From positions 4,162,501-4,226,500 of the forward strand of contig NZ_CP015093.1 in NCBI RefSeq assembly GCF_001975705.1: a stretch of 64,000 bases of DNA, in the 5' to 3' direction. The translations under genes and the position numbers were made by a program. The stretch is from Salipiger abyssi (GTDB lineage Bacteria; Pseudomonadota; Alphaproteobacteria; Rhodobacterales; Rhodobacteraceae). The notes under the pieces are model-generated. The model worked only from the letters and a program-made list of their open reading frames with translations, did no database searches and had not been told where the DNA came from. Shown here piece after piece: positions 1-64,000 of this stretch. How positions within the stretch are numbered: the first letter of the stretch is position 1; each line of letters begins with the position of its first letter.

Positions 1-836
1 CTCTCGACCATATCCGGAGTCCAGAGCTCGGGCGCCTCGCGGTTGGGGATCAGCGCCGTGGTGATGACGATGTCCATTTCCGGTGCCAGCTCGCGGAACT
101 TGGCCAGCTGCGCCTCGCGGAATTCCGGCGAGGAAACAGAGGCATAGCCGCCAGAGCTCGACCCGTCCGCCTGCTCTTCCTCGAAATCGAGATAGACGAA
201 TTCCGCGCCCATCGACTCGACCTGCTCGGCCACTTCCGGCCGCACGTCGAACGCGTAGGTGATCGCGCCCAGCGAGGTCGCGGTGCCGATGGCGGCGAGG
301 CCGGCCACACCGGCGCCGACGATCAGCACCTTGGCGGGCGGCACCTTGCCGGCGGCGGTCACCTGCCCGGTGAAGAAGCGGCCGAAATTGTTGCCCGCCT
401 CGATCACCGCGCGATAGCCCGCGATATTGGCCATCGAGCTCAGCGCGTCCATCTTCTGCGCGCGGGAGATCCGCGGCACCATGTCCATGGCGATGACAGA
501 CGCGCCCTTGTCGGCGGCCTCTTTCATCAGCGCCTCGTTGGCGGCCGGCCAGAAGAACGAGATCAGCAGCTGACCCTCGCGCAGCCCGGCTGCCTCCTCA
601 TCGGTCGGCGGCTGCACCTTGGCCACGATCTCCGCCTGCGCCCAGAGCGCCTGCGCATCGTCGACCAGCGTCACCCCCGCCGCTTCATAGGCGGAATCCG
701 CAAACCCGGCCTTCACGCCGGCGCCCCGTTCCAGCAGGCACTCATAGCCCAGCTTTTGCAGCTGGCCCGCCGAGTCCGGCGTCATCGCAACGCGATTTTC
801 ACCTGCCGCCAGTTCCTTTGGCGTCCCTATCTTCAC
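1..836 (-). CDS. pntA: NAD(P) transhydrogenase subunit alpha, 3' end beyond window
   Basis: NAD(H)-binding alpha subunit of the proton-translocating transhydrogenase, which passes hydride between NADH and NADP+ at the inner membrane. Only about 278 N-terminal residues are present; the gene runs off the left edge. The protein begins VKIGTPKELAAGENRVAMTP, carries the AlaDH/PNT stretch PRISRAQKMDALSSMANIAG near residue 130 and a Rossmann loop GAGVAG near residue 172. GTG at 836 is chosen because a G-rich Shine-Dalgarno (AGGGGGAC) lies just upstream; an in-frame ATG at 869 would add 11 residues. Alanine dehydrogenase is the alternative, but the segment FGRFFTGQVTAAGKVPPAK fits PntA better. Confidence 0.9.
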   Translation of the reverse strand, partial: MKIGTPKELAAGENRVAMTPDSAGQLQKLGYECLLERGAGVKAGFADSAYEAAGVTLVDDAQALWAQAEIVAKVQPPTDEEAAGLREGQLLISFFWPAANEALMKEAADKGASVIAMDMVPRISRAQKMDALSSMANIAGYRAVIEAGNNFGRFFTGQVTAAGKVPPAKVLIVGAGVAGLAAIGTATSLGAITYAFDVRPEVAEQVESMGAEFVYLDFEEEQADGSSSGGYASVSSPEFREAQLAKFRELAPEMDIVITTALIPNREAPELWTPDMVE

Positions 837-970
837 GTTTGTCGTCCCCCTTAGGATCTCCTGAGACATGTCTCTTGCCGTCGCGGCACATGCCAATTGA
901 TACCGTGTCTACAATCCAGACCGGCCGCTCACAACGTCATCGCGTCGGTTAATCACATCCGGAGACGGAT

Positions 971-1435
971 TTAAAGCCACCTTCTCGTTTGTTGCGAATA
1001 TTTAGCATATCTCGCAAGAAACTTTCGCTGCAACCGCATCTCCTCGGGTTCGATAAAGCGTTTCTCGATCACCCAGACAAAGACCGGCAGCAGCGGTAGC
1101 GCCAGCACCGCATCCCAGAACAGAATGAACCCCGCAAGAATCATGCCATCGCCCAGATAGATCGGGTTGCGCGTGCGTTTGAAGATGCCGCTGGTCACCA
1201 GCTGCGCCGCCTCGTCATGCGGCATGAAACTGGTGTGATGTCGCCGCATCTCGGCCAGCGCCAGCGCCGCCAGCAGCGCGCCACCGCCCACCAGCAGCCC
1301 GCCCAGCAGATCCGCCCAGACCGGGCCAAAGCTCAGCCCCATCGGAAAGCGATGCGCCTGCACCCAGGCCAGCGCCAGGCAAACGGCCAGCCAGACCGGC
1401 GGAATATCGACCCATTTCCGAAACATACCCGGCAT
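971..1435 (-). CDS. isoprenylcysteine/phospholipid methyltransferase-like membrane protein
   Basis: A 154-residue membrane protein. Hydrophobic segments lie at about residues 12-28, 40-62 and 95-125, and the C-terminal half has the signature of the ICMT/PEMT-like methyltransferases: TSGIFKRTRNPIYLGDGMIL followed by a C-terminal E-(x)n-RYAKYSQQTRRWL stretch. Family members methylate prenyl-cysteine or phospholipid head groups using S-adenosylmethionine at the membrane; the substrate here cannot be read from sequence. It is downstream of, and on the same strand as, the metallo-beta-lactamase-fold gene, 66 bases away, so co-transcription is possible. Bacterial proteins of this size are usually annotated only as isoprenylcysteine carboxylmethyltransferase family. 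Confidence 0.75.
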   Translation of the reverse strand: MPGMFRKWVDIPPVWLAVCLALAWVQAHRFPMGLSFGPVWADLLGGLLVGGGALLAALALAEMRRHHTSFMPHDEAAQLVTSGIFKRTRNPIYLGDGMILAGFILFWDAVLALPLLPVFVWVIEKRFIEPEEMRLQRKFLARYAKYSQQTRRWL

Positions 1436-1477
1436 CCTTCATGCAGCATTCCGCCACATGTCAAACCAAAGCGAAGC

Positions 1478-1491
1478 CGCCCGCAAGGGCG
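1478..1491 (-). terminator. short GC hairpin with GCAA/TTGC loop after the MBL-fold gene
   Basis: The five-base stem CGCCC/GGGCG encloses a four-base loop 11-24 bases past the stop of the minus-strand gene. It resembles hairpins that follow purH (7612) and cmk (26675). No strong T-run follows, so the terminator call is tentative. Confidence 0.3.
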
Positions 1492-1501
1492 AATGAGCCG
1501 G

Positions 1502-2449
1502 TCACTCCCATTCCATCTCCTCATACACCCGGCCCGCATTCTTCGTCGCCAGCTCCTCGAATGTGTCGAGCCCCTCCCAGGTCGACTGATCCACGTAATA
1601 GGCGCTCGCCAGATCGCCGCCCTCGTCGATATGCACGCGGATCTTGGCGCGCAGATCCTTGAGGTAGTCCGAGGTGAACCGCGTCACCTGCGCCATATTC
1701 GTCGGATGCCCATGGCCGGGGATCACATAGGTCGCCCCCAGCGCAGTGAACGGCCCGTCAAAGGTCTCGATCCAGCAGCTCGTACAGGTCTCGGCAAAGA
1801 TCGGCGGCATGCGCTCATGAAAGGCGATGTCACCGGCGATCACAATGCCCCATTGCGGAATCCAAACCTGCGTGTCGCCCGGATCATGCGCCGGCCCCAG
1901 ATGCAGAACCTCCAGCGCCACCTCGCCCATCTCGACGGTGTATTTATCGGAAAAAGACAAGTTCGGCACGGCAACCCCCGTGCCTTCAGCCTTGTCACGG
2001 TTGTAATTCTGCATGCCCTGAAGGATGAAATCGCCATCCTTCTCGAACACCTCGATGGCATCCTCATGCGCGAGGATATCGACCCCCAGCTCCGCCCAGT
2101 AGGAATTGCCCAGCATCGCGTGGCCCTGGCCGTTCTCGTTGATCACCAGCTTCACCGGCTGATCGGTCACCGCCTTGATCTCCTCATGCAGCGCCGCCGC
2201 CAGCCGTGCCGAGGCGCCGCCATTGATCACCACCACGCCATCGCCGGTCACCACAAAGCTGAGATTGTTGTTATGACCCGAATTCTCATAGGTCGGCGGC
2301 GCCGTCGCACCGATCGCGCTCCAGACATGCGGGATCACCTCCACCGGCTTGTCGTAAAGCTCCGACTGCGGATACTGGTCCGCAATATCCTCATGCGCGG
2401 CGGCCGCCCCCGCCAGCAATACCGCCCCGATCGTCACTCCAACTCGCAT
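1502..2449 (-). CDS. secreted metallo-beta-lactamase-fold protein with degenerate first metal site
   Basis: A 315-residue protein with a cleavable signal (MRVGVTIGAVLLAGAAAAHE), so probably periplasmic. The MBL fold is shown by GPAHDPGD (ligand His), the bridging Asp in VIAGDIAF and the terminal His in YVIPGHGHPT. The usual HxHxDH motif is replaced by VINENGQGHAMLGN, where Asn and Gln occupy the first ligand positions. This resembles the SoxH/quinoprotein-relay branch of the superfamily, in which the motif is commonly divergent; that link is inference. The ATG at 2449 is preferred over longer starts because GAGGAG precedes it by five bases and it begins the signal peptide. It is divergent from kynureninase. 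Confidence 0.75.
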   Translation of the reverse strand: MRVGVTIGAVLLAGAAAAHEDIADQYPQSELYDKPVEVIPHVWSAIGATAPPTYENSGHNNNLSFVVTGDGVVVINGGASARLAAALHEEIKAVTDQPVKLVINENGQGHAMLGNSYWAELGVDILAHEDAIEVFEKDGDFILQGMQNYNRDKAEGTGVAVPNLSFSDKYTVEMGEVALEVLHLGPAHDPGDTQVWIPQWGIVIAGDIAFHERMPPIFAETCTSCWIETFDGPFTALGATYVIPGHGHPTNMAQVTRFTSDYLKDLRAKIRVHIDEGGDLASAYYVDQSTWEGLDTFEELATKNAGRVYEEMEWE

Positions 2450-2584
2450 GGTCGCTCCTCCCTCATGGCTACCGCGCATGACATTCACAGATGCGAATAG
2501 GTATGACAAGCCGCAATCCGGCGGCTTGCCCCCGGCGCGAAACGGCGTCAGGGTCTGGCGAAGCAATTGCGCCGGAGGAGCGTT

Positions 2585-3778
2585 TTGACCGATTTCGCCT
2601 GGACCCGTAACCAGTTCCATATTCCGCTCGGCCTGATCTATCTCGACGGCAATTCCCTCGGCCCCCTGCCCAAGGCCACACCCGCGCGGATGGAGCGCAT
2701 GCTCTCAGAGGAATGGGGCGAGCATCTGATCGGCGGCTGGACCAGCTGCAGCTGGATGGACATGCCGCGACGGCTCGGCAACCGGCTGGGCCGGCTGATC
2801 GGCGCCGAGGAGGATCACGTCGTGATCGGCGACACGCTTTCGATCAAGGTGTTCCAGGCGCTCGCCGCCGCGCTCCAGATCTGCCCCGAGCGCCGGGTGA
2901 TCCTCTCGGACCGGGGCAATTTCCCCACCGATCTCTACATGGCCGAGGGGCTGATCCGGCTGCTCGGCGACCGTCACGAGCTGCGCCTCGTCGCCCCGCA
3001 CGAGCTTGAGGACGCGATCACCGAAGAGGTGGCGGTGCTGCTGGTAACCGAGGTCGATTATCGCACTGGGCGGCGCCACGATCTCAAGGCGCTGACCCGC
3101 AAGGCGCATGACATGGGGGCGCTGGCGATCTGGGATCTGGCGCATTCCGCCGGCGCCCTGCCTGTCGATGTCGCCGCCGGCGGCGCCGATTTCGCCGTCG
3201 GCTGCACCTATAAATACATCAATGCCGGCCCCGGCTCGCCGGCCTTCATCTATGTCTCTCCCGAACATGCCGAGCACGCCGACCCGGCGCTTGCCGGCTG
3301 GCTCGGCCATGCCGCCCCCTTCGCCTTCGAACAGGGCTACCGTCCCGGCGAGGGCATCGAGCGCATGCGCGTCGGCACGCCGCCGGTCCTGCAAATGGCC
3401 GCGCTCGACGCGGCGCTCGACGTCTGGGACAAGGTCGACATGAAAAAGCTGCGCAAACGCTCGCTCGCCCTCACCGGGCTGATGATCGAGGAGGTCGAGC
3501 AGCATTGCCCCGGGCTGAAACTCGCCACCCCCCGCGACAACGACGCGCGTGGCAGCCAGGTCTCGTTCCGCTCCGAACACGGCTACGCCATCATGCAGGC
3601 GCTGATCGACCTCGGCGTCGTCGGCGATTTCCGCGCCCCCGACGTGCTGCGCTTCGGCATCACGCCACTTTACATCGGCGAGGACGAGATCCGCGAGGCG
3701 GTCGAGGTTCTGGCCCGCGTCCTGCGCGGCGCGCTCTGGGACCATCCGAAATACCAGCGGCGCAAATCGGTGACCTGA
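2585..3778 (+). CDS. kynU: kynureninase, TTG start
   Basis: PLP-dependent hydrolase that splits L-kynurenine into anthranilate and alanine (tryptophan catabolism). The 397-residue product is close to the family's usual length. It opens with TDFAWTRNQF and LIYLDGNSLGPLP, typical of kynureninase, and carries the PLP lysine (about K210) in GCTYKYINAGPGSPAF. The start is TTG at 2585: a strong GGAGGAG sits five bases upstream, whereas the upstream in-frame TTG at 2567 has no ribosome binding site and would place that SD inside the gene. No kynA or kynB lies nearby. The neighbour upstream is divergent and the next gene is an unrelated peptidase. Confidence 0.93.
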   Translation: MTDFAWTRNQFHIPLGLIYLDGNSLGPLPKATPARMERMLSEEWGEHLIGGWTSCSWMDMPRRLGNRLGRLIGAEEDHVVIGDTLSIKVFQALAAALQICPERRVILSDRGNFPTDLYMAEGLIRLLGDRHELRLVAPHELEDAITEEVAVLLVTEVDYRTGRRHDLKALTRKAHDMGALAIWDLAHSAGALPVDVAAGGADFAVGCTYKYINAGPGSPAFIYVSPEHAEHADPALAGWLGHAAPFAFEQGYRPGEGIERMRVGTPPVLQMAALDAALDVWDKVDMKKLRKRSLALTGLMIEEVEQHCPGLKLATPRDNDARGSQVSFRSEHGYAIMQALIDLGVVGDFRAPDVLRFGITPLYIGEDEIREAVEVLARVLRGALWDHPKYQRRKSVT

Positions 3779-3846
3779 GCCGCCGCCTCACCCCCCGGCG
3801 CGCCCCTGCGCGTCATCCGCCACAATCACGAAACCGCAAGCGCCGC

Positions 3847-3874
3847 TTGAAGTTGCCCCCCGGGCGCGTAGGTT
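3847..3874 (+). promoter_or_regulatory. candidate promoter of the M16 peptidase pair
   Basis: TTGAAG at 3847 and TAGGTT at 3869 with a 16-base spacer, 38 bases upstream of the first M16 ATG. The same arrangement (TTGACC, 16 bases, TAGGTT) precedes the DUF4170 gene at 18074, which supports the call; no start-site data exist. Confidence 0.4.
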
Positions 3875-3912
3875 GACGCTCACATTCAGAGTTCAGACCG
3901 GAGACTTTGCCG

Positions 3913-5274
3913 ATGAAGACACTCGCCGCGGCCTGCGCCGCCCTGGCTCTCGCAGCGCTCCCCGCACTGGCCGAGGACCAAGAGCCGGTCACCACCTTCA
4001 CGCTCGACAACGGCATGGATGTGGTGGTGATCGAGGATCATCGCGCCCCCGTCGTCGTCCAGATGGTCTGGTATCGCGCCGGATCGGCGGACGAGACGCC
4101 CGGACGGTCCGGCGTTGCGCATTTCCTCGAACACCTGCTTTTCAAGGGCACCGATACGCTGGCGCCCGGCGAGTTCTCCCAGGTCGTGGCCAAGAATGGC
4201 GGCACCGACAACGCCTTCACCTCCTACGACCAGACCGCTTATTTCCAGCGCATCGCCGCCGACCGGCTCGGGCTGATGATGGAGATGGAGGCCGACCGCA
4301 TGGTCAATCTGCGGCTCGACGAGGAGGACATCCTCACCGAGCGCGATGTGATCATCGAAGAGCGCAACATGCGGGTGGAAAACGACCCCGCCGCGCTGAT
4401 GCGCGAGCAGCTCGGCGCCGCGCTCTATCTCAACCACCGCTACGGCGTGCCGATCATCGGCTGGCGCGACGAGATGGAGACGCTCGATCTCGACGCCGCG
4501 TATGATTTCTATCACCGCTTCTACGCCCCCAACAACGCCATCCTGATCGTCGCGGGCGACGTGCGCCCCGACGAGGTGCAGGCGCTGGCCGAGGAGCATT
4601 ACGGCCCTCTGCCCGCCAACCCCGAGGTCGGCGCACCGCGCGCCCGCCCGCAGGAGCCGCGCCAGCTCGCCGAGCGCCGGCTGACCTTCCGCGATCCGCG
4701 CGTGGCCCAGCCCTATGTGATGCGCCGCTATCTCGCGCCCGAGCGCGATCCGGGCGACCAGCGCGAGGCGGCGGCGCTGACGCTGCTGAGCGAGATCCTC
4801 GGTGGCGGCCAGACCTCGGTGCTGAACCGCGACCTGCAATTCGACAGCAAGTCCGCGCTCTATACCGGCGCCTTCTACGACGGCACCTCCTATGACGATT
4901 CGAGCTTTGGCCTCGTCGCCGTGCCAGCCCCCGGCGTGACCCTGCCCCAGCTCGAAGCCGAGCTCGACGAGACGCTTGCCAGCTTCATCGACGAGGGCGT
5001 CGACCCGGATCAGCTGGAGCGCATCAAGTTCCAGCTCCGCGCCGACCGGATCTACGAGCGCGACAGCGTGCAGTCGCTGGCGCGGCGTTACGGCAGCGCG
5101 CTGACCTCCGGGCTGACGGTGGAGGACGTGCAGGCCTGGCCCGACATCCTGCAATCGATCACCGGCGAGGAGATCGTGGCGGCAGCCCGCAAGGTCTTTG
5201 ACCGCAAGCAATCGGTCACCGGCTATCTGATGCCCGAAGAAACGCAGGACGCCCCCAAGGAGGTGACCCAATGA
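3913..5274 (+). CDS. M16 family zinc metallopeptidase, catalytic member, secreted
   Basis: A 453-residue pitrilysin/processing-peptidase-family protein with signal peptide MKTLAAACAALALAALPALA, so periplasmic. The inverted zinc motif HxxEH is intact as HFLEH at about residues 70-74, with the distal glutamate region in EERNMRVENDP. Such proteins usually work as pairs with a second M16 protein lacking the motif, and exactly that gene follows with an ATGA overlap, so the two probably form a heterodimer made by coupled translation. ATG at 3913 is preferred over TTG at 3907 because the signal peptide starts there and GGAGA lies upstream. Physiological substrates are unknown. Confidence 0.9.
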   Translation: MKTLAAACAALALAALPALAEDQEPVTTFTLDNGMDVVVIEDHRAPVVVQMVWYRAGSADETPGRSGVAHFLEHLLFKGTDTLAPGEFSQVVAKNGGTDNAFTSYDQTAYFQRIAADRLGLMMEMEADRMVNLRLDEEDILTERDVIIEERNMRVENDPAALMREQLGAALYLNHRYGVPIIGWRDEMETLDLDAAYDFYHRFYAPNNAILIVAGDVRPDEVQALAEEHYGPLPANPEVGAPRARPQEPRQLAERRLTFRDPRVAQPYVMRRYLAPERDPGDQREAAALTLLSEILGGGQTSVLNRDLQFDSKSALYTGAFYDGTSYDDSSFGLVAVPAPGVTLPQLEAELDETLASFIDEGVDPDQLERIKFQLRADRIYERDSVQSLARRYGSALTSGLTVEDVQAWPDILQSITGEEIVAAARKVFDRKQSVTGYLMPEETQDAPKEVTQ

Positions 5275-6584
5275 AACCGGTTTTCGCCTTCGTCGCCAGC
5301 CTGTTCCTCGCAGGCCCCGCCCTCGCCGCAGCCGATATCCAGACGGTCGAGACGCCGATGGGCTTCACCGCCTGGCTGGTCGAGGAGCCCTCGATCCCCT
5401 TCACCTCGCTGGAAATCCGCTTCGAGGGCGGCACCTCGCTCGACGCACCCGGCAAGCGCGGCGCCACCAACCTGATGGTCGGCCTGCTTGAGGAAGGCGC
5501 CGGCGAGTACGACGCACGCGGCTTTGCCGAGGCGCGCGACGCGCTCGCCGCCAGCTTCCGCTACGATTCCGGGCCCGACACCGTGTCGGTCTCGGCCAAG
5601 TTCCTGACCGAGAACCGCGACGAGGCGGTGGCGCTGCTGCGCGAAAGCCTCATAGATCCGCGCTTTGGCGAGGATGCGGTCGAGCGAGTGCGCGCGCAGG
5701 TGCTCTCGGGCATCCGCAGCGACCTCAAGGATCCCGACGCCATCGCCAATGCCGAGTTCGACCGCCTGGTCTTTGGCGATCACCCCTACGGCTCGCAGCC
5801 CGAGGGCACGGTGGAAAGCGTCACCGCGCTCACCCGCGACGATCTGGTCGCGGCCCATCGGGCGGCGCTGGCCCGCGACCGGGTCTATATCGCCGCGGCG
5901 GGCGACATCTCTCCCGAGCAACTCTCGGCGCTGATCGACCGGCTGCTCGGCGATCTGCCCGCCACCGGCGCGCCGCTGCCCGAGGATGTTGACGTCGCCA
6001 CCACGGCCGGCACCACGGTCGTGCCCTTCGACACGCCGCAATCGGTGGCGCTCTTCGGCCATGAGGGGCTGAAGCGCGACGATCCGGATTTCTTCGCCGC
6101 CTATGTGATGAACACGATCCTCGGCGGCGGCGGTTTCGAGGCGCGGCTGATGACCGAGGTGCGCGAAAAGCGCGGCCTGACCTACGGGGTCTATTCCTAT
6201 CTGCTGCCGATGGACCATGCCGAGCTCTATCTGGGCCGGGTCGCCTCGGCCAATGACCGCATCGGCGAGGCGATCTCGGTGATCCGCGACGAATGGGCCA
6301 GGATGGCGAGCGAGGGCGTCAGCGATGCCGAGCTGGCGCAGGCCAAGACCTATCTCACCGGCGCCTATCCGCTGCGCTTCGACGGCAACGGCCCCATCGC
6401 GCGCATCCTCGTGGGCATGCAGATGGACGGGCTGACGCCGGACTATGTCACCACCCGCAACGATCATATCGAAGCGGTGACAGCGGAGGATATCGCGCGC
6501 GTGGCCGCCCGGCTCCTGCAACCGGATGCGCTGCGCTTCGTCGTGGTCGGTCAGCCCGAGGGGCTGGAGGACGCGCCGGGCTAA
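5271..6584 (+). CDS. M16 family peptidase-like protein, non-catalytic partner, secreted
   Basis: A 437-residue M16 protein with signal peptide MKPVFAFVASLFLAGPALA. At the place where the catalytic HxxEH should be it reads TNLMVGLLEEG, so it cannot bind zinc in the usual way. It keeps the partner-subunit hallmark GGGGFEARLMTEVREKRGL near residue 285, the R/Y-type substrate-binding segment of M16B proteins. It overlaps the upstream catalytic gene by four bases (ATGA), consistent with a stoichiometric heterodimer. A GC hairpin with a T-rich tail follows the stop, so the pair appears to be a complete two-gene operon. Confidence 0.9.
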   Translation: MKPVFAFVASLFLAGPALAAADIQTVETPMGFTAWLVEEPSIPFTSLEIRFEGGTSLDAPGKRGATNLMVGLLEEGAGEYDARGFAEARDALAASFRYDSGPDTVSVSAKFLTENRDEAVALLRESLIDPRFGEDAVERVRAQVLSGIRSDLKDPDAIANAEFDRLVFGDHPYGSQPEGTVESVTALTRDDLVAAHRAALARDRVYIAAAGDISPEQLSALIDRLLGDLPATGAPLPEDVDVATTAGTTVVPFDTPQSVALFGHEGLKRDDPDFFAAYVMNTILGGGGFEARLMTEVREKRGLTYGVYSYLLPMDHAELYLGRVASANDRIGEAISVIRDEWARMASEGVSDAELAQAKTYLTGAYPLRFDGNGPIARILVGMQMDGLTPDYVTTRNDHIEAVTAEDIARVAARLLQPDALRFVVVGQPEGLEDAPG

Positions 6585-6615
6585 AGCCGCCGCTCTGGTG
6601 GTTCGCACGGGACAG

Positions 6616-6645
6616 AGGCCGGGGCATCGCTCCGGCCTTTCTCTT
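6616..6645 (+). terminator. intrinsic terminator after the M16 pair
   Basis: Stem AGGCCGG/CCGGCCT around a nine-base loop, followed directly by TTCTCTTT; it lies 32 bases past the TAA of the second M16 gene. Confidence 0.6.
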
Positions 6646-6672
6646 TCCCATCGCTGGCGCGCGCTTTGCCGC

Positions 6673-6702
6673 TTGAGCCTTCCACCCCCGCCCGGCTAGA
6701 CT
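6673..6702 (+). promoter_or_regulatory. weak candidate promoter upstream of the RecA-fold ATPase
   Basis: TTGAGC at 6673 and TAGACT at 6697 with an 18-base spacer. It would give a leader of roughly 135 bases before the ATG at 6844. That leader holds two CATATGCAT nonamers, one near 6790 and one overlapping the start codon region. Confidence 0.25.
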
Positions 6703-6843
6703 GCCCCCGTGCCTGGCTCGGGCCGCCTCCCTCCAGCGGGGAAGCATGTATCATGCGGAGCGTCGTCATTCCGGACCTGTCTCGTCCGAGCATATGCATA
6801 AGGAGGGTTTGCGTCGGCTGCTCGGAAGAGGAGGACCAGACAT

Positions 6844-7560
6844 ATGCATCTCTCCGCCCCCATCTACAGGCTGAAACGCAACGCCAGAGATCTCGCCCGC
6901 CAGCAGGGCATTCCCCTGCACCGGGCACTGGATCGCGTTGCCAGCGAACAAGGCTACCAGAGCTGGAGCCATCTCGCCTCGCAGGCATCGCAGGCGCGCC
7001 CGGCGGCAGCCGTCCTGTCGCGGCTCGTTCCCGGCGACCTGATCCTGATCGGCGCACGGCCCGGACAGGGCAAGACCCTGCTCGGTCTGGAGCTCGCGGC
7101 GCGCGCCGGCGCGCTCGGCAGAACCGGGTTTTTCTTCACGCTCGATTACCACGAACGCGACGTCCGCCAGCGGCTTTCAGAGCTCGGACTGCCCCCCTCC
7201 GCCGATGCAGGGGCGGTGCAGGTGGATACGTCAGACGACATATCGGCGGATCACGTCATTCGCCGTCTCGCGAGCGCAGGCACCCCTGCCCTTGCCGTGA
7301 TCGACTATCTGCAACTGCTCGACCAGAAACGCAGCACTCCCGATCTCGCAACCCAGATCGGCGCGCTGCGGCGCCATGTGAAAGAGACCGGGGCCATCTG
7401 CGCCATCATCTCGCAGATCGACCGCAGCTTCGATCTGAGCCCGCGAAAAATGCCCGGGCGCTCGGATATCCGCCTGCCCAATCCGCTCGACCTCGCCGCC
7501 TTCGACCGGATCTGTTTCCTCAACGAGGGCCGGCTCCGCATGGAGGCCGCACAGGCCTGA
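6844..7560 (+). CDS. DnaB/KaiC-type RecA-fold ATPase with small N-terminal helical domain
   Basis: A 238-residue protein. Residues 5-48 ([20 protein letters not shown] and GYQSWSHLA) resemble the small helical domain at the ends of glyoxalase-related and toxin-associated proteins (Glyoxalase_8-like; my inference). The rest is a RecA fold: Walker [10 protein letters not shown] near residue 60 and Walker [13 protein letters not shown] near 155, a form seen in replicative DnaB helicases. The N-terminal primase-interaction domain of real DnaB is absent and the protein is half its length, so it is unlikely to be the replicative helicase. AGGAGGA precedes the ATG by about nine bases. Function unknown; proteins of this type are sometimes annotated simply as DNA helicase. 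Confidence 0.7.
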
Positions 7561-7611
7561 CACGCAAACGGGCCGGAGCATCGCTCCGGCCCGCCCACCA
7601 TACTGCGAGGA

Positions 7612-7627
7612 AAGCCCGCAAGGGCTT
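7612..7627 (-). terminator. terminator hairpin after purH
   Basis: On the minus strand AAGCCC TTGC GGGCTT is followed by TCCTC, 16-31 bases past the purH stop. The preceding GCTCGTC and the hairpin are nearly identical to the element after cmk at 26675. A second, longer hairpin (GGGCCGGAGC/GCTCCGGCCC, 7570-7592) lies just beyond and may serve the converging ATPase gene. Confidence 0.45.
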
Positions 7628-7642
7628 GACGAGCGCGCCGGC

Positions 7643-9232
7643 TCAGTGCCGGAAATGCCGCATCCCGGTGAACACCATCGCCAGCCCCGCCTCGTCGGCC
7701 GCCGCGATCACCTCGTCGTCGCGCATCGAGCCGCCCGGCTGGATCACCGTGCTGGCCCCCGCCGCCGCCGCTTCCAGCAGCCCGTCGGCAAAGGGGAAGA
7801 ACGCGTCCGAAGCCACCGCCGAGCCCTTGGTCAGCGGCTCCGGCAGGCCCATCGCCTCGGCCATGCGCTCGGCCTTCTTGGCGGCGATCAGCGCCGAATC
7901 GAGCCGGCTCATCTGGCCCGCGCCGACACCCACGGTGGCGCCGTCCTTGACATAGACGATGGCGTTCGACTTGACGTGCTTGGCCACTTTCCAGGCAAAG
8001 AGCAGGTCGCGCAGCTCGGCCTCGGTGGGCTGGCGCTTGGTCACCACCTTCAGATCGTCGAGGCCGATCATCCCGGTGTCCTTGTCCTGCACCAGAAAGC
8101 CGCCCGCCACCTGACGATAGGTCAGCCCCGGCACGCCGGGATTGGCAACGCCGCTGGTGGTCAGCAGGCGCAGGTTCTTCTTCTTGGCAAAGATCTCCTT
8201 GGCCGCGTCGTCGGCGCCGGGGGCGATGACCACCTCGGTAAAGATCTCGGTGATCGCCTCGGCGGTCTCCGCATCCAGCTTGCCGTTCAGCGCCACGATG
8301 CCGCCGAAGGCCGAGGTGCGGTCGCAGTCGAACGCCTTCTGATAGGCGTCCTTCAGCGTCGCGCCCCTCGCCACGCCCGAGGGGTTGGCGTGCTTGATGA
8401 TCGCCACCGCCGGCCCGTCCCCGGGCAGGAATTCCGACACCAGCTCAAAGGCGGCATCGGTGTCGTTGATATTGTTGTAGCTGAGCTCCTTGCCCTGTTG
8501 CTGCACCGCGTTCGCCACGCCCGGGCGACCGGAGCCGTCGCGGTAGAAGCTGGCGCTCTGATGCGGGTTCTCGCCATAGCGCAGGGTCTGGGCCAGTTCG
8601 CCGGCAAAGGCCCGGCGGCGCGGCGCCGCCTCGTCCAGCGCGCCCGCCATCCAGGCCGAGACGGCGCTGTCATAGGCGGCGGTGCGGGCATAGGCGGTCA
8701 GCGCCAGTTGCTGGCGGAACGCATAGCTCGTCGCGCCGTCATTGGCATCGAGTTCCGCCAGCAGCGGGGCGTAATCGGCCACATCCACCACCACATTGAC
8801 GAAACCGTGGTTCTTGGCGGCGGCGCGGATCATCGCCGGGCCGCCGATGTCGATATTCTCGATGCAGGTCTCGTAATCGGCGCCCTTGGCCACCGTCTCC
8901 TCGAACGGGTAGAGATTGACCACCAGCAGGTCGATCTCGGGAATGCCATGGCCTTTCATCGCGCCCCGGTGTTCGGCATTGTCGCGCAGCGCCAGCAGCC
9001 CGCCATGAATGCGCGGATGCAGCGTCTTGACCCGCCCGTCCATCATCTCGGGAAACTCGGTGACCTCGGCCACGTCGCGCACCGCGACGCCCGCCTCGCG
9101 CAGCGCCTTCGCCGAGCCGCCGGTGGAGAGAATCTCGATCCCCCGCGCCGCGAGGGCCTCGCCCAGCTCGATCAGGCCGGTCTTGTCGGATACGGAAATC
9201 AGTGCGCGGGCGACTTTGTGCAGGTCAGGCAT
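7643..9232 (-). CDS. purH: bifunctional AICAR transformylase / IMP cyclohydrolase
   Basis: Catalyses the last two steps of de novo IMP synthesis: formylation of AICAR with 10-formyl-THF, then ring closure. The 529-residue length is standard. The N-terminal MGS-like cyclohydrolase domain starts [20 protein letters not shown]. The transformylase part contains [14 protein letters not shown], the [13 protein letters not shown] segment (here [15 protein letters not shown]) and the catalytic [12 protein letters not shown] at 9232 is chosen over upstream in-frame starts because it gives the canonical N-terminus. It is last in the minus-strand run rsmB, heparinase, purH, 22 bases after the heparinase stop. 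Confidence 0.97.
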
Positions 9233-9254
9233 ACGGTTGGGGTCCCCAGATGGT

Positions 9255-11003
9255 TCAATGCGTCGGCTCCGCCTCGTCCGTCGCCAGGTCGCGCACCGCA
9301 ATCGCGGTGTCCTGCGCCTTGGCCAGAGACCAGCGGATGCGCGTCGCATACTCCATCGCGCGGCCGGATAAAACGATCTGTTTGGCGGCACGGGGCCGCA
9401 ACCGGCCTTTTTCCAGGTAAACCGACGGCTCCAGCGTCAGCTCCGGCCCCGGATCGTAGCGAAACACCCAGATTTCCCCCGAGCGCAGCGCCAGCGAGAC
9501 CGCGTTGCCGCCCATGTCGAGCTCTGCATCCACCTCCGGATGCAGGTGAAAGCGCAGTTGCCAGGGCAGGCCCGAGAGCTTCACCGCATCCATGCGCCGG
9601 TCGAACAGCTTCTTGTCGACATCGGTGAGCGTCATCAGCAGATCCTCGCCCACCAGCCCGCGCCCGTCGAAGGTCAGCTCCAGAATGCGCGCATGGGTCA
9701 GCCCGTGGGTCGTGCGATAGCCGTCATGGCCGCCCTCGAAGCGCAGCCCGTCCGATGCCTGCCCGATCTCCACCGGCACGTTCTGCGGCGCATCCTCCAG
9801 CAGCTCGCGCTCCACCCCGCCGACCCGCCGCGGCGGCGCCAGCCGCGCGCTGGAATACCCATCGAGACAAAGCGTCGAATGGCTGGGCGTGGCGCGGCCG
9901 GCGCGCCGCCAGTCCTCGCCAAAGACCGCGCCGGAGCCGCAGCTCACCACCAGCGGACGCCGCCCCGAGGTCAGCTCGAAGGCCAGCGTCGAGGCATGCG
10001 CATCCGCCGAGGCGCGCCCGCCCGGCGGCGGTGCCGCATCGACGATGACGCTGCTGCGCCCGGCAGAGAGCCGGGCATAGCCCATGGCCAGCCCCTCGGC
10101 CTGCCGCCTGCGGCTGCCCGAGGCCGCCAGCGCCTGATCGAGCCGCCCGTCGAGCCCGCGCCCGCCGCCCTGAAAGCGCGCCAGCCCGCCATCGGCATGG
10201 CGCAGCGCGCGCAGGGTCGGCGCGATCCGCCCAATGGCGGCCAGATGCGCGTCGTCGGGCACCGCGTCCGCCTCCTCCAGCGCCGCCTGCGCCCAGGTCA
10301 GCAGGGTGAACACCTCCAGCAGCTCTTCGGGGTTGCGGGTGGGAATGCCGCCCTGCGCATCCACCTGCCGGGTGCATTCCGCCCCCAGCGCACGGCGGGC
10401 AGGTTCCACATAAGCGCCCATGCCCTCCAGCGACAGCCCGGCATAGAGCAGCCCGGTCAGCGCCTCGAATCGCGGCAGCCCCGGCGCCGAGCTCTGCCAG
10501 CGGCGGCTGAGAAAGATCGTCTGGCAGGCCAGCGCGCGGTAGAAATCGCCGGATTTCTCGCTGTCGATGCCGCGCAGCACAAAAAGCGCGTGCTGGATCG
10601 AGCGGATCAGCCGCCGCCCGGCGAGCTCCGGCGCCCAGCCGGCGCCCTTGCCGCTGCCATAGCGTGCGATCCAGCCCCAGAGCCAGGTCTGCGCCACGCC
10701 GCGCGCCCGCGCATCGCCCGCCGCCGCCAGATCGTCGAGCCAGCGGAAACTGTGGATCTCTTCCTCCCAGGCGGCATCCGGCGTGTCGAGATCCCAGATC
10801 ATCGCGCCGGGCGCCTCGACCAGATGGCCCGCGAACATCAGATTGCCGGCGCAAAGCTGCCGGCCCTTGGCGAAACTGCCGGTGCTGCGCGGTTCCTGCT
10901 GCGAGACGAATCCCAGCGCGGGACGGGAACGGGCGGCCATGCGCGCGTGAAAGCGGTTCAGAAACCGCGTCGCCGCGGCGGACCAGCTTTCCGTCTGTGA
11001 CAT
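9255..11003 (-). CDS. heparinase II/III family protein
   Basis: A 582-residue protein with the two-part layout of the family: an N-terminal alpha/alpha toroid (about residues 90-330, with [20 protein letters not shown]) and a C-terminal beta-sandwich starting near residue 375 ([20 protein letters not shown], then [17 protein letters not shown]). Homologues sit between rsmB and purH in many Rhodobacteraceae, and this order is repeated here. No signal peptide is visible, so a cytoplasmic role or leaderless export is possible. The family includes polysaccharide lyases for heparin and alginate, but the actual substrate of this conserved branch is unknown to me. Confidence 0.85.
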
Positions 11004-11054
11004 GCGCCCTCGTGCCTCTCGCCCGCTCTTGCCGCGGCTGTTCTTGCGGCGATA

Positions 11055-12359
11055 CTAACCAGTGGGGTCGGGCAAGTCACCTTGGAATGGCGCCGAACCG
11101 CCGGGTTTCCGCAGAACCGCCATGTAGAACCCGTCCATGCCGCCGCGTTCCGCCCAGAAATCGGGCCGCAGCCGCAGCCCGCCCTCGGGCGCGCGCCAGC
11201 CGGCCTCGACGCCCGGCGCCTCGGCCTGCAGCAGCTCAAGGCCCTCATGCCGCGCCAGCGCCGCCTCGATCTGGCATTCGCCCTCGTCGGGAATCAGCGA
11301 ACAGGTGCAAAAGACCAACCGCCCGCCCGGCGCCAGCAGCGACAGCGCATGGTCGATCATCCTCTCCTGAAGCCCGATCAGCTCCGAGATCCCCTCGCCC
11401 TGTTTGGCATGTGGCAGGTCGGGGTGGCGCCGGATCGTGCCGGTGGCCGAACAGGGCGCATCGAGCAGCACGGCATCATATGTGCCCTGATGCTCCAGCG
11501 CGTCGCCTGCGACGATCTCGGCCCTGAGCCCGGTGCGGGCGAGGTTCTCCGCCACCCGCGCCAGCCGCGCCTCCGACAGATCGAGCGCGGTCACCTGCGC
11601 GCCCGCCGCCGCCAACTGCATCGTCTTGCCGCCGGGCGCCGCGCACATGTCCAGCACCCGCAGCCCCGCCACATCACCGAGCAGCCGCGCCGGCAGCGCG
11701 GCAGCGGCATCCTGCACCCACCAGTCGCCGGCCTCGTAACCCGGCAGCGCCGAGACCTGCCCGGCTTCCGCCAGCCGCACCGAGCCGGAGGGCAGCAGCA
11801 CGCCGCCCACGGCCTGTGCCAGCGCCGCCGGATCGCCCTTTGCCGTCAGGTCGAGCGGCGCGCCGGCCAGATGGGCCGCCTCCATCGCCGCCACCGCCTT
11901 GCCGCCCCAGGCGGCGACCAGCGGCTCGCGCAGCCAGCGCGGCAGACGCGGCACGCGCAGCTTGGCCCATTGTGCCGGCCCGTCTGCACTGAGCTTGCGC
12001 AGCACCGCGTTGACCAGCCCCTTCATGCTCTGCGCCTTGCGGTCCTGCGCGACGATCTGCACGCAGTCATTCACCACCCCATGCGCGGCACCGCCGGTGC
12101 AGAGCTCCCAGGCGCCCAGCCGCAGCACGTTCCTGACGAAAAGCGGCGGCCCCTTGCGCAGATGCGGCTTCAGCAGCCGGTCGCAGCGTTCGAGATTGCG
12201 CAGCACCTCCTGCGCCATGCGCTGCGCCGCCGCGCGGTCGGGCGCGGAAAGCGCCTGCCAGGCCGGGCCCGACATCGCCTCGGACAAGAGCCGCCCCTGC
12301 CCCAGCACCTGGCCCAGCAGCGCCACGCATTGCACGCGGGCAGAGGAAATGGTCGGCAT
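11055..12359 (-). CDS. rsmB: 16S rRNA m5C967 methyltransferase
   Basis: RsmB/Sun/Fmu-family enzyme, 434 residues. Residues 1-140 form a NusB-like RNA-binding domain; the C-terminal Rossmann methyltransferase has the SAM motif DMCAAPGGKTMQLA and the two cysteines of m5C enzymes in DAPCSATGTIRRHPD and VFCTCSLIPDEGE. The start ATG at 12359 is preceded by GGAG; an upstream extension would only add non-homologous residues. It heads the rsmB, heparinase, purH run and is divergent from the DUF1674 gene. Confidence 0.95.
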   Translation of the reverse strand: MPTISSARVQCVALLGQVLGQGRLLSEAMSGPAWQALSAPDRAAAQRMAQEVLRNLERCDRLLKPHLRKGPPLFVRNVLRLGAWELCTGGAAHGVVNDCVQIVAQDRKAQSMKGLVNAVLRKLSADGPAQWAKLRVPRLPRWLREPLVAAWGGKAVAAMEAAHLAGAPLDLTAKGDPAALAQAVGGVLLPSGSVRLAEAGQVSALPGYEAGDWWVQDAAAALPARLLGDVAGLRVLDMCAAPGGKTMQLAAAGAQVTALDLSEARLARVAENLARTGLRAEIVAGDALEHQGTYDAVLLDAPCSATGTIRRHPDLPHAKQGEGISELIGLQERMIDHALSLLAPGGRLVFCTCSLIPDEGECQIEAALARHEGLELLQAEAPGVEAGWRAPEGGLRLRPDFWAERGGMDGFYMAVLRKPGGSAPFQGDLPDPTG

Positions 12360-12375
12360 GAGGGCGGTCTCCGGG

Positions 12376-12405
12376 TTGTGTCGCGGGGCTGGCGGCGCAT
12401 ATATC
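12376..12405 (+). promoter_or_regulatory. candidate promoter of the DUF1674 gene
   Basis: TTGTGT at 12376 and TATATC at 12400 with an 18-base spacer, in the 73-base divergent gap between rsmB and the DUF1674 gene, 28 bases before the ATG. Confidence 0.3.
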
Positions 12406-12432
12406 AAGGGGATAGAGACGAGGAAAGCCGCC

Positions 12433-12630
12433 ATGTCCGAAGACAACACCGCCCGCCCAGACCTGCCCCCCGCCGCGCAGCGCGCACTGGCCGAAGCCGC
12501 CGAACGCCGCAAGCAGGCCGAGATCGAGGCAGCGCGCGCACCGGCGCCGAAGGAATATGGCGGTCGCGACGGGCTTGACCCCGCGCGCTATGGCGACTGG
12601 GAGAAAAAGGGCATCGCCATCGACTTCTGA
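12433..12630 (+). CDS. DUF1674 protein, SDHAF4-type succinate dehydrogenase assembly factor
   Basis: A 65-residue protein. The C-terminal block GGRDGLDPARYGDWEKKGIA is the DUF1674 signature; the eukaryotic member SDHAF4 protects flavinated SdhA during complex II assembly. The N-terminal half is a charged, probably helical segment (AQRALAEAAERRKQAEIEAA). ATG at 12433 begins the family's typical N-terminus and has AGGAAAG upstream. In this genus group the gene is regularly divergent from rsmB. The assembly-factor role in bacteria is inferred from the family. Confidence 0.85.
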   Translation: MSEDNTARPDLPPAAQRALAEAAERRKQAEIEAARAPAPKEYGGRDGLDPARYGDWEKKGIAIDF

Positions 12631-12654
12631 GCCGTGCGCCCCGGGCGCCCTGGC

Positions 12655-13512
12655 CTATCCGCCGGCCTTGTCGACCAGCGCGATGACCTTGTCGGAATCC
12701 CGGCGCAGCCAGTCGAGATCCGCCGGCAGCGCCGACGTATCGCAGGCCTTGACGAAATCCTGAAAATAGCTGTCGCGCCAGGTCCGCCGCCCGAGCAGCG
12801 ATAGAAGCCGCGCGCGCCGGCCAAAGAAGAATTGCAGCAGCGACGCGGAGGCCGGTGTCTTGATCGTGGCGCTGAGGATCTTCGAGCTGTAGCGGATGAC
12901 CGGCTTGGTCTCATCGGCAAAGGCCGAGGCCTCGACATGGTCGGCATATTTCAGCAGATCCTCCGCCGGGATGCCGCCGCCCAGCCGAAGCCCGTAATTG
13001 TTGCTCTGGAACGTGTAATGGAACGGCGTGGGTGCCCCCCAAACGAATTCCGGCTCCATCTCCGGGGTCACGAAGGTATAGGTCGGCAGCCCGATCCGCG
13101 GCAGCGGGCTGACCAGCACGTCAAACGCGCCGCCCTTCTCTGCCGCTGCTTCGGCATCCTTCGCGATATCGGGTGAAAAGAAATCGTCGTCATCGTGAAA
13201 ATAGATGAGCGCATCGGGATGTCCCGCGACAATCTCGGCAAGCCGGGGGTCGTTCGCCTCGAGCGAGATCGAGGAGGGCACGCTGCGGATGCTCTGCTGA
13301 GAAATTTCAGCGACCGTCGCGCGGAAGGTAAAGAAATCGACCTTCTTGCTCTTGTTCCACTTGGCGATCAGGCGCGGCAGGTCTTTGGGAAACCCGGGGA
13401 TATGTTCCTGCGGCACGTAGCGGCTGTCGTCGATCTTCAGCCCCTGCTGGTAATCGCGACTGAGCGATGCCCAGTCCGGCGAGCGCCGGCAAATGAAGAT
13501 GATTTGGGTCAA
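12655..13512 (-). CDS. putative glycosyltransferase, unassigned family
   Basis: A 285-residue protein that I cannot assign firmly. Near residue 112 it has the acidic cluster YFHDDDDFFSPD, which resembles the DxD nucleotide-sugar/metal site of GT-A glycosyltransferases, and later SNNYGLRLGG. The layout faintly recalls the rhamnosyltransferase-like family. No signal peptide is present. TTG at 13512 is preferred: AGGAAAGAGA precedes it, while the TTG at 13548 has no obvious SD. It is convergent with the DUF1674 gene and followed at a distance by dapB on the same strand, which gives no functional hint. Confidence 0.5.
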   Translation of the reverse strand: MTQIIFICRRSPDWASLSRDYQQGLKIDDSRYVPQEHIPGFPKDLPRLIAKWNKSKKVDFFTFRATVAEISQQSIRSVPSSISLEANDPRLAEIVAGHPDALIYFHDDDDFFSPDIAKDAEAAAEKGGAFDVLVSPLPRIGLPTYTFVTPEMEPEFVWGAPTPFHYTFQSNNYGLRLGGGIPAEDLLKYADHVEASAFADETKPVIRYSSKILSATIKTPASASLLQFFFGRRARLLSLLGRRTWRDSYFQDFVKACDTSALPADLDWLRRDSDKVIALVDKAGG

Positions 13513-13712
13513 AGCGGTCTCTTTCCTGAGATTGGTCGGGAAAATCAATATCTGGGAAGTACTTGCGTCGCCTCCGACTTACTTCATCACGCCCGGATCA
13601 CCAACAGCTTTGACCTTGCAGATTGCGGAATAAGCCGGTTCCTGGGCCGGCACTGCCCGGAAAACATGCGCTCCCGCCGGGGCGCCGGGCGCAAGGCCCC
13701 GGCGCCACACGG

Positions 13713-14528
13713 TCAGTCTTCGAGACCGAGAACATCCAGCATGTCGTATTCGCCGGGCGCCTTGTCCTGCCCCCAGAGCGCGGCCTTGAGCGCACCACGG
13801 GCAAAGAGCGCGCGATCGGAAGCGATGTGCTTCAGCACGATGCGCTCGCCGGCGGTGGCAAAGATCACCTCGTGCTCGCCCACCACATCGCCGCCGCGAA
13901 TGGCGTGAAAGCCGATATGGCCGCGCTCGCGCTTGCCGGTGATGCCGTCGCGGCCCCGGTCAGAAACCTCGTCCAGCGCCACGCCGCGCCCCTCGGCAGC
14001 GGCCTCGCCCAGCATCAGCGCGGTGCCCGAGGGCGCGTCGACCTTCTGGTTGTGATGCGACTCGACGATCTCGATATCCCAGTCCGCATCCAGCGCGGCG
14101 GCGACCTGCTGCGTGACCTTGGTCAGCAGGTTCACGCCGAGCGACATATTGCCGGCCCGCACGATCACCGCGTGGCGCGCCGCCACATGGATCTTGTGCA
14201 GATCCTCCGGCGACAGCCCGGTGGTGCCGATCACATGCACCGCCCGCGCCTGCGCGGCGAGCTCGGCAAAGGCAACGGTGGCAGCGGGCGCGGTGAAGTC
14301 GATCACCGCCTGCGCCTTGGCAAAGGCCTCCAGCGCGTCATCGGTCACCATCACGCCGTTTTCGGTGCCGCCCATGCAGATGCCCAGATCGCGGCCCACC
14401 CAGTCATGGCCCTCGCGTTCCAGCGCGCCGACAAGCGTCAGCCGGTCGCTCTTCTGCACCTCGCGGGCCAGCATCTGGCCCATGCGGCCCGACACCCCCG
14501 TCACCACGACACCCGGCTTTTCGGTCAT
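13713..14528 (-). CDS. dapB: 4-hydroxy-tetrahydrodipicolinate reductase
   Basis: NAD(P)H-dependent reductase of the diaminopimelate/lysine pathway; 271 residues. The N-terminus [20 protein letters not shown] is the dinucleotide-binding loop. The catalytic segment [20 protein letters not shown] (His, Lys and the APSGTA substrate loop) is intact, as is [13 protein letters not shown] at 14528 follows GGAGAGCAGG. It is divergent from rbfA with a 94-base gap that must hold both promoters. Confidence 0.97.
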
Positions 14529-14622
14529 CCTGCTCTCCAATCCCAATCGCGCGAAACCCGAGCCTCCTTACCGCGCGTCGGCGCGCTTGGCAAAGGGGCG
14601 GGCAAGCACTAAGTGGGAAGGC

Positions 14623-15018
14623 ATGGGCAAGAACAGATTCCACGACGGGCACGGACCAAGCCAGCGCCAGCTGAGGGTCGGCGAACTCATTCGCCGGACG
14701 CTCTCGGATGTGCTGACGCGCGGCGATATCCACGATCCCGAACTCAACCGCCTGTCGATCACCGTGGGCGAGGTCACCGTCTCTCCCGACCTCAAGGTCG
14801 CCACCGCCTATGTCGTGCCGCTGGGCGGCGGCCATGCGGACGAGATGTTCGACCTGCTCAAGCGCAACAAATCCGAGCTGCGCCGCGCGGTGTCGAAAGG
14901 GCTGACGCTGAAATTCGCCCCCGAGCTGCGCTTCCGCCTCGACGAGACCTTCGACCGGCTCGACGAGACCCGCCGGCTTTTCGCGCAGGACGCGGTGCGC
15001 CGCGACCTGGAAGACTAG
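14623..15018 (+). CDS. rbfA: ribosome-binding factor A
   Basis: A 131-residue KH-fold protein that assists late 30S maturation at the 16S 5' helix. The sequence shows QRQLRVGELIRRTLSDVL at the N-terminus, the DPELNRLSITVGEVTVSPDL core and FAPELRFRLDETFDRLDE at the end, all typical of RbfA. Only three bases separate its TAG from the next gene, so the two are probably co-transcribed and perhaps translationally coupled. In many alphaproteobacteria rbfA is followed by truB; here it is not. Confidence 0.96.
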   Translation: MGKNRFHDGHGPSQRQLRVGELIRRTLSDVLTRGDIHDPELNRLSITVGEVTVSPDLKVATAYVVPLGGGHADEMFDLLKRNKSELRRAVSKGLTLKFAPELRFRLDETFDRLDETRRLFAQDAVRRDLED

Positions 15019-15021
15019 CCG

Positions 15022-15768
15022 GTGCGCGGCTGGCTCGCCGCCTGCGCGCTGCTGCTGGGCGCCCTGCCCGCGCTACCCGCCCGCGCCGTCACCTGCGAGA
15101 GCGTGGATTACGAGCGCAACCGCTACACGCTCTGCACCGTCGATGCCGAACACGAAGAACTGCGCGGCTTTCTGAACGCCCCCGACGGCACGCCCTGGGG
15201 ACAGTTCGCCACGCTCGACGCATCGCTGCGCGCCGAGGGCGAGACGCTGGTCTTTGCCATGAATGGCGGCATGTATCACGAGGATCGCGCGCCGGTCGGC
15301 TATTATGTCGAGGGCGGCGAGGAGGCGATGCGCGTCATCTCCAACGCCGGCCCGGGCAATTTCGGGCTGCTGCCCAATGGCATCTTCTGCATCCGCGAGG
15401 ACCGCGCCGACGTGATCGAGACGCGCACCTTTCTGCGCGACCGGCCCGAGTGCCGCTATGCGCAGCAATCGGGGCCGATGCTGGTGGTCGACGGCGAATT
15501 GCACCCGCGCTTCCTGCCCGACAGCACATCGCGCTATATGCGCAACGGCGTCGGCACCTCGGAAGACGGCAAGAGGGCCGTTTTCGCGATCTCCGAAAGC
15601 GCGGTGACCTTCCACGAATTCGCCTCGCTGTTCCGCGACAGGCTGGGCCTGCCGCAGGCGCTGTTTCTCGACGGCAATGTCTCGCGGCTCTGGGCGCCGG
15701 AGATCGGCCGCCGCGATATCGGGCGCGCGCTGGGGCCGATCCTCGGCGTGGTCGCAAAGACCGAGTAG
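15022..15768 (+). CDS. secreted phosphodiester glycosidase-like protein (DUF2233/NAGPA family)
   Basis: A 248-residue protein with a signal peptide (MRGWLAACALLLGALPALPARA), so periplasmic or secreted. The family core is visible as FAMNGGMYHEDRAPVGYYVE, LPNGIFC, QSGPMLVVDG and ALFLDGNVSRLW. The family takes its name from the mammalian enzyme that uncovers mannose-6-phosphate; bacterial substrates remain largely unknown. The start is GTG at 15022, three bases after the rbfA stop. Co-occurrence with rbfA probably reflects operon packing rather than shared function. Confidence 0.85.
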   Translation: MRGWLAACALLLGALPALPARAVTCESVDYERNRYTLCTVDAEHEELRGFLNAPDGTPWGQFATLDASLRAEGETLVFAMNGGMYHEDRAPVGYYVEGGEEAMRVISNAGPGNFGLLPNGIFCIREDRADVIETRTFLRDRPECRYAQQSGPMLVVDGELHPRFLPDSTSRYMRNGVGTSEDGKRAVFAISESAVTFHEFASLFRDRLGLPQALFLDGNVSRLWAPEIGRRDIGRALGPILGVVAKTE

Positions 15769-15825
15769 CGGGCGCCCCCCCCGCACCGGTAGCGCCACAG
15801 CGCAGACCAATCCGGCGCCTTTTCC

Positions 15826-15854
15826 TTGCACAGCGCCGCCGCGCGGCCTACCTC
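15826..15854 (+). promoter_or_regulatory. candidate promoter of the pmbA gene
   Basis: TTGCAC at 15826 and TACCTC at 15849 with a 17-base spacer, 26 bases before the pmbA ATG. Match to the -10 consensus is modest. Confidence 0.3.
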
Positions 15855-15880
15855 GGAGAACGACCCGAGACGGAGAACAC

Positions 15881-17227
15881 ATGACCCGCCCCCTCGATAC
15901 CTTGACCGATGCCCTCCTGTCCGCCGCCCGCAAGGCCGGCGCCGATGCTGCCGATGCGCTGGCGGTCGCTGGCAGCGCCACCGAAATCGACGTACGCAAC
16001 GGCACGCTGGAACAGGCCGAGCGCTCGGAGGGCACCGATATCGGGCTGCGGGTCTTTGTCGGCAGGCGCACGGCGGTGGTTTCGGCCTCCGACACGCGCG
16101 ACGAAACACTGGCGGCGATGGCCGAACGCGCCGTCGCCATGGCCCGCGAGGCGCCCGAAGATCCCTATGCCGGGCTCGCCGATCCGGACCAGCTTGCCCG
16201 CGACTGGGATGCCGACGCGCTCGAGATGTGCGACCCGGCGCCGGAGCCCGCCCCGGCGGCGCTTCAGGAGGATGCCTGCGCCGCCGAGGCCGCCGCGCTT
16301 GGCGTCGCGGGCATCGGGCAGGTGCAGGCGGCCAGCGCCGGCTACGGGCGGCGGCAGGTGCATCTGGCCACCAGCAACGGTTTTTCCGGCGGCTATATGC
16401 GCAGCTCGCGCTCGGTGTCCTGCGTCGCCATCGCCGGCGAAGGGCTGGCGATGGAACGCGATTACGACGGCGACGGGCGCACCTTCCAGAGCGACCTGCG
16501 CGCGCCCGAGGAAATCGGCCGCAGCGCTGCCGAGCGCGCGCTGGAGCGGCTGAACCCGCGCAAACCCAAGACCGGTGCCTATCCGGTGCTCTTCGATGAG
16601 CGCATCGCCGGCGCGCTGATCGGCCATCTGATCGCGGCGGCCAACGGCGCGGCGGTGGCGCGCGGCGCGTCCTGGCTGCGCGACGCCCTGGGGCAAGAGG
16701 TGCTGCCGGCGGAGCTGTCGCTGATCGAGGATCCACACCGCCCGCGCATCTCAGGCTCCCGCCCCTTCGATGCCGAAGGCCTGCCGACGCAGCGCCGCGC
16801 CCTCGTCGAGAACGGCGTGCTGACCGGCTATACGCTCGATCTGGCCAATGCCCGCAAGCTGGATATGGCGCCCACCGGCAATGCCGCGCGCGGCACCTCG
16901 GGCGGGCCTTCGCCCAGCACCTGGAATCTCGAGCTGACCCAGGGGTCGCAGAGCCGCGCGGACCTGATCGCCGAGATGGGCACCGGGTTGATCGTGACCT
17001 CGATGATCGGCGCCACGATCAACCCCAATACCGGCGATTATTCGCGCGGGGCGGCGGGGCTCTGGGTCGAGAACGGCGTGCCGGCCTATGCGGTCTCGGG
17101 TGTGACCATCGCCGGCAATCTGCGCGACATGCTGCGCCGGATGACGCCCGCGAACGACGCCCGGCCCTGGCTGTCGCGCGTGGTGCCCTCGCTGCTGGTG
17201 GAGGGGCTGACCCTTGCCGGAGAGTGA
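15881..17227 (+). CDS. pmbA: TldE/PmbA family metalloprotease subunit
   Basis: TldE-type partner of the TldD/TldE zinc protease, which processes peptides such as microcin precursors; 448 residues. TldE does not carry the zinc motif (that is on TldD), and none is seen here. Family landmarks are VRNGTLEQAERSEGTDIGLR near the N-terminus, GLPTQRRALVENGVLTGY and the C-terminal MIGATINPNTGDYSRGAAG. ATG at 15881 follows CGGAGAACAC. No tldD is in the window. The 3' end overlaps the next gene by 14 bases. Confidence 0.92.
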   Translation: MTRPLDTLTDALLSAARKAGADAADALAVAGSATEIDVRNGTLEQAERSEGTDIGLRVFVGRRTAVVSASDTRDETLAAMAERAVAMAREAPEDPYAGLADPDQLARDWDADALEMCDPAPEPAPAALQEDACAAEAAALGVAGIGQVQAASAGYGRRQVHLATSNGFSGGYMRSSRSVSCVAIAGEGLAMERDYDGDGRTFQSDLRAPEEIGRSAAERALERLNPRKPKTGAYPVLFDERIAGALIGHLIAAANGAAVARGASWLRDALGQEVLPAELSLIEDPHRPRISGSRPFDAEGLPTQRRALVENGVLTGYTLDLANARKLDMAPTGNAARGTSGGPSPSTWNLELTQGSQSRADLIAEMGTGLIVTSMIGATINPNTGDYSRGAAGLWVENGVPAYAVSGVTIAGNLRDMLRRMTPANDARPWLSRVVPSLLVEGLTLAGE

Positions 17228-17996
17228 TCTCGCGCTGCTCATGCGCGCCGCCCAGGCGGCGGCCGAAACCGCGACGCGCTTTATCGGTGCCGAAATCAAT
17301 GTGCGCCACAAGCCCGACGACGGCAGCCCGGTGACCGATGCCGACATGGCGGTGAACGCGGTGCTTGCGGAAATCCTGCGCGGCGCCCGCCCCGGCTATG
17401 GCTGGCTCAGCGAGGAGAGCGCCGACGATCCCGCCCGGCTGGCGGCGCAAAAGGTCTTCATCGTTGATCCGATCGACGGCACCCGCAGCTTCATCGAGGG
17501 CTCGGACAGCTGGGCGCATTCCATCGCCGTGGCCGAGGACGGAGAGATCACCGCCGCCGTGGTCTTCCTGCCGCTGCGCGACAAGCTCTATACGGCAGAG
17601 GCCGGTGAAGGCGCGCGGCTCAACGACCGCCGCCTGCGCGCCGGCAGCGCCGCGACGCTGGAGAGCGCGCATGTGCTGGCGACCAAGCCGGCGCTCGACC
17701 CAACCCACTGGCGGCAGGGCACGCCCGCCACCACGCGCAGCCACCGCCCCTCCATCGCCTACCGGCTGGGGCTGGTGGCCGAGGGGCGCTATGATGCGAT
17801 GTTCACCTTCCGCCCGTCCTGGGAATGGGACATCGCCGCCGGCGCGCTGCTGCTCGCGGAAGCCGGCGCGCGGCTGACCGACCGGCGCGGCGATGCGATC
17901 CGCTTCAACGCCGAGAAACCGCTGCATGAGGGGGTGGTTGCCGCCAACCCGGCACTGCACGCGGATATCGTCGCGCGGCTGCGGCAGATGCCCTGA
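17214..17996 (+). CDS. inositol monophosphatase / CysQ-family phosphatase
   Basis: A 260-residue lithium-sensitive Mg2+ phosphatase. The metal motifs are complete: GWLSEESADD (first Glu pair), DPIDGTRSFIEGSDSW (catalytic DxxDGT) and WEWDIAAGALLLAEAGA (last Asp). Candidates are inositol-1-phosphatase and 3'-phosphoadenosine 5'-phosphate phosphatase (CysQ); sequence alone does not decide. Translation starts at TTG 17214 inside the end of pmbA (14-base overlap) with GGAGGGG upstream, so the two are translationally coupled. The next genes are separated by a repeat and a new promoter. Confidence 0.88.
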   Translation: MPESDLALLMRAAQAAAETATRFIGAEINVRHKPDDGSPVTDADMAVNAVLAEILRGARPGYGWLSEESADDPARLAAQKVFIVDPIDGTRSFIEGSDSWAHSIAVAEDGEITAAVVFLPLRDKLYTAEAGEGARLNDRRLRAGSAATLESAHVLATKPALDPTHWRQGTPATTRSHRPSIAYRLGLVAEGRYDAMFTFRPSWEWDIAAGALLLAEAGARLTDRRGDAIRFNAEKPLHEGVVAANPALHADIVARLRQMP

Positions 17997-18011
17997 GCGC
18001 TCCACCCGTCC

Positions 18012-18057
18012 GCAAATTTCTTCGAAGAAATTTGCAAAAGTTTTCGAAAACTTTTGC
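18012..18057. repeat. twin palindrome repeat, copy 1
   Basis: Two perfect 24-base palindromes share a central GC. The first (18012-18035) has half-site GCAAATTTCTTC, the second (18034-18057) half-site GCAAAAGTTTTC. Both contain TTCGAA at the centre. It sits between the inositol-phosphatase-family stop and the promoter of the DUF4170 gene. A second copy lies at 20620-20664. Confidence 0.9.
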
Positions 18058-18073
18058 ACCGCCGCCTCCGCGC

Positions 18074-18101
18074 TTGACCTCGCCCGGCCAGCCCGTAGGT
18101 T
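18074..18101 (+). promoter_or_regulatory. candidate promoter of DUF4170-waaA-lpxK
   Basis: TTGACC at 18074 and TAGGTT at 18096 with a 16-base spacer, 31 bases before the ATG at 18133. The three downstream genes are packed within six bases of each other, so this promoter could serve all of them. Confidence 0.5.
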
Positions 18102-18132
18102 GCCCCCGTCAGCACGGGAAAGGACATCAAGG

Positions 18133-18375
18133 ATGGTTCAGCGACTGCACCTCGTCTTCGGCGGCGAACTCGTGACCCCGGAAAAGAACACCTTCAAGAA
18201 TGTCGACGACATCCATATCGTCGGCATCTTCCCCGATTACGCCAGCGCCCATGATGCCTGGAAGGCCGAGGCGCAGCGCACCGTCGACAACGCCCATATG
18301 CGCTATTACATCGCGCATCTGCACCGGCTGCGCGACGAGGAGACCGAGGCCTCGACCACCGAGGAGCTCGGCTGA
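18133..18375 (+). CDS. DUF4170 domain protein
   Basis: An 80-residue protein: MVQRLHLVFGGELVTPEKNT, then VDDIHIVGIFPDYASAHDAW and AHMRYYIAHLHRLRDEE. This matches the small alphaproteobacterial DUF4170 family, whose function is unknown. Its conserved position directly ahead of waaA and lpxK, five bases from the next start, suggests a link with lipopolysaccharide core or lipid A work, but that is inference from context. ATG follows AAGGA. Confidence 0.85.
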   Translation: MVQRLHLVFGGELVTPEKNTFKNVDDIHIVGIFPDYASAHDAWKAEAQRTVDNAHMRYYIAHLHRLRDEETEASTTEELG

Positions 18376-18380
18376 CAGCC

Positions 18381-19616
18381 TTGACGCGCAAACCCTTCGC
18401 GCTTTCGGCCTATCTGGCCTTTGCCCGCGGACGCCCCGCAACGCCCATGCCTCCGGCGCCTTCCCGGCCCGAGGGGCCGTTGCTCTGGGCGCATGCGGAC
18501 AGTGCCGAGGCCGCGCGCGCACTCTCGGCGCTCGCCGTGCGGATGCAGAGCCAGCGCCCGGAAATCACCCTGCTGCTCACCCATCCGCCCGGCATGGCCG
18601 TGCCCGCCGGCGCCCCCGACCGCATCGTGCTGCCGCTGCCCGTCGACAGCCTGGCCAATGCCCAGGCCTTCGCCGATCACTGGGGCCCGGATCTGGGGCT
18701 CTGGACCGGCCAGCTCCTGGCGCCCGCGCTGCTGGCGCGGACCTCCGCCATCGGCACGCGGATGATCCATCTCGGGGCACGCAACGAGATCTGGACGACC
18801 CCCGCGCCGCTCTGGGTGCCCGATTGCACCGGCGCCGCGCTGACGCTGTTCGACCGGATCTTTGCCGAGGACAGTGCCGCGCTGCGTCGCCTGCGCCGCC
18901 TGGGGCTGAGCGACAGCCGGCTGCGCAGCGCCGGTCCGCTCAGCGAGACCGCGCCGCCGCTCGACTGTCCGCCGGCGCTGCACGAAGAGCTGGCGCAGGC
19001 GCTCTCGGGCCGCCCGGTCTGGCTCGCCGCCAAGATCCGCGCCGATGAGGCCTCGGACATCCTGCGCGCCCATCGCCGCGCCACGCGGCTCGCCCACCGG
19101 CTGCTGCTGGTCCTGGTGCCGGCAACGGCAGAGGACGGGGTCGCCATCGCCGGCACGGCAAGTGCCTCGGACCTGCGCATCGCCAGCTGGGAGAGCGGCG
19201 ACATGCCCGATGAGAACTGCCAGGTGCTGCTCACCGCCGATGCCGCCGATCTGGGGCTCTGGTACCGGCTCGCTCCCATCGTCTTCCTCGGCGGCTCGCT
19301 GCGCGCCGGCCATGGCGGCGAAGACCCGCTGGAGGCCGCCGCCCATGGCGCCGCCCTGCTCTACGGCCCGAATGTCAGGCGCCACCTTTCCGCCTATACG
19401 CGGCTGGTCGATGCCGGCGCCGCACGCATCGTGCGCGATTTCGACACGCTGGCGACGGCGGTGTCGCAGCTCATTGCGCCCGACCGCGCGGCTGCCATGG
19501 CCCATGCCGGCTGGGATGTGGTCAGCCAGGGCGCGGCGCTCACCGACGAGGTGATCGCGCTGATCTTTCAGTGGCTCGATGGCGATGGCGGCGACGGCGC
19601 CGGAGAGGCCGCCTGA
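18381..19616 (+). CDS. waaA: KDO transferase (WaaA/KdtA)-like glycosyltransferase
   Basis: A 411-residue GT-B protein of the WaaA family, which adds 3-deoxy-D-manno-octulosonic acid to lipid A precursor at the inner membrane. The C-terminal domain is clear: [20 protein letters not shown], then [13 protein letters not shown]. The N-terminal domain is unusual: the family's HGASVGE-like catalytic loop reads [15 protein letters not shown], so the catalytic Glu is not where expected. Start TTG at 18381 lies five bases after the DUF4170 stop. It overlaps lpxK by one base (TGATG). Function as a true KDO transferase is probable from context but not certain. Confidence 0.8.
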
Positions 19617-20608
19617 TGCGCCCGCCCGGCTTCTGGTACACGCCCCCCTCCCGGCCCGGCTGGCAGGCCCGTCTGCTGGCGCCGCTGGGCGCGCTGACCG
19701 CGCGGGCGACCGCCCGTCGCGTCGCGCGGCAGGCAGGGCTTGCCCCCGGCGTGCCGGTGATCTGCGTCGGCAACCTCAATGCCGGCGGCACCGGCAAGAC
19801 CCCCACGGTCATCGCACTGATCGAACGGCTCTCTGCGCGCGGCCTGGTGGTGCATGTGGTCTCGCGCGGCCATGGCGGGCGGCTGAGCGGCCCGGTGCAG
19901 GTTGATCCACGCCGGCATGGGGCGGCGGATGTGGGCGACGAGCCGTTGCTGCTCGCCGCCTTCACCCCGGTCTGGGTGGCGCGCGACCGCGCCGCCGGCG
20001 CCCGCGCCGCCGTGACCGCCGGGGCGCAGGTCATCCTGCTGGATGACGGTTTCCAGAACCCCGGCCTGCAAAAGGATCTGTCGCTGATCGTGGTCGATGC
20101 CGCCAAGGGCTTCGGCAACGGGCGCTGCCTGCCCGCCGGCCCCCTGCGCGAGCCGGTCCCCGCAGGTCTCGCCCGCGCCGATCTGTTGCTCTCCATCGGC
20201 CCCGGCCCGGCGCAACGTCAGTTCGCCGCGAGCTGGGGCGACAGAATCGCCCTGCCGCATCTGACCGGCCGGCTGGAGCCGCTGCAAACCGGCATGGACT
20301 GGGCCGATATGCGCGCCTTTGCCTTTGCCGGGATCGGCCACCCCGAGAAGTTCTTCGCCACCCTGAAAGGCCTCGGCGCCGAATTGGCTGGTACCCAAGC
20401 GCTCGACGACCACCAGCCCTTCACCCCGGCGCTGCTGACCCGGCTGGAAACCGACGCGGCACGGCTCGGCGCGCAGCTTGTGACCACGGAAAAGGACGCG
20501 GTACGGCTGCCCGACGCCTTCCGCCCCAAGGTGCTGACCCTGCCCGTGCGATTGCAGATCGACGATGCGGGGCCACTCGACACCGCACTGAACCGGCTGT
20601 TTCCCTGA
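19616..20608 (+). CDS. lpxK: tetraacyldisaccharide 4'-kinase
   Basis: Membrane-associated kinase that adds the 4'-phosphate to lipid A disaccharide, just before KDO transfer. The 330-residue protein shows the P-loop [20 protein letters not shown] near residue 55, preceded by a hydrophobic N-terminal anchor ([16 protein letters not shown]), and the LpxK segments VSRGHGGR and LLDDGFQNP. The start ATG overlaps the waaA stop by one base. A twin-palindrome repeat follows the stop, separating it from the convergent amidohydrolase gene. Confidence 0.96.
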
Positions 20609-20619
20609 CCGCCCGCGCC

Positions 20620-20664
20620 CAAATTTCTTCGAAGAAATTTGCAAAAGTCTTCGAAGACTTTTGC
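20620..20664. repeat. twin palindrome repeat, copy 2
   Basis: Palindromes at 20620-20641 (half-site CAAATTTCTTC) and 20641-20664 (half-site GCAAAAGTCTTC). Compared with copy 1 the second palindrome has a T-to-C change in one arm and the matching A-to-G change in the other, so symmetry is kept. It lies between the convergent lpxK and amidohydrolase genes. Confidence 0.9.
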
Positions 20665-20672
20665 CCCCGCCC

Positions 20673-21539
20673 CTATTCCGCCGCCAGCGGCTGTTCCGCA
20701 TCGCGGTGGCCGATGGCAGCGATTTCCGCCACCACCCCGCGCAAGAGCCGCCGGAACGCCTGGAACCGCGCATTCGGCCGGATCCGCGCCTCATCCATAT
20801 AGATCGACCGGTCGATCTCCACCTGGATGGCGTGCTGGCCGCGCGACGGTCGCCCATAGGCCTGGGTCACATAAGCCCCGGCAAAGGGCGTGTTGCGCAC
20901 CACCGCCAGCCCCGCCCCGGCAAAGGCCGCCTCGACCCGCGCCACGATCTCCGGCGCGGCAGAGGCGCCGAACCGGTCGCCGATCACGATCTCCGGGCGC
21001 CGTCCGGAGCTGCGCGCCACACCCTCCACCGCCTCATGCGGCATCGAGTGGCAATCGATCAGAATCGCCTCACCATGCTGCTCCCGCGCGCTCTCGAGCA
21101 ACCCGCGCAGCTGCTGGTGATAGGGGTGCCAGTAGCGCGAGATCCGTCGCTCCGCCTCCGCCAACGGCAGCTTGCCGCGATAGATCGCCCGACCGTTCGC
21201 CACCACCCGCGGCACCACGCCCAGCCCGCTCGACACGCGCGGATTGTGCCCGCCGCGCCGCACCCCTTCGATCAGCGCGGGATCGAGCTCGTCCACCGAG
21301 CGATTGAGGTCGATGAAGGCGCGCGGCGCCCCGGCGCGCAGCAGCGGCGCGCCGAATTGCGGCGCGCAGTCGAAAAGCCGGTCGACAAAGGCATCCTCCG
21401 AAGAGCGGATCGACTGTTCGTCGAGAACCGTGCCGCGCAGGAAGCTCCACGGGTAATCGCGCCCCGAATGCGGTGATGCGAAGACCACGCAGGAGGTGGC
21501 CGCCTCCGGCAGATCGAGGTGATAGGCGACTTTCGGCAT
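20673..21539 (-). CDS. N-formylglutamate amidohydrolase family protein
   Basis: A 288-residue HutG/FGase-fold hydrolase (PF05013 family). Visible landmarks are VVFASPHSGRDYP near the N-terminus, FIDLNRSVDELDPALIEG, and ILIDCHSMPHEA with the probable zinc-binding His and Asp. Authentic enzymes release formate from N-formylglutamate at the end of one histidine-degradation route, but the family is broader and no hut genes are nearby, so the substrate is uncertain. It stands alone, convergent with lpxK. ATG at 21539 follows AGGAGC. Confidence 0.85.
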   Translation of the reverse strand: MPKVAYHLDLPEAATSCVVFASPHSGRDYPWSFLRGTVLDEQSIRSSEDAFVDRLFDCAPQFGAPLLRAGAPRAFIDLNRSVDELDPALIEGVRRGGHNPRVSSGLGVVPRVVANGRAIYRGKLPLAEAERRISRYWHPYHQQLRGLLESAREQHGEAILIDCHSMPHEAVEGVARSSGRRPEIVIGDRFGASAAPEIVARVEAAFAGAGLAVVRNTPFAGAYVTQAYGRPSRGQHAIQVEIDRSIYMDEARIRPNARFQAFRRLLRGVVAEIAAIGHRDAEQPLAAE

Positions 21540-21636
21540 TCGGGCTCCTTCCGCGCCAGTTTAGCCCCATTTGCATCCCCGCCAAAAGCCCGTTTTACAG
21601 ACAGTTAGGAAACCGGGAAAAGCTCTGGAAAAGCGC

Positions 21637-21665
21637 TTGCCACCGCTCCCGACTCCTTTTATAGA
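21637..21665 (+). promoter_or_regulatory. sigma-70-type promoter of tRNA-Val
   Basis: TTGCCA at 21637 and TATAGA at 21660 with a 17-base spacer, about 75 bases before the mature tRNA 5' end. This is the best promoter match in the window. Confidence 0.65.
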
Positions 21666-21740
21666 GCGCTCCACCGGCGCGGTTCCTCCGCGCCCCGTTT
21701 TATTCTGGGGCAAGGGGAACAGGATCGCGCGGTCCATAAC

Positions 21741-21815
21741 GGGCGGTTAGCTCAGCGGTAGAGCACTACGTTGACATCGTAGGGGCCACTGGTTCGATCC
21801 CAGTACCGCCCACCA
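21741..21815 (+). tRNA. tRNA-Val, anticodon GAC
   Basis: A 75-base gene with acceptor stem GGGCGGT/ACCGCCC, D-arm TAGCTCAGCGGTAGAGC, anticodon stem CTACG/CGTAG around TTGACAT (anticodon GAC), T-arm ACTGG TTCGATC CCAGT and encoded CCA. All four stems pair perfectly. rpmJ follows 82 bases downstream and may share the transcript. Confidence 0.97.
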
Positions 21816-21897
21816 TGGACATCACTCCCCGCGGCCTCGTGCCACGGGAAACCGCAACGCCAGGCGCTCGCGCGCCGCGACAAGAGGAGAGACCGAA

Positions 21898-22023
21898 ATG
21901 AAGGTCGCAAACTCGCTCCGCTCGCTCAAAAAGCGCCATCGCGACTGTCGCGTTGTGCGCCGCAAGGGCCGTGTCTACGTGATCAACAAGACCCAGCGTC
22001 GCTTCAAGGCCCGTCAGGGCTGA
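21898..22023 (+). CDS. rpmJ: 50S ribosomal protein L36
   Basis: A 41-residue basic protein: [20 protein letters not shown], then [20 protein letters not shown]. This is the alphaproteobacterial L36 form lacking the full zinc-binding cysteine set (only one Cys remains). GAGGAGA lies eight bases ahead of the ATG. It sits alone behind tRNA-Val, outside any ribosomal operon, as is usual for this L36 type, and a strong terminator follows 30 bases past the stop. Confidence 0.97.
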
Positions 22024-22052
22024 AGCGTCCGAAGATCGCGACGAACGGAACT

Positions 22053-22082
22053 GGCCGCCCTTTCGGGTGGCCTTTCTGTTTT
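22053..22082 (+). terminator. intrinsic terminator after rpmJ
   Basis: Stem GGCCGCCC/GGGTGGCC (one G-T pair) around TTTC, followed by TTTCTGTTTTT. It ends the tRNA-Val/rpmJ unit. Confidence 0.85.
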
Positions 22083-22113
22083 TGGCACAGCGGTTTTCCA
22101 TCCAGTCCCTCGC

Positions 22114-22938
22114 TCAATCCTCGGCGACGATCTCGAGGCGGTAACGCAGGCTCGTGCCCATCGGCGCGCCGTAATAGCCCCCCTCCACCGGCATGGTTTC
22201 CGCCTGTTCCGGCGCGGCACAGAGCGCCACATGACCATCGCTCACCCGCGTGCCGTGGGTGGGGTCGTAGCCGCGCCAGCCAAGCCCCGGCAGGAAGGCC
22301 TCGGGCCAGGCATGCAGGTGCCGCTTGCCGTCGACGCTCTCCGCCCGCGCCTGATAGCCGCTGACAAAGCGCGCCGGGATCCCCATGAGCCGGCAGCAGG
22401 CGATGAACAGCACCACCAGATCCCGGCAGGCCCCCACCGCGCGCAGCAGCGTCTCCTCCGGGCTCTGGGCATAGCCGGTGTCGCGAATGCGCCGGTCGGT
22501 GCGCTCATAAAGCGCCCGCGTCAACGCATCGAGAAAGGCCGGCGCCTCGCCCCGCGACGCCGCCATCAGCAGACGCGCGAAATCCCGCACCGCCGCGCCG
22601 GGATCGGTCGCCCCGAGATAGGGCGCCAGCGCCGCCCCCTCCCCGTGCCACGGTAACGGCGGCAACGAAGCGTCCGCGGCCAGCGGCGCCTGCGTCTCGA
22701 TCTCGAACTGGCTGTCGATGCGCAGCGCGCTGGCCGGATCGCCGAACTCCACCAGCGTCAGCACATTGCCATGGGCATCCTCGATCTCGCGCAGCGCCGC
22801 CGGCTCCGGCTCGATCACCAGCCCGCGCAACAGCAGCCGCCCGGCCTCGCCGCGCGGCGTCAGCCGCAACCGGTGCGGCGCCAGCGCGACCGGCGCCTCG
22901 TAGCTGTAGACTGTCTCATGACGGACCGAAAACCGCAT
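22114..22938 (-). CDS. transglutaminase-like cysteine protease family protein
   Basis: A 274-residue protein with the bacterial layout: an N-terminal beta domain (residues 1-80, [20 protein letters not shown]) and a transglutaminase core with Cys in [13 protein letters not shown], His in HLHAWPEAF and Asp in YDPTHG. No signal peptide is seen. Such proteins often accompany alpha-E and circularly permuted ATP-grasp genes, none of which is present here. ATG at 22938 follows GGGGAGGCAGCG. Its first 79 bases are overlapped, in another frame of the same strand, by the extended end of trpF. Confidence 0.88.
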
Positions 22939-23702
22939 CGCTGCCTCCCCGCATCCCCGGCAGTGAAGCATCGCAAACCATCGCAGCGCCAGCCAAATCC
23001 GCGGCCCGCACAGCCTCGACGCGCGCCCTGCCTAGAGGCGCGGCACCGCGCCTTCGCCCCCGCCGCCAGCGCTGCCTTGACGAAGGCCGCGATGCGTTCG
23101 GGATCCTTCACCCCGGGCGCCGACTCGACCCCGGAAGAGACATCCACCTGCCGCGCCCCGGTCATCGCCACCGCCCGGCCGACGGTCTCCGGCGTCAGCC
23201 CGCCCGCCAGCATCCACGGGCAGGGCCAGCGCCGCCCGGCGATCAGCCGCCAGTCGAAGGCCAGACCGTTGCCGCCCGGCAGCGCCGCGCCCTTCGGCGC
23301 CTTGGCATCCACCAGAAGCTGATCCGCCACCCTGCCGTACTCCAAGAGCGCCGGCAGATCCGCCTCGCTGGCGACACCCACCGCCTTCATCACCGGCAAG
23401 CCATAGCGCGCCCGGATCTCGGCCACCCGCGCCACGCTCTCGCGCCCGTGCAGCTGCACCATATCGAGCGGCACCGCCTCCAGGATCTCGTCGAGCAGCG
23501 CATCCTCCGGATCCACCACGAGCCCGACCTTGGCGAGCCCCACCGGCGCCGCCAGCGCCAGCGCGCGCGCCTCCGCCACGCTCACGCAGCGCGGGCTCCT
23601 GGCAAAGAACACCAGCCCGGCATAACGGGCCCCGGCCCGCGCCACGGCGTCCATGTCCTCGGGCCGTGTCAGCCCGCAGATCTTTACGCGAATATCATCC
23701 AT
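22860..23702 (-). CDS. trpF: phosphoribosylanthranilate isomerase with atypical C-terminal extension
   Basis: TIM-barrel enzyme of tryptophan synthesis. Residues 1-212 are typical Trp[21 protein letters not shown] with catalytic Cys, [30 protein letters not shown] and [20 protein letters not shown]. After [14 protein letters not shown] the frame continues about 65 Arg/Gly-rich residues with no family similarity and runs 79 bases into the next gene. A frameshift of one base just after residue 212 would give a stop (TAG near 23034), so a recent indel or sequencing error is likely. Neighbours upstream (lapA, ihfB) are on the same strand. Confidence 0.9.
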
Positions 23703-23720
23703 CCCGCACCAGCCCAGCGG

Positions 23721-23781
23721 TTTTCCATTGGCCCCAAATATCCCGGGGACGCCGCCCAGCGGGCGGCGGGGGCAGCGCCCC
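23721..23781 (-). repeat. dispersed intergenic element, copy B
   Basis: Read on the minus strand it begins GGGGCGCTGCCCCC and ends CCCCGGGATATTTGGGGCC then AATGGAAAA. The same end motifs occur at 40752-40819. It fills the gap between the lapA stop and the trpF start. Confidence 0.75.
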
Positions 23782-23802
23782 GAAAGGCGCCCCTGCCCGG
23801 TC

Positions 23803-24153
23803 TCAGGCGCTCTGGTCGAGAATCGCCAGAACCTCGTCCTTGTCCTTGTCGCGCTCGGCCTGGGTCTTTTTCAGCTCGCGCTCGAGCTTGCGCAGCTCGG
23901 TCTTGCGCTGCGCGGCGGCGGCGCGGTGCTTGTGCTCGCGCAGCCATTCCCAGAAGAACCCGATCAGCAGCCCGGCGACGATGCCGCCGAAAAACACCAG
24001 AAACACCGGCACGTTCAGCGATTGCTGGAAATTCACCAGCGCCGCCAGCTCCTCCGGCAGCAGCATCAGCTCCACCATGGAGCGGTTGGCCATGGCGATG
24101 GCCACGAGGACGACCGCGAGGACGCCCAGGAACGCGTAGCGAATATAGCGCAT
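23803..24153 (-). CDS. lapA: LapA domain membrane protein
   Basis: A 116-residue inner membrane protein with two hydrophobic helices (about residues 5-24 and 48-68, the second being [20 protein letters not shown]) and a charged cytoplasmic coiled-coil tail ([20 protein letters not shown]). This is the LapA/YciS (DUF1049) layout; in enterobacteria LapA with LapB adjusts LPS synthesis by promoting LpxC proteolysis. No lapB follows here. Nine bases separate it from ihfB upstream, so the two share a transcript. Confidence 0.85.
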
Positions 24154-24162
24154 AGGTCTGCC

Positions 24163-24444
24163 TTACTTTCCGTTCAGCCGGTCGCGCAGGAGCTTGCCCG
24201 TCTTGAAGAAGGGCACATGCTTTTCCTCGACATCGACCGCTTCGCCGGTCCGGGGGTTCCGGCCCAGCCGCGCGTCGCGCTTCTTGACCGAAAAGGCCCC
24301 GAAGCCGCGCAGTTCGACCCGGTCGCCCCGGGCCATGGCATTGGTGATCTCCTCAAAGATCGTATTCACGATCCTCTCCACGTCCCGCTGGTAGAGATGC
24401 GGATTCTCCTCCGCGATCTTCTGGATCAATTCTGATCTGATCAT
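24163..24444 (-). CDS. ihfB: integration host factor subunit beta
   Basis: DNA-bending HU/IHF-family protein, 93 residues, acting as a heterodimer with IhfA. Landmarks are [20 protein letters not shown], the helix segment [20 protein letters not shown] and the beta-ribbon arm with [20 protein letters not shown]. The proline that intercalates into DNA is in GRNPRTG. The ATG at 24444 matches the family N-terminus. It follows rpsA, as in many proteobacteria, but a terminator at 24691 separates the two, so an internal promoter is expected. Confidence 0.95.
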
Positions 24445-24752
24445 CCTCACACATCCCCTCAAGGCGTCTTTTCGCGCGCCCCTCTTCTACGACACTCCGG
24501 CCGCCCCCGCCAAACGGAAAGCTCGAGATAGCCGAAAAAAGCCATGAATAGCAGCGCTTTGACGCGGGGTTCGGCGGGGCTTCGCCGGATCGGCCGCGCC
24601 CGCACCCGATTGCTGCGGCGCAGCTAGCGCAGGTGCGCCGGACGATTCGGCGCGCGCCCGCGGCAGCATCGCGCCCCGGAGGCGCACATGAAAAGGCCCC
24701 GCCGGATCGCTCCGGCGGGGCCTCTCGTCTCTTGCGCGAGCGCGCGTCAGGC
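24445..24752. other. 308-base gap between rpsA and ihfB
   Basis: It holds the rpsA terminator (24691-24722) and presumably the ihfB promoter on the minus strand. No coding potential was found, and no clear -35/-10 pair could be picked. Confidence 0.5.
24691..24722 (-). terminator. strong terminator after rpsA
   Basis: Twelve-pair perfect stem GGCCCCGCCGGA/TCCGGCGGGGCC around GCGA, followed on the minus strand by TTTTC; 31 bases past the rpsA stop. Confidence 0.85.
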
Positions 24753-26429
24753 TCAGTTGTCGCCTTTCAGCGCCGCGCCCAGGATGTCGCCCAGCGATGC
24801 GCCGGAGTCCGAGGAGCCGTACTGTTCCACGGCCTCTTTCTCTTCGGCGATCTCGCGTGCCTTGATCGACAGGCCCAGACGGCGGGTCTTGCTGTCGATA
24901 TTGGTGACGCGCACGTCGATCTTGTCACCGACCGAGAAGCGCTCGGGGCGCTGCTCTGCGCGGTCACGCGACAGGTCGGAGCGGCGGATGAAGGATTTCA
25001 TGCCTTCGTATTCCACCTCGATGCCGCCATCCTCGATCGCGGTGACCTCGACGGTCACGATCGAGCCGCGCTTCACGCCGCCAACCGCATCGGCGAACTT
25101 GTCGCCGCCCAGGGCCTTGATCGAGAGCGAGATGCGCTCCTTGTCGGTGTCCACTTCGGTGACCACGGCCTGAACCACGTCGCCCTTGCGGTATTCCTGG
25201 ATGGCTTCCTCGCCGCGCTGATCCCAGCTGAGATCCGAGAGGTGCACCATGCCGTCGATCTCGCCGTCGAGGCCGATGAACAGACCGAATTCGGTGATGT
25301 TCTTGACCTCGCCTTCGACCTGCGTGCCCTCGGGGTGGGTCTCGGAGAAGACTTCCCACGGGTTGCGCATGGTCTGCTTGAGGCCGAGCGACACGCGGCG
25401 CTTGGCCGGGTCGATCTCGAGCACCATGACGTCCACTTCCTGCGAGGTGGAGACGATCTTGCCGGGGTGCACGTTCTTCTTGGTCCAGGACATTTCCGAG
25501 ACGTGAACGAGGCCCTCGACGCCCGGCTCCAGCTCCACGAAGGCACCGTAATCGGTGATGTTCGTGACGCGGCCCTTGTGGACCGAGCCCAGCGGGAACT
25601 TGACGGCAACCAGATCCCACGGATCTTCCTGGAGCTGCTTCATGCCCAGGCTGATACGGTGGGTTTCCTTGTTGATCTTGATGACCTGGACTTTGACGGT
25701 CTCGCCGATCGACAGGATCTCGGAGGGGTGGTTCACACGGCGCCATGCCATGTCGGTGACGTGCAGCAGGCCGTCGACACCGCCCAGGTCAACAAACGCA
25801 CCGTATTCGGTGATGTTCTTGACCACGCCGTCGACCGTCTGGCCTTCGGAGAGGTTCGAGATGACCTCGGCACGCTGTTCGGCGCGGCTCTCTTCGAGGA
25901 TCGCGCGGCGCGAGACAACGATGTTGCCGCGGCGACGGTCCATCTTGAGGATCTGGAACGGCTGCTTGAGACCCATGAGCGGGCCGGCGTCGCGCACCGG
26001 GCGCACATCGACCTGGGAGCCGGGCAGGAAGGCCACGGCACCGCCGAGATCGACGGTGAAGCCGCCCTTGACGCGACCGAAGATCGCACCTTCGACACGG
26101 GCGTCGTCGGCATAGGCTTTTTCGAGACGGTCCCAGGCTTCTTCGCGGCGGGCCATCTCGCGGGAGATGACGGCTTCGCCGCGGGCGTTCTCGGCGGCGC
26201 GGAGATAGACTTCGACCTCATCGCCGACGGTGATGTCGGGCGCTTCGCCGGGATTCGCGAATTCCTTGAGTTCGACGCGGCCTTCCATCTTGTAGCCGAC
26301 ATCGATGATGGCCTGGCCCGCTTCGATCGCGATGACCTTGCCCTTGACGACAGTGCCCTCATCGGGCGTGTCCATTTCGAGGCTTTCATTAAGGAGGGCC
26401 TCGAATTCCTCCATGGTTGCGTTAGCCAT
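24753..26429 (-). CDS. rpsA: 30S ribosomal protein S1
   Basis: A 558-residue RNA-binding protein with six S1 OB-fold repeats, roughly starting at residues 22, 108, 192, 278, 365 and 452. Characteristic segments are GGVDGLLHVTDMAWRRVNHP, SLGMKQLQEDPWD and ITNITDYGAFVELEPG-type repeats. S1 brings mRNA to the ribosome and is essential. ATG at 26429 has AAAAGGAT upstream. The 281 bases between it and cmk include the cmk terminator and a long leader that could host autoregulation, as known for rpsA in enterobacteria; no specific element is recognisable. Confidence 0.97.
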   Translation of the reverse strand: MANATMEEFEALLNESLEMDTPDEGTVVKGKVIAIEAGQAIIDVGYKMEGRVELKEFANPGEAPDITVGDEVEVYLRAAENARGEAVISREMARREEAWDRLEKAYADDARVEGAIFGRVKGGFTVDLGGAVAFLPGSQVDVRPVRDAGPLMGLKQPFQILKMDRRRGNIVVSRRAILEESRAEQRAEVISNLSEGQTVDGVVKNITEYGAFVDLGGVDGLLHVTDMAWRRVNHPSEILSIGETVKVQVIKINKETHRISLGMKQLQEDPWDLVAVKFPLGSVHKGRVTNITDYGAFVELEPGVEGLVHVSEMSWTKKNVHPGKIVSTSQEVDVMVLEIDPAKRRVSLGLKQTMRNPWEVFSETHPEGTQVEGEVKNITEFGLFIGLDGEIDGMVHLSDLSWDQRGEEAIQEYRKGDVVQAVVTEVDTDKERISLSIKALGGDKFADAVGGVKRGSIVTVEVTAIEDGGIEVEYEGMKSFIRRSDLSRDRAEQRPERFSVGDKIDVRVTNIDSKTRRLGLSIKAREIAEEKEAVEQYGSSDSGASLGDILGAALKGDN

Positions 26430-26674
26430 GTGGCGTTATGATCCTTTTCATCTTCGGTTTTTCTGGCCGGGCGGTTGTCTCCGCCGGTCTTGGTGATGTG
26501 GGCCTTGGGCCGCACGGATTGGTCCTTCGGGCGCTCCGCAATACGAAAGAGGGCCGGTGGTGCCGACCCTGCTCGTCTCGTCGTCCGCGGCGTTGTTTGC
26601 CTTGCTTGACGCGCGCGATATACCCGCTGGCTGGCCGTCGCGCAAGCGTGAATGGCCCTGCCCCTCGGCGAGAA

Positions 26675-26690
26675 GAGCCCGCAAGGGCTC
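26675..26690 (-). terminator. terminator hairpin after cmk
   Basis: Minus strand GAGCCC TTGC GGGCTC followed by TTCTC, 21-36 bases past the cmk stop. With its GCTCGTC prefix it is nearly identical to the element after purH. Confidence 0.45.
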
Positions 26691-26710
26691 GACGAGCGGC
26701 CCCGCCCGCC

Positions 26711-27331
26711 TCAGCCTTCGCCGCTGCCCCGCGCCGCATCGACCGCCGCGATGGCGCGCACCACCGCCGCGTCGATATCGAGCTCCGAGGTGTCCAGCAC
26801 CACCGCGTCCTCCGCCGGGCGCAACGGCGCGTCGGCGCGGGTCGCGTCGCGATGGTCGCGCTCGCGGGTCTCCGCCAGCACGATCTCATACGCTGTCTCG
26901 ACACCCTGCGCGTGCAACTCCTCGTAACGGCGGCGGGCACGCACTTCGGGGCTGGCGGTGACAAAGAGCTTGGCCTCGGCCTCCGGGCAGATCACCGTGC
27001 CGATATCGCGCCCGTCCAGCACCGCGCCGCCGGCGCGGCGCGCATAGGCGCGCTGGAAATCCACCAGCGCCGCACGCACCTCCGGGATCGCCGCGACCTT
27101 GCTCGCCGCCTGCGCCACGTCCGGGCTGCGCAGCCCCTCGGCCTCGAGATCCTCCGCCATCAGCCCGCGCGCCGCCGCAACCGGCTCGACCCCGTCGAGC
27201 ATCTGCCGCCCGACCGCGCGGTAGAGCAGCCCGGTATCCAGATGACCGAACCCGAAATGCCGCGCCACCGCCTGGCTGATCGTGCCCTTGCCCGCCGCCG
27301 CCGGCCCGTCGATTGCGATGGTGAACGCCAT
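26711..27331 (-). CDS. cmk: cytidylate kinase
   Basis: Phosphorylates CMP and dCMP; 206 residues, slightly short but typical for alphaproteobacteria. P-loop [14 protein letters not shown] at residues 9-22, [10 protein letters not shown] for the base, and [20 protein letters not shown] are all present, together with [15 protein letters not shown] (lid and CMP-binding region). It follows aroA on the same strand with a 105-base gap, the common aroA-cmk-rpsA arrangement. Confidence 0.97.
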
Positions 27332-27436
27332 GCCGCCTCTTCCCTGAAAGCCTACAGACCCCGTGTTATGGCGAGCGCCGCCGCGCGCTTCAACCCCCGG
27401 CGCCGCGCGGGTCGCGATCCGCCGCTGAGGCGCGCC

Positions 27437-28783
27437 TCACCCCGCGCGCGAGATCGCCGCCCCAAGCGCCGTCATCAGCGGCTCGAAGACCGGAAAGGAG
27501 GTGGCGATGGGCCCGCCATCGTCCACCCGCACCGGCTCTGCCGTGGCCAGCCCCAGAATCAGGAAGGACATGGCGATGCGGTGATCGAGATGGCTCCGCG
27601 CCTCCGCCCCGCCCGGCACATTGCCATGGCCGCGGCCATGCACCGTCCACCAGTCCTCGCCCTCCTCGACCTCCACGCCATTGGCGCGCAGCCCAACCGC
27701 CATGGCGTCGATCCGGTCGCTTTCCTTGACCCGCAGCTCCTTCACGCCGGGCATATGCGTCTTGCCCTCGGCAAAGGCCGCCACCACCGCGAGCACCGGA
27801 TATTCGTCGATCATGCTGGCGGCGCGTTCGGGCGGCACCTCGATGCCCTTCAGATCCGGCGAGAAGCGCGCGCGCAGATCCGCCACCGGCTCGCCGCCCT
27901 CCTCGCGCTCGTTCTCGAAGCTCAGATCCGCGCCCATCTCGCGCAGGGTAAAGAACAGCCCCGCCCGCGTCGGGTTCAGCCCGATATTCGGCACCAGCAC
28001 GTCCGAGCCCTCGCAGATCAACGCGGCGCAGACCGGAAACGCCGCCGAGGACGGATCGCGCGGCACGACGATATCCTGCGGCCGCAGCTCCGGCTGGCCG
28101 GTGAGCGTGATCACCCGGCCCTCATCGGTCTCTTCGGTCGTCACCCGCGCGCCGAACCCCGCCAGCATGCGCTCGGAATGGTCCCGCGTGGCCTCGCGCT
28201 CGATCACCACGGTTTCGCCCGGCGCCGCCAGCCCGGCCAGCAGCACCGCCGATTTCACCTGTGCCGAGGGCACGGGTGTGGCGTAGCGCACCGGCAGCGG
28301 ATCGCGCGCACCGAGAATGGTCATCGGCAGCCGCCCGCCCGCGCGCCCGTAGGCCCGCGCGCCGAACAGCGCCAGCGGGTCAGTGACCCGCGCCATGGGC
28401 CGCTTGTTGAGGCTGGCATCGCCGGTGAAGGTCGCGGCGATGGGCGTGGTCGCCATCGCCCCCATGATCAGCCGCACACCGGTGCCGGAATTGCCGCAAT
28501 CGATCACCTGACCGGGCTCGGCGAAGCCGCCGACGCCGACGCCCTGCACATGCCAGGTATCGCCGCGCTTCTCGACCTGCGCCCCGAAGGCGCGCATCGC
28601 CTTGGCGGTGTCGAGCACGTCCTGCCCCTCCAGCAGCCCGGTGACACGGGTCTCGCCCACCGCCATCGCGCCCAGGATCAGCGACCGGTGCGAGATCGAC
28701 TTGTCCCCCGGCACATGCGCCTCGCCATGCAGGCCCGTGGACCGGCGCGCAATCATCGGAATGGCTTCCCCGTGGCTCGACAT
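27437..28783 (-). CDS. aroA: 3-phosphoshikimate 1-carboxyvinyltransferase (EPSP synthase)
   Basis: Shikimate pathway enzyme joining shikimate-3-phosphate and PEP; 448 residues. Substrate motifs are [48 protein letters not shown] and [15 protein letters not shown]. In the [16 protein letters not shown] loop the residue after NSGTG and the LNKRPM sequence (Ala-containing GDASL) resemble the class II, glyphosate-tolerant type common in this group; class assignment is by eye. ATG at 28783 follows GAGGGGGCG. It is first gene of the aroA-cmk-rpsA series. Confidence 0.97.
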
Positions 28784-28868
28784 GACGCCCCCTCGTGTTA
28801 TCGCTCGCGCGCCTGATAGCAGCCGCCCCGCGCGCCGTCCATCGCCCGCGCGGGCCCCGAAGCCGTTT

Positions 28869-28933
28869 GAGTATTTTCCGGAAAGATGAAAGCAGGGCGC
28901 CGCGCCCGGCCCTTCATCTTTCTGCAAATACTC
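28869..28933. repeat. GAGTATTT/AAAGATGAA element, inverted pair
   Basis: Left arm GAGTATTTTCCGG then AAAGATGAA (28869-28890) and a near-complementary right arm (28913-28933) around a 22-base GC-rich spacer. Single copies of the same motif occur at 35573, 38158, 39731 and 52003. The pair would fold into a long hairpin between the aroA start and the trmB stop. Confidence 0.75.
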
Positions 28934-28943
28934 CCAAACGCCC

Positions 28944-29657
28944 TCACCGCCGGCGGAAGGTCAGGTAATGCGGCACGCGCCCCTCGCGCAGCGCCTTCTG
29001 CTCGTAGCGGGTCGAAAGCCAGTCACCCCAGGGCCGGCGCCAGTCCTCGGGCCGCTCCGCCAGCCAGTCGAACCCGGCTTTCGGCACCTCGACCAGCGTC
29101 TGACGCACATAATCGGGGATATCCGTCGCCACGCGGAATATCGCGCCGGGCTTCAGCGCCCGCGCCAGCGGCTCCAGATGCTCCTGCGTCACAAAACGGC
29201 GCTTGTGGTGGCGTTTCTTGGGCCAGGGATCGGGATAGAGCAGGAACGCCCGGTCGATGCTCGCCTCGGGCAGCACGTCGAAGAGATTGCGGACATCGCC
29301 GGGATGCACCCGCACATTCTCCAGCCCCGCCGCGCGGATCTTGCCCAGCAGCATGGCGACACCGTTCATGAAGGGCTCGCAGCCGATGATCCCCATATCC
29401 GGATAGGTGGCGGCCTGATGCACCATATGCTCGCCGCCGCCGAATCCGATCTCCAGCCAGACCGGCCGGCCACCGAACAGCGCGCCCAGATCCAGCGGCT
29501 TGCGCTCGGGGTTCTCCTCCCAGTCCACCGGCCCCGGCGAGAGCCCGGCCAGATCCTCGTCCAGATAGGCCTCCTGCGACGCCTTCAGCGTCTTGCCGCG
29601 CACGCGACCGTAGAAATTGCGCCAGGGCGCGTCGGGATGTTTGTTCGAGCTCGTCAT
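28944..29657 (-). CDS. trmB: tRNA (guanine-N7-)-methyltransferase
   Basis: Methylates G46 in the tRNA variable loop using SAM; 237 residues. The SAM loop is [15 protein letters not shown] near residue 65; further signatures are [20 protein letters not shown] and [20 protein letters not shown]. The ATG at 29657 starts [20 protein letters not shown], which is the normal N-terminus. It is transcribed away from the DUF1353 gene behind it and towards aroA, separated from aroA by the repeat pair. Confidence 0.96.
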
Positions 29658-29735
29658 GGGCGCGCCATGTAACGGCAAGCGCCGCGCGGAGCAATCCCGC
29701 GCGGCCCGCTCAGGCATCAGACGCCGGACCGGCGC

Positions 29736-30524
29736 CTACATCGGCTGCGGACCTTCCGGATCGACATCGTCATTGCCGCCGTACTCGGGCTCAGCGGGCG
29801 TGTCGTACTCCGCCTCGCGCTCGACATCGTCGGGATGCATGAAGGGGAAGAGGCCCGGATGCTGGCGAATGAGCTGTTTCTCCAGCCGCCGCAGCCGCGC
29901 CTCGAGCTGCGCCAGTGACGGGTTCTCGGTTTCGACATACCGCTTCGCCGCACGCATCGCCCGCTGCTTGGGCACGGCGGGCACCTGGTCGAGCGAATAA
30001 TGCACGTTCCAGCGCGGCCCGCCGAGCCAGACCGCCGCGAACATGATCTTGGCGCGCTGATCGGGCGTGCCCGAGGCGACGAGCGCATCATAGAACATGC
30101 GGTGCACATCCTCCCAGCGCCCGTTGTGGTAATTGGCCCCGCCCTCGTTGCCGACACCGCAATAGGCGTCGTGAATGGCGGCGGCGTTGACATATTCCGG
30201 CGCGGTCGGCTGGCCCACGATGGCCACGAAGATCTCGGGGATCGAGGCGCCATCGGTCAAGGTGCCCGGCGGCGCAATCCAGGTCTTGCTCCGGGCGTCG
30301 GTAAAGCGCAGCGGCTCGGCCAGCGGAAAGAACCGGTAGGGCCGCTTCGGCAAGGTGACGGGTCGGTCGGCCACTTTCACCGGGCTGTTCTCATAGGCGC
30401 AATTGTCGGGACGCTGCGCACAGGTGATTTCGGAGAGGGCACGGACCTTCTCCACGTCGTTCGCGGTTGGCGCGCAGGCGGCGAGTGCCAACAGCGCAGC
30501 GCCCGCAAGGCTTTGTCTGATCAT
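29736..30524 (-). CDS. DUF1353 domain lipoprotein
   Basis: A 262-residue protein with a lipoprotein signal (MIRQSLAGAALLALAAC, lipobox LAAC), so anchored to a membrane facing the periplasm. The central part has DUF1353 features: GTLTDGASIPEIFVAIVGQP and AAIHDAYCGV, then WEDVHRMFYDALVASG. The C-terminal 60 residues are acidic and proline-rich (EAEYDTPAEPEYGGNDDVDP). DUF1353 is found in phage and bacterial proteins of unknown function. The gene stands alone with no prophage neighbours. Confidence 0.75.
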   Translation of the reverse strand: MIRQSLAGAALLALAACAPTANDVEKVRALSEITCAQRPDNCAYENSPVKVADRPVTLPKRPYRFFPLAEPLRFTDARSKTWIAPPGTLTDGASIPEIFVAIVGQPTAPEYVNAAAIHDAYCGVGNEGGANYHNGRWEDVHRMFYDALVASGTPDQRAKIMFAAVWLGGPRWNVHYSLDQVPAVPKQRAMRAAKRYVETENPSLAQLEARLRRLEKQLIRQHPGLFPFMHPDDVEREAEYDTPAEPEYGGNDDVDPEGPQPM

Positions 30525-30700
30525 CGGATAATTCCTGAGGTTCTGAAAATGAAATCCCGCGCCGAGACTAGCGGGATTTTTACCATCCGATCAAGAGCGC
30601 GCATGTCCCCCGATTGCCCTGCGCAATTGACCGGGATCAAGGAACACATACCGGATTCATGATGTCTCTCGCGGAAACGCGCAGCCAAGGAGAGACAGCC

Positions 30701-30886
30701 ATGCTGAGACTTGCCGGAATCCTCTACTCTCTCATCGGAACCACGCTTGCGGGCAGCTTCATGATCGCCGCGCTGGTCACCGGGTACGACACGCTGATCC
30801 CGATTGTCGCCTCTGCGGCGGCGGGGGCCGTGGTGGCGCTGCCGGTGACCTGGTACGTGGCCAGGGCGATCTATTCGCCGAGCTGA
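30701..30886 (+). CDS. small two-helix membrane protein
   Basis: A 61-residue protein made almost entirely of two transmembrane helices (LAGILYSLIGTTLAGSFMIA and IVASAAAGAVVALPVTWYVA) with a short C-terminus. Homologues in Rhodobacteraceae are often mislabelled CTP synthetase, with which there is no similarity; function is unknown. ATG at 30701 is chosen because AAGGAGAGAC lies four bases upstream. Its 3' end overlaps the convergent phosphatase gene by 16 bases. Confidence 0.75.
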   Translation: MLRLAGILYSLIGTTLAGSFMIAALVTGYDTLIPIVASAAAGAVVALPVTWYVARAIYSPS

Positions 30887-31326
30887 TCCAGCAGACCGCG
30901 CGCCGCGATCTCGATGAGATCGAGCGCCCCGTCGAAATCGCGGGTATAATACGGGTCGGGCACCTCGGTGGCGCGCGTCTGCGGCGCGTAATCGGTAAAG
31001 AGCCGCAGCTCGGCGCGCGCGTCGGCGGGGCGCATCGCTTTGAGATTGGCCATGTTGCTCTCATCCATCGCGAGAATCAGATCGAATCGCGCGAAATCCT
31101 CCACGCTCACCTGCCGCGCGCGCAGCGGAGACAGATCGTAGCCCCGCGCCTGCGCCGCGCGCTGCATCGGCCCGTAGGGCGGCTCGCCCAGATGCCAGTC
31201 ACCGGTGCCCGCGCTGTCGATCTCGAGCGCCTTTCCGCGCTCGGACGCCATGGCGCGCAGCACCCCCTCGGCGGAAGGCGAGCGGCAGATATTGCCGAGA
31301 CAGACAAAGAGGATAGTTTGGGCCAT
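30871..31326 (-). CDS. low molecular weight protein tyrosine phosphatase
   Basis: A 151-residue phosphatase with the P-loop CLGNICRSP (Cys 9, Arg 15) near the N-terminus and the general-acid Asp in VPDPYYTRDFDGALDLIE. The adjacent tyrosines fit activity on phosphotyrosine. Stand-alone bacterial LMW-PTPs usually act with a tyrosine kinase in exopolysaccharide control or on unknown targets; no kinase is near. ATG at 31326 follows GGAG. It is divergent from cobB with a 51-base gap. Confidence 0.92.
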   Translation of the reverse strand: MAQTILFVCLGNICRSPSAEGVLRAMASERGKALEIDSAGTGDWHLGEPPYGPMQRAAQARGYDLSPLRARQVSVEDFARFDLILAMDESNMANLKAMRPADARAELRLFTDYAPQTRATEVPDPYYTRDFDGALDLIEIAARGLLDQLGE

Positions 31327-31377
31327 GGGCGTCTCCTTTGCGCCTTTACCTAATGCGTCCGGACAAGGGGGAAAAGC

Positions 31378-32073
31378 ATGGCCCGAAAGATCGTGATCCT
31401 GACAGGCGCAGGCATTTCCGCCGAAAGCGGGCTGGGCACGTTCCGCGATGAGGGCGGGCTCTGGGCACAGCACCGGATCGAGGATGTGGCGACGCCGGAG
31501 GGCTTTGCCCGCGACCCCGGGCTGGTGCATCGCTTTTACAACGCGCGCCGCGCGCAGGCGCTGGAGGCCGCGCCCAACCCCGCGCATGAGGCGCTGGCGA
31601 GGCTCCAGCGCGACTGGCCGGGCGAGGTGGTGATCGTCACCCAGAACGTCGACGCGCTGCACGAAAAAGCCGGCGCCAAGGCGATTCACATGCATGGCGA
31701 GCTTGCGGGCGCGCTGTGTTTTGCCTGCGGCCACCGCTGGCCGGCGCCGCTCGAAATGGCGCCGGGCACGCCCTGCCCGTCCTGCAACGCCCCCGCCGGG
31801 CGGCCCGATATCGTCTGGTTCGGCGAGATGCCCTATCACATGGAGATCATCGCCGAGCATCTGCAAAGCTGCGATCTCTTCGCCGCGATCGGCACGTCGG
31901 GGCAGGTCTATCCGGCGGCGGGATTCGTCGAGGAGGCCGCGATGGCCGGTGCCGAGACGGTGGAGCTGAACCTTGCGGACAGCGGCATCAGCCGCGCCTT
32001 CGACGACCACCGCGTCGGCCCGGCGAGCAAGGTGGTGCCGGACTGGGTCGCGGAGCTGCTGACGGCGCTTTAG
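31378..32073 (+). CDS. cobB: NAD-dependent protein deacylase, sirtuin class III
   Basis: NAD-dependent lysine deacylase, 231 residues. GAGISAESGLGTFRDEGGLW binds NAD, TQNVDALHEKAGAKAIHMHG contains the catalytic His, and two Cys pairs (CFAC and CPSC) form the zinc finger. FYNARRAQAL carries the Tyr-x-x-Arg pair that in CobB/SIRT5-type enzymes recognises succinyl and malonyl groups, so desuccinylase activity is likely (family knowledge). It is monocistronic and divergent from the LMW phosphatase. Confidence 0.94.
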   Translation: MARKIVILTGAGISAESGLGTFRDEGGLWAQHRIEDVATPEGFARDPGLVHRFYNARRAQALEAAPNPAHEALARLQRDWPGEVVIVTQNVDALHEKAGAKAIHMHGELAGALCFACGHRWPAPLEMAPGTPCPSCNAPAGRPDIVWFGEMPYHMEIIAEHLQSCDLFAAIGTSGQVYPAAGFVEEAAMAGAETVELNLADSGISRAFDDHRVGPASKVVPDWVAELLTAL

Positions 32074-32234
32074 GGCTGTCGGGCGCCTCCGGCGACTGGC
32101 GAAACTCTGCCTCACGGGTCCGTCGACACCGGCGCCTTCGGCTTGCTTCCGGGCCTGAGAGCGAAGATTAGACAAGTCACTTAAGTGCGCACCTCTTGCC
32201 CACTGCCACCCGTCACATCCCGAAGCCATGGCAA

Positions 32235-32264
32235 CAAAAAACCGCGCCCCGATGGAGCGCGGTT
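32235..32264 (-). terminator. intrinsic terminator after the PCu(A)C gene
   Basis: Minus-strand stem AACCGCGC/GCGCGGTT with a nine-base loop and a TTTTG tail, 23 bases past the stop. Confidence 0.8.
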
Positions 32265-32286
32265 CTCTCTCGGCGTGGCAAAACCC

Positions 32287-32763
32287 TCAGTTCGTCATGC
32301 CGCCCGTCTTGCCATGCTGCATGGCGTGATCCGGCTGGCGCTCCAGATCCACCGGGATCTCGACCACCATCTCCCCGGCCTTCTCGAAGGTCAGGGTGAC
32401 GTTCAGCATCTTGTCCTGCTCGAAGGGCGCGGTGAGCCCCATGAACATCACATGATCGCCGCCGCGCGCCAGCGCGTGCGAGCCATGCGCGGGAATCACA
32501 AAGCCCTCCTCGACCTCGACCATGCGCATGACGCCGTTGTCACCGGCGATATGGGTGTGCAGCTCGACCTTGACCGCCGCGTCCGAGGCAACGGCGATCA
32601 GCCGGTCGTCCTCGTCGCCGGTGTTCTCGATCACCATGAAGGCGGCACCGGTCTTGGCGCCGGCCATGGCGCTGCGGGCATAGGCATCCTGCACCGCGAT
32701 CTCGGCAAAGGCAGGGGTGGCGAGCGCCAGCGCAGAGGCGCCGGCGAGAATCAGGGATTTCAT
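32287..32763 (-). CDS. periplasmic copper chaperone PCu(A)C
   Basis: A 158-residue copper-binding protein with signal peptide MKSLILAGASALALATPAFA. The Cu(I) site of the family (His/Met pattern) is visible in VELHTHIAGDNGVMRMVEV and DHVMFMGLTAPF; a His/Met-rich tail (HAMQHGKTGGM) may add binding. PCu(A)C delivers copper to the CuA or CuB centre of cytochrome oxidase. Upstream lies a DUF2946-like gene on the same strand with a 42-base gap, forming a small copper unit. Confidence 0.92.
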   Translation of the reverse strand: MKSLILAGASALALATPAFAEIAVQDAYARSAMAGAKTGAAFMVIENTGDEDDRLIAVASDAAVKVELHTHIAGDNGVMRMVEVEEGFVIPAHGSHALARGGDHVMFMGLTAPFEQDKMLNVTLTFEKAGEMVVEIPVDLERQPDHAMQHGKTGGMTN

Positions 32764-32805
32764 TGTCGGAATGTCCTTATGTCTGTCTGAATGTCGCTTA
32801 CCAGT

Positions 32806-33156
32806 TCAGACAGCGGCGGGCGGATCGCGCGCCTGCGGCAGCGGCACGCGCATCCCCTGCCCGCGCCGCGCGGCGAATTCCGGCGCCACGCGCAGCCAGA
32901 GCGGCAGAGCCTGCGGCGGGGTCCAGCCCCCGCCCGCCGCCGCGAACAGCGTCAAAAGCCCGTCCGGGCAGACATGGCTGTGACCGACCGGATTGCCCTC
33001 GGCATCCACCATCACCGTGACCAACCCCAGCCCGGAGCAGATCACGATCTCGCCCGCCGGCGCCGGCTGAGCCCGCGCCACGGCCATCTGGTAGCCTGTC
33101 AGCGCAAGCACCAGGGCGAGAAAAAAAGCAGCCAGTGGATATCTTTTCCGGAGCAT
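32806..33156 (-). CDS. DUF2946-like membrane-anchored protein, probable copper role
   Basis: A 116-residue protein with one N-terminal hydrophobic segment (YPLAAFFLALVLALTGYQMA, anchor or signal) and a conserved-looking Cys/His core EIVICSGLGLVTV and HSHVCPDG. This resembles DUF2946 proteins, often encoded beside copper transport genes; the PCu(A)C gene directly downstream supports that. The start is uncertain: ATG at 33156 puts the hydrophobic segment at the N-terminus, while GTG at 33192 adds 12 residues. Neither has a strong SD. Confidence 0.6.
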   Translation of the reverse strand: MLRKRYPLAAFFLALVLALTGYQMAVARAQPAPAGEIVICSGLGLVTVMVDAEGNPVGHSHVCPDGLLTLFAAAGGGWTPPQALPLWLRVAPEFAARRGQGMRVPLPQARDPPAAV

Positions 33157-33196
33157 CGGCCAAGAATTAGGCAAAGCGTCCCGGATTGTCACGCGA

Positions 33197-33237
33197 CAAA
33201 AGGAAACAGCCCCGGCGCTGCGGAGCGCCGGGGCTGT
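33197..33237 (-). terminator. strong terminator after rpmB
   Basis: Fourteen-pair perfect stem (33206-33219 with 33224-33237) with a four-base loop, followed on the minus strand by TTTCCTTTTG. It separates rpmB from the copper unit. Confidence 0.85.
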
Positions 33238-33259
33238 GGATAAGCCTGTGGAGGCCGAA

Positions 33260-33550
33260 TCAGGCCTGAGCGGCCTGCGCCTTGGCGATCTCTTTCTTCA
33301 CCTTCAGCGCGTTGGCGCTGAGCTCGGTGTCCTTGGCTTTCGCCAGGAACTTGTCGAGCCCGCCGCGATGATCGACCGAACGCAGCGCGGAGGCCGAGAT
33401 CCGTAGCTTGACGCCACGGCCCAGGGTTTCCGACTGAAGCGTCACATCGTTCAGGTTCGGCAGAAAGCGCCGCTTGGTCTTGTTGTTGGCGTGGCTTACG
33501 TTGTGACCCGTCATCGGGCCTTTGCCGGTCAGTTCGCATACGCGCGACAT
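33260..33550 (-). CDS. rpmB: 50S ribosomal protein L28
   Basis: A 96-residue ribosomal protein: [20 protein letters not shown], then [20 protein letters not shown] and [20 protein letters not shown]. The length and sequence are those of alphaproteobacterial L28, which lacks the second zinc Cys pair. It is transcribed alone and followed 23 bases later by a strong terminator. Confidence 0.97.
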
Positions 33551-33706
33551 GGGTCCATCCTCATCGTCTCGGGGCGAAAATCCGGCTCTGGCAGTCTGTG
33601 CCGTTCCTTCGCCAATATGAAAGGGCGCCACAGCGGCGCCCGGAAATCTGGTCGGGCTTCTCTAGCCCCAAGCCCCCGGCGCGTCAAGCCCTTCTCCGGC
33701 AGGCTT

Positions 33707-34510
33707 TCACCCCTTGTTCACAACCGGCACCGCCGCCGCGCCGAGCGCGGTGAACCGCGCCGCGAGCGCCGGCCTGCCGTGCCGCTCGGCAACCCGGCGC
33801 ATATGGTCGAAATAGCTCGGCGACAGGCGCCGCGCGGCCCGGTGCCCGGCGATCAGCCGCGCCGCATCGACCCCGCCATGCACCAGCTCCGCCTGCATCT
33901 GCGGAAAGAACCCGCCCTGCCGCAGCACCCGCGTCGGCGGGTGCCCGCCCCCGGCCAGCCGGCAGATGCGCAGGCGCGGAAAGATCACCTGGGCCATCAG
34001 CGCGTGCCGCAGGTCGTTGGCCACGAAGGGATCGCAGAGCACCGCCCCGCGCAGCGCCGGGCTGCCATGCCGCGCCAGATCGCCGAGTGCGGCGTCGAAT
34101 CCCTCCGCCTCGCGCCGATAGCGCCGGTCGAAGGGCACTAGCTCCGGCGCGATGGAGATCTGCGGCGAGATCGCGATCACCTGCGCGATGTTCAGCGCCG
34201 CCGAAAACCGAAAGGCGCCGTAGCCGCCCATGGAAAACCCCATCGACACGACGCGCCGGAATCGCTGCGCCAGCTCGCGCAGCACCGCCTCCAGCGCCTG
34301 TGTCTCGTCATTGACGAACCAGTCGTTCCAACGGCTCTGGATATGCAGATGCGCATAGCCGCGCGCGGTAAAGGCGCGCACCGGGCGCACGGTGTCGAAA
34401 TCGCCGGGCTCGCCGATGCGCTGGCGAAAACTCACGAAAAGCCGCTTGTTGCCGCCCTTGAAGAGATCGGCCCGCAGCAGCGCGCCGTCGAAGACGCGCT
34501 CGCTCTTCAT
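33707..34510 (-). CDS. alpha/beta-hydrolase-like protein
   Basis: A 267-residue protein with a nucleophile elbow [13 protein letters not shown] near residue 95, preceded by a hydrophobic strand ([10 protein letters not shown]), which is the alpha/beta hydrolase core. A candidate late His is in [12 protein letters not shown]. The substrate is not evident. Translation starts at ATG 34510, overlapping the meaB stop by four bases (ATGA), so it is coupled to meaB; nothing known links it to methylmalonyl-CoA metabolism. Confidence 0.65.
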
Positions 34511-35496
34511 GCGCCGGGGGTCTCTCCCAGATAGGTCTCGAGCAATTCATCGGCAGCGGCGGCGGCGCTGATCCCGCCCTCTTCCACCTGATGCGCCAGC
34601 GCCGTCATGGCGCCCTTCACGGGTTCGCGCCGCAGCCGCGCCAGCAGCCCCTCGCGCACCTCGGATTCGAACCAGAACCGCGCCTGCCCGGCCCGGCGCG
34701 CGGCGAAATGCCCGGTCTCGCGGCGCCACTCGGTCAGCGCCTGCATCTCGTCCCAGGCCTTCTGCAAGCCCTCCTCCTCCAGCGCCGAGACGGTCAGCGC
34801 CTTGGGAAAGCCCTGCGGATCCTGCGGTCGCTTGCGCAAGAGCCGCAGCGCGCCCGCGTAGTCGGCGCAGGTGCGCGTGGCGGTGGCCTTGAGATCGCCA
34901 TCGGCCTTGTTGATCAGGATGATATCGGCGGTCTCCATGATGCCGCGCTTCACCCCCTGCAACTCGTCGCCGCCCGCCGGCGCCAGCAGCAGCAGGAAGA
35001 GATCCGACATCTCCGCCACCACGGTTTCCGACTGGCCCACACCAACGGTCTCGATGAGAATCACGTCGAATCCGGCGGCCTCGCAAAGCCCGATCGCCTC
35101 ACGGGTCCGCCGCGCCACGCCCCCCAGTTGCGATTGCGCCGGCGAGGGCCGGATAAAGGCATTGGGATCGCGGCTCAGCCGCTCCATCCGGGTCTTGTCG
35201 CCAAGGATCGAGCCGCCCGAACGCGCCGAGGACGGGTCCACCGCCAGCACCGCCACTTTCAGCCCCTGCGCCGTCAGCATCATGCCGAAGGCCTCGATAA
35301 AGGTGGATTTCCCCACCCCCGGCGTGCCCGAAAGCCCGATACGCAGCGCCTCGCGCCCGGCGCCGCGCAGCTTTTCCAGCAGCTCCCGTGCCGCCGCCCG
35401 GTGATCGGCCCGCCCGCTTTCCACCAGCGTGATCGCCCGCGCCAGCGCGCGCCGCTCGCCTTTCAGAATGCGTTCCGCCAGATCGCCGATATCCAT
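34507..35496 (-). CDS. meaB: methylmalonyl-CoA mutase-associated GTPase
   Basis: G3E-family GTPase that loads and protects adenosylcobalamin in methylmalonyl-CoA mutase; 329 residues. G1 motif [18 protein letters not shown] near residue 56, [29 protein letters not shown] (G3 region) and NKADGDL (G4) are all intact. ATG at 35496 follows GAGGTGG; the GTG nine bases upstream is less likely. The mutase genes are not in the window. The downstream hydrolase overlaps its stop. Confidence 0.94.
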
Positions 35497-35572
35497 GCCG
35501 TCCACCTCGTCAATTCCGCCTCCGAAATGACCCGCCCCGCGCCGCGATGTCCACCCCCTGCCGGCGCCTGTG

Positions 35573-35595
35573 CGTCTTCTCTTTCACAAATACGC
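35573..35595 (-). repeat. GAGTATTT-family element
   Basis: CGTCTTCTCTTT followed by CACAAATACGC, a variant of the element at 28869 in reverse orientation, located between divergent meaB and hrpB. Confidence 0.55.
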
Positions 35596-35665
35596 AAAAT
35601 GCTCCCGGCAGCCAAAGGCACCGCCGCGATGGACCCCGCCCGCCACATGCGCCATAAGCCGCGCC

Positions 35666-38110
35666 ATGGACCGCCTGCCCATCGACGCCGCCCTGCCCGA
35701 GCTGATATCCGCCCTGCGCGATGCCGGCCGCGCCGTGCTGCAAGCCCCGCCCGGCGCCGGCAAGACCACCCGCGTGCCGCTCGCCATGCTGGAGGCCGGC
35801 CTCACGCCACAAAAGATCGTCATGCTGGAGCCGCGCCGCCTCGCCGCCCGCGCCGCCGCCGCGCGCATGGCCGAGACGCTCGGCGAGGCCCCGGGGCAAA
35901 CCGTCGGCTACCGCATCCGCGGCGAGGCCAAGGTCTCGAAAACCACCCGCATCGAGGTGGTGACCGAGGGCATCCTCACCCGCATGATCCAGTCCGACCC
36001 GGAGCTTTCCGGCATCGGCGCGGTGATCTTCGACGAGTTCCACGAACGCTCGCTCAATGCCGATCTCGGCCTCGCGCTTTGCCTGGAGATCGCCGGCGCC
36101 CTGCGCGACGACCTGCTCCTGCTGGCGATGTCGGCGACGCTCGACGCCCAGCCGGTGGCCGATCTCATGGCCGCCCCCATCGTCACCTCCGAGGGCCGCG
36201 CCTTTCCGGTCGAGACCCGCTGGCTCGACGCGCCCCTGCCCAAGCGCCAGCGCTTCGAAGACGCCATGGCCGATCTCATCGCCCGGGCCGCGTCCGAGAC
36301 CGAGGGCGGCATTCTCGCCTTCCTGCCCGGCGAGGGCGAGATCCGCCGCACCCAGGCGCTGCTGGCCAAGCGCCTGCCGAAAGACATCCAGATCCGTCCG
36401 CTCTTCGGCGCCATGGAGTTCGCCGCCCAGCGCGCCGCGATCCGCCCCGAGACGCAGGGCCGCAAGCTGGTGCTGGCCACCGCCATCGCCGAAACCTCGC
36501 TCACCATCGAGGATATCCGCGTGGTGGTGGACGGTGGCCGCGCCCGCCGCGCCCGCTTCGATCCGGGCTCCGGCATGGCGCGGCTGGTGACCGAGCGCGT
36601 GACCCGCGCCGAAGCCACCCAGCGCGCGGGCCGCGCCGGGCGTGTCGCGGAGGGCACCGCCTACCGGCTCTGGACCAGGGGCGAAGAGGGCGCGCAGCGC
36701 GCCTACCCGCCCGCCGAGATCGAAAGCGCCGATCTCGCCGCACTGGCACTGGAGCTGGCGCTCTGGGGGGCGGCGCCCGGGGATCTGCCCTTTCTCACCC
36801 CGCCCAATCCCGGCGCCTATGCGGAGGCGCAGGCGCTCTTGCGGATGCTCGGCGCGCTCGATGCCGAGGCGCGCATCACCGCCCATGGCAAGGTGCTGGC
36901 CTCCCTGCCGCTGCATCCGCGCCTCGCCCATATGCTCGCGCTGGCAGGTCCCGCCGCCGCGCCGCTGGCGGCGCTGCTCTCGGATCGCGACCCGCTCACC
37001 GGCGCGCCCTCCGACCTCACCCTGCGGCTCGAAGCGCTCACCGATCTGCGCCGCTTCACCGAGACCCGCCCGCATGGCGTCAATCGCGGCGCGCTGGAGC
37101 GCATCAAGTCCGAAGCCCGGCGGCTGAGCGCGCGGGCGAAGAGCCTCCGCAAGGAGGCAATGAGCCCCGCCGCCATGGCCGCGCTGGCCTATCCCGACCG
37201 CATCGGCCTGCGCCGCAAGGGCGATGCCCCGCGCTACCAGCTCTCCGGCGGCAAGGGGGCTGTGATGGACGAGGCCGATCCGCTGGCCTCCGCACGGCTC
37301 ATCGTGGTCACCGATACCGACGGCAACCCGCGCGAGGCCCGCATCCGCCAGGCGATCCGGATCACCGACTCCGAACTGCGCGACCTCTTCGCCGATCAGA
37401 TCCGCTGGGAGGACAGCTGCGCCTGGTCGAAACGCGAGCGCCGCGTCATCGCGCGGCGGCAGGAACGCCTCGGCGCCATCGCGCTCGACGACCGCATCTG
37501 GAAAGACGCGCCGCCCGACGCCATCGCCCGCGCCATGCTCGACGGGGTGCGCGATCTCGGTCTCACGCTCTCCGACGCCGCCCGCCGCTTCTCTGCCCGC
37601 GTCGCCATCGCCCGCGACGGCGGGCTCGACCTGCCCGACATGTCCGACCCCGCGCTTCTGGACACGATAGAGGAGTGGCTGCTGCCCTATCTCACCGGGG
37701 TCAAGACCGCCGAGGACTGGAAACGGTTCGACCTTCTGCCCGCCCTGCGCGCCCGGCTCGACTGGGGCCAGATGCAGGCGCTGGATACGGCGGTGCCCGG
37801 CAAGTTCACCACCCCGCTCGGGCGCGACATCCCCATCGACTATTCCGGCGAGCACCCGGAAATCTCGCTGCGCCTGCAAGAGATGTTCGGCCAGCGCAGC
37901 CACCCGACGGTCGGCAACACGCCGCTGCGTGTCACCCTGCTCTCCCCGGCCCGGCGCCCGGTGCAGACCACCATGGATCTGCCCGGCTTCTGGGACGGCT
38001 CCTATGCGGATGTGCGCAAGGACATGAAGGCGCAATACCCCAAACACCCCTGGCCCGAGGACCCGCGCGAGGCCGACCCCACCCTGCGCGCCAAACCGCG
38101 CGGGCGGTGA
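35666..38110 (+). CDS. hrpB: ATP-dependent helicase HrpB
   Basis: DEAH/RHA-type RNA helicase of 814 residues, the standard HrpB length. Motif I is APPGAGKTTRVPLAML near residue 38, motif II DEFHER near 127, motif III SATLDA; motif VI lies in TQRAGRAGRV. The C-terminal HrpB domain ends with HPTVGNTPLRVTLLSPARRP and GFWDGSYADVRKDMKAQYPK. ATG at 35666 gives the usual N-terminus MDRLPIDAALPELISAL. Role in mRNA processing is inferred from enterobacterial HrpA; HrpB's own target is unknown. Confidence 0.95.
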   Translation: MDRLPIDAALPELISALRDAGRAVLQAPPGAGKTTRVPLAMLEAGLTPQKIVMLEPRRLAARAAAARMAETLGEAPGQTVGYRIRGEAKVSKTTRIEVVTEGILTRMIQSDPELSGIGAVIFDEFHERSLNADLGLALCLEIAGALRDDLLLLAMSATLDAQPVADLMAAPIVTSEGRAFPVETRWLDAPLPKRQRFEDAMADLIARAASETEGGILAFLPGEGEIRRTQALLAKRLPKDIQIRPLFGAMEFAAQRAAIRPETQGRKLVLATAIAETSLTIEDIRVVVDGGRARRARFDPGSGMARLVTERVTRAEATQRAGRAGRVAEGTAYRLWTRGEEGAQRAYPPAEIESADLAALALELALWGAAPGDLPFLTPPNPGAYAEAQALLRMLGALDAEARITAHGKVLASLPLHPRLAHMLALAGPAAAPLAALLSDRDPLTGAPSDLTLRLEALTDLRRFTETRPHGVNRGALERIKSEARRLSARAKSLRKEAMSPAAMAALAYPDRIGLRRKGDAPRYQLSGGKGAVMDEADPLASARLIVVTDTDGNPREARIRQAIRITDSELRDLFADQIRWEDSCAWSKRERRVIARRQERLGAIALDDRIWKDAPPDAIARAMLDGVRDLGLTLSDAARRFSARVAIARDGGLDLPDMSDPALLDTIEEWLLPYLTGVKTAEDWKRFDLLPALRARLDWGQMQALDTAVPGKFTTPLGRDIPIDYSGEHPEISLRLQEMFGQRSHPTVGNTPLRVTLLSPARRPVQTTMDLPGFWDGSYADVRKDMKAQYPKHPWPEDPREADPTLRAKPRGR

Positions 38111-38157
38111 GCGGCGCGCGAGCAGGCATAGCGCCGCGCGGCACCACGGTTTTTTGT

Positions 38158-38180
38158 GAGTATTTTTAGAAAGATGAAGA
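38158..38180 (+). repeat. GAGTATTT-family element
   Basis: GAGTATTTTTAG then AAAGATGAAGA, between the convergent hrpB and gnd stops. Confidence 0.65.
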
Positions 38181-38186
38181 CCCGGG

Positions 38187-39587
38187 TCAGTCCCACCACG
38201 GGCCGTGCGGCGCGTCTTTTCCGTCGACCCGGTCGAAGCCGTGATGGCCGAAGAAATCGCGTTGCGCCTGGATCAGCGCCGCCGTGCCGCGCGGCTGGCG
38301 CATCGTGTCCCAGAAGCTCAGCGCCGAGCCCAGCACCGGCAGCGGGAATCCGGCCCCGATGGCCTGCGCCACGAGGCGGCGCAGCGCCGGGATGCCGCGC
38401 GCGAAGGTCCCGGCAAAGCCCGGCGCGAGGATCAGCTGCCCCTCCGGCGCACCGTCACGGAACGCCGCCGCGATATCGTCGAGCAGTTTCGCGCGAATGA
38501 TGCAGCCCGCCCGCCAGATCTCGGCGATCCGCGCGAAATCGAGCTGCCAGCCATATTCCTCCGAGGCCGCGTCGAGAATCCGGAAGCCCTGCGCATATTC
38601 CAGCACCCGCGCCGCCAGCAGCGCCGCCTCCAGATCGTCCGGCACGATCTCCAGCGCGCCGCGTTCGCTTCCGAACGCCTCCCCGGCCCGTTCGCGCAGC
38701 GGCTTTTCCGCCGACCAGGCGCGCGCGGCCACCGCGCCCTCGATCATCGTCGCCGACTGGCCGAGCCGCACCGCCTCGATGGCGGTCCAGCGGCCCGTGC
38801 CCTTCTGGCCGGCGCGGTCGAGAATGGCATCCACCATCGGCCCGGCCGCCAGCGGATCGTCATGGCGTAACACCTCGGCGGTGATCTCGTAGAGATAGCT
38901 GCCGAGCGGCCCCGCGTTCCAGGCCGCGAAGCGCTCCGCCACCTCGTCCACCGACAGCCCCGCGCCAAAGCGCAGCAGGTCGTAGGTTTCGGCGATCATC
39001 TGCATATCGGCATATTCGATGCCGTTATGCACCGTCTTGACGAAATGCCCGGCCCCGTCCGGCCCCATGCGGTCGACGCAGGGCGCGCCCTCGAACCGCG
39101 CGGCGATGGCGGTCAGGATCGGTTTCAGCCCCGTCCAGCTCTCTTCCGAGCCGCCGAACATCATCGACGGCCCGTGCCGCGCCCCGTCCTCGCCGCCGGA
39201 CACGCCCATGCCGACGAAATGCAGCCCCGCCGCCGCCATCCGCTCCGTGCGCCGGATGGTATCGTGAAAATCCGCATTGCCCGCGTCGATCACCGTATCG
39301 CCGGGATCGAGCAGCGGGATCACCTCGTCCAGCATGTCGTCGATGGGCCTCGTCGACGGGATCATCGCCAGCAGCAGCCGGGGCCGCGGCAGCGCCGCGA
39401 TCAGCGCCGGCAGATCGGGCGCGGAGGTGACATCGCCGGCAAATGGCGCGGCGCGGGTGGCAAAGGCGTCGATCAGATCGTCGGTCCGGTTCGAAACCGC
39501 AATGGCGATGCCCTGCTCGGCCATGTTGAGCGCCAGCGCCGAGCCCATCGTGCCCAGCCCGTAAATTCCGATCTTCGGCTCCGCCAT
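38187..39587 (-). CDS. gnd: NADP-dependent 6-phosphogluconate dehydrogenase, decarboxylating
   Basis: Pentose phosphate pathway enzyme producing ribulose-5-phosphate, CO2 and NADPH; 466 residues. GIYGLGTMGSALALNMAEQG is the NADP fingerprint; the catalytic region is GMGVSGGEDGARHGPSMMFG, followed by the active-site Lys in GHFVKTVHNGIEYADMQMIA. The long tetrameric form is indicated by length. It stands alone between hrpB and argF with repeats on both sides. Confidence 0.96.
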   Translation of the reverse strand: MAEPKIGIYGLGTMGSALALNMAEQGIAIAVSNRTDDLIDAFATRAAPFAGDVTSAPDLPALIAALPRPRLLLAMIPSTRPIDDMLDEVIPLLDPGDTVIDAGNADFHDTIRRTERMAAAGLHFVGMGVSGGEDGARHGPSMMFGGSEESWTGLKPILTAIAARFEGAPCVDRMGPDGAGHFVKTVHNGIEYADMQMIAETYDLLRFGAGLSVDEVAERFAAWNAGPLGSYLYEITAEVLRHDDPLAAGPMVDAILDRAGQKGTGRWTAIEAVRLGQSATMIEGAVAARAWSAEKPLRERAGEAFGSERGALEIVPDDLEAALLAARVLEYAQGFRILDAASEEYGWQLDFARIAEIWRAGCIIRAKLLDDIAAAFRDGAPEGQLILAPGFAGTFARGIPALRRLVAQAIGAGFPLPVLGSALSFWDTMRQPRGTAALIQAQRDFFGHHGFDRVDGKDAPHGPWWD

Positions 39588-39730
39588 CTCTGCCTCCTTG
39601 CGCGTGACAGCGCTAACCTAGCTATCCCGCCGCTGCCGGCAATACGCATTCGCGCACAGCCGCCCTTCGCGCGCGCCCTCAAGGAAAAGGCGCGGAGACA
39701 TCCGCCCCCGCGCCCTCTGCGTCTTATGTG

Positions 39731-39751
39731 TCTTCTCTTTGGCAAATACGC
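39731..39751 (-). repeat. GAGTATTT-family element
   Basis: TCTTCTCTTTGGC then AAATACGC, reverse orientation variant, between gnd and argF. Confidence 0.55.
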
Positions 39752-39794
39752 CGCGGCGACCGTGCCACGGGCGGCGCCTGCGCATCGGGGCGGC

Positions 39795-40721
39795 TCAGCC
39801 GCCCACGCACCAGCGCATGATTGCCTTTTGCGCGTGCAGCCGGTTCTCGGCCTCGTCCCAGATCACCGATTGCGGCCCGTCCATCACCTCCGAGGTCACT
39901 TCTTCCCCGCGATGCGCCGGCAGGCAATGCATGAAGAGCGCGTCCTTGCCCGCCGCCTCCATCAGCTTTTCGTTCACCTGATAGGGCCGCAGCATATTGT
40001 GGCGCCGCTCGCGCGCGCTCTGCGCATCATGCATCGAGACCCAGGTGTCGGCGACCACCAGGTCGGCGCCCTCGACGGCCTTGAACGGGTCGCGCTCGAT
40101 GGTCACGGTGCTGCCCGCGTTGCGCGCCAGCCCGACGAATTCCATCTCCGGATCGAGCTGCACCGGGCCGGTGAAGGTGAGGTCGAAGCCGAACTGTCCC
40201 GCCGCGTGCAGGAAGGAGGCACAGACATTGTTGCCGTCGCCGCACCACACCACCTTCTTGCCGGCGATGGGGCCGCGATGCTCCTCGAAGGTCATCACAT
40301 CGGCCATGATCTGGCAGGGATGCGTGCGGTCGGTCAGCCCGTTGATCACCGGCACCGTGGCGTATTCGGCCATCTCAATCAGCACAGATTCATCGAAGGT
40401 CCGGATCATGATCATGTCGACAAAGCGCGACATCACCCGTGCGGTATCCGCGATGGTCTCGCCATGGCCGAGCTGCATGTCGCTGCCCGAGAGCACCATG
40501 GTCTGCCCGCCCATCTGGCGCACACCCACGTCGAAGGAGGTGCGCGTCCGGGTCGAGGGCTTCTCGAAGATCAGCGCGACCATATGGTCCTTGAGCGGCA
40601 GATCGTCGTCTTTGGCGGCCTTGGGGCGACCGTTGCGGGCGGTCTTGATCGCCCTGGCGCTGTCGATGATCTCCCGCAGGGCGGTCTTGTCGGTTTTGTG
40701 GATGTCCAGAAAATGGTTCAT
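39795..40721 (-). CDS. argF: ornithine carbamoyltransferase
   Basis: Makes citrulline from ornithine and carbamoyl phosphate; 308 residues. Carbamoyl phosphate motif [24 protein letters not shown], ornithine-side loop [13 protein letters not shown] and [15 protein letters not shown] are all present. It follows argD on the same strand, separated by 101 bases filled by a dispersed GC-rich element, so the two are probably one operon. ATG at 40721 is the usual start. Confidence 0.97.
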
Positions 40722-40751
40722 GATCGTATCGCTTTTTTCGGAGGGGGTGAC

Positions 40752-40819
40752 GGGGCGCTGCCCCTGCCCCCGGAACGGGTCCGGGGGCATTCCCCCGGGA
40801 TATTTAGAGCCAATGGAAA
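40752..40819 (+). repeat. dispersed intergenic element, copy A
   Basis: Begins GGGGCGCTGCCCC and ends CCCCCGGGATATTTAGAGCC then AATGGAAA, matching the ends of 23721-23781 but in the other orientation. It lies between argD and argF. Confidence 0.75.
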
Positions 40820-40822
40820 CGC

Positions 40823-41998
40823 TCAGGCGGTTTCCAGCGCGGAGGCGGCGGCGTCGAGACGGGCGATGGCCTCGGCGATCTCGTCATCCGAGATCGTCAG
40901 CGCCGGCAGCAGGCGGACCACATTGTCGGCGGCGGGCACGGTGATCACCAGCGCCTCATAGCCGGCCTTGACGAATTCCGCCGGGGCCGGCTTGACCTTG
41001 AGCCCCAGCATCAGGCCGGAGCCGCGCACCTCCTCGAAGATGTCGGGATGCGCCGCGATCAGCCCTTCGAGCTTCTGCCGCAGGAAGCCGGCCTTGCGGT
41101 TAACCTCCGCGAGAAACTCCGGCTCGGCCACGTGATCCATCACCGCGCAGCCAACGGCGCAGCCCAGCGGGTTGCCGCCATAGGTCGAGCCATGGGTGCC
41201 GGCGGTCATGCCGGAGGCCGCCTCTTCGGTCGCCAGCACCGCGCCCAGAGGGAAGCCGCCGCCGATGCCCTTGGCCACCATCATGATGTCGGGGACGATC
41301 CCCGCCCATTCATGCGCGAAGAGCCGCCCCGTGCGGCCCATGCCGCATTGCACCTCGTCGAGCACCAGCAGGCAGCCCTTTTCGTCGCAAAGCGCGCGGA
41401 TCGCCTTCAGCTCGTCATCGGGCAGCGGTCGGATGCCGCCCTCGCCCTGGATCGGCTCCAGCAGCACGGCGGCGGTATTGTCGTCGATGGCGTCTTTCAG
41501 CGCGTCGAAATCGCGCCAGTCGAGATGTTTGAAGCCGGGCAGCAGCGGGCCGAACCCCTTGACCATCTTTTCCGAACCGGCGGCGGCGATGCCCGCCGAG
41601 GACCGGCCATGGAAGGAGCCGGAAAAGGCGATGATATCGGTCTTTTCGGGCAGGCCTTTGTCATACCAGTATTTCCGCGCCATCTTGACCGCCAGCTCGC
41701 AGGCCTCGGTGCCGGAATTGGTAAAGAAGACAGTGTCGGCGAATGTCGCACCCACCAGCTTGTCGGCCAGCGCCTGCTGCTGCGGGATCTCGTAGAGGTT
41801 CGAGACATGCCAGAGCTTGCCCGCCTGCTCGGTCAGCGCCGCGACCAGCGCGGGATGGGCATGGCCCAGCGCGTTCACCGCGATGCCGCTGCCCAGATCG
41901 AGGAATCGGCGGCCGTCTTCCTCCACCAGCCAGGAGCCTTCGCCCTTCACGAAGTGCAGGGGCGCGCGGGTATAGGTGGGCAGGACGGACGGGATCAT
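40823..41998 (-). CDS. argD: acetylornithine aminotransferase
   Basis: Class III PLP aminotransferase, 391 residues, acting in arginine synthesis and often in the DAP pathway as well. Signatures are [20 protein letters not shown], the [16 protein letters not shown] loop, [18 protein letters not shown] and the PLP Lys in [19 protein letters not shown] at 41998 begins the family N-terminus [20 protein letters not shown]. It heads the argD-argF unit; dapB elsewhere in the window uses the related lysine branch. Confidence 0.96.
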
Positions 41999-42576
41999 TG
42001 AGAAATCCTCAGCATAGGAGGCCCGATAGGTGCCAAGGGCTTGGGGCCGAGTCAAGTTTTATGGGGTTGTGACGTGCAACGGGGCGCCGTCCCTTGCGGG
42101 AGGCGGGAAAGAGGAGCCTTCAGGCTCGTCGGATTCGGGGCGCGTGCGTCATGGGATGTGCTGATACAGGAATGCTGGCGTTTGGCAAGGGGGATGTGAC
42201 GACGCCCCCACGGCCAATCAGCGCGCCCGATGCAGAGGCGTGGAGGCTGAGGATGATCGCCCGAGGCGCCACCGTCCCATTCCATCCCTTATGCGCCGGC
42301 AGATATGCCCCCCGTCGAAAGCCCACGCATCCCTCGCATCCGGGTCTCGGCAGCAGTGGAAATACGATGACTTGTCGATGAATTTCGGGACTATACCTTT
42401 TTATCACGATTTCGGCACACACGATCAATTCCAATTAAACTTGAAATAAAGTTACTTTTTAAATACGAATAATTATCAGAGAATTTCGCGCTGAGCACGG
42501 GTATTATCCGGCGGCGCTTTCCGCCCTGTCATCCCAAAATAGCGGGATCGTCTCAATTCCGAGGAGGGCCGCCCCA
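41999..42576. other. 578-base gap between argD and the histidine kinase
   Basis: No convincing gene is present. The left part is GC-rich and contains a GAGCC/GGCTC hairpin with a TTCA loop at 42114-42127. The right part, about 42355-42480, is markedly AT-rich for this genome and holds the candidate kinase promoter at 42441. A short CDS cannot be excluded but none with an SD was found. Confidence 0.5.
42441..42469 (+). promoter_or_regulatory. candidate promoter of the hybrid histidine kinase
   Basis: TTGAAA at 42441 and TACGAA at 42464 with a 17-base AT-rich spacer, 107 bases before the ATG. Confidence 0.35.
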
Positions 42577-44595
42577 ATGAACAGAGACGTCGCGGCGAAG
42601 CCGGACTATCAGGCCTGGTCGGTGAGGCTTTCGGCTGTCTGTGCCGCGATTGCGCTGCTGGACCTGATCCTCGGCTGGATTGCAGGCATCGACTTCTTCG
42701 TGAGATTGCGGCCCGGATACCCGGCGATGGTCCCCGGCACGGCGATTTGCGTGCTTCTGGGCAGCGCGGGAGCCGCGGCAAAGACCCGGGACGGCAGGTT
42801 GTCGGCAGTCAGCCTGGCCTGCGGCGCCGTAATCCCGGTCATCGTTCTTCTGACCTATCTGGTTCCGGCCTTCGATCTCGGACCGGACGCCATGTCGATC
42901 GGCACGGCGGTCGCCAGCCTTTCCGTTGCGGCCTGCCTGCTATTCGGCCACTTTCGGCATAAGGGCGAATTTATCACGCTCATATCCGCAACGCTCGGCC
43001 TGAGTGCCGTCGCAATCCCGCTGCTCGGCTATATCTTTAACGCCGAGGCGCTCTTTTCCAATCCGATCTATACGAAAATGGCGCTGCATACGGCGGCGAG
43101 CTTTATGCTGCTCTTTCTCGCGCTGCTTCTGCTGATCCCGGAGACCGGCTGGATGCGGGTCGTCACCGCGCCGGAACGCGGCAGCCAGATGCTGCGCCGT
43201 CTCCTGCCCGTTCTGATTTTCGGGCCGGTCGGGCTGACCGAGCTGGCGCTGATCGCGTCGCGCCGAGACATGCTGTCTCCGGATCTCCGGGCTGCCGTTC
43301 TGACCTATGTCATGATCGCCCTGACCGGCAGCGCTGCGATTTTCTTTGCGCATCTGGCAAATGTGTCCGAGCGTCTGGCCGCGGAATCGGACCGCCGGCG
43401 GCGCGACAGCGAACGGGCGCGGCAGGCTGTGGAGCTGGCCATGGAACGCGGCCAGAGGATCGAGTCGCTGGGCCGGCTGGTCGGCGGAGTCGCGCATGAT
43501 TTCAACAACACGCTCGCGGTCATCGTCGGCAATCTGGAACTTCTGCAACACGACAAGGACGAGAAAACCCATGAGGTCTATGTCGCAGAGGCGATCAGCG
43601 CCGCGAACCAGGCGGCACAGTTGACCGGCCAGCTTCTGGCCTATGGCCGCAAGTCGCGGCTCAAGCCAACGGATGCGCGCATCGACGAGCTCGCGCGCGA
43701 GGCGGTGCGGATGTTCGAGCGGCTCTGCCCGGCGAATATCACGATCGCCCCGCGTTTCGCCGCGCCGCAGGCGGTGATTCATGTGGACGAGTCAGGCTTT
43801 CGCCAGGCGCTGCTGAATATCCTCATCAACGCGCGCGATGCCCAGCCCGGCGGCGGGCGCATCGAGCTTTCCACTGCGATCGAACGACACGGTCAGGAAG
43901 ACGTGACCGGGTTCGCGGCACAGGAAGAGCTCTGGCCGGGCCTCTTCGCGGTGGTCACCGTCGCGGATAGCGGGCCGGGCATGGCGCCGCAGACGCTGGG
44001 GCTCGCAACGGACCCGTTCTTTACGACGAAACCGGTCGGAGAAGGGACCGGGCTTGGCCTGTCGGTGGCATCGGGCTTTTGCCGGCAATCCGGCGGCGGT
44101 CTGTCGCTGGAAAACGCGGAAGAAGGCACCGGGCTGGTGGTCACGATGGCCTTCCCGCTTGCCGGTTGTGGCGCGGCCGATGCCGTTTCCGAAACCGATC
44201 GGTCGAGCGGGACCGCCAGCCTCGCGCGGCGGGTTCTTGTCGTGGAGGATGAGGTACAGGTGCGGCAGGTCATGATGCGCCAGCTCACGTTTGACGGGCA
44301 TGACGTCGAGCTATGCTCCTCGGGCCAGGAGGCGCTTGACCTGCTGCAAAGCGGTTACCGCCCGGATCTGGTCATTACCGACCTCGCCATGCCCGGCCCG
44401 GTCCAGGGCGGCGCGCTGTCGCGCATGATCCGTGCGGAATATCCCGAGATACACGTCATTCTCATGTCGGGTTACGAATCTCCCCGGCAGAAGCTCGAAC
44501 GCGACAGCGGCGAGCGCTTTCTGCAAAAGCCGATCAACTGGCAGGTGCTTCGCGAGGTCGTGGCCTCGGTTCCGAGATCGTCACAGGAGGACTGA
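42577..44595 (+). CDS. membrane-bound hybrid sensor histidine kinase with C-terminal receiver
   Basis: A 672-residue sensor. Residues 1-265 contain about eight hydrophobic segments of an unassigned sensor module (for example VCAAIALLDLILGWIAGIDF). A short linker leads to the HisKA domain with phospho-His 307 in GGVAHDFNNTLAVIVGNLEL. The ATPase domain has N-box NILINARDAQPGGG, DSGPGMAP, and FFTTKPVGEGTGLGLSVASG. The receiver has acceptor Asp 602 in LVITDLAMPG and Lys in FLQKPIN. GAGGAGG lies 11 bases before the ATG. No response regulator or transporter gene adjoins it, so its output partner is elsewhere. Confidence 0.88.
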   Translation: MNRDVAAKPDYQAWSVRLSAVCAAIALLDLILGWIAGIDFFVRLRPGYPAMVPGTAICVLLGSAGAAAKTRDGRLSAVSLACGAVIPVIVLLTYLVPAFDLGPDAMSIGTAVASLSVAACLLFGHFRHKGEFITLISATLGLSAVAIPLLGYIFNAEALFSNPIYTKMALHTAASFMLLFLALLLLIPETGWMRVVTAPERGSQMLRRLLPVLIFGPVGLTELALIASRRDMLSPDLRAAVLTYVMIALTGSAAIFFAHLANVSERLAAESDRRRRDSERARQAVELAMERGQRIESLGRLVGGVAHDFNNTLAVIVGNLELLQHDKDEKTHEVYVAEAISAANQAAQLTGQLLAYGRKSRLKPTDARIDELAREAVRMFERLCPANITIAPRFAAPQAVIHVDESGFRQALLNILINARDAQPGGGRIELSTAIERHGQEDVTGFAAQEELWPGLFAVVTVADSGPGMAPQTLGLATDPFFTTKPVGEGTGLGLSVASGFCRQSGGGLSLENAEEGTGLVVTMAFPLAGCGAADAVSETDRSSGTASLARRVLVVEDEVQVRQVMMRQLTFDGHDVELCSSGQEALDLLQSGYRPDLVITDLAMPGPVQGGALSRMIRAEYPEIHVILMSGYESPRQKLERDSGERFLQKPINWQVLREVVASVPRSSQED

Positions 44596-44630
44596 TCTGG
44601 CCGAGAGTGGCTCAAGGCATTTCTCTCGGC

Positions 44631-45398
44631 TCAGCCGAACACCGCCTCCGGGTACCCCACCCCCATCAGATAGAGCCCCTGCGGCGGGCAGACCGGCCCG
44701 CAGGCCGCGCGGTCACAGGCCTCCAGCGCCGTCTTCACGTCACCCGGCGCCCAGCTCCCCGCGCCCACCCGCTCCAGCGTGCCGACGATGCTGCGCACCT
44801 GGTTGTGCAGGAAGCTGCGGGCGCGCAGGGAGAAATGGAATTCCGTGCCCGCCCCGGTCTCGACCTGCTCGATCCGGATCTCGTCCAGCGTCTTCACCGG
44901 CGAGGCCGCCTGGCACATGGTCGAGCGGAAGGTGGTGAAATCGTGAAGGCCGATGAGATGCGCCGCGCCCGCCCGCATCGCCCCGAGATCGAGCGGATTC
45001 ATCACCCGCCAGACCTGCCCCGCCTCCAGCGTCGCAGGGGCGCGGCGCACCAGCAGGCGGAAAAGATAGCGCCGCTCCAGAGCCGAAAACCGCGCGTGCC
45101 AGTCGTCATCTACAGCGGCACAGGCACGGATCGCCACCGGTGCTGGCTTGAGGTGATAGTTCAGCGCCTCGGAAAGCCGGAACGGATCCCAGTCCTTCGC
45201 CATGTCGCAATGGGCCACCTGACCGCGCGCATGCACGCCCGCATCGGTGCGCCCGGCGGCGGCAATCGTGTGATCGCGCGGCTCGAGACGCGCCAGCGCG
45301 GCCTCGATCGCGCCCTGCACCGAGGGCTGATCCGCCTGCCGCTGCCAGCCCGAAAAAGGCCCGCCGTCATATTCCACCAAAAGCGCGTATCTGGGCAT
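44631..45398 (-). CDS. truA: tRNA pseudouridine(38-40) synthase
   Basis: Modifies U38-U40 in the anticodon arm of many tRNAs; 255 residues. The catalytic Asp is in [17 protein letters not shown] near residue 52, following [20 protein letters not shown]; the C-terminal [20 protein letters not shown] completes the family pattern. It is convergent with the kinase gene and divergent from the Nudix gene. Confidence 0.97.
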
Positions 45399-45530
45399 GA
45401 CGGCCCCTTAGCCCCTCCGTCCGTGTCCGGCAATCCCCACCCTTGCGCATCCGTATCGGGACGGGTTGAGAAATTGTAACGGTTTCATTACACAGCGCCG
45501 ATCCATGTCAAAGGTCTAGGTATCGCTACT

Positions 45531-46010
45531 GTGTTCGCCCGTGTCTGGAAACGCTACATCGCCCCGGTTCTGAGCCGCCCGCCGCGGTTCCAGGTGGCAG
45601 CGCTTTGCTACCGACACGGCGAGACCGGCCCCGAGGTTCTGCTGATCACCTCGCGCACGACGAAACGCTGGATCATTCCCAAGGGCTGGCCGATTCACGG
45701 CACCGATGGCGGCGGCACCGCGCTTCAGGAAGCCTGGGAAGAGGCCGGGGTGAAGCCGCGCGGCGGCCGCCCCCTGCGCATCGGGCGCTATCGCTATCAC
45801 AAGGTGCTGAGCGGCGGCCTCCCGATCATGACCGATGTCGATGTCTATGCCATCGAGGTCGAAAAGCTCTATGAAACCTTTCCCGAAGCCGGCGAACGCC
45901 AGCGCAGCTGGATGACGCCCGACGAGGCCGCCGAGCTGGTCGACGAGGACCAGCTCAAGGCGCTGCTGCGCGATCTGCCGGAACTGCCGGACAGCACGCG
46001 CCGGGGCTGA
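45531..46010 (+). CDS. Nudix hydrolase, GTG start
   Basis: A 159-residue Nudix protein. The Nudix box reads GWPIHGTDGGGTALQEAWEE followed by AGV: the core EAWEEAGV is intact, but the first Glu is Thr and the Arg is Gln. This form matches alphaproteobacterial relatives of diphosphoinositol-polyphosphate/diadenosine-polyphosphate hydrolases (GWP after KRWIIPK). Start GTG at 45531. The PiT phosphate transporter follows 37 bases downstream, so a joint role in phosphate or polyphosphate metabolism is possible but inferred. Confidence 0.85.
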   Translation: MFARVWKRYIAPVLSRPPRFQVAALCYRHGETGPEVLLITSRTTKRWIIPKGWPIHGTDGGGTALQEAWEEAGVKPRGGRPLRIGRYRYHKVLSGGLPIMTDVDVYAIEVEKLYETFPEAGERQRSWMTPDEAAELVDEDQLKALLRDLPELPDSTRRG

Positions 46011-46047
46011 GCTCCGCGCGCCCGCGCCATCAAGGACGACTTTTCCC

Positions 46048-47529
46048 GTGTCACAGGACAGCACCAGCCATCAGTGGAAGACACTGGACCAGGACCTCAA
46101 CCGCCTGTCGCGGCTCGAGGCCGCCACCATGTACAGCGCAAGGCCGCTGGTGGGGGTCGGCATCTCGCTGGTCTTCGTCACGCTGGCGGCGCTGGCGGCG
46201 GCGCTCTTCACCGGCGGCGAGCCGCAGGGGCTTGCCGTGGTGGTGGCGGCGGCCTTCGGCGCCTATATGGCGCTGAATATCGGCGCCAATGACGTGGCCA
46301 ACAATATGGGCCCCGCAGTGGGCGCCAAGGCGCTGTCGATGCTGGGCGCCATCGCCATCGCGGCGATCTGCGAAAGCGCCGGCGCGCTGCTGGCGGGCGG
46401 CGACGTGGTCTCGACGATCTCCAAGGGCATCATCGACCCGCAGGGGCTGGCAGACGGGCGGGTCTTTGTCTGGGCAATGATGGCGGCGCTGCTCTCGGCC
46501 TCGATCTGGGTGAATATCGCCACCTGGATCGGCGCGCCGGTCTCCACCACCCATTCCGTCGTCGGCGGCGTCATGGGCGCGGGCATCGCGGCGGCGGGGC
46601 TCGGAACGGTGAGCTGGCCCACCATGGGCGCCATCGCCGCAAGCTGGGTGATCTCGCCGCTGCTGGGCGGGGTGATCGCGGCGGCGATGCTGGCCTTCAT
46701 CAAGTGGCGGGTGATCTATGTCGCCGACAAGATCGCCGCCGCGCGGGTCTGGGTGCCGGTGCTGATCGGCGTGATGAGCGCTGCCTTCGCCACCTATCTC
46801 TCGATCAAGGGGCTGAGCCATGTGATGAAGATCGGCCTGCCGCTGGCGCTGACAATCGGCGCGGCGGCGGGCGTTCTGGTCTGGCTGATCTCGGTGCCCT
46901 TCATCCGCCGCCAGTCGCGCGGGATGGAGAACCGCAACCGCTCTCTCAAGACGCTGTTCCGGCTGCCGCTGGTGGTTTCGGCAGGGCTCCTGTCCTTTGC
47001 CCATGGCGCCAATGACGTGGCCAATGCGGTGGGGCCGCTGGCCGCCGTGGTCTATGCCCAGCAATCGGCGGAGGTCGCGGGCGAGGTGTCGATCCCACTC
47101 TGGGTCATGGTGATCGGCGCGCTGGGGATCTCCTTCGGCCTCGTCCTCTTCGGCCCCAAACTGATCGGCATGGTGGGCAGCCAGATCACCAAGCTCAACC
47201 CGATGCGCGCCTATTGCGTGGCGCTATCGGCGGCGGTGACCGTGATCGCCGCCTCCTGGCTCGGCCTGCCGGTCAGCTCCACCCATATCGCCGTGGGCGG
47301 GGTGTTCGGCGTCGGCTTCTTCCGCGAATGGTACATGGAGCGCCGCGCCCGCCGCATCGCTGACAACCGCCCCGTGGCGCAGCGCATCGCCCGGCAGGAA
47401 CGTGCCCGGCGCAAGCTGGTGCGGCGGTCGCATTTCATGACCATCGTCGCGGCCTGGGTGGTCACCGTGCCCGCCGCGGCGCTGCTTTCGGCGCTGTGCT
47501 TCTGGCTGCTACAGGGGCTGGGTTTCTAA
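46048..47529 (+). CDS. inorganic phosphate transporter, PiT family
   Basis: A 493-residue inner membrane transporter of the low-affinity PiT type, moving phosphate with cations. Both signature halves are present: GANDVANNMGPAVGAKAL near residue 78 and AHGANDVANAVGPLAAVVY near residue 318, with about ten transmembrane helices and a basic loop near residue 430 (EWYMERRARRIADN). Translation starts at GTG 46048. It lies behind the Nudix gene; no phoU-like (DUF47) gene accompanies it, unlike many PiT loci. A bidirectional terminator follows. Confidence 0.92.
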   Translation: MSQDSTSHQWKTLDQDLNRLSRLEAATMYSARPLVGVGISLVFVTLAALAAALFTGGEPQGLAVVVAAAFGAYMALNIGANDVANNMGPAVGAKALSMLGAIAIAAICESAGALLAGGDVVSTISKGIIDPQGLADGRVFVWAMMAALLSASIWVNIATWIGAPVSTTHSVVGGVMGAGIAAAGLGTVSWPTMGAIAASWVISPLLGGVIAAAMLAFIKWRVIYVADKIAAARVWVPVLIGVMSAAFATYLSIKGLSHVMKIGLPLALTIGAAAGVLVWLISVPFIRRQSRGMENRNRSLKTLFRLPLVVSAGLLSFAHGANDVANAVGPLAAVVYAQQSAEVAGEVSIPLWVMVIGALGISFGLVLFGPKLIGMVGSQITKLNPMRAYCVALSAAVTVIAASWLGLPVSSTHIAVGGVFGVGFFREWYMERRARRIADNRPVAQRIARQERARRKLVRRSHFMTIVAAWVVTVPAAALLSALCFWLLQGLGF

Positions 47530-47576
47530 GCCCCCCGCCCGCGCCCGAGCCGGACAAAGACGGCAGCCCCAAATGA

Positions 47577-47610
47577 AAACGCCCCGCGCGGACTGCGCGG
47601 GGCGTTTGCG
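47577..47610. terminator. bidirectional terminator between pit and superoxide dismutase
   Basis: Thirteen-pair perfect stem AAACGCCCCGCGC/GCGCGGGGCGTTT with a five-base loop. T-rich ends are present on both strands, so it can stop both converging transcripts. Confidence 0.85.
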
Positions 47611-47633
47611 TTCGACGGGTATAATCCCAGGGA

Positions 47634-48233
47634 TCACATGCGCGAGGCGACGTTTTCCCAGTTCACCAGGTTGTCGAGGAAGTTGGCCAGATAGGCCGGG
47701 CGCTTGTTGCGGAAGTCGATGTAGTAGGAATGCTCCCACACGTCGCAGCCCAGCAGCGCGGTCTGGCCGAAGCAGAGCGGGTTCACGCCGTTTTCGGTCT
47801 TGGTGACCTTCAGGCCACCGTCGGTGTCCTTCACCAGCCAGGCCCAGCCCGAGCCGAACTGGCCGGCACCGGCGGCGGCGAAATCTTCCTTGAATTTCTC
47901 GATCGTGCCGAAGGAGTCCTTCAGCGCCGCTTCCAGCTCGGAGGGCATGCCGGACTCGTCGCCGCCCATCATTTCCCAGAACTGGCTGTGGTTCCAGTGC
48001 TGCGAGGCGTTGTTGAAGATGCCGCTCTGCGCCACGGCGCCAGCCTCATAGGTGCCGGTCACGATCTCTTCGAGGCTCTTGCCCGCCCACTCGGTGCCGT
48101 CGACCAGCTTGTTCAGCGTGGTCACATAGGTGTTGTGGTGGATGTCATGGTGGTATTCCAGCGTCTCCTTGGACATGCCCTTGGAGGCGAGAGCGTCATG
48201 TGCATAGGGAAGATCGGGAAGTTCGAACGACAT
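47634..48233 (-). CDS. sodB: superoxide dismutase, iron-type
   Basis: A 199-residue Fe/Mn-family dismutase. Metal ligands are the His in HHDIHHNTYV, the His in ASQHWNHSQFW, and Asp/His in CDVWEHSYYIDF. The Gln in NNASQHW sits at the position used by iron enzymes, and the manganese-type Gln of the C-terminal domain is absent, so Fe is favoured; cambialistic use is possible. No signal peptide, hence cytosolic. ATG at 48233. It is convergent with the phosphate transporter. Confidence 0.94.
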   Translation of the reverse strand: MSFELPDLPYAHDALASKGMSKETLEYHHDIHHNTYVTTLNKLVDGTEWAGKSLEEIVTGTYEAGAVAQSGIFNNASQHWNHSQFWEMMGGDESGMPSELEAALKDSFGTIEKFKEDFAAAGAGQFGSGWAWLVKDTDGGLKVTKTENGVNPLCFGQTALLGCDVWEHSYYIDFRNKRPAYLANFLDNLVNWENVASRM

Positions 48234-48361
48234 TGAGATATCCTCTTGGCGTTGAGTGAATTTGCACGACATTCCTAGACCCGCATAGCGTGAGGTCAAG
48301 TCAGTCCTTGGAAAAACGTCCCGGGATGCGGAATGTTCCACGTCCCGGCACGGGAGGGGGG

Positions 48362-48931
48362 TCAGGCGGGATGGAACCCGACCTCGCCGCCCGGCTCTGC
48401 CGCCACGCTCATCACGCGGAAGGCATAGTCTGCGACCGAGCGGAACACGAAGACCTGCGCCTCCTCCGGCCCGCGCAGCCAGTAGCCGGCGGCGACCTGC
48501 GCCAGCCGCGAGCGCCGCACGTCGCCGGGCGCAAAGGCCCCGGGCGCCATGTCGGCGGGGGTAATCTTCGACAGCACGTCTCGCAGATGCGGGCCGCGCA
48601 GGCGGAAATGCGCCCGCATGTCAGAGACATCGGCGGCAAGCAGGATCCAGTTCGGAAAGGTCTCCTCCAGCCGCGCCAGCATACCGGGCACCTCGTCATA
48701 GGGCAGCAGGAGCAAGAGCTCGTCCGGCGACATCCAGAGCAGCGCGCGCTCGCCCTCCGCCGTGGTCTTGAGCGGCTCGGGAAAGCTGAGCCCCAGCAGT
48801 CCGGTGAGCTTTGCGCGGTAATCGTCGGAAAACTCGCAGCGCAGGGCGATCTGGCCCAGCGGCGGCAGCGCCTCGATCTCGACCAGCCCGTCGCTATGGG
48901 CGCCCTGCATCGGGGCCATGACCTCAGACAT
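48362..48931 (-). CDS. soxG: sarcosine oxidase subunit gamma
   Basis: Smallest-but-one subunit of heterotetrameric sarcosine oxidase, which demethylates sarcosine to glycine, producing H2O2 and 5,10-methylene-THF. The 189-residue sequence has the gamma features WMSPDELLLLLPYDEVPGML and RAHFRLRGPHLRDVLSKITP, a truncated GcvT-like fold. Its ATG at 48931 lies inside the end of soxA (8-base overlap), so the two are coupled. The family also covers related N-methylglutamate and glycine betaine pathway enzymes. Confidence 0.93.
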   Translation of the reverse strand: MSEVMAPMQGAHSDGLVEIEALPPLGQIALRCEFSDDYRAKLTGLLGLSFPEPLKTTAEGERALLWMSPDELLLLLPYDEVPGMLARLEETFPNWILLAADVSDMRAHFRLRGPHLRDVLSKITPADMAPGAFAPGDVRRSRLAQVAAGYWLRGPEEAQVFVFRSVADYAFRVMSVAAEPGGEVGFHPA

Positions 48932-51900
48932 TCTGTTTCTCCCCTTCCGGATCGTAGAAGACCGGGCTGACAATGCGCGCCTCGACCACCGAAGGCTTCT
49001 CGTCGGTCGGATCCTGATCTTCGGCGGTGAAGGCCAGCACCTCGCCCATGCGCTCGGGCCCATGTTTCACCAGCCCCATGGCGATGCCCTTTTCCAGCGT
49101 CGGCGACCAGTAGGTCGAGGTTACCCGGCCCTGCACATTGCGCTGGCCGTTGGCGTTGCGCCCAGGCGCGATGGCATAGGCGCCGTCGGGCAGCACCGTG
49201 CCGTCGAGCGTCTCCAGCCCGACGAGCTGCCAGCGGTCGCCGCGCGCCATGTCCTCGCGCGCCTGGGCGCGCTTGCCGAGGAAATCCTCTTTCTTCTTCG
49301 AGATCGCCCAGGAAAGGCCGAGATCCTGCGGGATCACCGTGCCGTCGCTCTCGTCGCCGATCATGATAAAGCCCTTTTCAGCGCGCATCACATGCAGCGC
49401 CTCGGTGCCGTAGGGGGTGATGTTCCACTCCGCCCCGGCCTCGAGCAGCTTGCCCCAGAAGGCGCGGCCGCGATTGGCGGGCACGGCGATCTCGTAGCTG
49501 AGCTCACCGGAAAAGGAGATGCGGTAGACCCGCACCGGCGTGTCGGCGAGCGTCCCGTCGGCCCATTGCATGAAGGGCAGCGTTTCCCTGCTGACATCCA
49601 TGCCGCCGAGCTTTTCCAGCAGGTTGCGGGCATTGGGGCCGACCACGGCGATCTGGGCGTATTGCTCAGTGAGATTGGTCGTAAGAACCCTCCAGTCCCA
49701 CCATTCGCATTGCAGCCAGTCTTCCATATGCGCATGGACGTGATCGGCGCCGCCGGAGGTGGTGTGGCAGAGCCAGCTGTCCTCGCTGAGGCGCACGACG
49801 ACGCCGTCATCCATCAGAAAGCCATTTTCATTGCACATCAGCCCGTAGCGGCATTTGCCCACCGGCAGGGTCGACATCATGTTGGTATACATCATGTCCA
49901 GGAATCTGCCCGCGTCCGGCCCCTTGACCAGGATCTTTCCGAGCGTCGATGCATCAAGGATTCCAAGACTTTGCCGCGTGGACTTAATCTCGCGCTTGAC
50001 GGCATCGTGCTTGGTCTCGCCCGGGCGCGGATAGCAATACGGGCGGCGCCAGTGGCCAACCGGCTCCCAGGCGGCATTGTGCGTTTCGTGCCAGTCATGC
50101 ATCGGCGTGCGGCGCAGCGGCTGGAAGATCTCGCCGCGCGCCTCGCCAGCGATGGCGCCGAAGCTGATCGGCGTGTAAGGCGGGCGGAAGGTGGTGGTGC
50201 CGACCTGCGGAACGGGTTCACCCAACGCATCAGAAAGCACCGCCAGTCCATTGATATTGGACAGCTTACCCTGATCCGTCGCCATGCCCAGCGTGGTGTA
50301 GCGCTTGGTGTGTTCGACGCTTTCATACCCCTCGCGCGCGGCAAGCTGCACATCGGAGACCTTGACGTCGTTCTGGTAGTCGAGAAACGCCTTCATGCGC
50401 AGCCCCGCATGGGCGCCCTGCGGCATCAGCCAGACGGGCGCGAGCGGCGCCTCCGTCGTGGCCTCGGCCCGCGGCGCGGCCGCACCCGCCTTATGGCCCA
50501 GCGCCTCGGCGGCCGCGACCGCGGCTTTCTCGGCATCGGCCAGCGTGTCGGAAAGGTGGAACGCGCCGTTCGCGGCCCCGGCCACGCTCACGAAGGGCGC
50601 GCCGTCGGCACCGGTCGGCGCGCGGGAGGCATCGGGGCGGAAGAAGGCGCCGGCCTCGTCCCAGGCAAGCTTGCCGCCGCAATGGGACCAAAGATGCACC
50701 ACCGGCGACCAGCCGCCGGACATCGCCACCGCGTCGCAGGGGATCTCTTCCAGCACCGCGCCCTCGCCGGCCTGAAGGCAGGTGGCCACGCCCGTCACAC
50801 GCTTGCCGCCCAGCACCTTGGCAATGCCGCGCCCGGGCTCTACCCGGATGCCCAGCGCCCTGGCCTCCGCCATCAGCGCGCCGCCGCCCAGCGGGCGTGC
50901 GTCGAGAATGGCGGGCACGTCGAGCCCGGCCTGTTTCAGCGCGATGGCGGTGCGATAGCCGTCATCGTTATTGGTCACCACCACGGTGCGGTCGCCGGCG
51001 GAAACGCCGTAATTCACCACGTAATCGCGCAGCGCCGAGGCCAGCATGACGCCCGGCACATCGTTGCCGGCAAAGCTCAGCGGGCGCTCGATGGCGCCGG
51101 TGGCGGCGAGGATCTGCTTGCAGCGGATGCGCCAGAGCCGGTGGCGCGGCCCCCTGGCGCCAGGCTTGTGATCGGTGACGCGCTCATAACCCAGCGCATA
51201 GCCATGATCGTAGACGCCCGCCCCCATGCAGCGCAGGCGCAGGCGCACATTGTCCATCGCCTCCAGCTCGGCCACGGTCTTGGCCACCCAGTCCCCCGGG
51301 TCCATGCCGTCGATTCTGCCGCCATCGACCGGCGCGCGACCGCCCCAATGGGCGCCCTGCTCGATCAGCAGCACCTGCGCGCCGGCGGCCCCGGCGGCCC
51401 TTGCCGCCTGCAAGCCGGCGACGCCGCCGCCGACGATCAGCAGATCCACATGGGCGTGGAAATGCTCGTAGCGGTCGGCGTCGCGCACCTCCGGATGCGG
51501 CGCCTTGCCGAGACCCGCCGATTGCCGGATCACCGGCTCGTAGAGATGTTTCCAGAAGGCGCGCGGCCAGAGGAAGGTCTTGTAATAGAACCCCGCCGGC
51601 AGGAAACGCGCCAGGGTCGCGTTCACCTCGCCGACATCGAATTCCAGGCTCGGCCAGTGGTTCTGGCTGTCGGCGACCAGCCCGTCGAAGAGCTCGGTCG
51701 TGGTGGCGCGCTGATCGGGTTCGAACCGCGCGCCCTGCCCGAGCCCCACCAGCGCGTTGGGCTCTTCGGCGCCGGAAGCCACCAGCCCGCGCGGACGGTG
51801 ATATTTGAAGCTGCGGCCCAGCAGCATCTGGTCGTTGGCCAGCAGCGCCGAGGCCAGCGTATCGCCCGCAAAGCCGGTGAAGCGCTTGCCGTTGAAGGTG

Positions 51901-51959
51901 AAGCCGATCTGTTTCGACCGGTCGGTGAAGCGGCCGCCCTTGGCCAGTCGCGTGCTCAT
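48924..51959 (-). CDS. soxA: sarcosine oxidase subunit alpha
   Basis: The 1011-residue large subunit. N-terminal 2Fe-2S-like fold without cysteines (FTFNGKRFTGFAGDTLASAL), a dinucleotide-binding domain with DLLIVGGGVAGLQAARAAGA near residue 175, and a C-terminal GcvT/aminomethyltransferase domain (YTNMMSTLPVGKCRYGLMCN, FSGELSYEIAVPANRGRAFW) that binds tetrahydrofolate. Start ATG 51959. It follows soxD after a 67-base gap that contains a GAGTATTT-family repeat, and overlaps soxG. Confidence 0.95.
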   Translation of the reverse strand: MSTRLAKGGRFTDRSKQIGFTFNGKRFTGFAGDTLASALLANDQMLLGRSFKYHRPRGLVASGAEEPNALVGLGQGARFEPDQRATTTELFDGLVADSQNHWPSLEFDVGEVNATLARFLPAGFYYKTFLWPRAFWKHLYEPVIRQSAGLGKAPHPEVRDADRYEHFHAHVDLLIVGGGVAGLQAARAAGAAGAQVLLIEQGAHWGGRAPVDGGRIDGMDPGDWVAKTVAELEAMDNVRLRLRCMGAGVYDHGYALGYERVTDHKPGARGPRHRLWRIRCKQILAATGAIERPLSFAGNDVPGVMLASALRDYVVNYGVSAGDRTVVVTNNDDGYRTAIALKQAGLDVPAILDARPLGGGALMAEARALGIRVEPGRGIAKVLGGKRVTGVATCLQAGEGAVLEEIPCDAVAMSGGWSPVVHLWSHCGGKLAWDEAGAFFRPDASRAPTGADGAPFVSVAGAANGAFHLSDTLADAEKAAVAAAEALGHKAGAAAPRAEATTEAPLAPVWLMPQGAHAGLRMKAFLDYQNDVKVSDVQLAAREGYESVEHTKRYTTLGMATDQGKLSNINGLAVLSDALGEPVPQVGTTTFRPPYTPISFGAIAGEARGEIFQPLRRTPMHDWHETHNAAWEPVGHWRRPYCYPRPGETKHDAVKREIKSTRQSLGILDASTLGKILVKGPDAGRFLDMMYTNMMSTLPVGKCRYGLMCNENGFLMDDGVVVRLSEDSWLCHTTSGGADHVHAHMEDWLQCEWWDWRVLTTNLTEQYAQIAVVGPNARNLLEKLGGMDVSRETLPFMQWADGTLADTPVRVYRISFSGELSYEIAVPANRGRAFWGKLLEAGAEWNITPYGTEALHVMRAEKGFIMIGDESDGTVIPQDLGLSWAISKKKEDFLGKRAQAREDMARGDRWQLVGLETLDGTVLPDGAYAIAPGRNANGQRNVQGRVTSTYWSPTLEKGIAMGLVKHGPERMGEVLAFTAEDQDPTDEKPSVVEARIVSPVFYDPEGEKQNV

Positions 51960-52002
51960 CGCTCGGACCTCGTGATGCTGGCGCCGGCGGAGCCTCCGGC
52001 GG

Positions 52003-52024
52003 GAGTATTTGTCGAAAGATGAAG
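52003..52024 (+). repeat. GAGTATTT-family element inside the sox operon
   Basis: GAGTATTTGTCG then AAAGATGAAG, three bases from the soxD stop and 43 bases from the soxA start. Confidence 0.65.
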
Positions 52025-52026
52025 GA

Positions 52027-52350
52027 TCATGCGCTTCGTGCCCGGTCCGGGTGACGCCGCGCGATGCGGTCGAGGATCTCCTGCGGCGGATTGTGGGTCT
52101 GGGCGGGATAGGTGCCGTAGACCTCCATGGTGACGCTGTCGCGCGCGGCGAGGAACCACTTGCCGCAGCCATAGGCGTGGCGCCAGCGCTCCAGCACCAC
52201 GCCGCGCGGGTTGTCGCGGGTGAAGAGATAGGTCTCAAAATCGGCGTCGGAGCTGCCCGGGCCTTGGCGTTTCAGATGCGCCTCGCCGCCGGGGGCAAGC
52301 TCGATCTCGGCGGCGTCGATGCCGCAGCAGGGACAATGCAGGCTCAGCAT
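52027..52350 (-). CDS. soxD: sarcosine oxidase subunit delta
   Basis: A 107-residue zinc-binding subunit. The N-terminal MLSLHCPCCGIDAAEIEL with its Cys pair and the later HAYGCGKWFLAARDSVTMEV give the Cys/His zinc site; RDNPRGVVLERWRHAYGCGK is the most conserved part of the family. It starts the soxDAG block; soxB is about 1.7 kb upstream rather than adjacent. Confidence 0.94.
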   Translation of the reverse strand: MLSLHCPCCGIDAAEIELAPGGEAHLKRQGPGSSDADFETYLFTRDNPRGVVLERWRHAYGCGKWFLAARDSVTMEVYGTYPAQTHNPPQEILDRIARRHPDRARSA

Positions 52351-52452
52351 GGGAAGGCTCCTAATCCGGATCCAAAACGCGAAAACCCGACCGCCGCGCT
52401 ATGCCGCGCGGGGCCGGGTCCGATGAGGGAAAATGTTTTCGGGAGGTCGGCG

Positions 52453-52746
52453 TTACTGACCGTCGGTCGCCTCTTCGGCAGCGCCTTCGATGGCATTGGC
52501 CGCGCCTTGCAGCGCGTTGCCGGCATCGTCGACCGCGTCGCCCGCGCCTTCGATGGTGACGGTGACATCATCGCCGGAGTCGCCCGAGACGCTCTCGGCG
52601 CCGCCGAACACGACAAAGCCGATGACCGCCACCACGACGACGAGAATGCCGACGATGAAGGCCAGCCCGGTATTGCCGCCGGAGCCTGTCGTGGTTGTGG
52701 TTGTGGTGGTATTGTTGCGAGGGGGCGTATCGGCGTGATCGGACAT
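52453..52746 (-). CDS. small membrane protein with threonine run and acidic tail
   Basis: A 97-residue protein of unknown family. The N-terminus contains eight consecutive threonines (NNTTTTTTTTGSGG), then a single transmembrane helix (LAFIVGILVVVVAVIGFVVF), then an acidic, Ala/Gly-rich tail with repeating A/G-N-A steps (GNALQGAANAIEGAAEEATD). The orientation suggests the acidic tail in the periplasm. ATG at 52746 follows AGGAACGCTCAG. It is one of three genes separating soxB from soxD. Confidence 0.6.
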   Translation of the reverse strand: MSDHADTPPRNNTTTTTTTTGSGGNTGLAFIVGILVVVVAVIGFVVFGGAESVSGDSGDDVTVTIEGAGDAVDDAGNALQGAANAIEGAAEEATDGQ

Positions 52747-52970
52747 CTGAGCGTTCCTGTGCAGTTTCGGACTGCATTGAGAACGCGCGTCACTTGTGCC
52801 CCGTTCCATCCCCGTTTCGCCCCATTGGCGGCATTCCGCCGGGCAAGGCGCGCAAAATCCGGGCATTTGCGGATTTTTCCGGGCTTTTCCACTCTCCCTT
52901 GAGCTGCATTAACATCCGCGTCGGCGTTGCCGCTTACGCTAACAGAGAGGCAACAAGAAAGGGCAGAGAG

Positions 52971-53387
52971 ATGGGCAGATTGATGACCCTGACGCTGACG
53001 AGTCATCGCGGGCGGCAGTATCCGGTGGAGCTGTTTTCGCGCGATACCGTCTTTACCGATACCGGCGCGGTTTACCTGTTCCTGCGCGCGCCCGAGGGGC
53101 GCTCGGTGCAGGCGCAGGTGCTCTATGTGGGCGAGACCGGCGCCATGGGCCGCCAGATGATCGAGGACCGCCGCCCGGGCGGCCCGTGGGAGCGCGCCGA
53201 GGCCCTCGGCTTCGACACCATCGGCGGGCTGGCGCTGGCGCGTCCCGAGGACCGGGCGATGATCGCGCAGGACTTCATCCATAGCTGGCACCCGCCCTGC
53301 AATGACGGTCACGGCGCGCTGGCCGGCCTCGTGGGGCTGGTGGCGCCGGCGCCGTTCCAGATGAAACGGGCGATCGGCGGGAAGTAG
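52971..53387 (+). CDS. GIY-YIG-like small protein
   Basis: A 138-residue protein. GAVYLFLRAPEG and QVLYVGETGAMGRQM resemble the two halves of the GIY-YIG nuclease core (G-V-Y then L-Y-V-G-x-T), and the C-terminal AMIAQDFIHSWHPPCND resembles the family's final E-x-x-L-I-x-x-x-x-P-x-x-N block. The catalytic Arg could be the one in GRQM; the Glu is not obvious, so activity is doubtful. It is oriented against the surrounding sox genes. AGAGAG precedes ATG 52971; ATG 52983 is an alternative. Confidence 0.5.
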   Translation: MGRLMTLTLTSHRGRQYPVELFSRDTVFTDTGAVYLFLRAPEGRSVQAQVLYVGETGAMGRQMIEDRRPGGPWERAEALGFDTIGGLALARPEDRAMIAQDFIHSWHPPCNDGHGALAGLVGLVAPAPFQMKRAIGGK

Positions 53388-53497
53388 CGGATCCCCGCTG
53401 GCGCTATGCCGGTCGATGCACTGTCGGATCGCACCATTCTCCGTCCTGGCGCCGGAGATATTCTGATCGTTGTGGAGGTGGAACAGCGGCGTGCCCC

Positions 53498-54034
53498 TTA
53501 GCATGCCCGGACCTTTCCGAGTATCAAATCACCGTATCCGGTCATCAAAGTTCCGATCAGAACGGAGAGCAATTCCACACCCTTCCGAAATTTGAGAAAA
53601 TGAGAAACCGAGCTTTTATAGAGTTCGTCCTCTCCATCAAAACGGCATTCCTTTGGGAGCTCTCTAAAGAGCCTGTGGATCGCTTTGAAATGCACGATAC
53701 GGTCAGTATCTTTTATTTCCCAAAAAACGATCAGCAATGACAAAACGATCCACACAACACCGAAACGTTGCAGAGATGCCCAGTCACTACAGGACTGACT
53801 CAGAACGTAAGTGACGCCCAAAAGGGCTATGACAGCAACAACGGGCATCAACGCCAAAAGCGCGCCTTCCGCACGCGCGAAGAGTCTGTGCAACGCCTGC
53901 AACTGTTCTTTCTGACGAGACGCAGCGTCACCATCGCGCTTTTCCATTGCGGCGAGGTGCCACTTGACCAGCGGCGCGAGAGCCTTGGCTACAAGCAAAT
54001 CAAGTAGATCTTCACCGAAATAGAATATCCTCAA
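53498..54034 (-). CDS. membrane protein of unknown function, TTG start overlapping soxB stop
   Basis: A 178-residue protein, read from TTG 54034, which overlaps the soxB TGA (TTGA). An N-terminal amphipathic segment (FGEDLLDLLVAKALAPLVKW) and a charged, coiled-coil-like stretch (RQKEQLQALHRLFARAEGAL) precede two transmembrane helices (ALLALMPVVAVIALLGVTYV and FGVVWIVLSLLIVFWEI); a third hydrophobic stretch is at the C-terminus. I do not recognise the family. Codon use is visibly less GC-rich than in the flanking sox genes, suggesting later acquisition. Confidence 0.55.
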   Translation of the reverse strand: MRIFYFGEDLLDLLVAKALAPLVKWHLAAMEKRDGDAASRQKEQLQALHRLFARAEGALLALMPVVAVIALLGVTYVLSQSCSDWASLQRFGVVWIVLSLLIVFWEIKDTDRIVHFKAIHRLFRELPKECRFDGEDELYKSSVSHFLKFRKGVELLSVLIGTLMTGYGDLILGKVRAC

Positions 54035-55275
54035 TGCGCCACCCCCGCCGCGACGCTTTCGTCGATGAACCGCCCCTCGCGGAAGCGGTCGAGCCCGAAC
54101 GCCTCGGTAAGCGGCGAATGCCCCTTCGCCATCAGCTCGGCAAAACCCCAGCCCGAGCCCGGGATCGCCTTGAACCCGCCGGTGCCCCAGCCGCAATTGA
54201 TGAAACAGCCCTCGAGCGGCGTTTTCGACAGGATCGGCGAGCGGTCGCCCGTCACGTCGACGATGCCGCCCCATTGCCGCAGCATCTTCAGCCGCGAGAT
54301 CATCGGGAAGGTCTCGACCAGCGCGCGCACGGTCTCTTCGATATGCTGGAAGCTGCCGCGCTGGGTGTAGTTCACATAGCCGTCGGTGCCGCCGCCGATC
54401 ACCATCTCGCCCTTGTCGGACTGGCTCATATAGCCATGCACGGTGTTGGCCATGACGACCACGTCCATGCAGGGCTTGATCGGCTCCGAGACCAGCGCCT
54501 GCAAGGCCACCGATTCCAGCGGCAGGCGGAAGCCGGCCATCTCGGCCAGCACCCCGGAATGGCCCGCGACCACGATGCCCAGCTTGTCGCAGGCGATATC
54601 TCCCTGCGTGGTGGAGACGCCGGTCACGCGGTCCCCGTCGCGCTGCACGGCGGTGACCTCGCAATTCTGGATAATGTCCATGCCCATGTCGGAACAGGCA
54701 CGCGCATAGCCCCAGGCCACCGCATCGTGCCGGGCGGTGCCGCCGCGGGCCTGCCAGAGCGCGCCCAGCACCGGGTAGCGCGGGCCGTCGATATTCATGA
54801 TCGGGCAGAGCCGCTTGACCTCGCGCGGCGAGATCATCTCGGTGTCGATGCCCTGCATGCGGTTGGCATGCACCGTGCGCTGATAGCCGCGCAGCTCATG
54901 CTCGGTCTGGGCCAGCATCATCACGCCGCGCGGGCTGAACATGACGTTGTAGTTCAGATCCTGACTCAGCGTCTCGTAGAGCGAGCGCGCCTTTTCATAG
55001 AGCGCCGCAGACGGGTCCTGAAGGTAGTTCGAGCGGATGATCGTGGTGTTGCGCCCGGTATTGCCGCCGCCGAGCCAGCCCTTCTCGATGATCGCGACAT
55101 TGGTGATGCCGAAATTCTTGCCGAGGTAATAGGCGGTGGCGAGCCCGTGCCCGCCGGCCCCCACGATCACCACGTCATAGCGCGGTTTCGGCTGCGGACG
55201 GCGCCAGGCGCGGCCCCATCCGGTGTGATAGCGTGCGGCCTCGCGGGCGATGGCAAAGACGGAGTAACGTTTCAT
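54031..55275 (-). CDS. soxB: sarcosine oxidase subunit beta
   Basis: The 414-residue flavoprotein subunit that oxidises sarcosine. VVIVGAGGHGLATAYYLGKN is the FAD fingerprint; GGGNTGRNTTIIRSNYLQDP and NCGWGTGGFKAIPGSGWGFA are DAO-family landmarks of this subunit, which also carries covalent FMN in characterised enzymes. It is upstream of soxD on the same strand but separated by three unrelated genes, one of them on the other strand, so soxB may not be co-transcribed with soxDAG. Confidence 0.95.
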   Translation of the reverse strand: MKRYSVFAIAREAARYHTGWGRAWRRPQPKPRYDVVIVGAGGHGLATAYYLGKNFGITNVAIIEKGWLGGGNTGRNTTIIRSNYLQDPSAALYEKARSLYETLSQDLNYNVMFSPRGVMMLAQTEHELRGYQRTVHANRMQGIDTEMISPREVKRLCPIMNIDGPRYPVLGALWQARGGTARHDAVAWGYARACSDMGMDIIQNCEVTAVQRDGDRVTGVSTTQGDIACDKLGIVVAGHSGVLAEMAGFRLPLESVALQALVSEPIKPCMDVVVMANTVHGYMSQSDKGEMVIGGGTDGYVNYTQRGSFQHIEETVRALVETFPMISRLKMLRQWGGIVDVTGDRSPILSKTPLEGCFINCGWGTGGFKAIPGSGWGFAELMAKGHSPLTEAFGLDRFREGRFIDESVAAGVAH

Positions 55276-55454
55276 CGGGCCTCGAATCCGGGACAGGCGC
55301 GTCCCCTACCACCAGAACTCAACATCAGCCGGGCGTGAACCGCAACCACCCTGTCCCCCGGCGGCGCGCAGGGCCATTTGGCCGCGCCTCTGAGGGCTTT
55401 TTTCCGCCGCTTTGCATCTATACATGGATCCGGAGGACGTGGACGGGAGTGAGC

Positions 55455-56699
55455 ATGACCCTTTTCTGGATCGTTGCAGGCGCGGGCGCGCTGATCGTGG
55501 CGGCGCTGCTGGCGCTGGCGCTGCTGCGCGGGCAGCGCGAGACCGGCCCGGCGGAGGCCTATGACCTCCAGATCTATCGCGACCAGCTCAAGGAGATCGA
55601 GCGCGACGCGGCACGCGGGGTGATCGGCAGCGAAGAGGCCGAGCGGCTCAAGACCGAGGTGTCACGCCGCATCCTCGCCGCCGATGCCAAGATCCACGAT
55701 ACCGAGGGCGAGAGCGCGCGCGGGCGCGGCCCGGCCACGGCCATGGCGGTGCTGATCGCACTGGCGCTGCTCGGCGGCGGCTTCGGGCTTTATGCCACGC
55801 TGGGCGCGCCGGGCTATGGCGATCTGGGGTTGCAGGACCGCATCGCCTCTGCCCGTGAGCTGCGCGCCAACCGTCCCAGCCAGGAGGAGGTCGAGGCGCA
55901 GCTTCCCGCCACCCCGCAGGTCGAGGCGCCCGAGGATTACATGACGCTGGTCGAGCGCCTGCGCGGCGCCGTCCAGGAACGGCCCGACGACATTCAGGGC
56001 CACATGCTGCTTGCCCGCTCCGAGGCGGCGCTGGGGAACTACCCGGCGGCCTATGCGGCGCAGCGCCGGCTGATCGAGCTCAAGGGCGAGAGCGCCACCG
56101 CCAAGGATTACGCCGATCTCGCCGACATGCTGGTGCTGGCCGCCGGCGGCTATGTCTCGCCCGAGGCCGAGCGGGTGCTCGATGAGATCATGGCGCGCGA
56201 TCCGGCGAACGGCGTGGCCCGCTATTACGGCGGGCTGATGATGGCGCAGACCGGGCGGCCCGATTCCGCCTTCCGCATCTGGGACCAGCTGCTGCGCAAC
56301 AGCGCGCCCGACGATCCCTGGGTGCCGCCGATCCGCGAGCAGATCGGCGAGCTCGCCATGGCCGCCGGCAAGAACGACTACCAGCTTCCCGCCGGCGCCG
56401 CACCGCGCGGCCCCGGGCTCGCCGGCCCCAGCGCCGCCGATGTGGAGGCCACCGCCGACCTGAGCGACGCCGAACGTCAGGACATGATCCAGGGCATGGT
56501 CGACCGGCTGGGCGAGCGGCTGGCCACCGAGGGCGGCTCGCCGCAGGAATGGGCGCAGCTACTGGGCGCGCTCGGCGTGCTGGGCGAAACCGAGCGCGCC
56601 GGTGCGATCTGGGCCGAGGCGCAGACCGTCTTTGCCGGGCGGCCCGAGATGCTGGACATCGTGCGCGCCGGCGCACGTCAGGCGGGGGTGGTGGAATGA
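55455..56699 (+). CDS. ccmI: c-type cytochrome biogenesis protein CcmI
   Basis: Apocytochrome c chaperone of the Ccm system, 414 residues. Two N-terminal transmembrane helices ([20 protein letters not shown] and [20 protein letters not shown]) flank a cytoplasmic loop with a leucine-zipper-like segment ([20 protein letters not shown]). The periplasmic part has TPR-like repeats ([20 protein letters not shown]) that bind the apocytochrome C-terminus. The stop overlaps the ruvX start by four bases (ATGA). The remaining ccm genes are not in the window. Confidence 0.93.
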
Positions 56700-57166
56700 T
56701 CCTCGACGAGATCGAAGACTTTGCCGCTGCCCTGCCCCCGATGCGCGCCATCGCCGGGCTCGACCTCGGCACCAAGACCATCGGCGTGGCGCTGTCGGAC
56801 CGGTTGCTGACCGTGGCCACGCCGCTGGAAACGATCAAGCGCAAGAAATTCACCGAGGATGCGCAGCGCCTGCAAGCGATCCTCTCCGCGCGCGAGATCG
56901 GCGGCATCGTGCTCGGCCTGCCGCGCAATATGGACGGCTCCGAAGGCCCGCGCTGCCAGTCGACCCGCGCCTTCGCGCGCAATTTCGCGCAGCTCTGGGA
57001 CGGGCCGCTGACCTTCTGGGACGAACGCCTCTCCACCGTCGCCGCCGAGCGCGCGCTGCTGGAGGCCGACACCTCGCGCAAGAAGCGCGCCGAGCTGATC
57101 GACCATGTGGCGGCCTCCTACATCCTTCAGGGCGCGCTCGACCGGCTGCGCCATCTGCGGGGGTAA
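56696..57166 (+). CDS. ruvX: Holliday junction resolvase-like protein YqgF/RuvX
   Basis: RNase H-fold protein of 156 residues. The motifs are [16 protein letters not shown] (first Asp), [35 protein letters not shown] (catalytic Glu) and [20 protein letters not shown] (final Asp). In enterobacteria YqgF acts in 16S rRNA 5' processing; the resolvase name is by homology. It overlaps ccmI upstream and is three bases from the next gene, so the three form an operon. Confidence 0.94.
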
Positions 57167-57169
57167 GCC

Positions 57170-57400
57170 ATGAGCGACGAGGTCTGGAAACGCGACGAGA
57201 TCGAGAGCCCCTGCATCAAGATCTGCGTCATTCATCCGGAGGCGCGGCTCTGCACCGGCTGCCTGCGCAGCATCGACGAGATCGCCGCCTGGTCGAAGAT
57301 GACCCAGGCGGAGCGCCGTGCGGTGATGGCAGAGCTGCCGGGCCGCAAGAGCCAGCTCATCCGCCGCCGCGGCGGGCGCGCGGGCCGGCGCGACCGGTAA
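57170..57400 (+). CDS. DUF1289 cysteine-rich small protein
   Basis: A 76-residue protein with the DUF1289 signature SPCIKICVIHPEARLCTGC, then RSIDEIAAWSKM. Four cysteines probably bind iron-sulfur or zinc; function unknown. The C-terminus is strongly basic (RKSQLIRRRGGRAGRRDR). It is the last gene of the ccmI-ruvX operon and converges with dusA, with only three bases between the stops. Confidence 0.9.
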   Translation: MSDEVWKRDEIESPCIKICVIHPEARLCTGCLRSIDEIAAWSKMTQAERRAVMAELPGRKSQLIRRRGGRAGRRDR

Positions 57401-57403
57401 GGC

Positions 57404-58411
57404 TCAGGCCGCCTCGGTCACCCGCATCAGCGCCTTTTCGATCAGTTCGGGCCCCACGCCGTCGCGCGTCGCCTCCTCCGACAGCACCCGCCGCCAGCCG
57501 CGCGCACCGGGACGGCCCGCGAAGAGCCCCAGCATGTGCCGGGTGATCTGATGCAGCCGCCCGCCCTGCGCCAGATGGCGCTCGATATAGGGCAGCATGG
57601 CGCGGGCAATGTCCTCGGGCGCCTTGGCCTCCGCCGCAGCGCCATAGATCCGCGCATCCGCCCCGGCGAGGATCTCCCAGGGCTTGTGATAGGCGGCGCG
57701 CCCAATCATCACCCCGTCGAGCCCCTCCTCCAGCAGCGCCTGCGCGGCTTCGAGACTGTCGATGCCACCATTGATCGAGATCTCGAGCTCCGGGAAGGCC
57801 CGCTTCATCTCCACCACCAGCGGATAGTCGAGCGGCGGGATATCGCGGTTTTCCTTGGGGCTGAGCCCTTGCAGCCAGGCCTTGCGCGCATGGATCGTCA
57901 CCTTGCGGCACCCTGCCCCGGCAACCTTTTCGACAAAGCGCGGCAGCACCTCGCGCGGCTCCTGATCGTCGACCCCGATGCGGCATTTCACGCTCACCTC
58001 GATGCCCACCGCCGCGCGCATGGCAGCGACGCAGTCGGCCACCAGCTCGGGCGTCTTCATCAGCACCGCGCCGAACGTGCCCGACTGCACCCGGTCCGAC
58101 GGGCAGCCGCAATTGAGGTCGACCTGATCGTATCCCGCCTGCTCACCAAGCCGCGCCGCCTCGGCCAGTTCCTGCGGCTCCGACCCGCCCAGTTGCAGCA
58201 CGACGGGATGTTCCTCGGGGCTGAAATCGAGCAGATGCAGCGCCCCACCCCGCACCAGCGCGGGGGCGGTGACCATCTCGGTATGGAGCAGCGTCTGCCG
58301 CGACAGCAGCCGGTGGAAATACCGGCAATGCCGGTCGGTCCAGTCCATCATGGGCGCGACGGACAGACGGGAAGCCGTTGATATCTCCTTTTTTCTTTTT
58401 TTCTCAGCCAC
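57404..58411 (-). CDS. dusA: tRNA-dihydrouridine(20/20a) synthase DusA
   Basis: FMN enzyme reducing U20/U20a in the tRNA D-loop; 335 residues. SVAPMMDWTDRHCRYFHRLL is the DusA N-terminal motif; LNCGCPSDRVQSGTFGAVLM contains the catalytic Cys; SINGGIDS and VMIGRAAYHKPW bind FMN phosphate. The start is GTG 58411 and the first 13 residues are lysine-rich (MAEKKRKKEISTA), not typical of the family. This would fit an island that has replaced the 5' end of dusA and supplied a new start, as known for dusA-specific integrases. Confidence 0.95.
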   Translation of the reverse strand: MAEKKRKKEISTASRLSVAPMMDWTDRHCRYFHRLLSRQTLLHTEMVTAPALVRGGALHLLDFSPEEHPVVLQLGGSEPQELAEAARLGEQAGYDQVDLNCGCPSDRVQSGTFGAVLMKTPELVADCVAAMRAAVGIEVSVKCRIGVDDQEPREVLPRFVEKVAGAGCRKVTIHARKAWLQGLSPKENRDIPPLDYPLVVEMKRAFPELEISINGGIDSLEAAQALLEEGLDGVMIGRAAYHKPWEILAGADARIYGAAAEAKAPEDIARAMLPYIERHLAQGGRLHQITRHMLGLFAGRPGARGWRRVLSEEATRDGVGPELIEKALMRVTEAA

Positions 58412-58450
58412 TTCGGCGCACCTTCAGCTCGTCTCGTTTCCGCTCATTAT

Positions 58451-58518
58451 GGACCAAATCAGTCGATTTTGACACTGGATTTGGTCCTGTGGACCAAATA
58501 CAGTTCCATGGACCAAAT
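58451..58518. repeat. cluster of GGACCAAAT sites ahead of the integrase
   Basis: Direct copies at 58451-58459, 58491-58499 and 58510-58518 and one inverted copy (ATTTGGTCC) at 58479-58487. The last copy overlaps the integrase ribosome binding region. The layout fits binding sites for the recombinase, an excisionase or an autoregulator. Confidence 0.8.
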
Positions 58519-58530
58519 GGGGAGACCATC

Positions 58531-59601
58531 ATGGGCTCGATCACCACGCGCAAACGCAAGGATGGACATAACAGCTACAGGGCACGTGTACGAGTGATGC
58601 GCGAGGGCACCGTCTATCATGAGACGAAGACTTTTGACAGACGTCCAGCTGCGACCGCCTGGATAAAGAAACGCGAGAAAGAGCTAGCAAGACCTGGTGC
58701 GCTGGAAGAGTTGAACGCATCCGATCCCCCGCTGTCCAAAGCGATCGAGCGCTATACCGAGGAAGCCGTGAAGGACATCGGCCGCACGAAAGCGCAGGTC
58801 CTCAGGACCATCACCACCTACCCGATCGCCGATCTGCCCTGCTCCACCATCAAGGCGAAGGATATCATCGAGTTCCTTCAGTCACTGCCTGGACAACCGC
58901 AAACCGTCGGGAACTACGCGAGCCATCTCGCCTCCATTTTCGCCATAGCCCGACCGATGTGGGACTTTCGACTGGATGACCGGGAGATGAGAGACGCGAT
59001 CACCGTCGCGCGCCGCATGGGGATCATCTCCCGTTCTGCGCAGCGGAACCGCAGGCCCACCCTTGATGAACTCGACCGGCTGCTGGCCCACTTCATTGAT
59101 CGGCGCCAGAGAACGCCTCAAGCCATGCCCATGCACAAGGTGATCGTTTTCGCTCTCTTCTCGACGCGCCGACAGGCAGAGATCACCCGGCTCACCTGGG
59201 ATGACTTTCAGAAGGAGCACAAGCGCATCCTGGTCCGCGACATGAAGCATCCCGGCGAAAAACTCGGAAACGATACCTGGGTCGATCTGCCTGAGGAGGC
59301 CATTCGGGTCATCGACAGTATGCGCAAGAGCAAGGCTGAGATCTTCCCCTACTCCCCGGACGCGATCACGACCAACTTCACACGCGCTTGCAAGCTACTC
59401 GGGATCGAGGATCTGCACTTCCACGATCTGCGCCACGAAGGCATTTCCCGGTTGTTCGAGATGGGTTGGAACATCCCCCATGTCGCGGCGGTCAGCGGAC
59501 ACAGGTCTTGGGTTAGCCTGAAACGCTATACGCACATCCGAGAAACAGGCGACAAATATGCAAACTGGCCGGGAATGCAGGTCGCAATCGACAGAGCCTG
59601 A
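58531..59601 (+). CDS. tyrosine recombinase (site-specific integrase)
   Basis: A 356-residue phage-type integrase. The N-terminal arm-binding domain starts MGSITTRKRKDGHNSYRARV; a core-binding SAM-like domain covers about residues 65-165. Catalytic residues are visible: Arg in FALFSTRRQAEITRLTWDDF, His-x-x-Arg in HFHDLRHEGISRLFEMGW, His in VSGHRSWVSLKRYTHI and the nucleophile Tyr in KRYTH. ATG 58531 has GGGGAGACC upstream; longer upstream reading has no SD. No excisionase gene is apparent. Confidence 0.93.
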   Translation: MGSITTRKRKDGHNSYRARVRVMREGTVYHETKTFDRRPAATAWIKKREKELARPGALEELNASDPPLSKAIERYTEEAVKDIGRTKAQVLRTITTYPIADLPCSTIKAKDIIEFLQSLPGQPQTVGNYASHLASIFAIARPMWDFRLDDREMRDAITVARRMGIISRSAQRNRRPTLDELDRLLAHFIDRRQRTPQAMPMHKVIVFALFSTRRQAEITRLTWDDFQKEHKRILVRDMKHPGEKLGNDTWVDLPEEAIRVIDSMRKSKAEIFPYSPDAITTNFTRACKLLGIEDLHFHDLRHEGISRLFEMGWNIPHVAAVSGHRSWVSLKRYTHIRETGDKYANWPGMQVAIDRA

Positions 59602-59702
59602 GCTCAGCCCGCCTTGCCGAAGGTTCCCCAGCCTGAAACTTTGAAGGAAGCTCAAATAGGCCACACTCCAAGCGATCTGCCTTCAAATTATCGAAGTATC
59701 GT

Positions 59703-59720
59703 TGGTTGCGGGGGCAGGAT
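59703..59720 (-). other. tRNA-fMet 3'-end-like fragment, possible attachment-site remnant
   Basis: On the minus strand it reads ATCCTGCCCCCGCAACCA, the T-stem, acceptor and CCA end expected of an alphaproteobacterial initiator tRNA. No other tRNA part is attached. It lies 101 bases behind the integrase stop. Confidence 0.45.
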
Positions 59721-60000
59721 CTGATCACAACTTGCGCCCCGAGCAAGTAAAGATGGTTGCGGGAGGGCGCACCCATCATAACTTGCCACTGGACGGTCGG
59801 CCCATGGGGCCAGATGATGTTAGAGATGTATCTAAGAAAATTGCGATGGTTGTGGGGATTTCCCGCGGTCTGGAATTGCTATTTCGAGCGGTAGCTTAGC
59901 CTTGGCGGAAACGCGACAGCACTCTTGAGCGCTGCCCTCCGAAGGTGGAGGTTTAAATCCCGATAACGCGTCACTACTTCGTTGGTCTTTCAAACAACGT

Positions 60001-60034
60001 AAGAAACTACCGGCCCCGTTCGCGGGGCCGGTAG
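60001..60034 (-). terminator. terminator of the hsp20-SPW operon
   Basis: Twelve-pair stem CTACCGGCCCCG/CGGGGCCGGTAG around a four-base loop, followed on the minus strand by TTTCTTA, six bases past the SPW gene's stop. Confidence 0.85.
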
Positions 60035-60039
60035 CCAAA

Positions 60040-60402
60040 TTAGGCTGTCAGAGCAGAATTCCCACCGTCGTTCTTCCAGCGCCGCCAGGCGGGAAAGGCC
60101 AGCGCGAGCACGCCGAGGGCCACATGGGCAAGCGCGATACTGAGCGTGAAGCCGGCTACGAGAGCCCATGGGCTGATCGCAGCCCAGACACCCGCAACCA
60201 TACGCGCCCAGTCAAGCCCTTCATGCGGTCGCCAAAGCGCAATTGCGGCAAGCACTGCGATCAGTCCTCCTGTCAGTAGGGCGCTCCAGAAGGCAATATC
60301 GGTCATCGTGACGACGAAGGGCAACCCAGCGAGGGCTAGGCCCGCGAGAAGGCTGATGCCGTCGCCAAGCTTGTCATAGTTCGTGGTCCAGGTCTTGCTC
60401 AT
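60040..60402 (-). CDS. SPW repeat membrane protein
   Basis: A 120-residue protein with four transmembrane helices and one clear SPW-type motif, GVWAAISPWALVAG, near residue 70; the first half has the matching helix pair. SPW proteins are small membrane proteins of unknown function found with stress genes. A near-perfect SD (AAGGAGGT) precedes the ATG. It is the last gene of the minus-strand run starting with hsp20, 30 bases after the omega-like gene. Confidence 0.8.
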   Translation of the reverse strand: MSKTWTTNYDKLGDGISLLAGLALAGLPFVVTMTDIAFWSALLTGGLIAVLAAIALWRPHEGLDWARMVAGVWAAISPWALVAGFTLSIALAHVALGVLALAFPAWRRWKNDGGNSALTA

Positions 60403-60432
60403 GGTGTTACCTCCTTTCTCTTCACCAGGGAT

Positions 60433-60672
60433 TCAATGCGGCCGAGCCAGCCGCTTGGGCGCCGGCGCAGGCAGGAAGGGCAACAGCTCCTCCTGCGAAA
60501 TCGCACCGGTCGCGATCTCTTCCAAGGCAAGCTCTTCGGTTGCTTGCCGTTTAGGTTCGACCCGCGGTTCTGCCCCGGCCCTCAGCGCCCGGCTGCGGGC
60601 GCTCGCGGCGAGGACCAGTGCGAAACGATCGGGCACCGCCTGCTGGGCATCAATTGCAACGAAGGGATTCAT
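60433..60672 (-). CDS. RNA polymerase omega subunit-like small protein
   Basis: A 79-residue protein. VPDRFALVLAASARSRALRA, then LALEEIATGAI, matches the core of RpoZ (V-P-N-R-F-x-L-V-x-x-A-x-x-R-A and the A-L-x-E-I-A helix). The genuine alphaproteobacterial omega is longer at its ends and normally lies beside spoT or recG, so this is a second, divergent copy or an omega mimic. The tail is proline-rich (EELLPFLPAPAPKRLARPH). Its ATG overlaps the stop of the upstream NDUFS4-like gene (ATGA). Functional incorporation into polymerase is unproven. Confidence 0.65.
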   Translation of the reverse strand: MNPFVAIDAQQAVPDRFALVLAASARSRALRAGAEPRVEPKRQATEELALEEIATGAISQEELLPFLPAPAPKRLARPH

Positions 60673-61400
60673 GCCGCCCTCCCTTCCTCAACGGATGGAT
60701 ACAATCCGTCGGCGGCCACCGCCGCTTCAAGCGCCAACAGCGCTCGTTCAACCTCGGCAAACTGCGATGCACGCTGGTTTTCCGGCATGCCTTCGGTGCT
60801 GGCGACATCCTGAAGATACTCCGTGTAGGCCCAGTTCATCAGGATAGAACGGCGAGCCTCCAACGACAGGCTGGCGTCCGAAGCAACTTCAATGGGAGAA
60901 CGCCCATCATCGCCGCCTTTCGGATCGCCCCGCCGTTTTGCGCCGGCCATCGCGTCACGATAGGTTTGCCGCATCTCGGACAGTCCGAGCCGAGAGAGCG
61001 TGGCATCGGACCACAGCCCGGCCTGCCTGTCCCGTGCCCGGGCGGCACGGCGCGCGGCTTCGCCTGCCGGCAGATGCACCTCGTAAGCCACCCCCAGACG
61101 CTTTGCATGGCGAATAGCGGCTTCCAGCGTCGGAAAGCTAAGGTCTATCTGCTGGATCGTGTCGTCGCCACCCGTCCAGCCCATCAAAGGCTCGAGCCAA
61201 GGACCGGTCCGGCGTGGAAAGCTCATCTTCCAGCCCTTCGTACGCGTGCGCCCCGAGGTCATCGCCGATTTCGACGGTTTCCATATCCGGGCGACCGCAT
61301 CGTCCGGCAGAGAAGAGTCCCAGTCTGGTCGCGAACCGGCCTGACTCAGAATGGGTGATACATGTGATTGTCCTGTGAAATCTCCGCTGATCACGTTCAT
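60669..61400 (-). CDS. NDUFS4-like domain fused to a second small-domain family
   Basis: A 243-residue protein. Residues 35-112 resemble the complex I accessory subunit NDUFS4: ARIWKPSKSAMTSGRTRTKG, then PLMGWTGGDDTIQQIDLSFP and AIRHAKRLGVAYEV. From about residue 165 the sequence SPIEVASDASLSLEARRSIL, then NWAYTEYLQDVASTEGMPE, resembles a separate family of roughly 80-residue proteins often found in alphaproteobacterial stress clusters (my recollection). There is no membrane segment. GGAGGC precedes the ATG. Placed between hsp20 and the omega-like gene, it is unlikely to be part of the normal nuo operon. Confidence 0.65.
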   Translation of the reverse strand: MNVISGDFTGQSHVSPILSQAGSRPDWDSSLPDDAVARIWKPSKSAMTSGRTRTKGWKMSFPRRTGPWLEPLMGWTGGDDTIQQIDLSFPTLEAAIRHAKRLGVAYEVHLPAGEAARRAARARDRQAGLWSDATLSRLGLSEMRQTYRDAMAGAKRRGDPKGGDDGRSPIEVASDASLSLEARRSILMNWAYTEYLQDVASTEGMPENQRASQFAEVERALLALEAAVAADGLYPSVEEGRAA

Positions 61401-61430
61401 CTCTTAGCCTCCAGATTGCAGGAAGGGCGT

Positions 61431-61453
61431 CCGGCCGCCACCCGAGCGGCCGG
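61431..61453 (-). promoter_or_regulatory. intercistronic hairpin after hsp20
   Basis: Eight-pair stem CCGGCCGC/GCGGCCGG with a seven-base loop and no T tail, between the hsp20 stop and the next ATG. It could protect the hsp20 mRNA 3' end or cause partial termination. Confidence 0.45.
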
Positions 61454-61480
61454 AACGTCCCGTTCTGGGTCCAAGCTGGT

Positions 61481-61978
61481 TCAGGCCGCGACCGGTTCCG
61501 GCTCTGGAGCTGTCTCGAGCTGCCTGGTCTCGAGACCCTCGGTCGCCTCAGCCGACGCGATCTCGATCCGACGCGGTTTGAGTTCCTCGGGGATCTCGCG
61601 CTTGAGCTCGACGGTCAGCAAGCCGTTCGACAGCGTGGCCGCTTCGACCCGGACGTGATCGGCCAGTTCGAACCGACGTTCAAACGACCGGCCGGCGATG
61701 CCACGATAGAGATAGCTGACACCGCCGTCACCTTCGGGCGTCTCCTTGCGGCCCGACACGATCAGCATGTTCTTGTCTTGGGTCAGGGTCAGATCGTCTT
61801 CGGCAAAGCCCGCCACCGCCATGTCGATGCGATAGTCGTCCTCGCCGGTCTTGACGATGTCATAAGGCGGCCAGTTGTCGAGCGTCTCCACTCGACGGGC
61901 TGTCTCGAGCGCGTCGAGCATACGGTCGAAGCCAACGCTCGAACGGAACAGAGGTGCAAAATCAAGTGTCGTTGCCAT
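61481..61978 (-). CDS. Hsp20/alpha-crystallin family small heat-shock protein
   Basis: A 165-residue IbpA-type holdase. The N-terminus LDFAPLFRSSVGFDRMLDAL is the proteobacterial IbpA pattern, and the alpha-crystallin domain covers about residues 35-135 with DDYRIDMAVAGFAEDDL and the conserved ADHVRVEAATLSNGLLTVEL. The tail RREIEI-type IxI anchor is present as RRIEIASAE; an acidic, Pro-rich extension follows (QLETAPEPEPVAA). ATG 61978 is preferred to 61984 because GGAGGA then lies eight bases upstream. It heads the minus-strand stress operon. Confidence 0.93.
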   Translation of the reverse strand: MATTLDFAPLFRSSVGFDRMLDALETARRVETLDNWPPYDIVKTGEDDYRIDMAVAGFAEDDLTLTQDKNMLIVSGRKETPEGDGGVSYLYRGIAGRSFERRFELADHVRVEAATLSNGLLTVELKREIPEELKPRRIEIASAEATEGLETRQLETAPEPEPVAA

Positions 61979-62190
61979 AGCCATATCCTCCTTTGAGCAA
62001 CATGGGTACAGACATCGGGAGCACCGCAGGAGCGATGTCCCGCTTTATGGCCGATCCCCATCTGGGCGATCTGCATAAAGTGATTTGGAACAGCACCTTA
62101 CGGTTTCAAGAGGATGCTCGGAAACTTTTTTCTACGAACAGCTCTCCTATATTTCTCTTGCTTCCTTGTAGCATTCGAAAGGAGGAGATC

Positions 62191-62415
62191 ATGACCGAAA
62201 ACGACGTGAAAAGCATCCTGGGTCCCGGCACGGACCCCACGCTTCTGTCTGATATTCTGCGCACCGGCGCCGACGCCTCCGAACTTGCCTGTGCCAAGGC
62301 CTGGGTCGAGGCGGACGAGGCGCAGGTCGATGCCCATAGCCCCTTCCCATCGGGCCGGGTCGCCCGGCTGGTCGAATTGCTCGAAGCCGATCAGGAAGAA
62401 GATGATCTGCAGTAG
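62191..62415 (+). CDS. acidic 74-residue protein of unknown function
   Basis: Start ATG 62191 with a strong SD (AAAGGAGGAGAT). The product is strongly acidic (about 18 Asp/Glu, few basic residues): GADASELACAKAWVEADEAQ and LVELLEADQEEDDLQ at the end. It is predicted to be mostly helical, with no membrane segment. It is divergent from hsp20 across 212 bases that probably hold heat-responsive promoters for both, and convergent with the glycosidase gene. I do not recognise a family. Confidence 0.7.
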   Translation: MTENDVKSILGPGTDPTLLSDILRTGADASELACAKAWVEADEAQVDAHSPFPSGRVARLVELLEADQEEDDLQ

Positions 62416-62457
62416 CAGAAATCGGGCTGGCGCAGACGATGGCGCCAGCCCGTCCCT

Positions 62458-64000
62458 TCAGGTGGTCACAATAACCCGAACCGGTCCGTCGCGACGCAGA
62501 ACATCGGCAACCACGTGGGTGCCAGACCGGCGCAGAGCCACATCGACGGATCCACCATCAAGGCGGAGATTGCGCAGCACGACCTCTCCCAGAAACTCCG
62601 GAAGGATCGGTTGCTCGAAGATCACCTGCCGCGCCTCGGCGTCGAAGCGCAGCCCGAGACAGGCCTGAAGCAGCAAAAGCGGCGCTCCCGCCGCCCAGGC
62701 CTGCGGCGTACAGGCCACCGGATAGAAGGTGGGGCCTTGCGTCTCGCGGCGCGGGAAGCCGCAGAACAACTCCGGCAACCGTCGCAGGTCGATATAGGTG
62801 GCCGCAGAGAAGATGCCCTCGAAAATCCGTGCGGCCTCTTCACGGAACCCGTAGCGCGCCAACCCCGCCCCGATCAGCGCATTGTCATGGGGCCAGACCG
62901 ACCCGTTGTGATAGCTCATCGGATTGTACCGTGCCTGACCCGCGGCAATGGTCCGCACTCCCCATCCGCAGAAAGACGACGGCCCCATCAGGGCTCGAAC
63001 GACCGTTTCGGCGCGCTCCTCCGGGACGATTCCCGTCCAGAGCAGATGGCCCGCGTTCGAACTGCGTACTCGGCAGGGCCGTTTGTCACCATCGAGGGCG
63101 AGCACATAGGTTCCAAGCTCATCGTCCCAGAACGCCGCGTCAAAACGGGACTTCAATTCCGAGGCCTTTTGCGCCTGTTCCTCCGCGATCCCGTCATGAC
63201 CGAGTTCCCGTGCGATCTCGGACGCAGCCAGCCGGGCAGCATAGACGTAGCCCTGTACCTCGCATAGCGCGATCGGCCCCTTGGCCAGCGTCCCATCGGC
63301 GTGAAACACCGCATCATGACTGTCCTTCCACCCCTGGTTGGCGAGCCCCTTGTCGCTGCGCCTCCCGTATTCCACGAAACCGTCGCCGTCCCGATCGCCA
63401 TAGGTCTCGATCCAGTCGAGCGCCGCACAGACATGCGGCCAGAGTGTTTCCAGCACCACCCGATTGCCGGTGCGTTCGAAATACGCCCCGGCGAGCATCA
63501 CGAACAGCGGTGTCGAATCCACGCTGCCGTAATAGCGCCGGAACGGAACTTCGCCGGTTTCCGCCATTTCGCCATAACGCACTTCATGAAGGATCTTGCC
63601 TGGCTCGGCATCGGTATCCGGATCGAATTCCGTCGCCTGGTTGGCCGCAAGATGCAGTAAAACGCCCCGCGCGACCGCCGGGTCGAGCCAGAGCATTTCC
63701 CAGGCGGTGATCAGAGCATCGCGCCCGAACACGGTGCTGAACCAGGGCACGCCCGCATAGGGATAGGGCCCCTCCTCCGTATCGGTCATGAGCATGTAGA
63801 GGTCCGAGACCGAACGGCGCATGGTCTCGTTGAATATCTCGTTGGAGCTTTGCACCGTGGCTGCGCGGGAAGAAGAACGTCTGAGTGCGCGGCGCGCGTC
63901 CCGCAACGAGCGGAAAAACAGGCGCGACGGAGGATCCTCAGCCCCATTCACGTCGCAGCCGATCTCGATAAAGAGCGAACGCGTTTCGCCGGGGGCGAGG
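62458..64000 (-). CDS. glycogen-debranching/amylo-alpha-1,6-glucosidase-like protein, 5' end outside window
   Basis: At least 514 residues of a larger protein; the frame is open through the right edge. The visible part is an (alpha/alpha)6 glycosidase domain with PWFSTVFGRDALITAWEMLW, NQGWKDSHDAVFHADGTLAK, YNPMSYHNGSVWPHDNALIG and CTPQAWAAGAPLLLLQACLG, all typical of GDE-C-like proteins. The upstream residues (LAPGETRSLFIEIGCDVNG) belong to the glycogen-debranching N-terminal beta domain. The substrate is probably an alpha-glucan or trehalose-type storage compound; that is inference. Whether it is island cargo is unclear. Confidence 0.85.
   Translation of the reverse strand, partial: LAPGETRSLFIEIGCDVNGAEDPPSRLFFRSLRDARRALRRSSSRAATVQSSNEIFNETMRRSVSDLYMLMTDTEEGPYPYAGVPWFSTVFGRDALITAWEMLWLDPAVARGVLLHLAANQATEFDPDTDAEPGKILHEVRYGEMAETGEVPFRRYYGSVDSTPLFVMLAGAYFERTGNRVVLETLWPHVCAALDWIETYGDRDGDGFVEYGRRSDKGLANQGWKDSHDAVFHADGTLAKGPIALCEVQGYVYAARLAASEIARELGHDGIAEEQAQKASELKSRFDAAFWDDELGTYVLALDGDKRPCRVRSSNAGHLLWTGIVPEERAETVVRALMGPSSFCGWGVRTIAAGQARYNPMSYHNGSVWPHDNALIGAGLARYGFREEAARIFEGIFSAATYIDLRRLPELFCGFPRRETQGPTFYPVACTPQAWAAGAPLLLLQACLGLRFDAEARQVIFEQPILPEFLGEVVLRNLRLDGGSVDVALRRSGTHVVADVLRRDGPVRVIVTT

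Follow-up and report, generated by a model that had tools for sequence, protein, structure and literature searches.

The left end of a probable dusA-specific, putatively conjugative element with stress gene clusters in Salipiger abyssi

Why does a run of stress genes stand directly beside dusA in Salipiger abyssi, and did it arrive there on a mobile element? The window analyzed here is a stretch of 64,000 nucleotides of the chromosome (NZ_CP015093.1, positions 4,162,501 to 4,226,500). Near its right end, dusA (tRNA-dihydrouridine synthase A; 57404..58411, minus strand, GTG start; NCBIfam NF008774 DusA, 498.7 bits) is separated by about 120 bp from the divergent gene int1 (58531..59601, plus strand), encoding a tyrosine recombinase of 356 amino acids (Pfam PF00589, Phage_integrase, 66.5 bits). 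An earlier note on this DNA had described such a recombinase directly beside dusA, followed by hsp20, an omega-like gene, an NDUFS4-like fusion and an SPW protein, and profile matches (Pfam or NCBIfam) recovered every one of them. We consider it very probable that a putatively conjugative element of about 107.5 kb, specific for dusA and carrying stress clusters, is integrated here and that positions 58344-64000 form its left end. Int1 would catalyze integration and excision of the element, which has replaced the start of dusA with an in-frame 5' end of its own. Among 30 fetched relatives of Int1, 28 have dusA as divergent neighbor; on sequence grounds, Int1 is a member of a dusA-neighboring recombinase family. 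The gap between the two genes holds four GGACCAAAT/ATTTGGTCC repeats (58450..58519; window 58451, 58479, 58491 and 58510, or J951, 979, 991 and 1010 in J coordinates), and unit 1 holds another exact copy at J86145; these are possibly arm-type sites of the integrase or regulator sites.

The att site within dusA (attL, 58338..58360, plus strand; own-genome position C5:4220838) is repeated directly at C5:81972 and C5:130926. Beyond position 64000, as the island reading had predicted, the 5' end of dusA thus recurs twice without a change of orientation, at distances of 107.5 kb and 156 kb, and both repeats lie past the seam at which the record of the circular chromosome closes. A search of the 176-kb stretch with a 23-base att pattern returned the three sites in one orientation with 0, 2 and 1 substitutions, the next best matches having 4 or 5, and for this reason the sites are considered to exceed chance. 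A strict 28-base pattern with up to 3 mismatches matched only the dusA and C5:130926 sites and missed C5:81972; its reversed form, used as a control, had 0 matches genome-wide. A relaxed pattern, for which 0 matches were expected in L039, was drawn up only after the site at C5:81972 had been seen. Judged by the spacing of these repeats, the element is about 107.5 kb long and the window holds only its left end. The earlier note had the island run from 58.4 kb to beyond 64 kb; the island itself stands, with its left edge moved from 58412 to 58344-58351 and its right edge placed at C5:81972. GC content is 62.3% in the island and 67.7% in the part of the window to its left.

Differences between the two repeats within S. 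marinus and within Roseovarius halotolerans bracket the crossover to 8 bp (window 58344-58351, TCCATCAT), corresponding to the codons for M21-M22-D23 of dusA. Because recombination falls at this point, residues 1-20 of DusA and its start codon are of island make. The island-supplied coding segment (58352..58411, minus strand, GTG start) is K-rich and identical in 4 hosts. The earlier note had singled out the first 13 residues of DusA (MAEKKRKKEISTA) as atypical and lysine-rich; they are indeed rich in basic residues (K or R at 6/13), and the foreign stretch is longer than had been thought. An in-frame start, giving DusA an N-terminus of 23-24 residues up to the W of MMDW, was found in all of 17 integrase-bearing loci that we had chosen. 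Empty sites, which the earlier note had proposed to seek in relatives, were found as well: a DusA orthologue is present in 19 genomes of the genus, of which 10 have an integrase upstream of dusA and in 9 none was recognized within 1.5 kb upstream by tblastn with Int1 and inspection of the three longest upstream ORFs, a test that a very divergent integrase could escape. In some relatives, a gene of the Lrp/AsnC type stands upstream beside dusA. When the native dusA flank of the own genome was sought through this gene, it was not found; the search returned distant paralogues only, the best three at 40-41% identity.

Copies in other hosts bear on both the origin and the integrity of the element. 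In R. halotolerans, 103,039 bp lie between the two repeats (C3:719275 and C3:616236), and the left 42 kb (J844-42914) differs from ours at 16 positions, while the DusA proteins of the two hosts are 71% identical. Its far repeat is followed by a dusA 5' end like that of integrase-free Salipiger genomes, upstream region included; against three such genomes, identity to the dusA 5' flank is 76% across 131-183 bp. Further right, the match to R. halotolerans breaks up into blocks of 90-97% over J45-89 kb and is absent over J89-108 kb; the element is therefore mosaic. In S. marinus, identity is 80% in dusA up to the att site and then 99.7-100% over 20.5 kb. At its far end, the match to other dusA genes spans 24-29 bp only, so that this end is no more than possibly native. 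Contamination of the assemblies was ruled out, since each host's own dusA sequence is joined to the island. These alignments indicate that the element has spread recently, and almost unchanged, between different bacterial genera.

The integrase, relaxase, coupling protein and mating-pair genes all lie within the att-bounded unit, the relaxase being RlxS-like at 573 bits, below the curated RlxS cut-off of 850. TrbF, TrbL, TrbJ, TrbB and TraG scored above their NCBIfam cut-offs, and TrbC (45.6 vs 211 bits) and TraF (90 vs 100) below. Pfam matches were obtained to RPA, ParA-type, Peptidase_S26 and DUF3363 (286.9 bits) models. With its trb genes, TraG coupling protein, RlxS-like relaxase and ParA-type and RepA proteins, the element would move by conjugation. 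Not all transfer-gene frames are intact, however, as trbE is split into two reading frames near the record seam. It is conceivable, if on balance unlikely, that the copy in this strain arrived as an integrative conjugative element (ICE), has since lost transfer, and is now a decaying, locked remnant. The split trbE, the mosaic right half and the fragmentary integrases of the two islands further on would all be in keeping with such decay. Against it, int1 is full length and its protein is identical in three other hosts, and 7 small differences from R. halotolerans in the trbE region cluster within 300 bp of the seam, where an assembly error is likely; the split itself is possibly such an error.

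The three att sites delimit a tandem array at one dusA: island 1, then a copper island (island 2), then a third remnant. The integrases of islands 2 and 3 are fragmentary; the third is cut off and followed by an IS3-type element, and island 3 may have lost its far end. One could ask whether the moving unit is not the first island but the whole array, from dusA to the third att site, in which case some 156 kb comprising stress ICE and copper island would be mobilized by Int1. Allosediminivita pacifica offers some encouragement: it has the island 1/island 2 junction and, on a separate contig, a native-like dusA 5' end joined to island 2, thus the same order as here, and the right end of our island 2 is 99.66% identical to its own over 11.3 kb. 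Yet the island 1/island 2 junction is only 93.75% identical between the two. The displaced native-like 5' end, which follows island 2 in A. pacifica, lies directly beyond the far repeat of island 1 in R. halotolerans, where there is no island 2, and in S. marinus island 1 is joined to a different dusA 5' end. We regard mobility of the whole array as rather improbable and retain the 107.5-kb element as the unit.

Two clusters within that element (J10391-17813 and J30346-36908) each bring together sHSP20, ClpG/ClpK and FtsH. The ClpK assignments were made from the best match rather than from a cut-off, with J012 and J035 scoring 1519 and 1557 bits against an NCBIfam ClpK cut-off of 1900. FtsH, M48 and HSP20 matches were found in island proteins, with FtsH (786 bits), DegP/HtrA (492) and HtpX (387) above cut-off; HdeD (19.1 bits vs 189) and a Kef-like antiporter were below. 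YfdX, GrpE, DUF308 and NDUS4 were matched through Pfam, and no thioredoxin, PsiE or Cls was seen among the proteins scanned, which represent part of the ORFs. A glycogen-debranching-like glycosidase of 741 amino acids (62458..64000, minus strand; Pfam GDE_N_bis 219 bits, MGH1-like_GH 95 bits) runs past the end of the window. With their small heat shock proteins, ClpK/ClpG-like disaggregase, FtsH and M48/HtpX proteases, the two clusters would act as the transmissible locus known as tLST does and protect the host against heat or oxidative damage to proteins. They might instead serve mainly the element, by keeping its transfer apparatus folded in the membrane. Fitting that idea, they lie on both sides of the trb operon, and in 7 out of 11 rhodobacterial loci there is a dusA gene with cluster A on its island side. 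However, homologous ClpK-FtsH blocks are present on many plasmids of other kinds, and the published tLST is described as raising host tolerance to heat and chlorine (PMC8290217), which leaves a mainly element-serving role very unlikely. That the genus inherited the stress genes and recombinase in this chromosomal order from its ancestor, without insertion, has adjacency and nothing more in its favor and is contradicted by the 9 of 19 same-genus dusA genes with no integrase recognized upstream, by near-identity over 42 kb between genera whose DusA proteins are far more divergent, and by the lower GC of the island, so that we dismiss it as virtually impossible.

Nearest the integrase lies an operon on the minus strand, transcribed in the order hsp20, NDUFS4 fusion, omega-like gene and SPW gene. 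The first (61481..61984) encodes an IbpA-like small heat shock protein (Pfam PF00011, 64.2 bits; NCBIfam IbpA, 143.5, below the cut-off of 212) and the last (60040..60402) an SPW-repeat membrane protein (PF03779, 53.7 bits). Between them, the fusion (60669..61400, 243 amino acids; PF04800, 84.8 bits) joins an NDUFS4 domain to a helical C-terminal domain, and its stop codon overlaps the ATG of the omega-like gene (60433..60672, 79 amino acids; PF01192, 36.5 bits). The latter encodes an RNA polymerase omega paralogue (the genome has two omega genes) and scores 28.8 against rpoZ TIGR00690 (cut-off 23.6) and 34.9 against NF001579 (below its cut-off of 58). Profile matches of the fusion to complex I NDUFS4 chains are confined to positions 28-126. 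Its C-terminal helices had no match in the PDB, which is weak evidence because the AlphaFold model is only moderate (mean pLDDT 68.8). An sHSP gene upstream and an omega-like gene downstream accompany the fusion in 16/16 loci, which were collected with the fusion itself as query; a class sample yielded one further partial match (G126/L105) with neither neighbor. As a control, the 1.5-kb flanks of plain NDUFS4 genes contained sHSP, ClpK or FtsH in 0/28 loci (L106-L133), one of which (L106) has an omega-like piece nearby (44% over 39 amino acids).

The hsp20 leader matches the ROSE RNA thermometer (61972..62073, minus strand; Rfam RF00435, 53.3 bits, gathering score 45); folded as a single sequence it is not unusually stable (z -1.43, 20/200 shuffles as good). 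A sigma-32-like promoter, CTTGAAA...CCAAATCA (62081..62110, minus strand), ends 7 bases upstream of this element. Both boxes are kept in the window and 11 loci, and are similar by eye in 5 distant loci. The motif is not enriched in the island (1 found vs a mean of 0.78 in 50 mononucleotide shuffles), and the promoter call is retained because of conservation and position only. Divergent from the operon is an ORF of 74 amino acids (62191..62415, plus strand), with 93-100% amino acid identity in 11 rhodobacterial loci and 52% in L068 and L069, and with no match in Pfam or NCBIfam. Acting through the sigma-32-type promoter and by melting the ROSE hairpin, heat would induce the operon. A bolder and decidedly doubtful proposal is that the heat-opened leader delivers, along with the sHSP, an omega paralogue that alters the polymerase and an NDUFS4-helical fusion that docks on or protects complex I. 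If true, the element would transfer a program of transcription and respiration for heat, beyond chaperones and proteases.

Both dusA islands and tLST are already known kinds. Among the papers covered by our word searches, none links dusA, small heat shock proteins and an ICE, and none links an NDUFS4-type protein with Hsp20. The present element gives a heat-tolerance locus a defined carrier that is putatively self-transmissible; evidence at base level for the integration site, together with near-identical copies from three or more genera, makes the route by which such loci spread testable in environmental strains that are harmless. The parts list of mobile stress loci gains NDUFS4 and omega paralogues under an RNA thermometer, and dusA emerges as a site at which islands for heat stress and copper pile up, DusA being rebuilt each time.

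Among known systems, ROSE thermometers (RF00435) share with ours the position in an sHSP-gene leader and a full-length model match above the gathering score; in our case, the operon is part of a mobile element and extends to an NDUFS4 fusion, an omega paralogue and SPW. Conjugative systems of the trb/RlxS type (IncP-like) are resembled in TrbB, E, F, J and L, TraG, the RlxS-like relaxase, a TraF-like peptidase and ParA-type and RepA proteins, whereas the element here uses a dusA site and carries heat-stress cargo. As described in the 2021 account of tLST (PMC8290217), that locus has in common with ours sHSP20s, a ClpK/ClpG-type disaggregase, FtsH, YfdX, DegP and HtpX and, tentatively, HdeD-like and Kef/Trk-type proteins, at a GC of about 61% compared with 62.5-63.5% here. 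It differs from ours, which has two clusters in one element and NDUFS4-like proteins, an omega paralogue, SPW, GrpE and glycan enzymes as extras; moreover, measured against a criterion of >80% DNA conservation with the beta- or gamma-proteobacterial locus, our clpK region reaches 77% identity with clpK of Klebsiella, and 81% with plasmids of Paracoccus yeei. Genomic islands specific to dusA are known from Farrugia et al. 2015 (PMC4482086), where cargo for type IV secretion and metal resistance is reported, as are genomes in which two or more such integrases occur; the main text does not use the word "tandem", and its passages considered here name no heat-shock cargo. The islands described there share with ours an integrase beside dusA, semi-conserved direct repeats, and a dusA 5' end rebuilt by the island with the original start at the far end. 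Compared with them, the element in S. abyssi stands apart as a putative ICE of the trb type, 107.5 kb long and with two clusters of heat-stress genes, located at the first of three tandem att sites at one dusA.

The window, which corresponds to C5:4162501-4226500 in the genome of Salipiger abyssi (5.26 Mb, 9 contigs), carries dusA at 57404-58411 on the minus strand and, beside it on the plus strand, the gene for the tyrosine recombinase Int1 (58531-59601). Beyond it, all on the minus strand, lie genes for an SPW protein (60040-60402), an omega-like protein (60433-60672), an NDUFS4 fusion (60669-61400) and Hsp20 (61481-61984). The earlier note had named all six, and each was recovered by gene calls and profile matches. 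Four GGACCAAAT/ATTTGGTCC repeats occupy window 58450-58519 between dusA and int1; by eye, other integrase types have different repeats in the same gap. A 74-aa ORF at 62191-62415, opposite to the hsp20 operon and 93-100% identical in 11 rhodobacterial loci, had no Pfam or NCBIfam match.

A direct repeat of the dusA 5' end had been predicted past 64000. Two same-orientation copies of this att sequence were located on the chromosome contig, C5, at C5:81972 (2 substitutions in 23 bases) and C5:130926 (1 in 23); other matches to the att pattern had 4-5 substitutions in 23 bases. A stricter 28-base search returned only the dusA and C5:130926 sites and missed C5:81972, which was matched by a relaxed pattern written after that search (0 matches expected). 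Both copies lie past the record seam, C5:4246390/1. Because the seam falls within a trbE-like gene and the DNA of R. halotolerans runs uninterrupted across it (399 of 404 columns), C5 was taken as circular. The split of trbE at the record ends (end of L004, start of L035), with seven small differences from R. halotolerans within 300 bp, is possibly an assembly error. By its att repeats, the island proposed to run from 58.4 kb to beyond 64 kb is a unit of 107,524 bp (unit 1), followed by a second of 48,954 bp. C5:81972 adjoins the 3' part of an integrase, decayed and 43% identical to Int1 across 97 aa. By eye, C5:130926 adjoins the apparent beginning of a further integrase, truncated ahead of an IS3-type element. 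The second dusA island (C5:81972-130926, 49 kb; L039-L041) encodes two copper-type P-ATPases, CueR, a multicopper-oxidase-like protein and a CcmI domain.

Genes of unit 1 were taken from an ad hoc gene call and scanned with profiles; J positions start at C5:4220001 and continue over the seam. Cluster A (J2540-17813) begins with the SPW-omega-NDUFS4 fusion-hsp20 operon and the 74-aa ORF and continues with a debranching-like glycosidase, a glycosyltransferase, a KefB-like antiporter, an NDUFS4-like gene (C5:4230017), a ClpK-like protein, FtsH, an M48 peptidase and three sHSPs. In the trb operon (J19234-28572; the genes past J21380 were scanned), TrbF, L, J and B scored above cut-off, TrbC below it, and the TrbE piece reached 891 bits. 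Cluster B (J30346-42803) encodes FtsH, three sHSPs (by similarity to cluster A), a ClpK-like protein, a DUF308/HdeD-like protein, NDUS4, YfdX, DegP/HtrA, GrpE, HtpX and TrkA_C, and past it lie TraG (1165 bits), an RlxS-like relaxase, a signal peptidase, a ParA-type protein, RepA and a RovC-type domain. Between the clusters, the ClpK-like proteins are 83% and the FtsH proteins 73% identical, so the two clusters are old paralogues and did not arise by recent duplication. Two protein pairs in unit 1 are 100% identical (J44423-45295 and J61484-62356; J60499-61062 and J65554-66117), which suggests recent copying. The right part of the unit (L038:7786-19587) also encodes PbeA/PbeC-like and SspB/SspC/SspD-like proteins (phosphorothioate-type defence) and a ThsA-similar protein.

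Used as a genome-scan query, the NDUFS4 fusion led to 16 loci. In three of these (Allosediminivita pacifica, S. marinus and R. halotolerans), cluster A as fetched and Int1 were 98-100% identical in protein; the host dusA genes beside these copies were 71-78% identical. Cluster A adjoins dusA and a 34% identical integrase in Pseudodonghicola (L065), and dusA and an Int1 remnant in Frigidibacter (L066). In S. pentaromativorans and Roseovarius pacificus (L054, L165) it shares a contig with dusA, roughly 31 and 40 kb away, respectively, and on the integrase side. The integrases beside dusA in these two genera belong to another type, with 34% identity to Int1 and 98.9% to each other, so cluster A seems to be carried by dusA islands with either of two types of integrase. 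Counting these seven, cluster A occupies the island side of dusA in 7 of 11 rhodobacterial loci; for the remaining L059-L062 the fetched flanks were uninformative on dusA, those of L060 and L061 being shortened by contig ends. The other five loci were Hyphomicrobiales-type (52-55%). In Paracoccus pantotrophus, NZ_CP038206.1 344703-346562 matched the stress-operon part of cluster A at 99.2% over 1.86 kb, with no annotated feature beneath the match in the table consulted.

The R. halotolerans island, bounded by C3:719275 and C3:616236, differs from that of S. abyssi at 16 positions from J844 to J42914, seven of which fall no more than 300 bp from the C5 seam. To the right, J45-89 kb is matched in blocks of 90-97%, and J89-108 kb had no counterpart in R. 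halotolerans. Identity to S. marinus was 99.7-100% over 20.5 kb. The A. pacifica copy of island 1 runs at its right end into the left end of a relative of island 2 (93.75% over 0.7 kb) and, at a junction on a separate contig, the island 2 right end matches that of S. abyssi at 99.66% over 11.3 kb.

A DusA orthologue was found in 19 of 20 same-genus genomes, S. abyssi included (41 genomes searched); the remaining one, G002, yielded only a distant paralogue in that search. Recombinases, called by Int1 similarity or by a shared N-terminus, were located within 1.5 kb upstream of dusA in 10 of the 19. Nine are full length, and the copy in G012 is truncated, with transposase-like sequence after it. 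No recombinase was recognised within that distance in the other nine, which supplies the integrase-free relatives proposed earlier for comparison. At family level, an Int1 relative at E <= 1e-60 was present in 33 of 295 genomes; 28 of 30 fetched loci have it divergent from dusA, 90-505 bp away, and dusA was not found in the fetched flank of the other two. One genome carries a second Int1-like gene (G571:C33:35265-36326; 95%), its first copy being identical to A. pacifica Int1.

The far end of the R. halotolerans island reads MSEERARQGGAHIRRAARLSVAPMMDW, and the DNA there matched the dusA 5' flanks in L010, L012 and L023, three integrase-free Salipiger loci, at 76% over 131-183 bp; the far end of A. 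pacifica island 2 matched the same flanks at 78-82% over 148-182 bp. Judged by this similarity, both far ends are native-like dusA starts. For S. marinus (MKDHKPYRLSVAPMMDW), matches to other dusA ends spanned only 24-29 bp. Its repeats differ at position 6 (G on the dusA side, A in the far repeat), and at position 15 both S. marinus and R. halotolerans have G on the dusA side and C on the far side. These differences confine the exchange to positions 7-14, which are TCCATCAT (window 58344-58351; codons M21, M22 and D23). In all 17 integrase-bearing loci that we chose, the island-made DusA start is in frame and counts 23-24 residues up to the W of MMDW; loci of the close Int1 group have K-rich starts (e.g. 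MAEKKRKKEISTASRLSVAPMMDW, MTDEIKKYDLSKASRLSVAPMMDW). We infer that this coding segment is under constraint.

Heating melts ROSE elements, freeing the ribosome site. Such an element (RF00435) was detected on the hsp20 strand at window 61972-62073 (53.3 bits; gathering threshold 45), the sole Rfam match to reach its gathering threshold across the 146 kb that were scanned, and was present in 8 of 8 other loci searched; the single-sequence fold of the hsp20 leader was not unusually stable (z -1.43). The boxes CTTGAAA...CCAAATCA, which we take to be a sigma-32-like promoter, end seven bases upstream of ROSE. Both boxes are conserved between the window and 11 rhodobacterial loci, and five Hyphomicrobiales-type loci have boxes judged similar by eye; as a bare motif the pair is no rarer than chance.

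S. abyssi carries two omega genes; of its four NDUFS4-type genes, three lie within unit 1. The motif RF-L---A--R-R is kept in 11 of 12 aligned omega paralogues, the Frigidibacter copy being without that part. Positions 28-126 of the fusion match complex I NDUFS4 chains, and its helices (residues 114-232) had no PDB match. Full coverage of the fusion was obtained in 1 of 289 genomes of a class sample, S. abyssi itself, with one more partial match. Of 7996 candidates scored in a search of 5.8 billion proteins, 245 were relatives (most of the 120 listed have 210-260 aa), and the fusion family itself is thus not confined to islands.

Integrases at dusA with 21-bp att sites and a replaced dusA 5' end have been described, as have genomes with several of them (Farrugia et al. 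2015, PMC4482086). The mobile heat-tolerance locus tLST was defined by Kamal et al. (2021, PMC8290217), who already reported that some alpha-proteobacteria have its homeostasis part; the main text of that paper contains none of the terms dusA, integrase, conjugative and NADH. Within the literature collection and wording used, no paper was found joining dusA, small heat shock and integrative conjugative element, or ETC complex I subunit and Hsp20. A classical tLST label was considered and rejected, because unit 1, when tested, fell short of both the ClpK cut-off and the required DNA identity. The element is a dusA-specific putative integrative and conjugative element with two diverged tLST-like clusters, which are like tLST in their parts.
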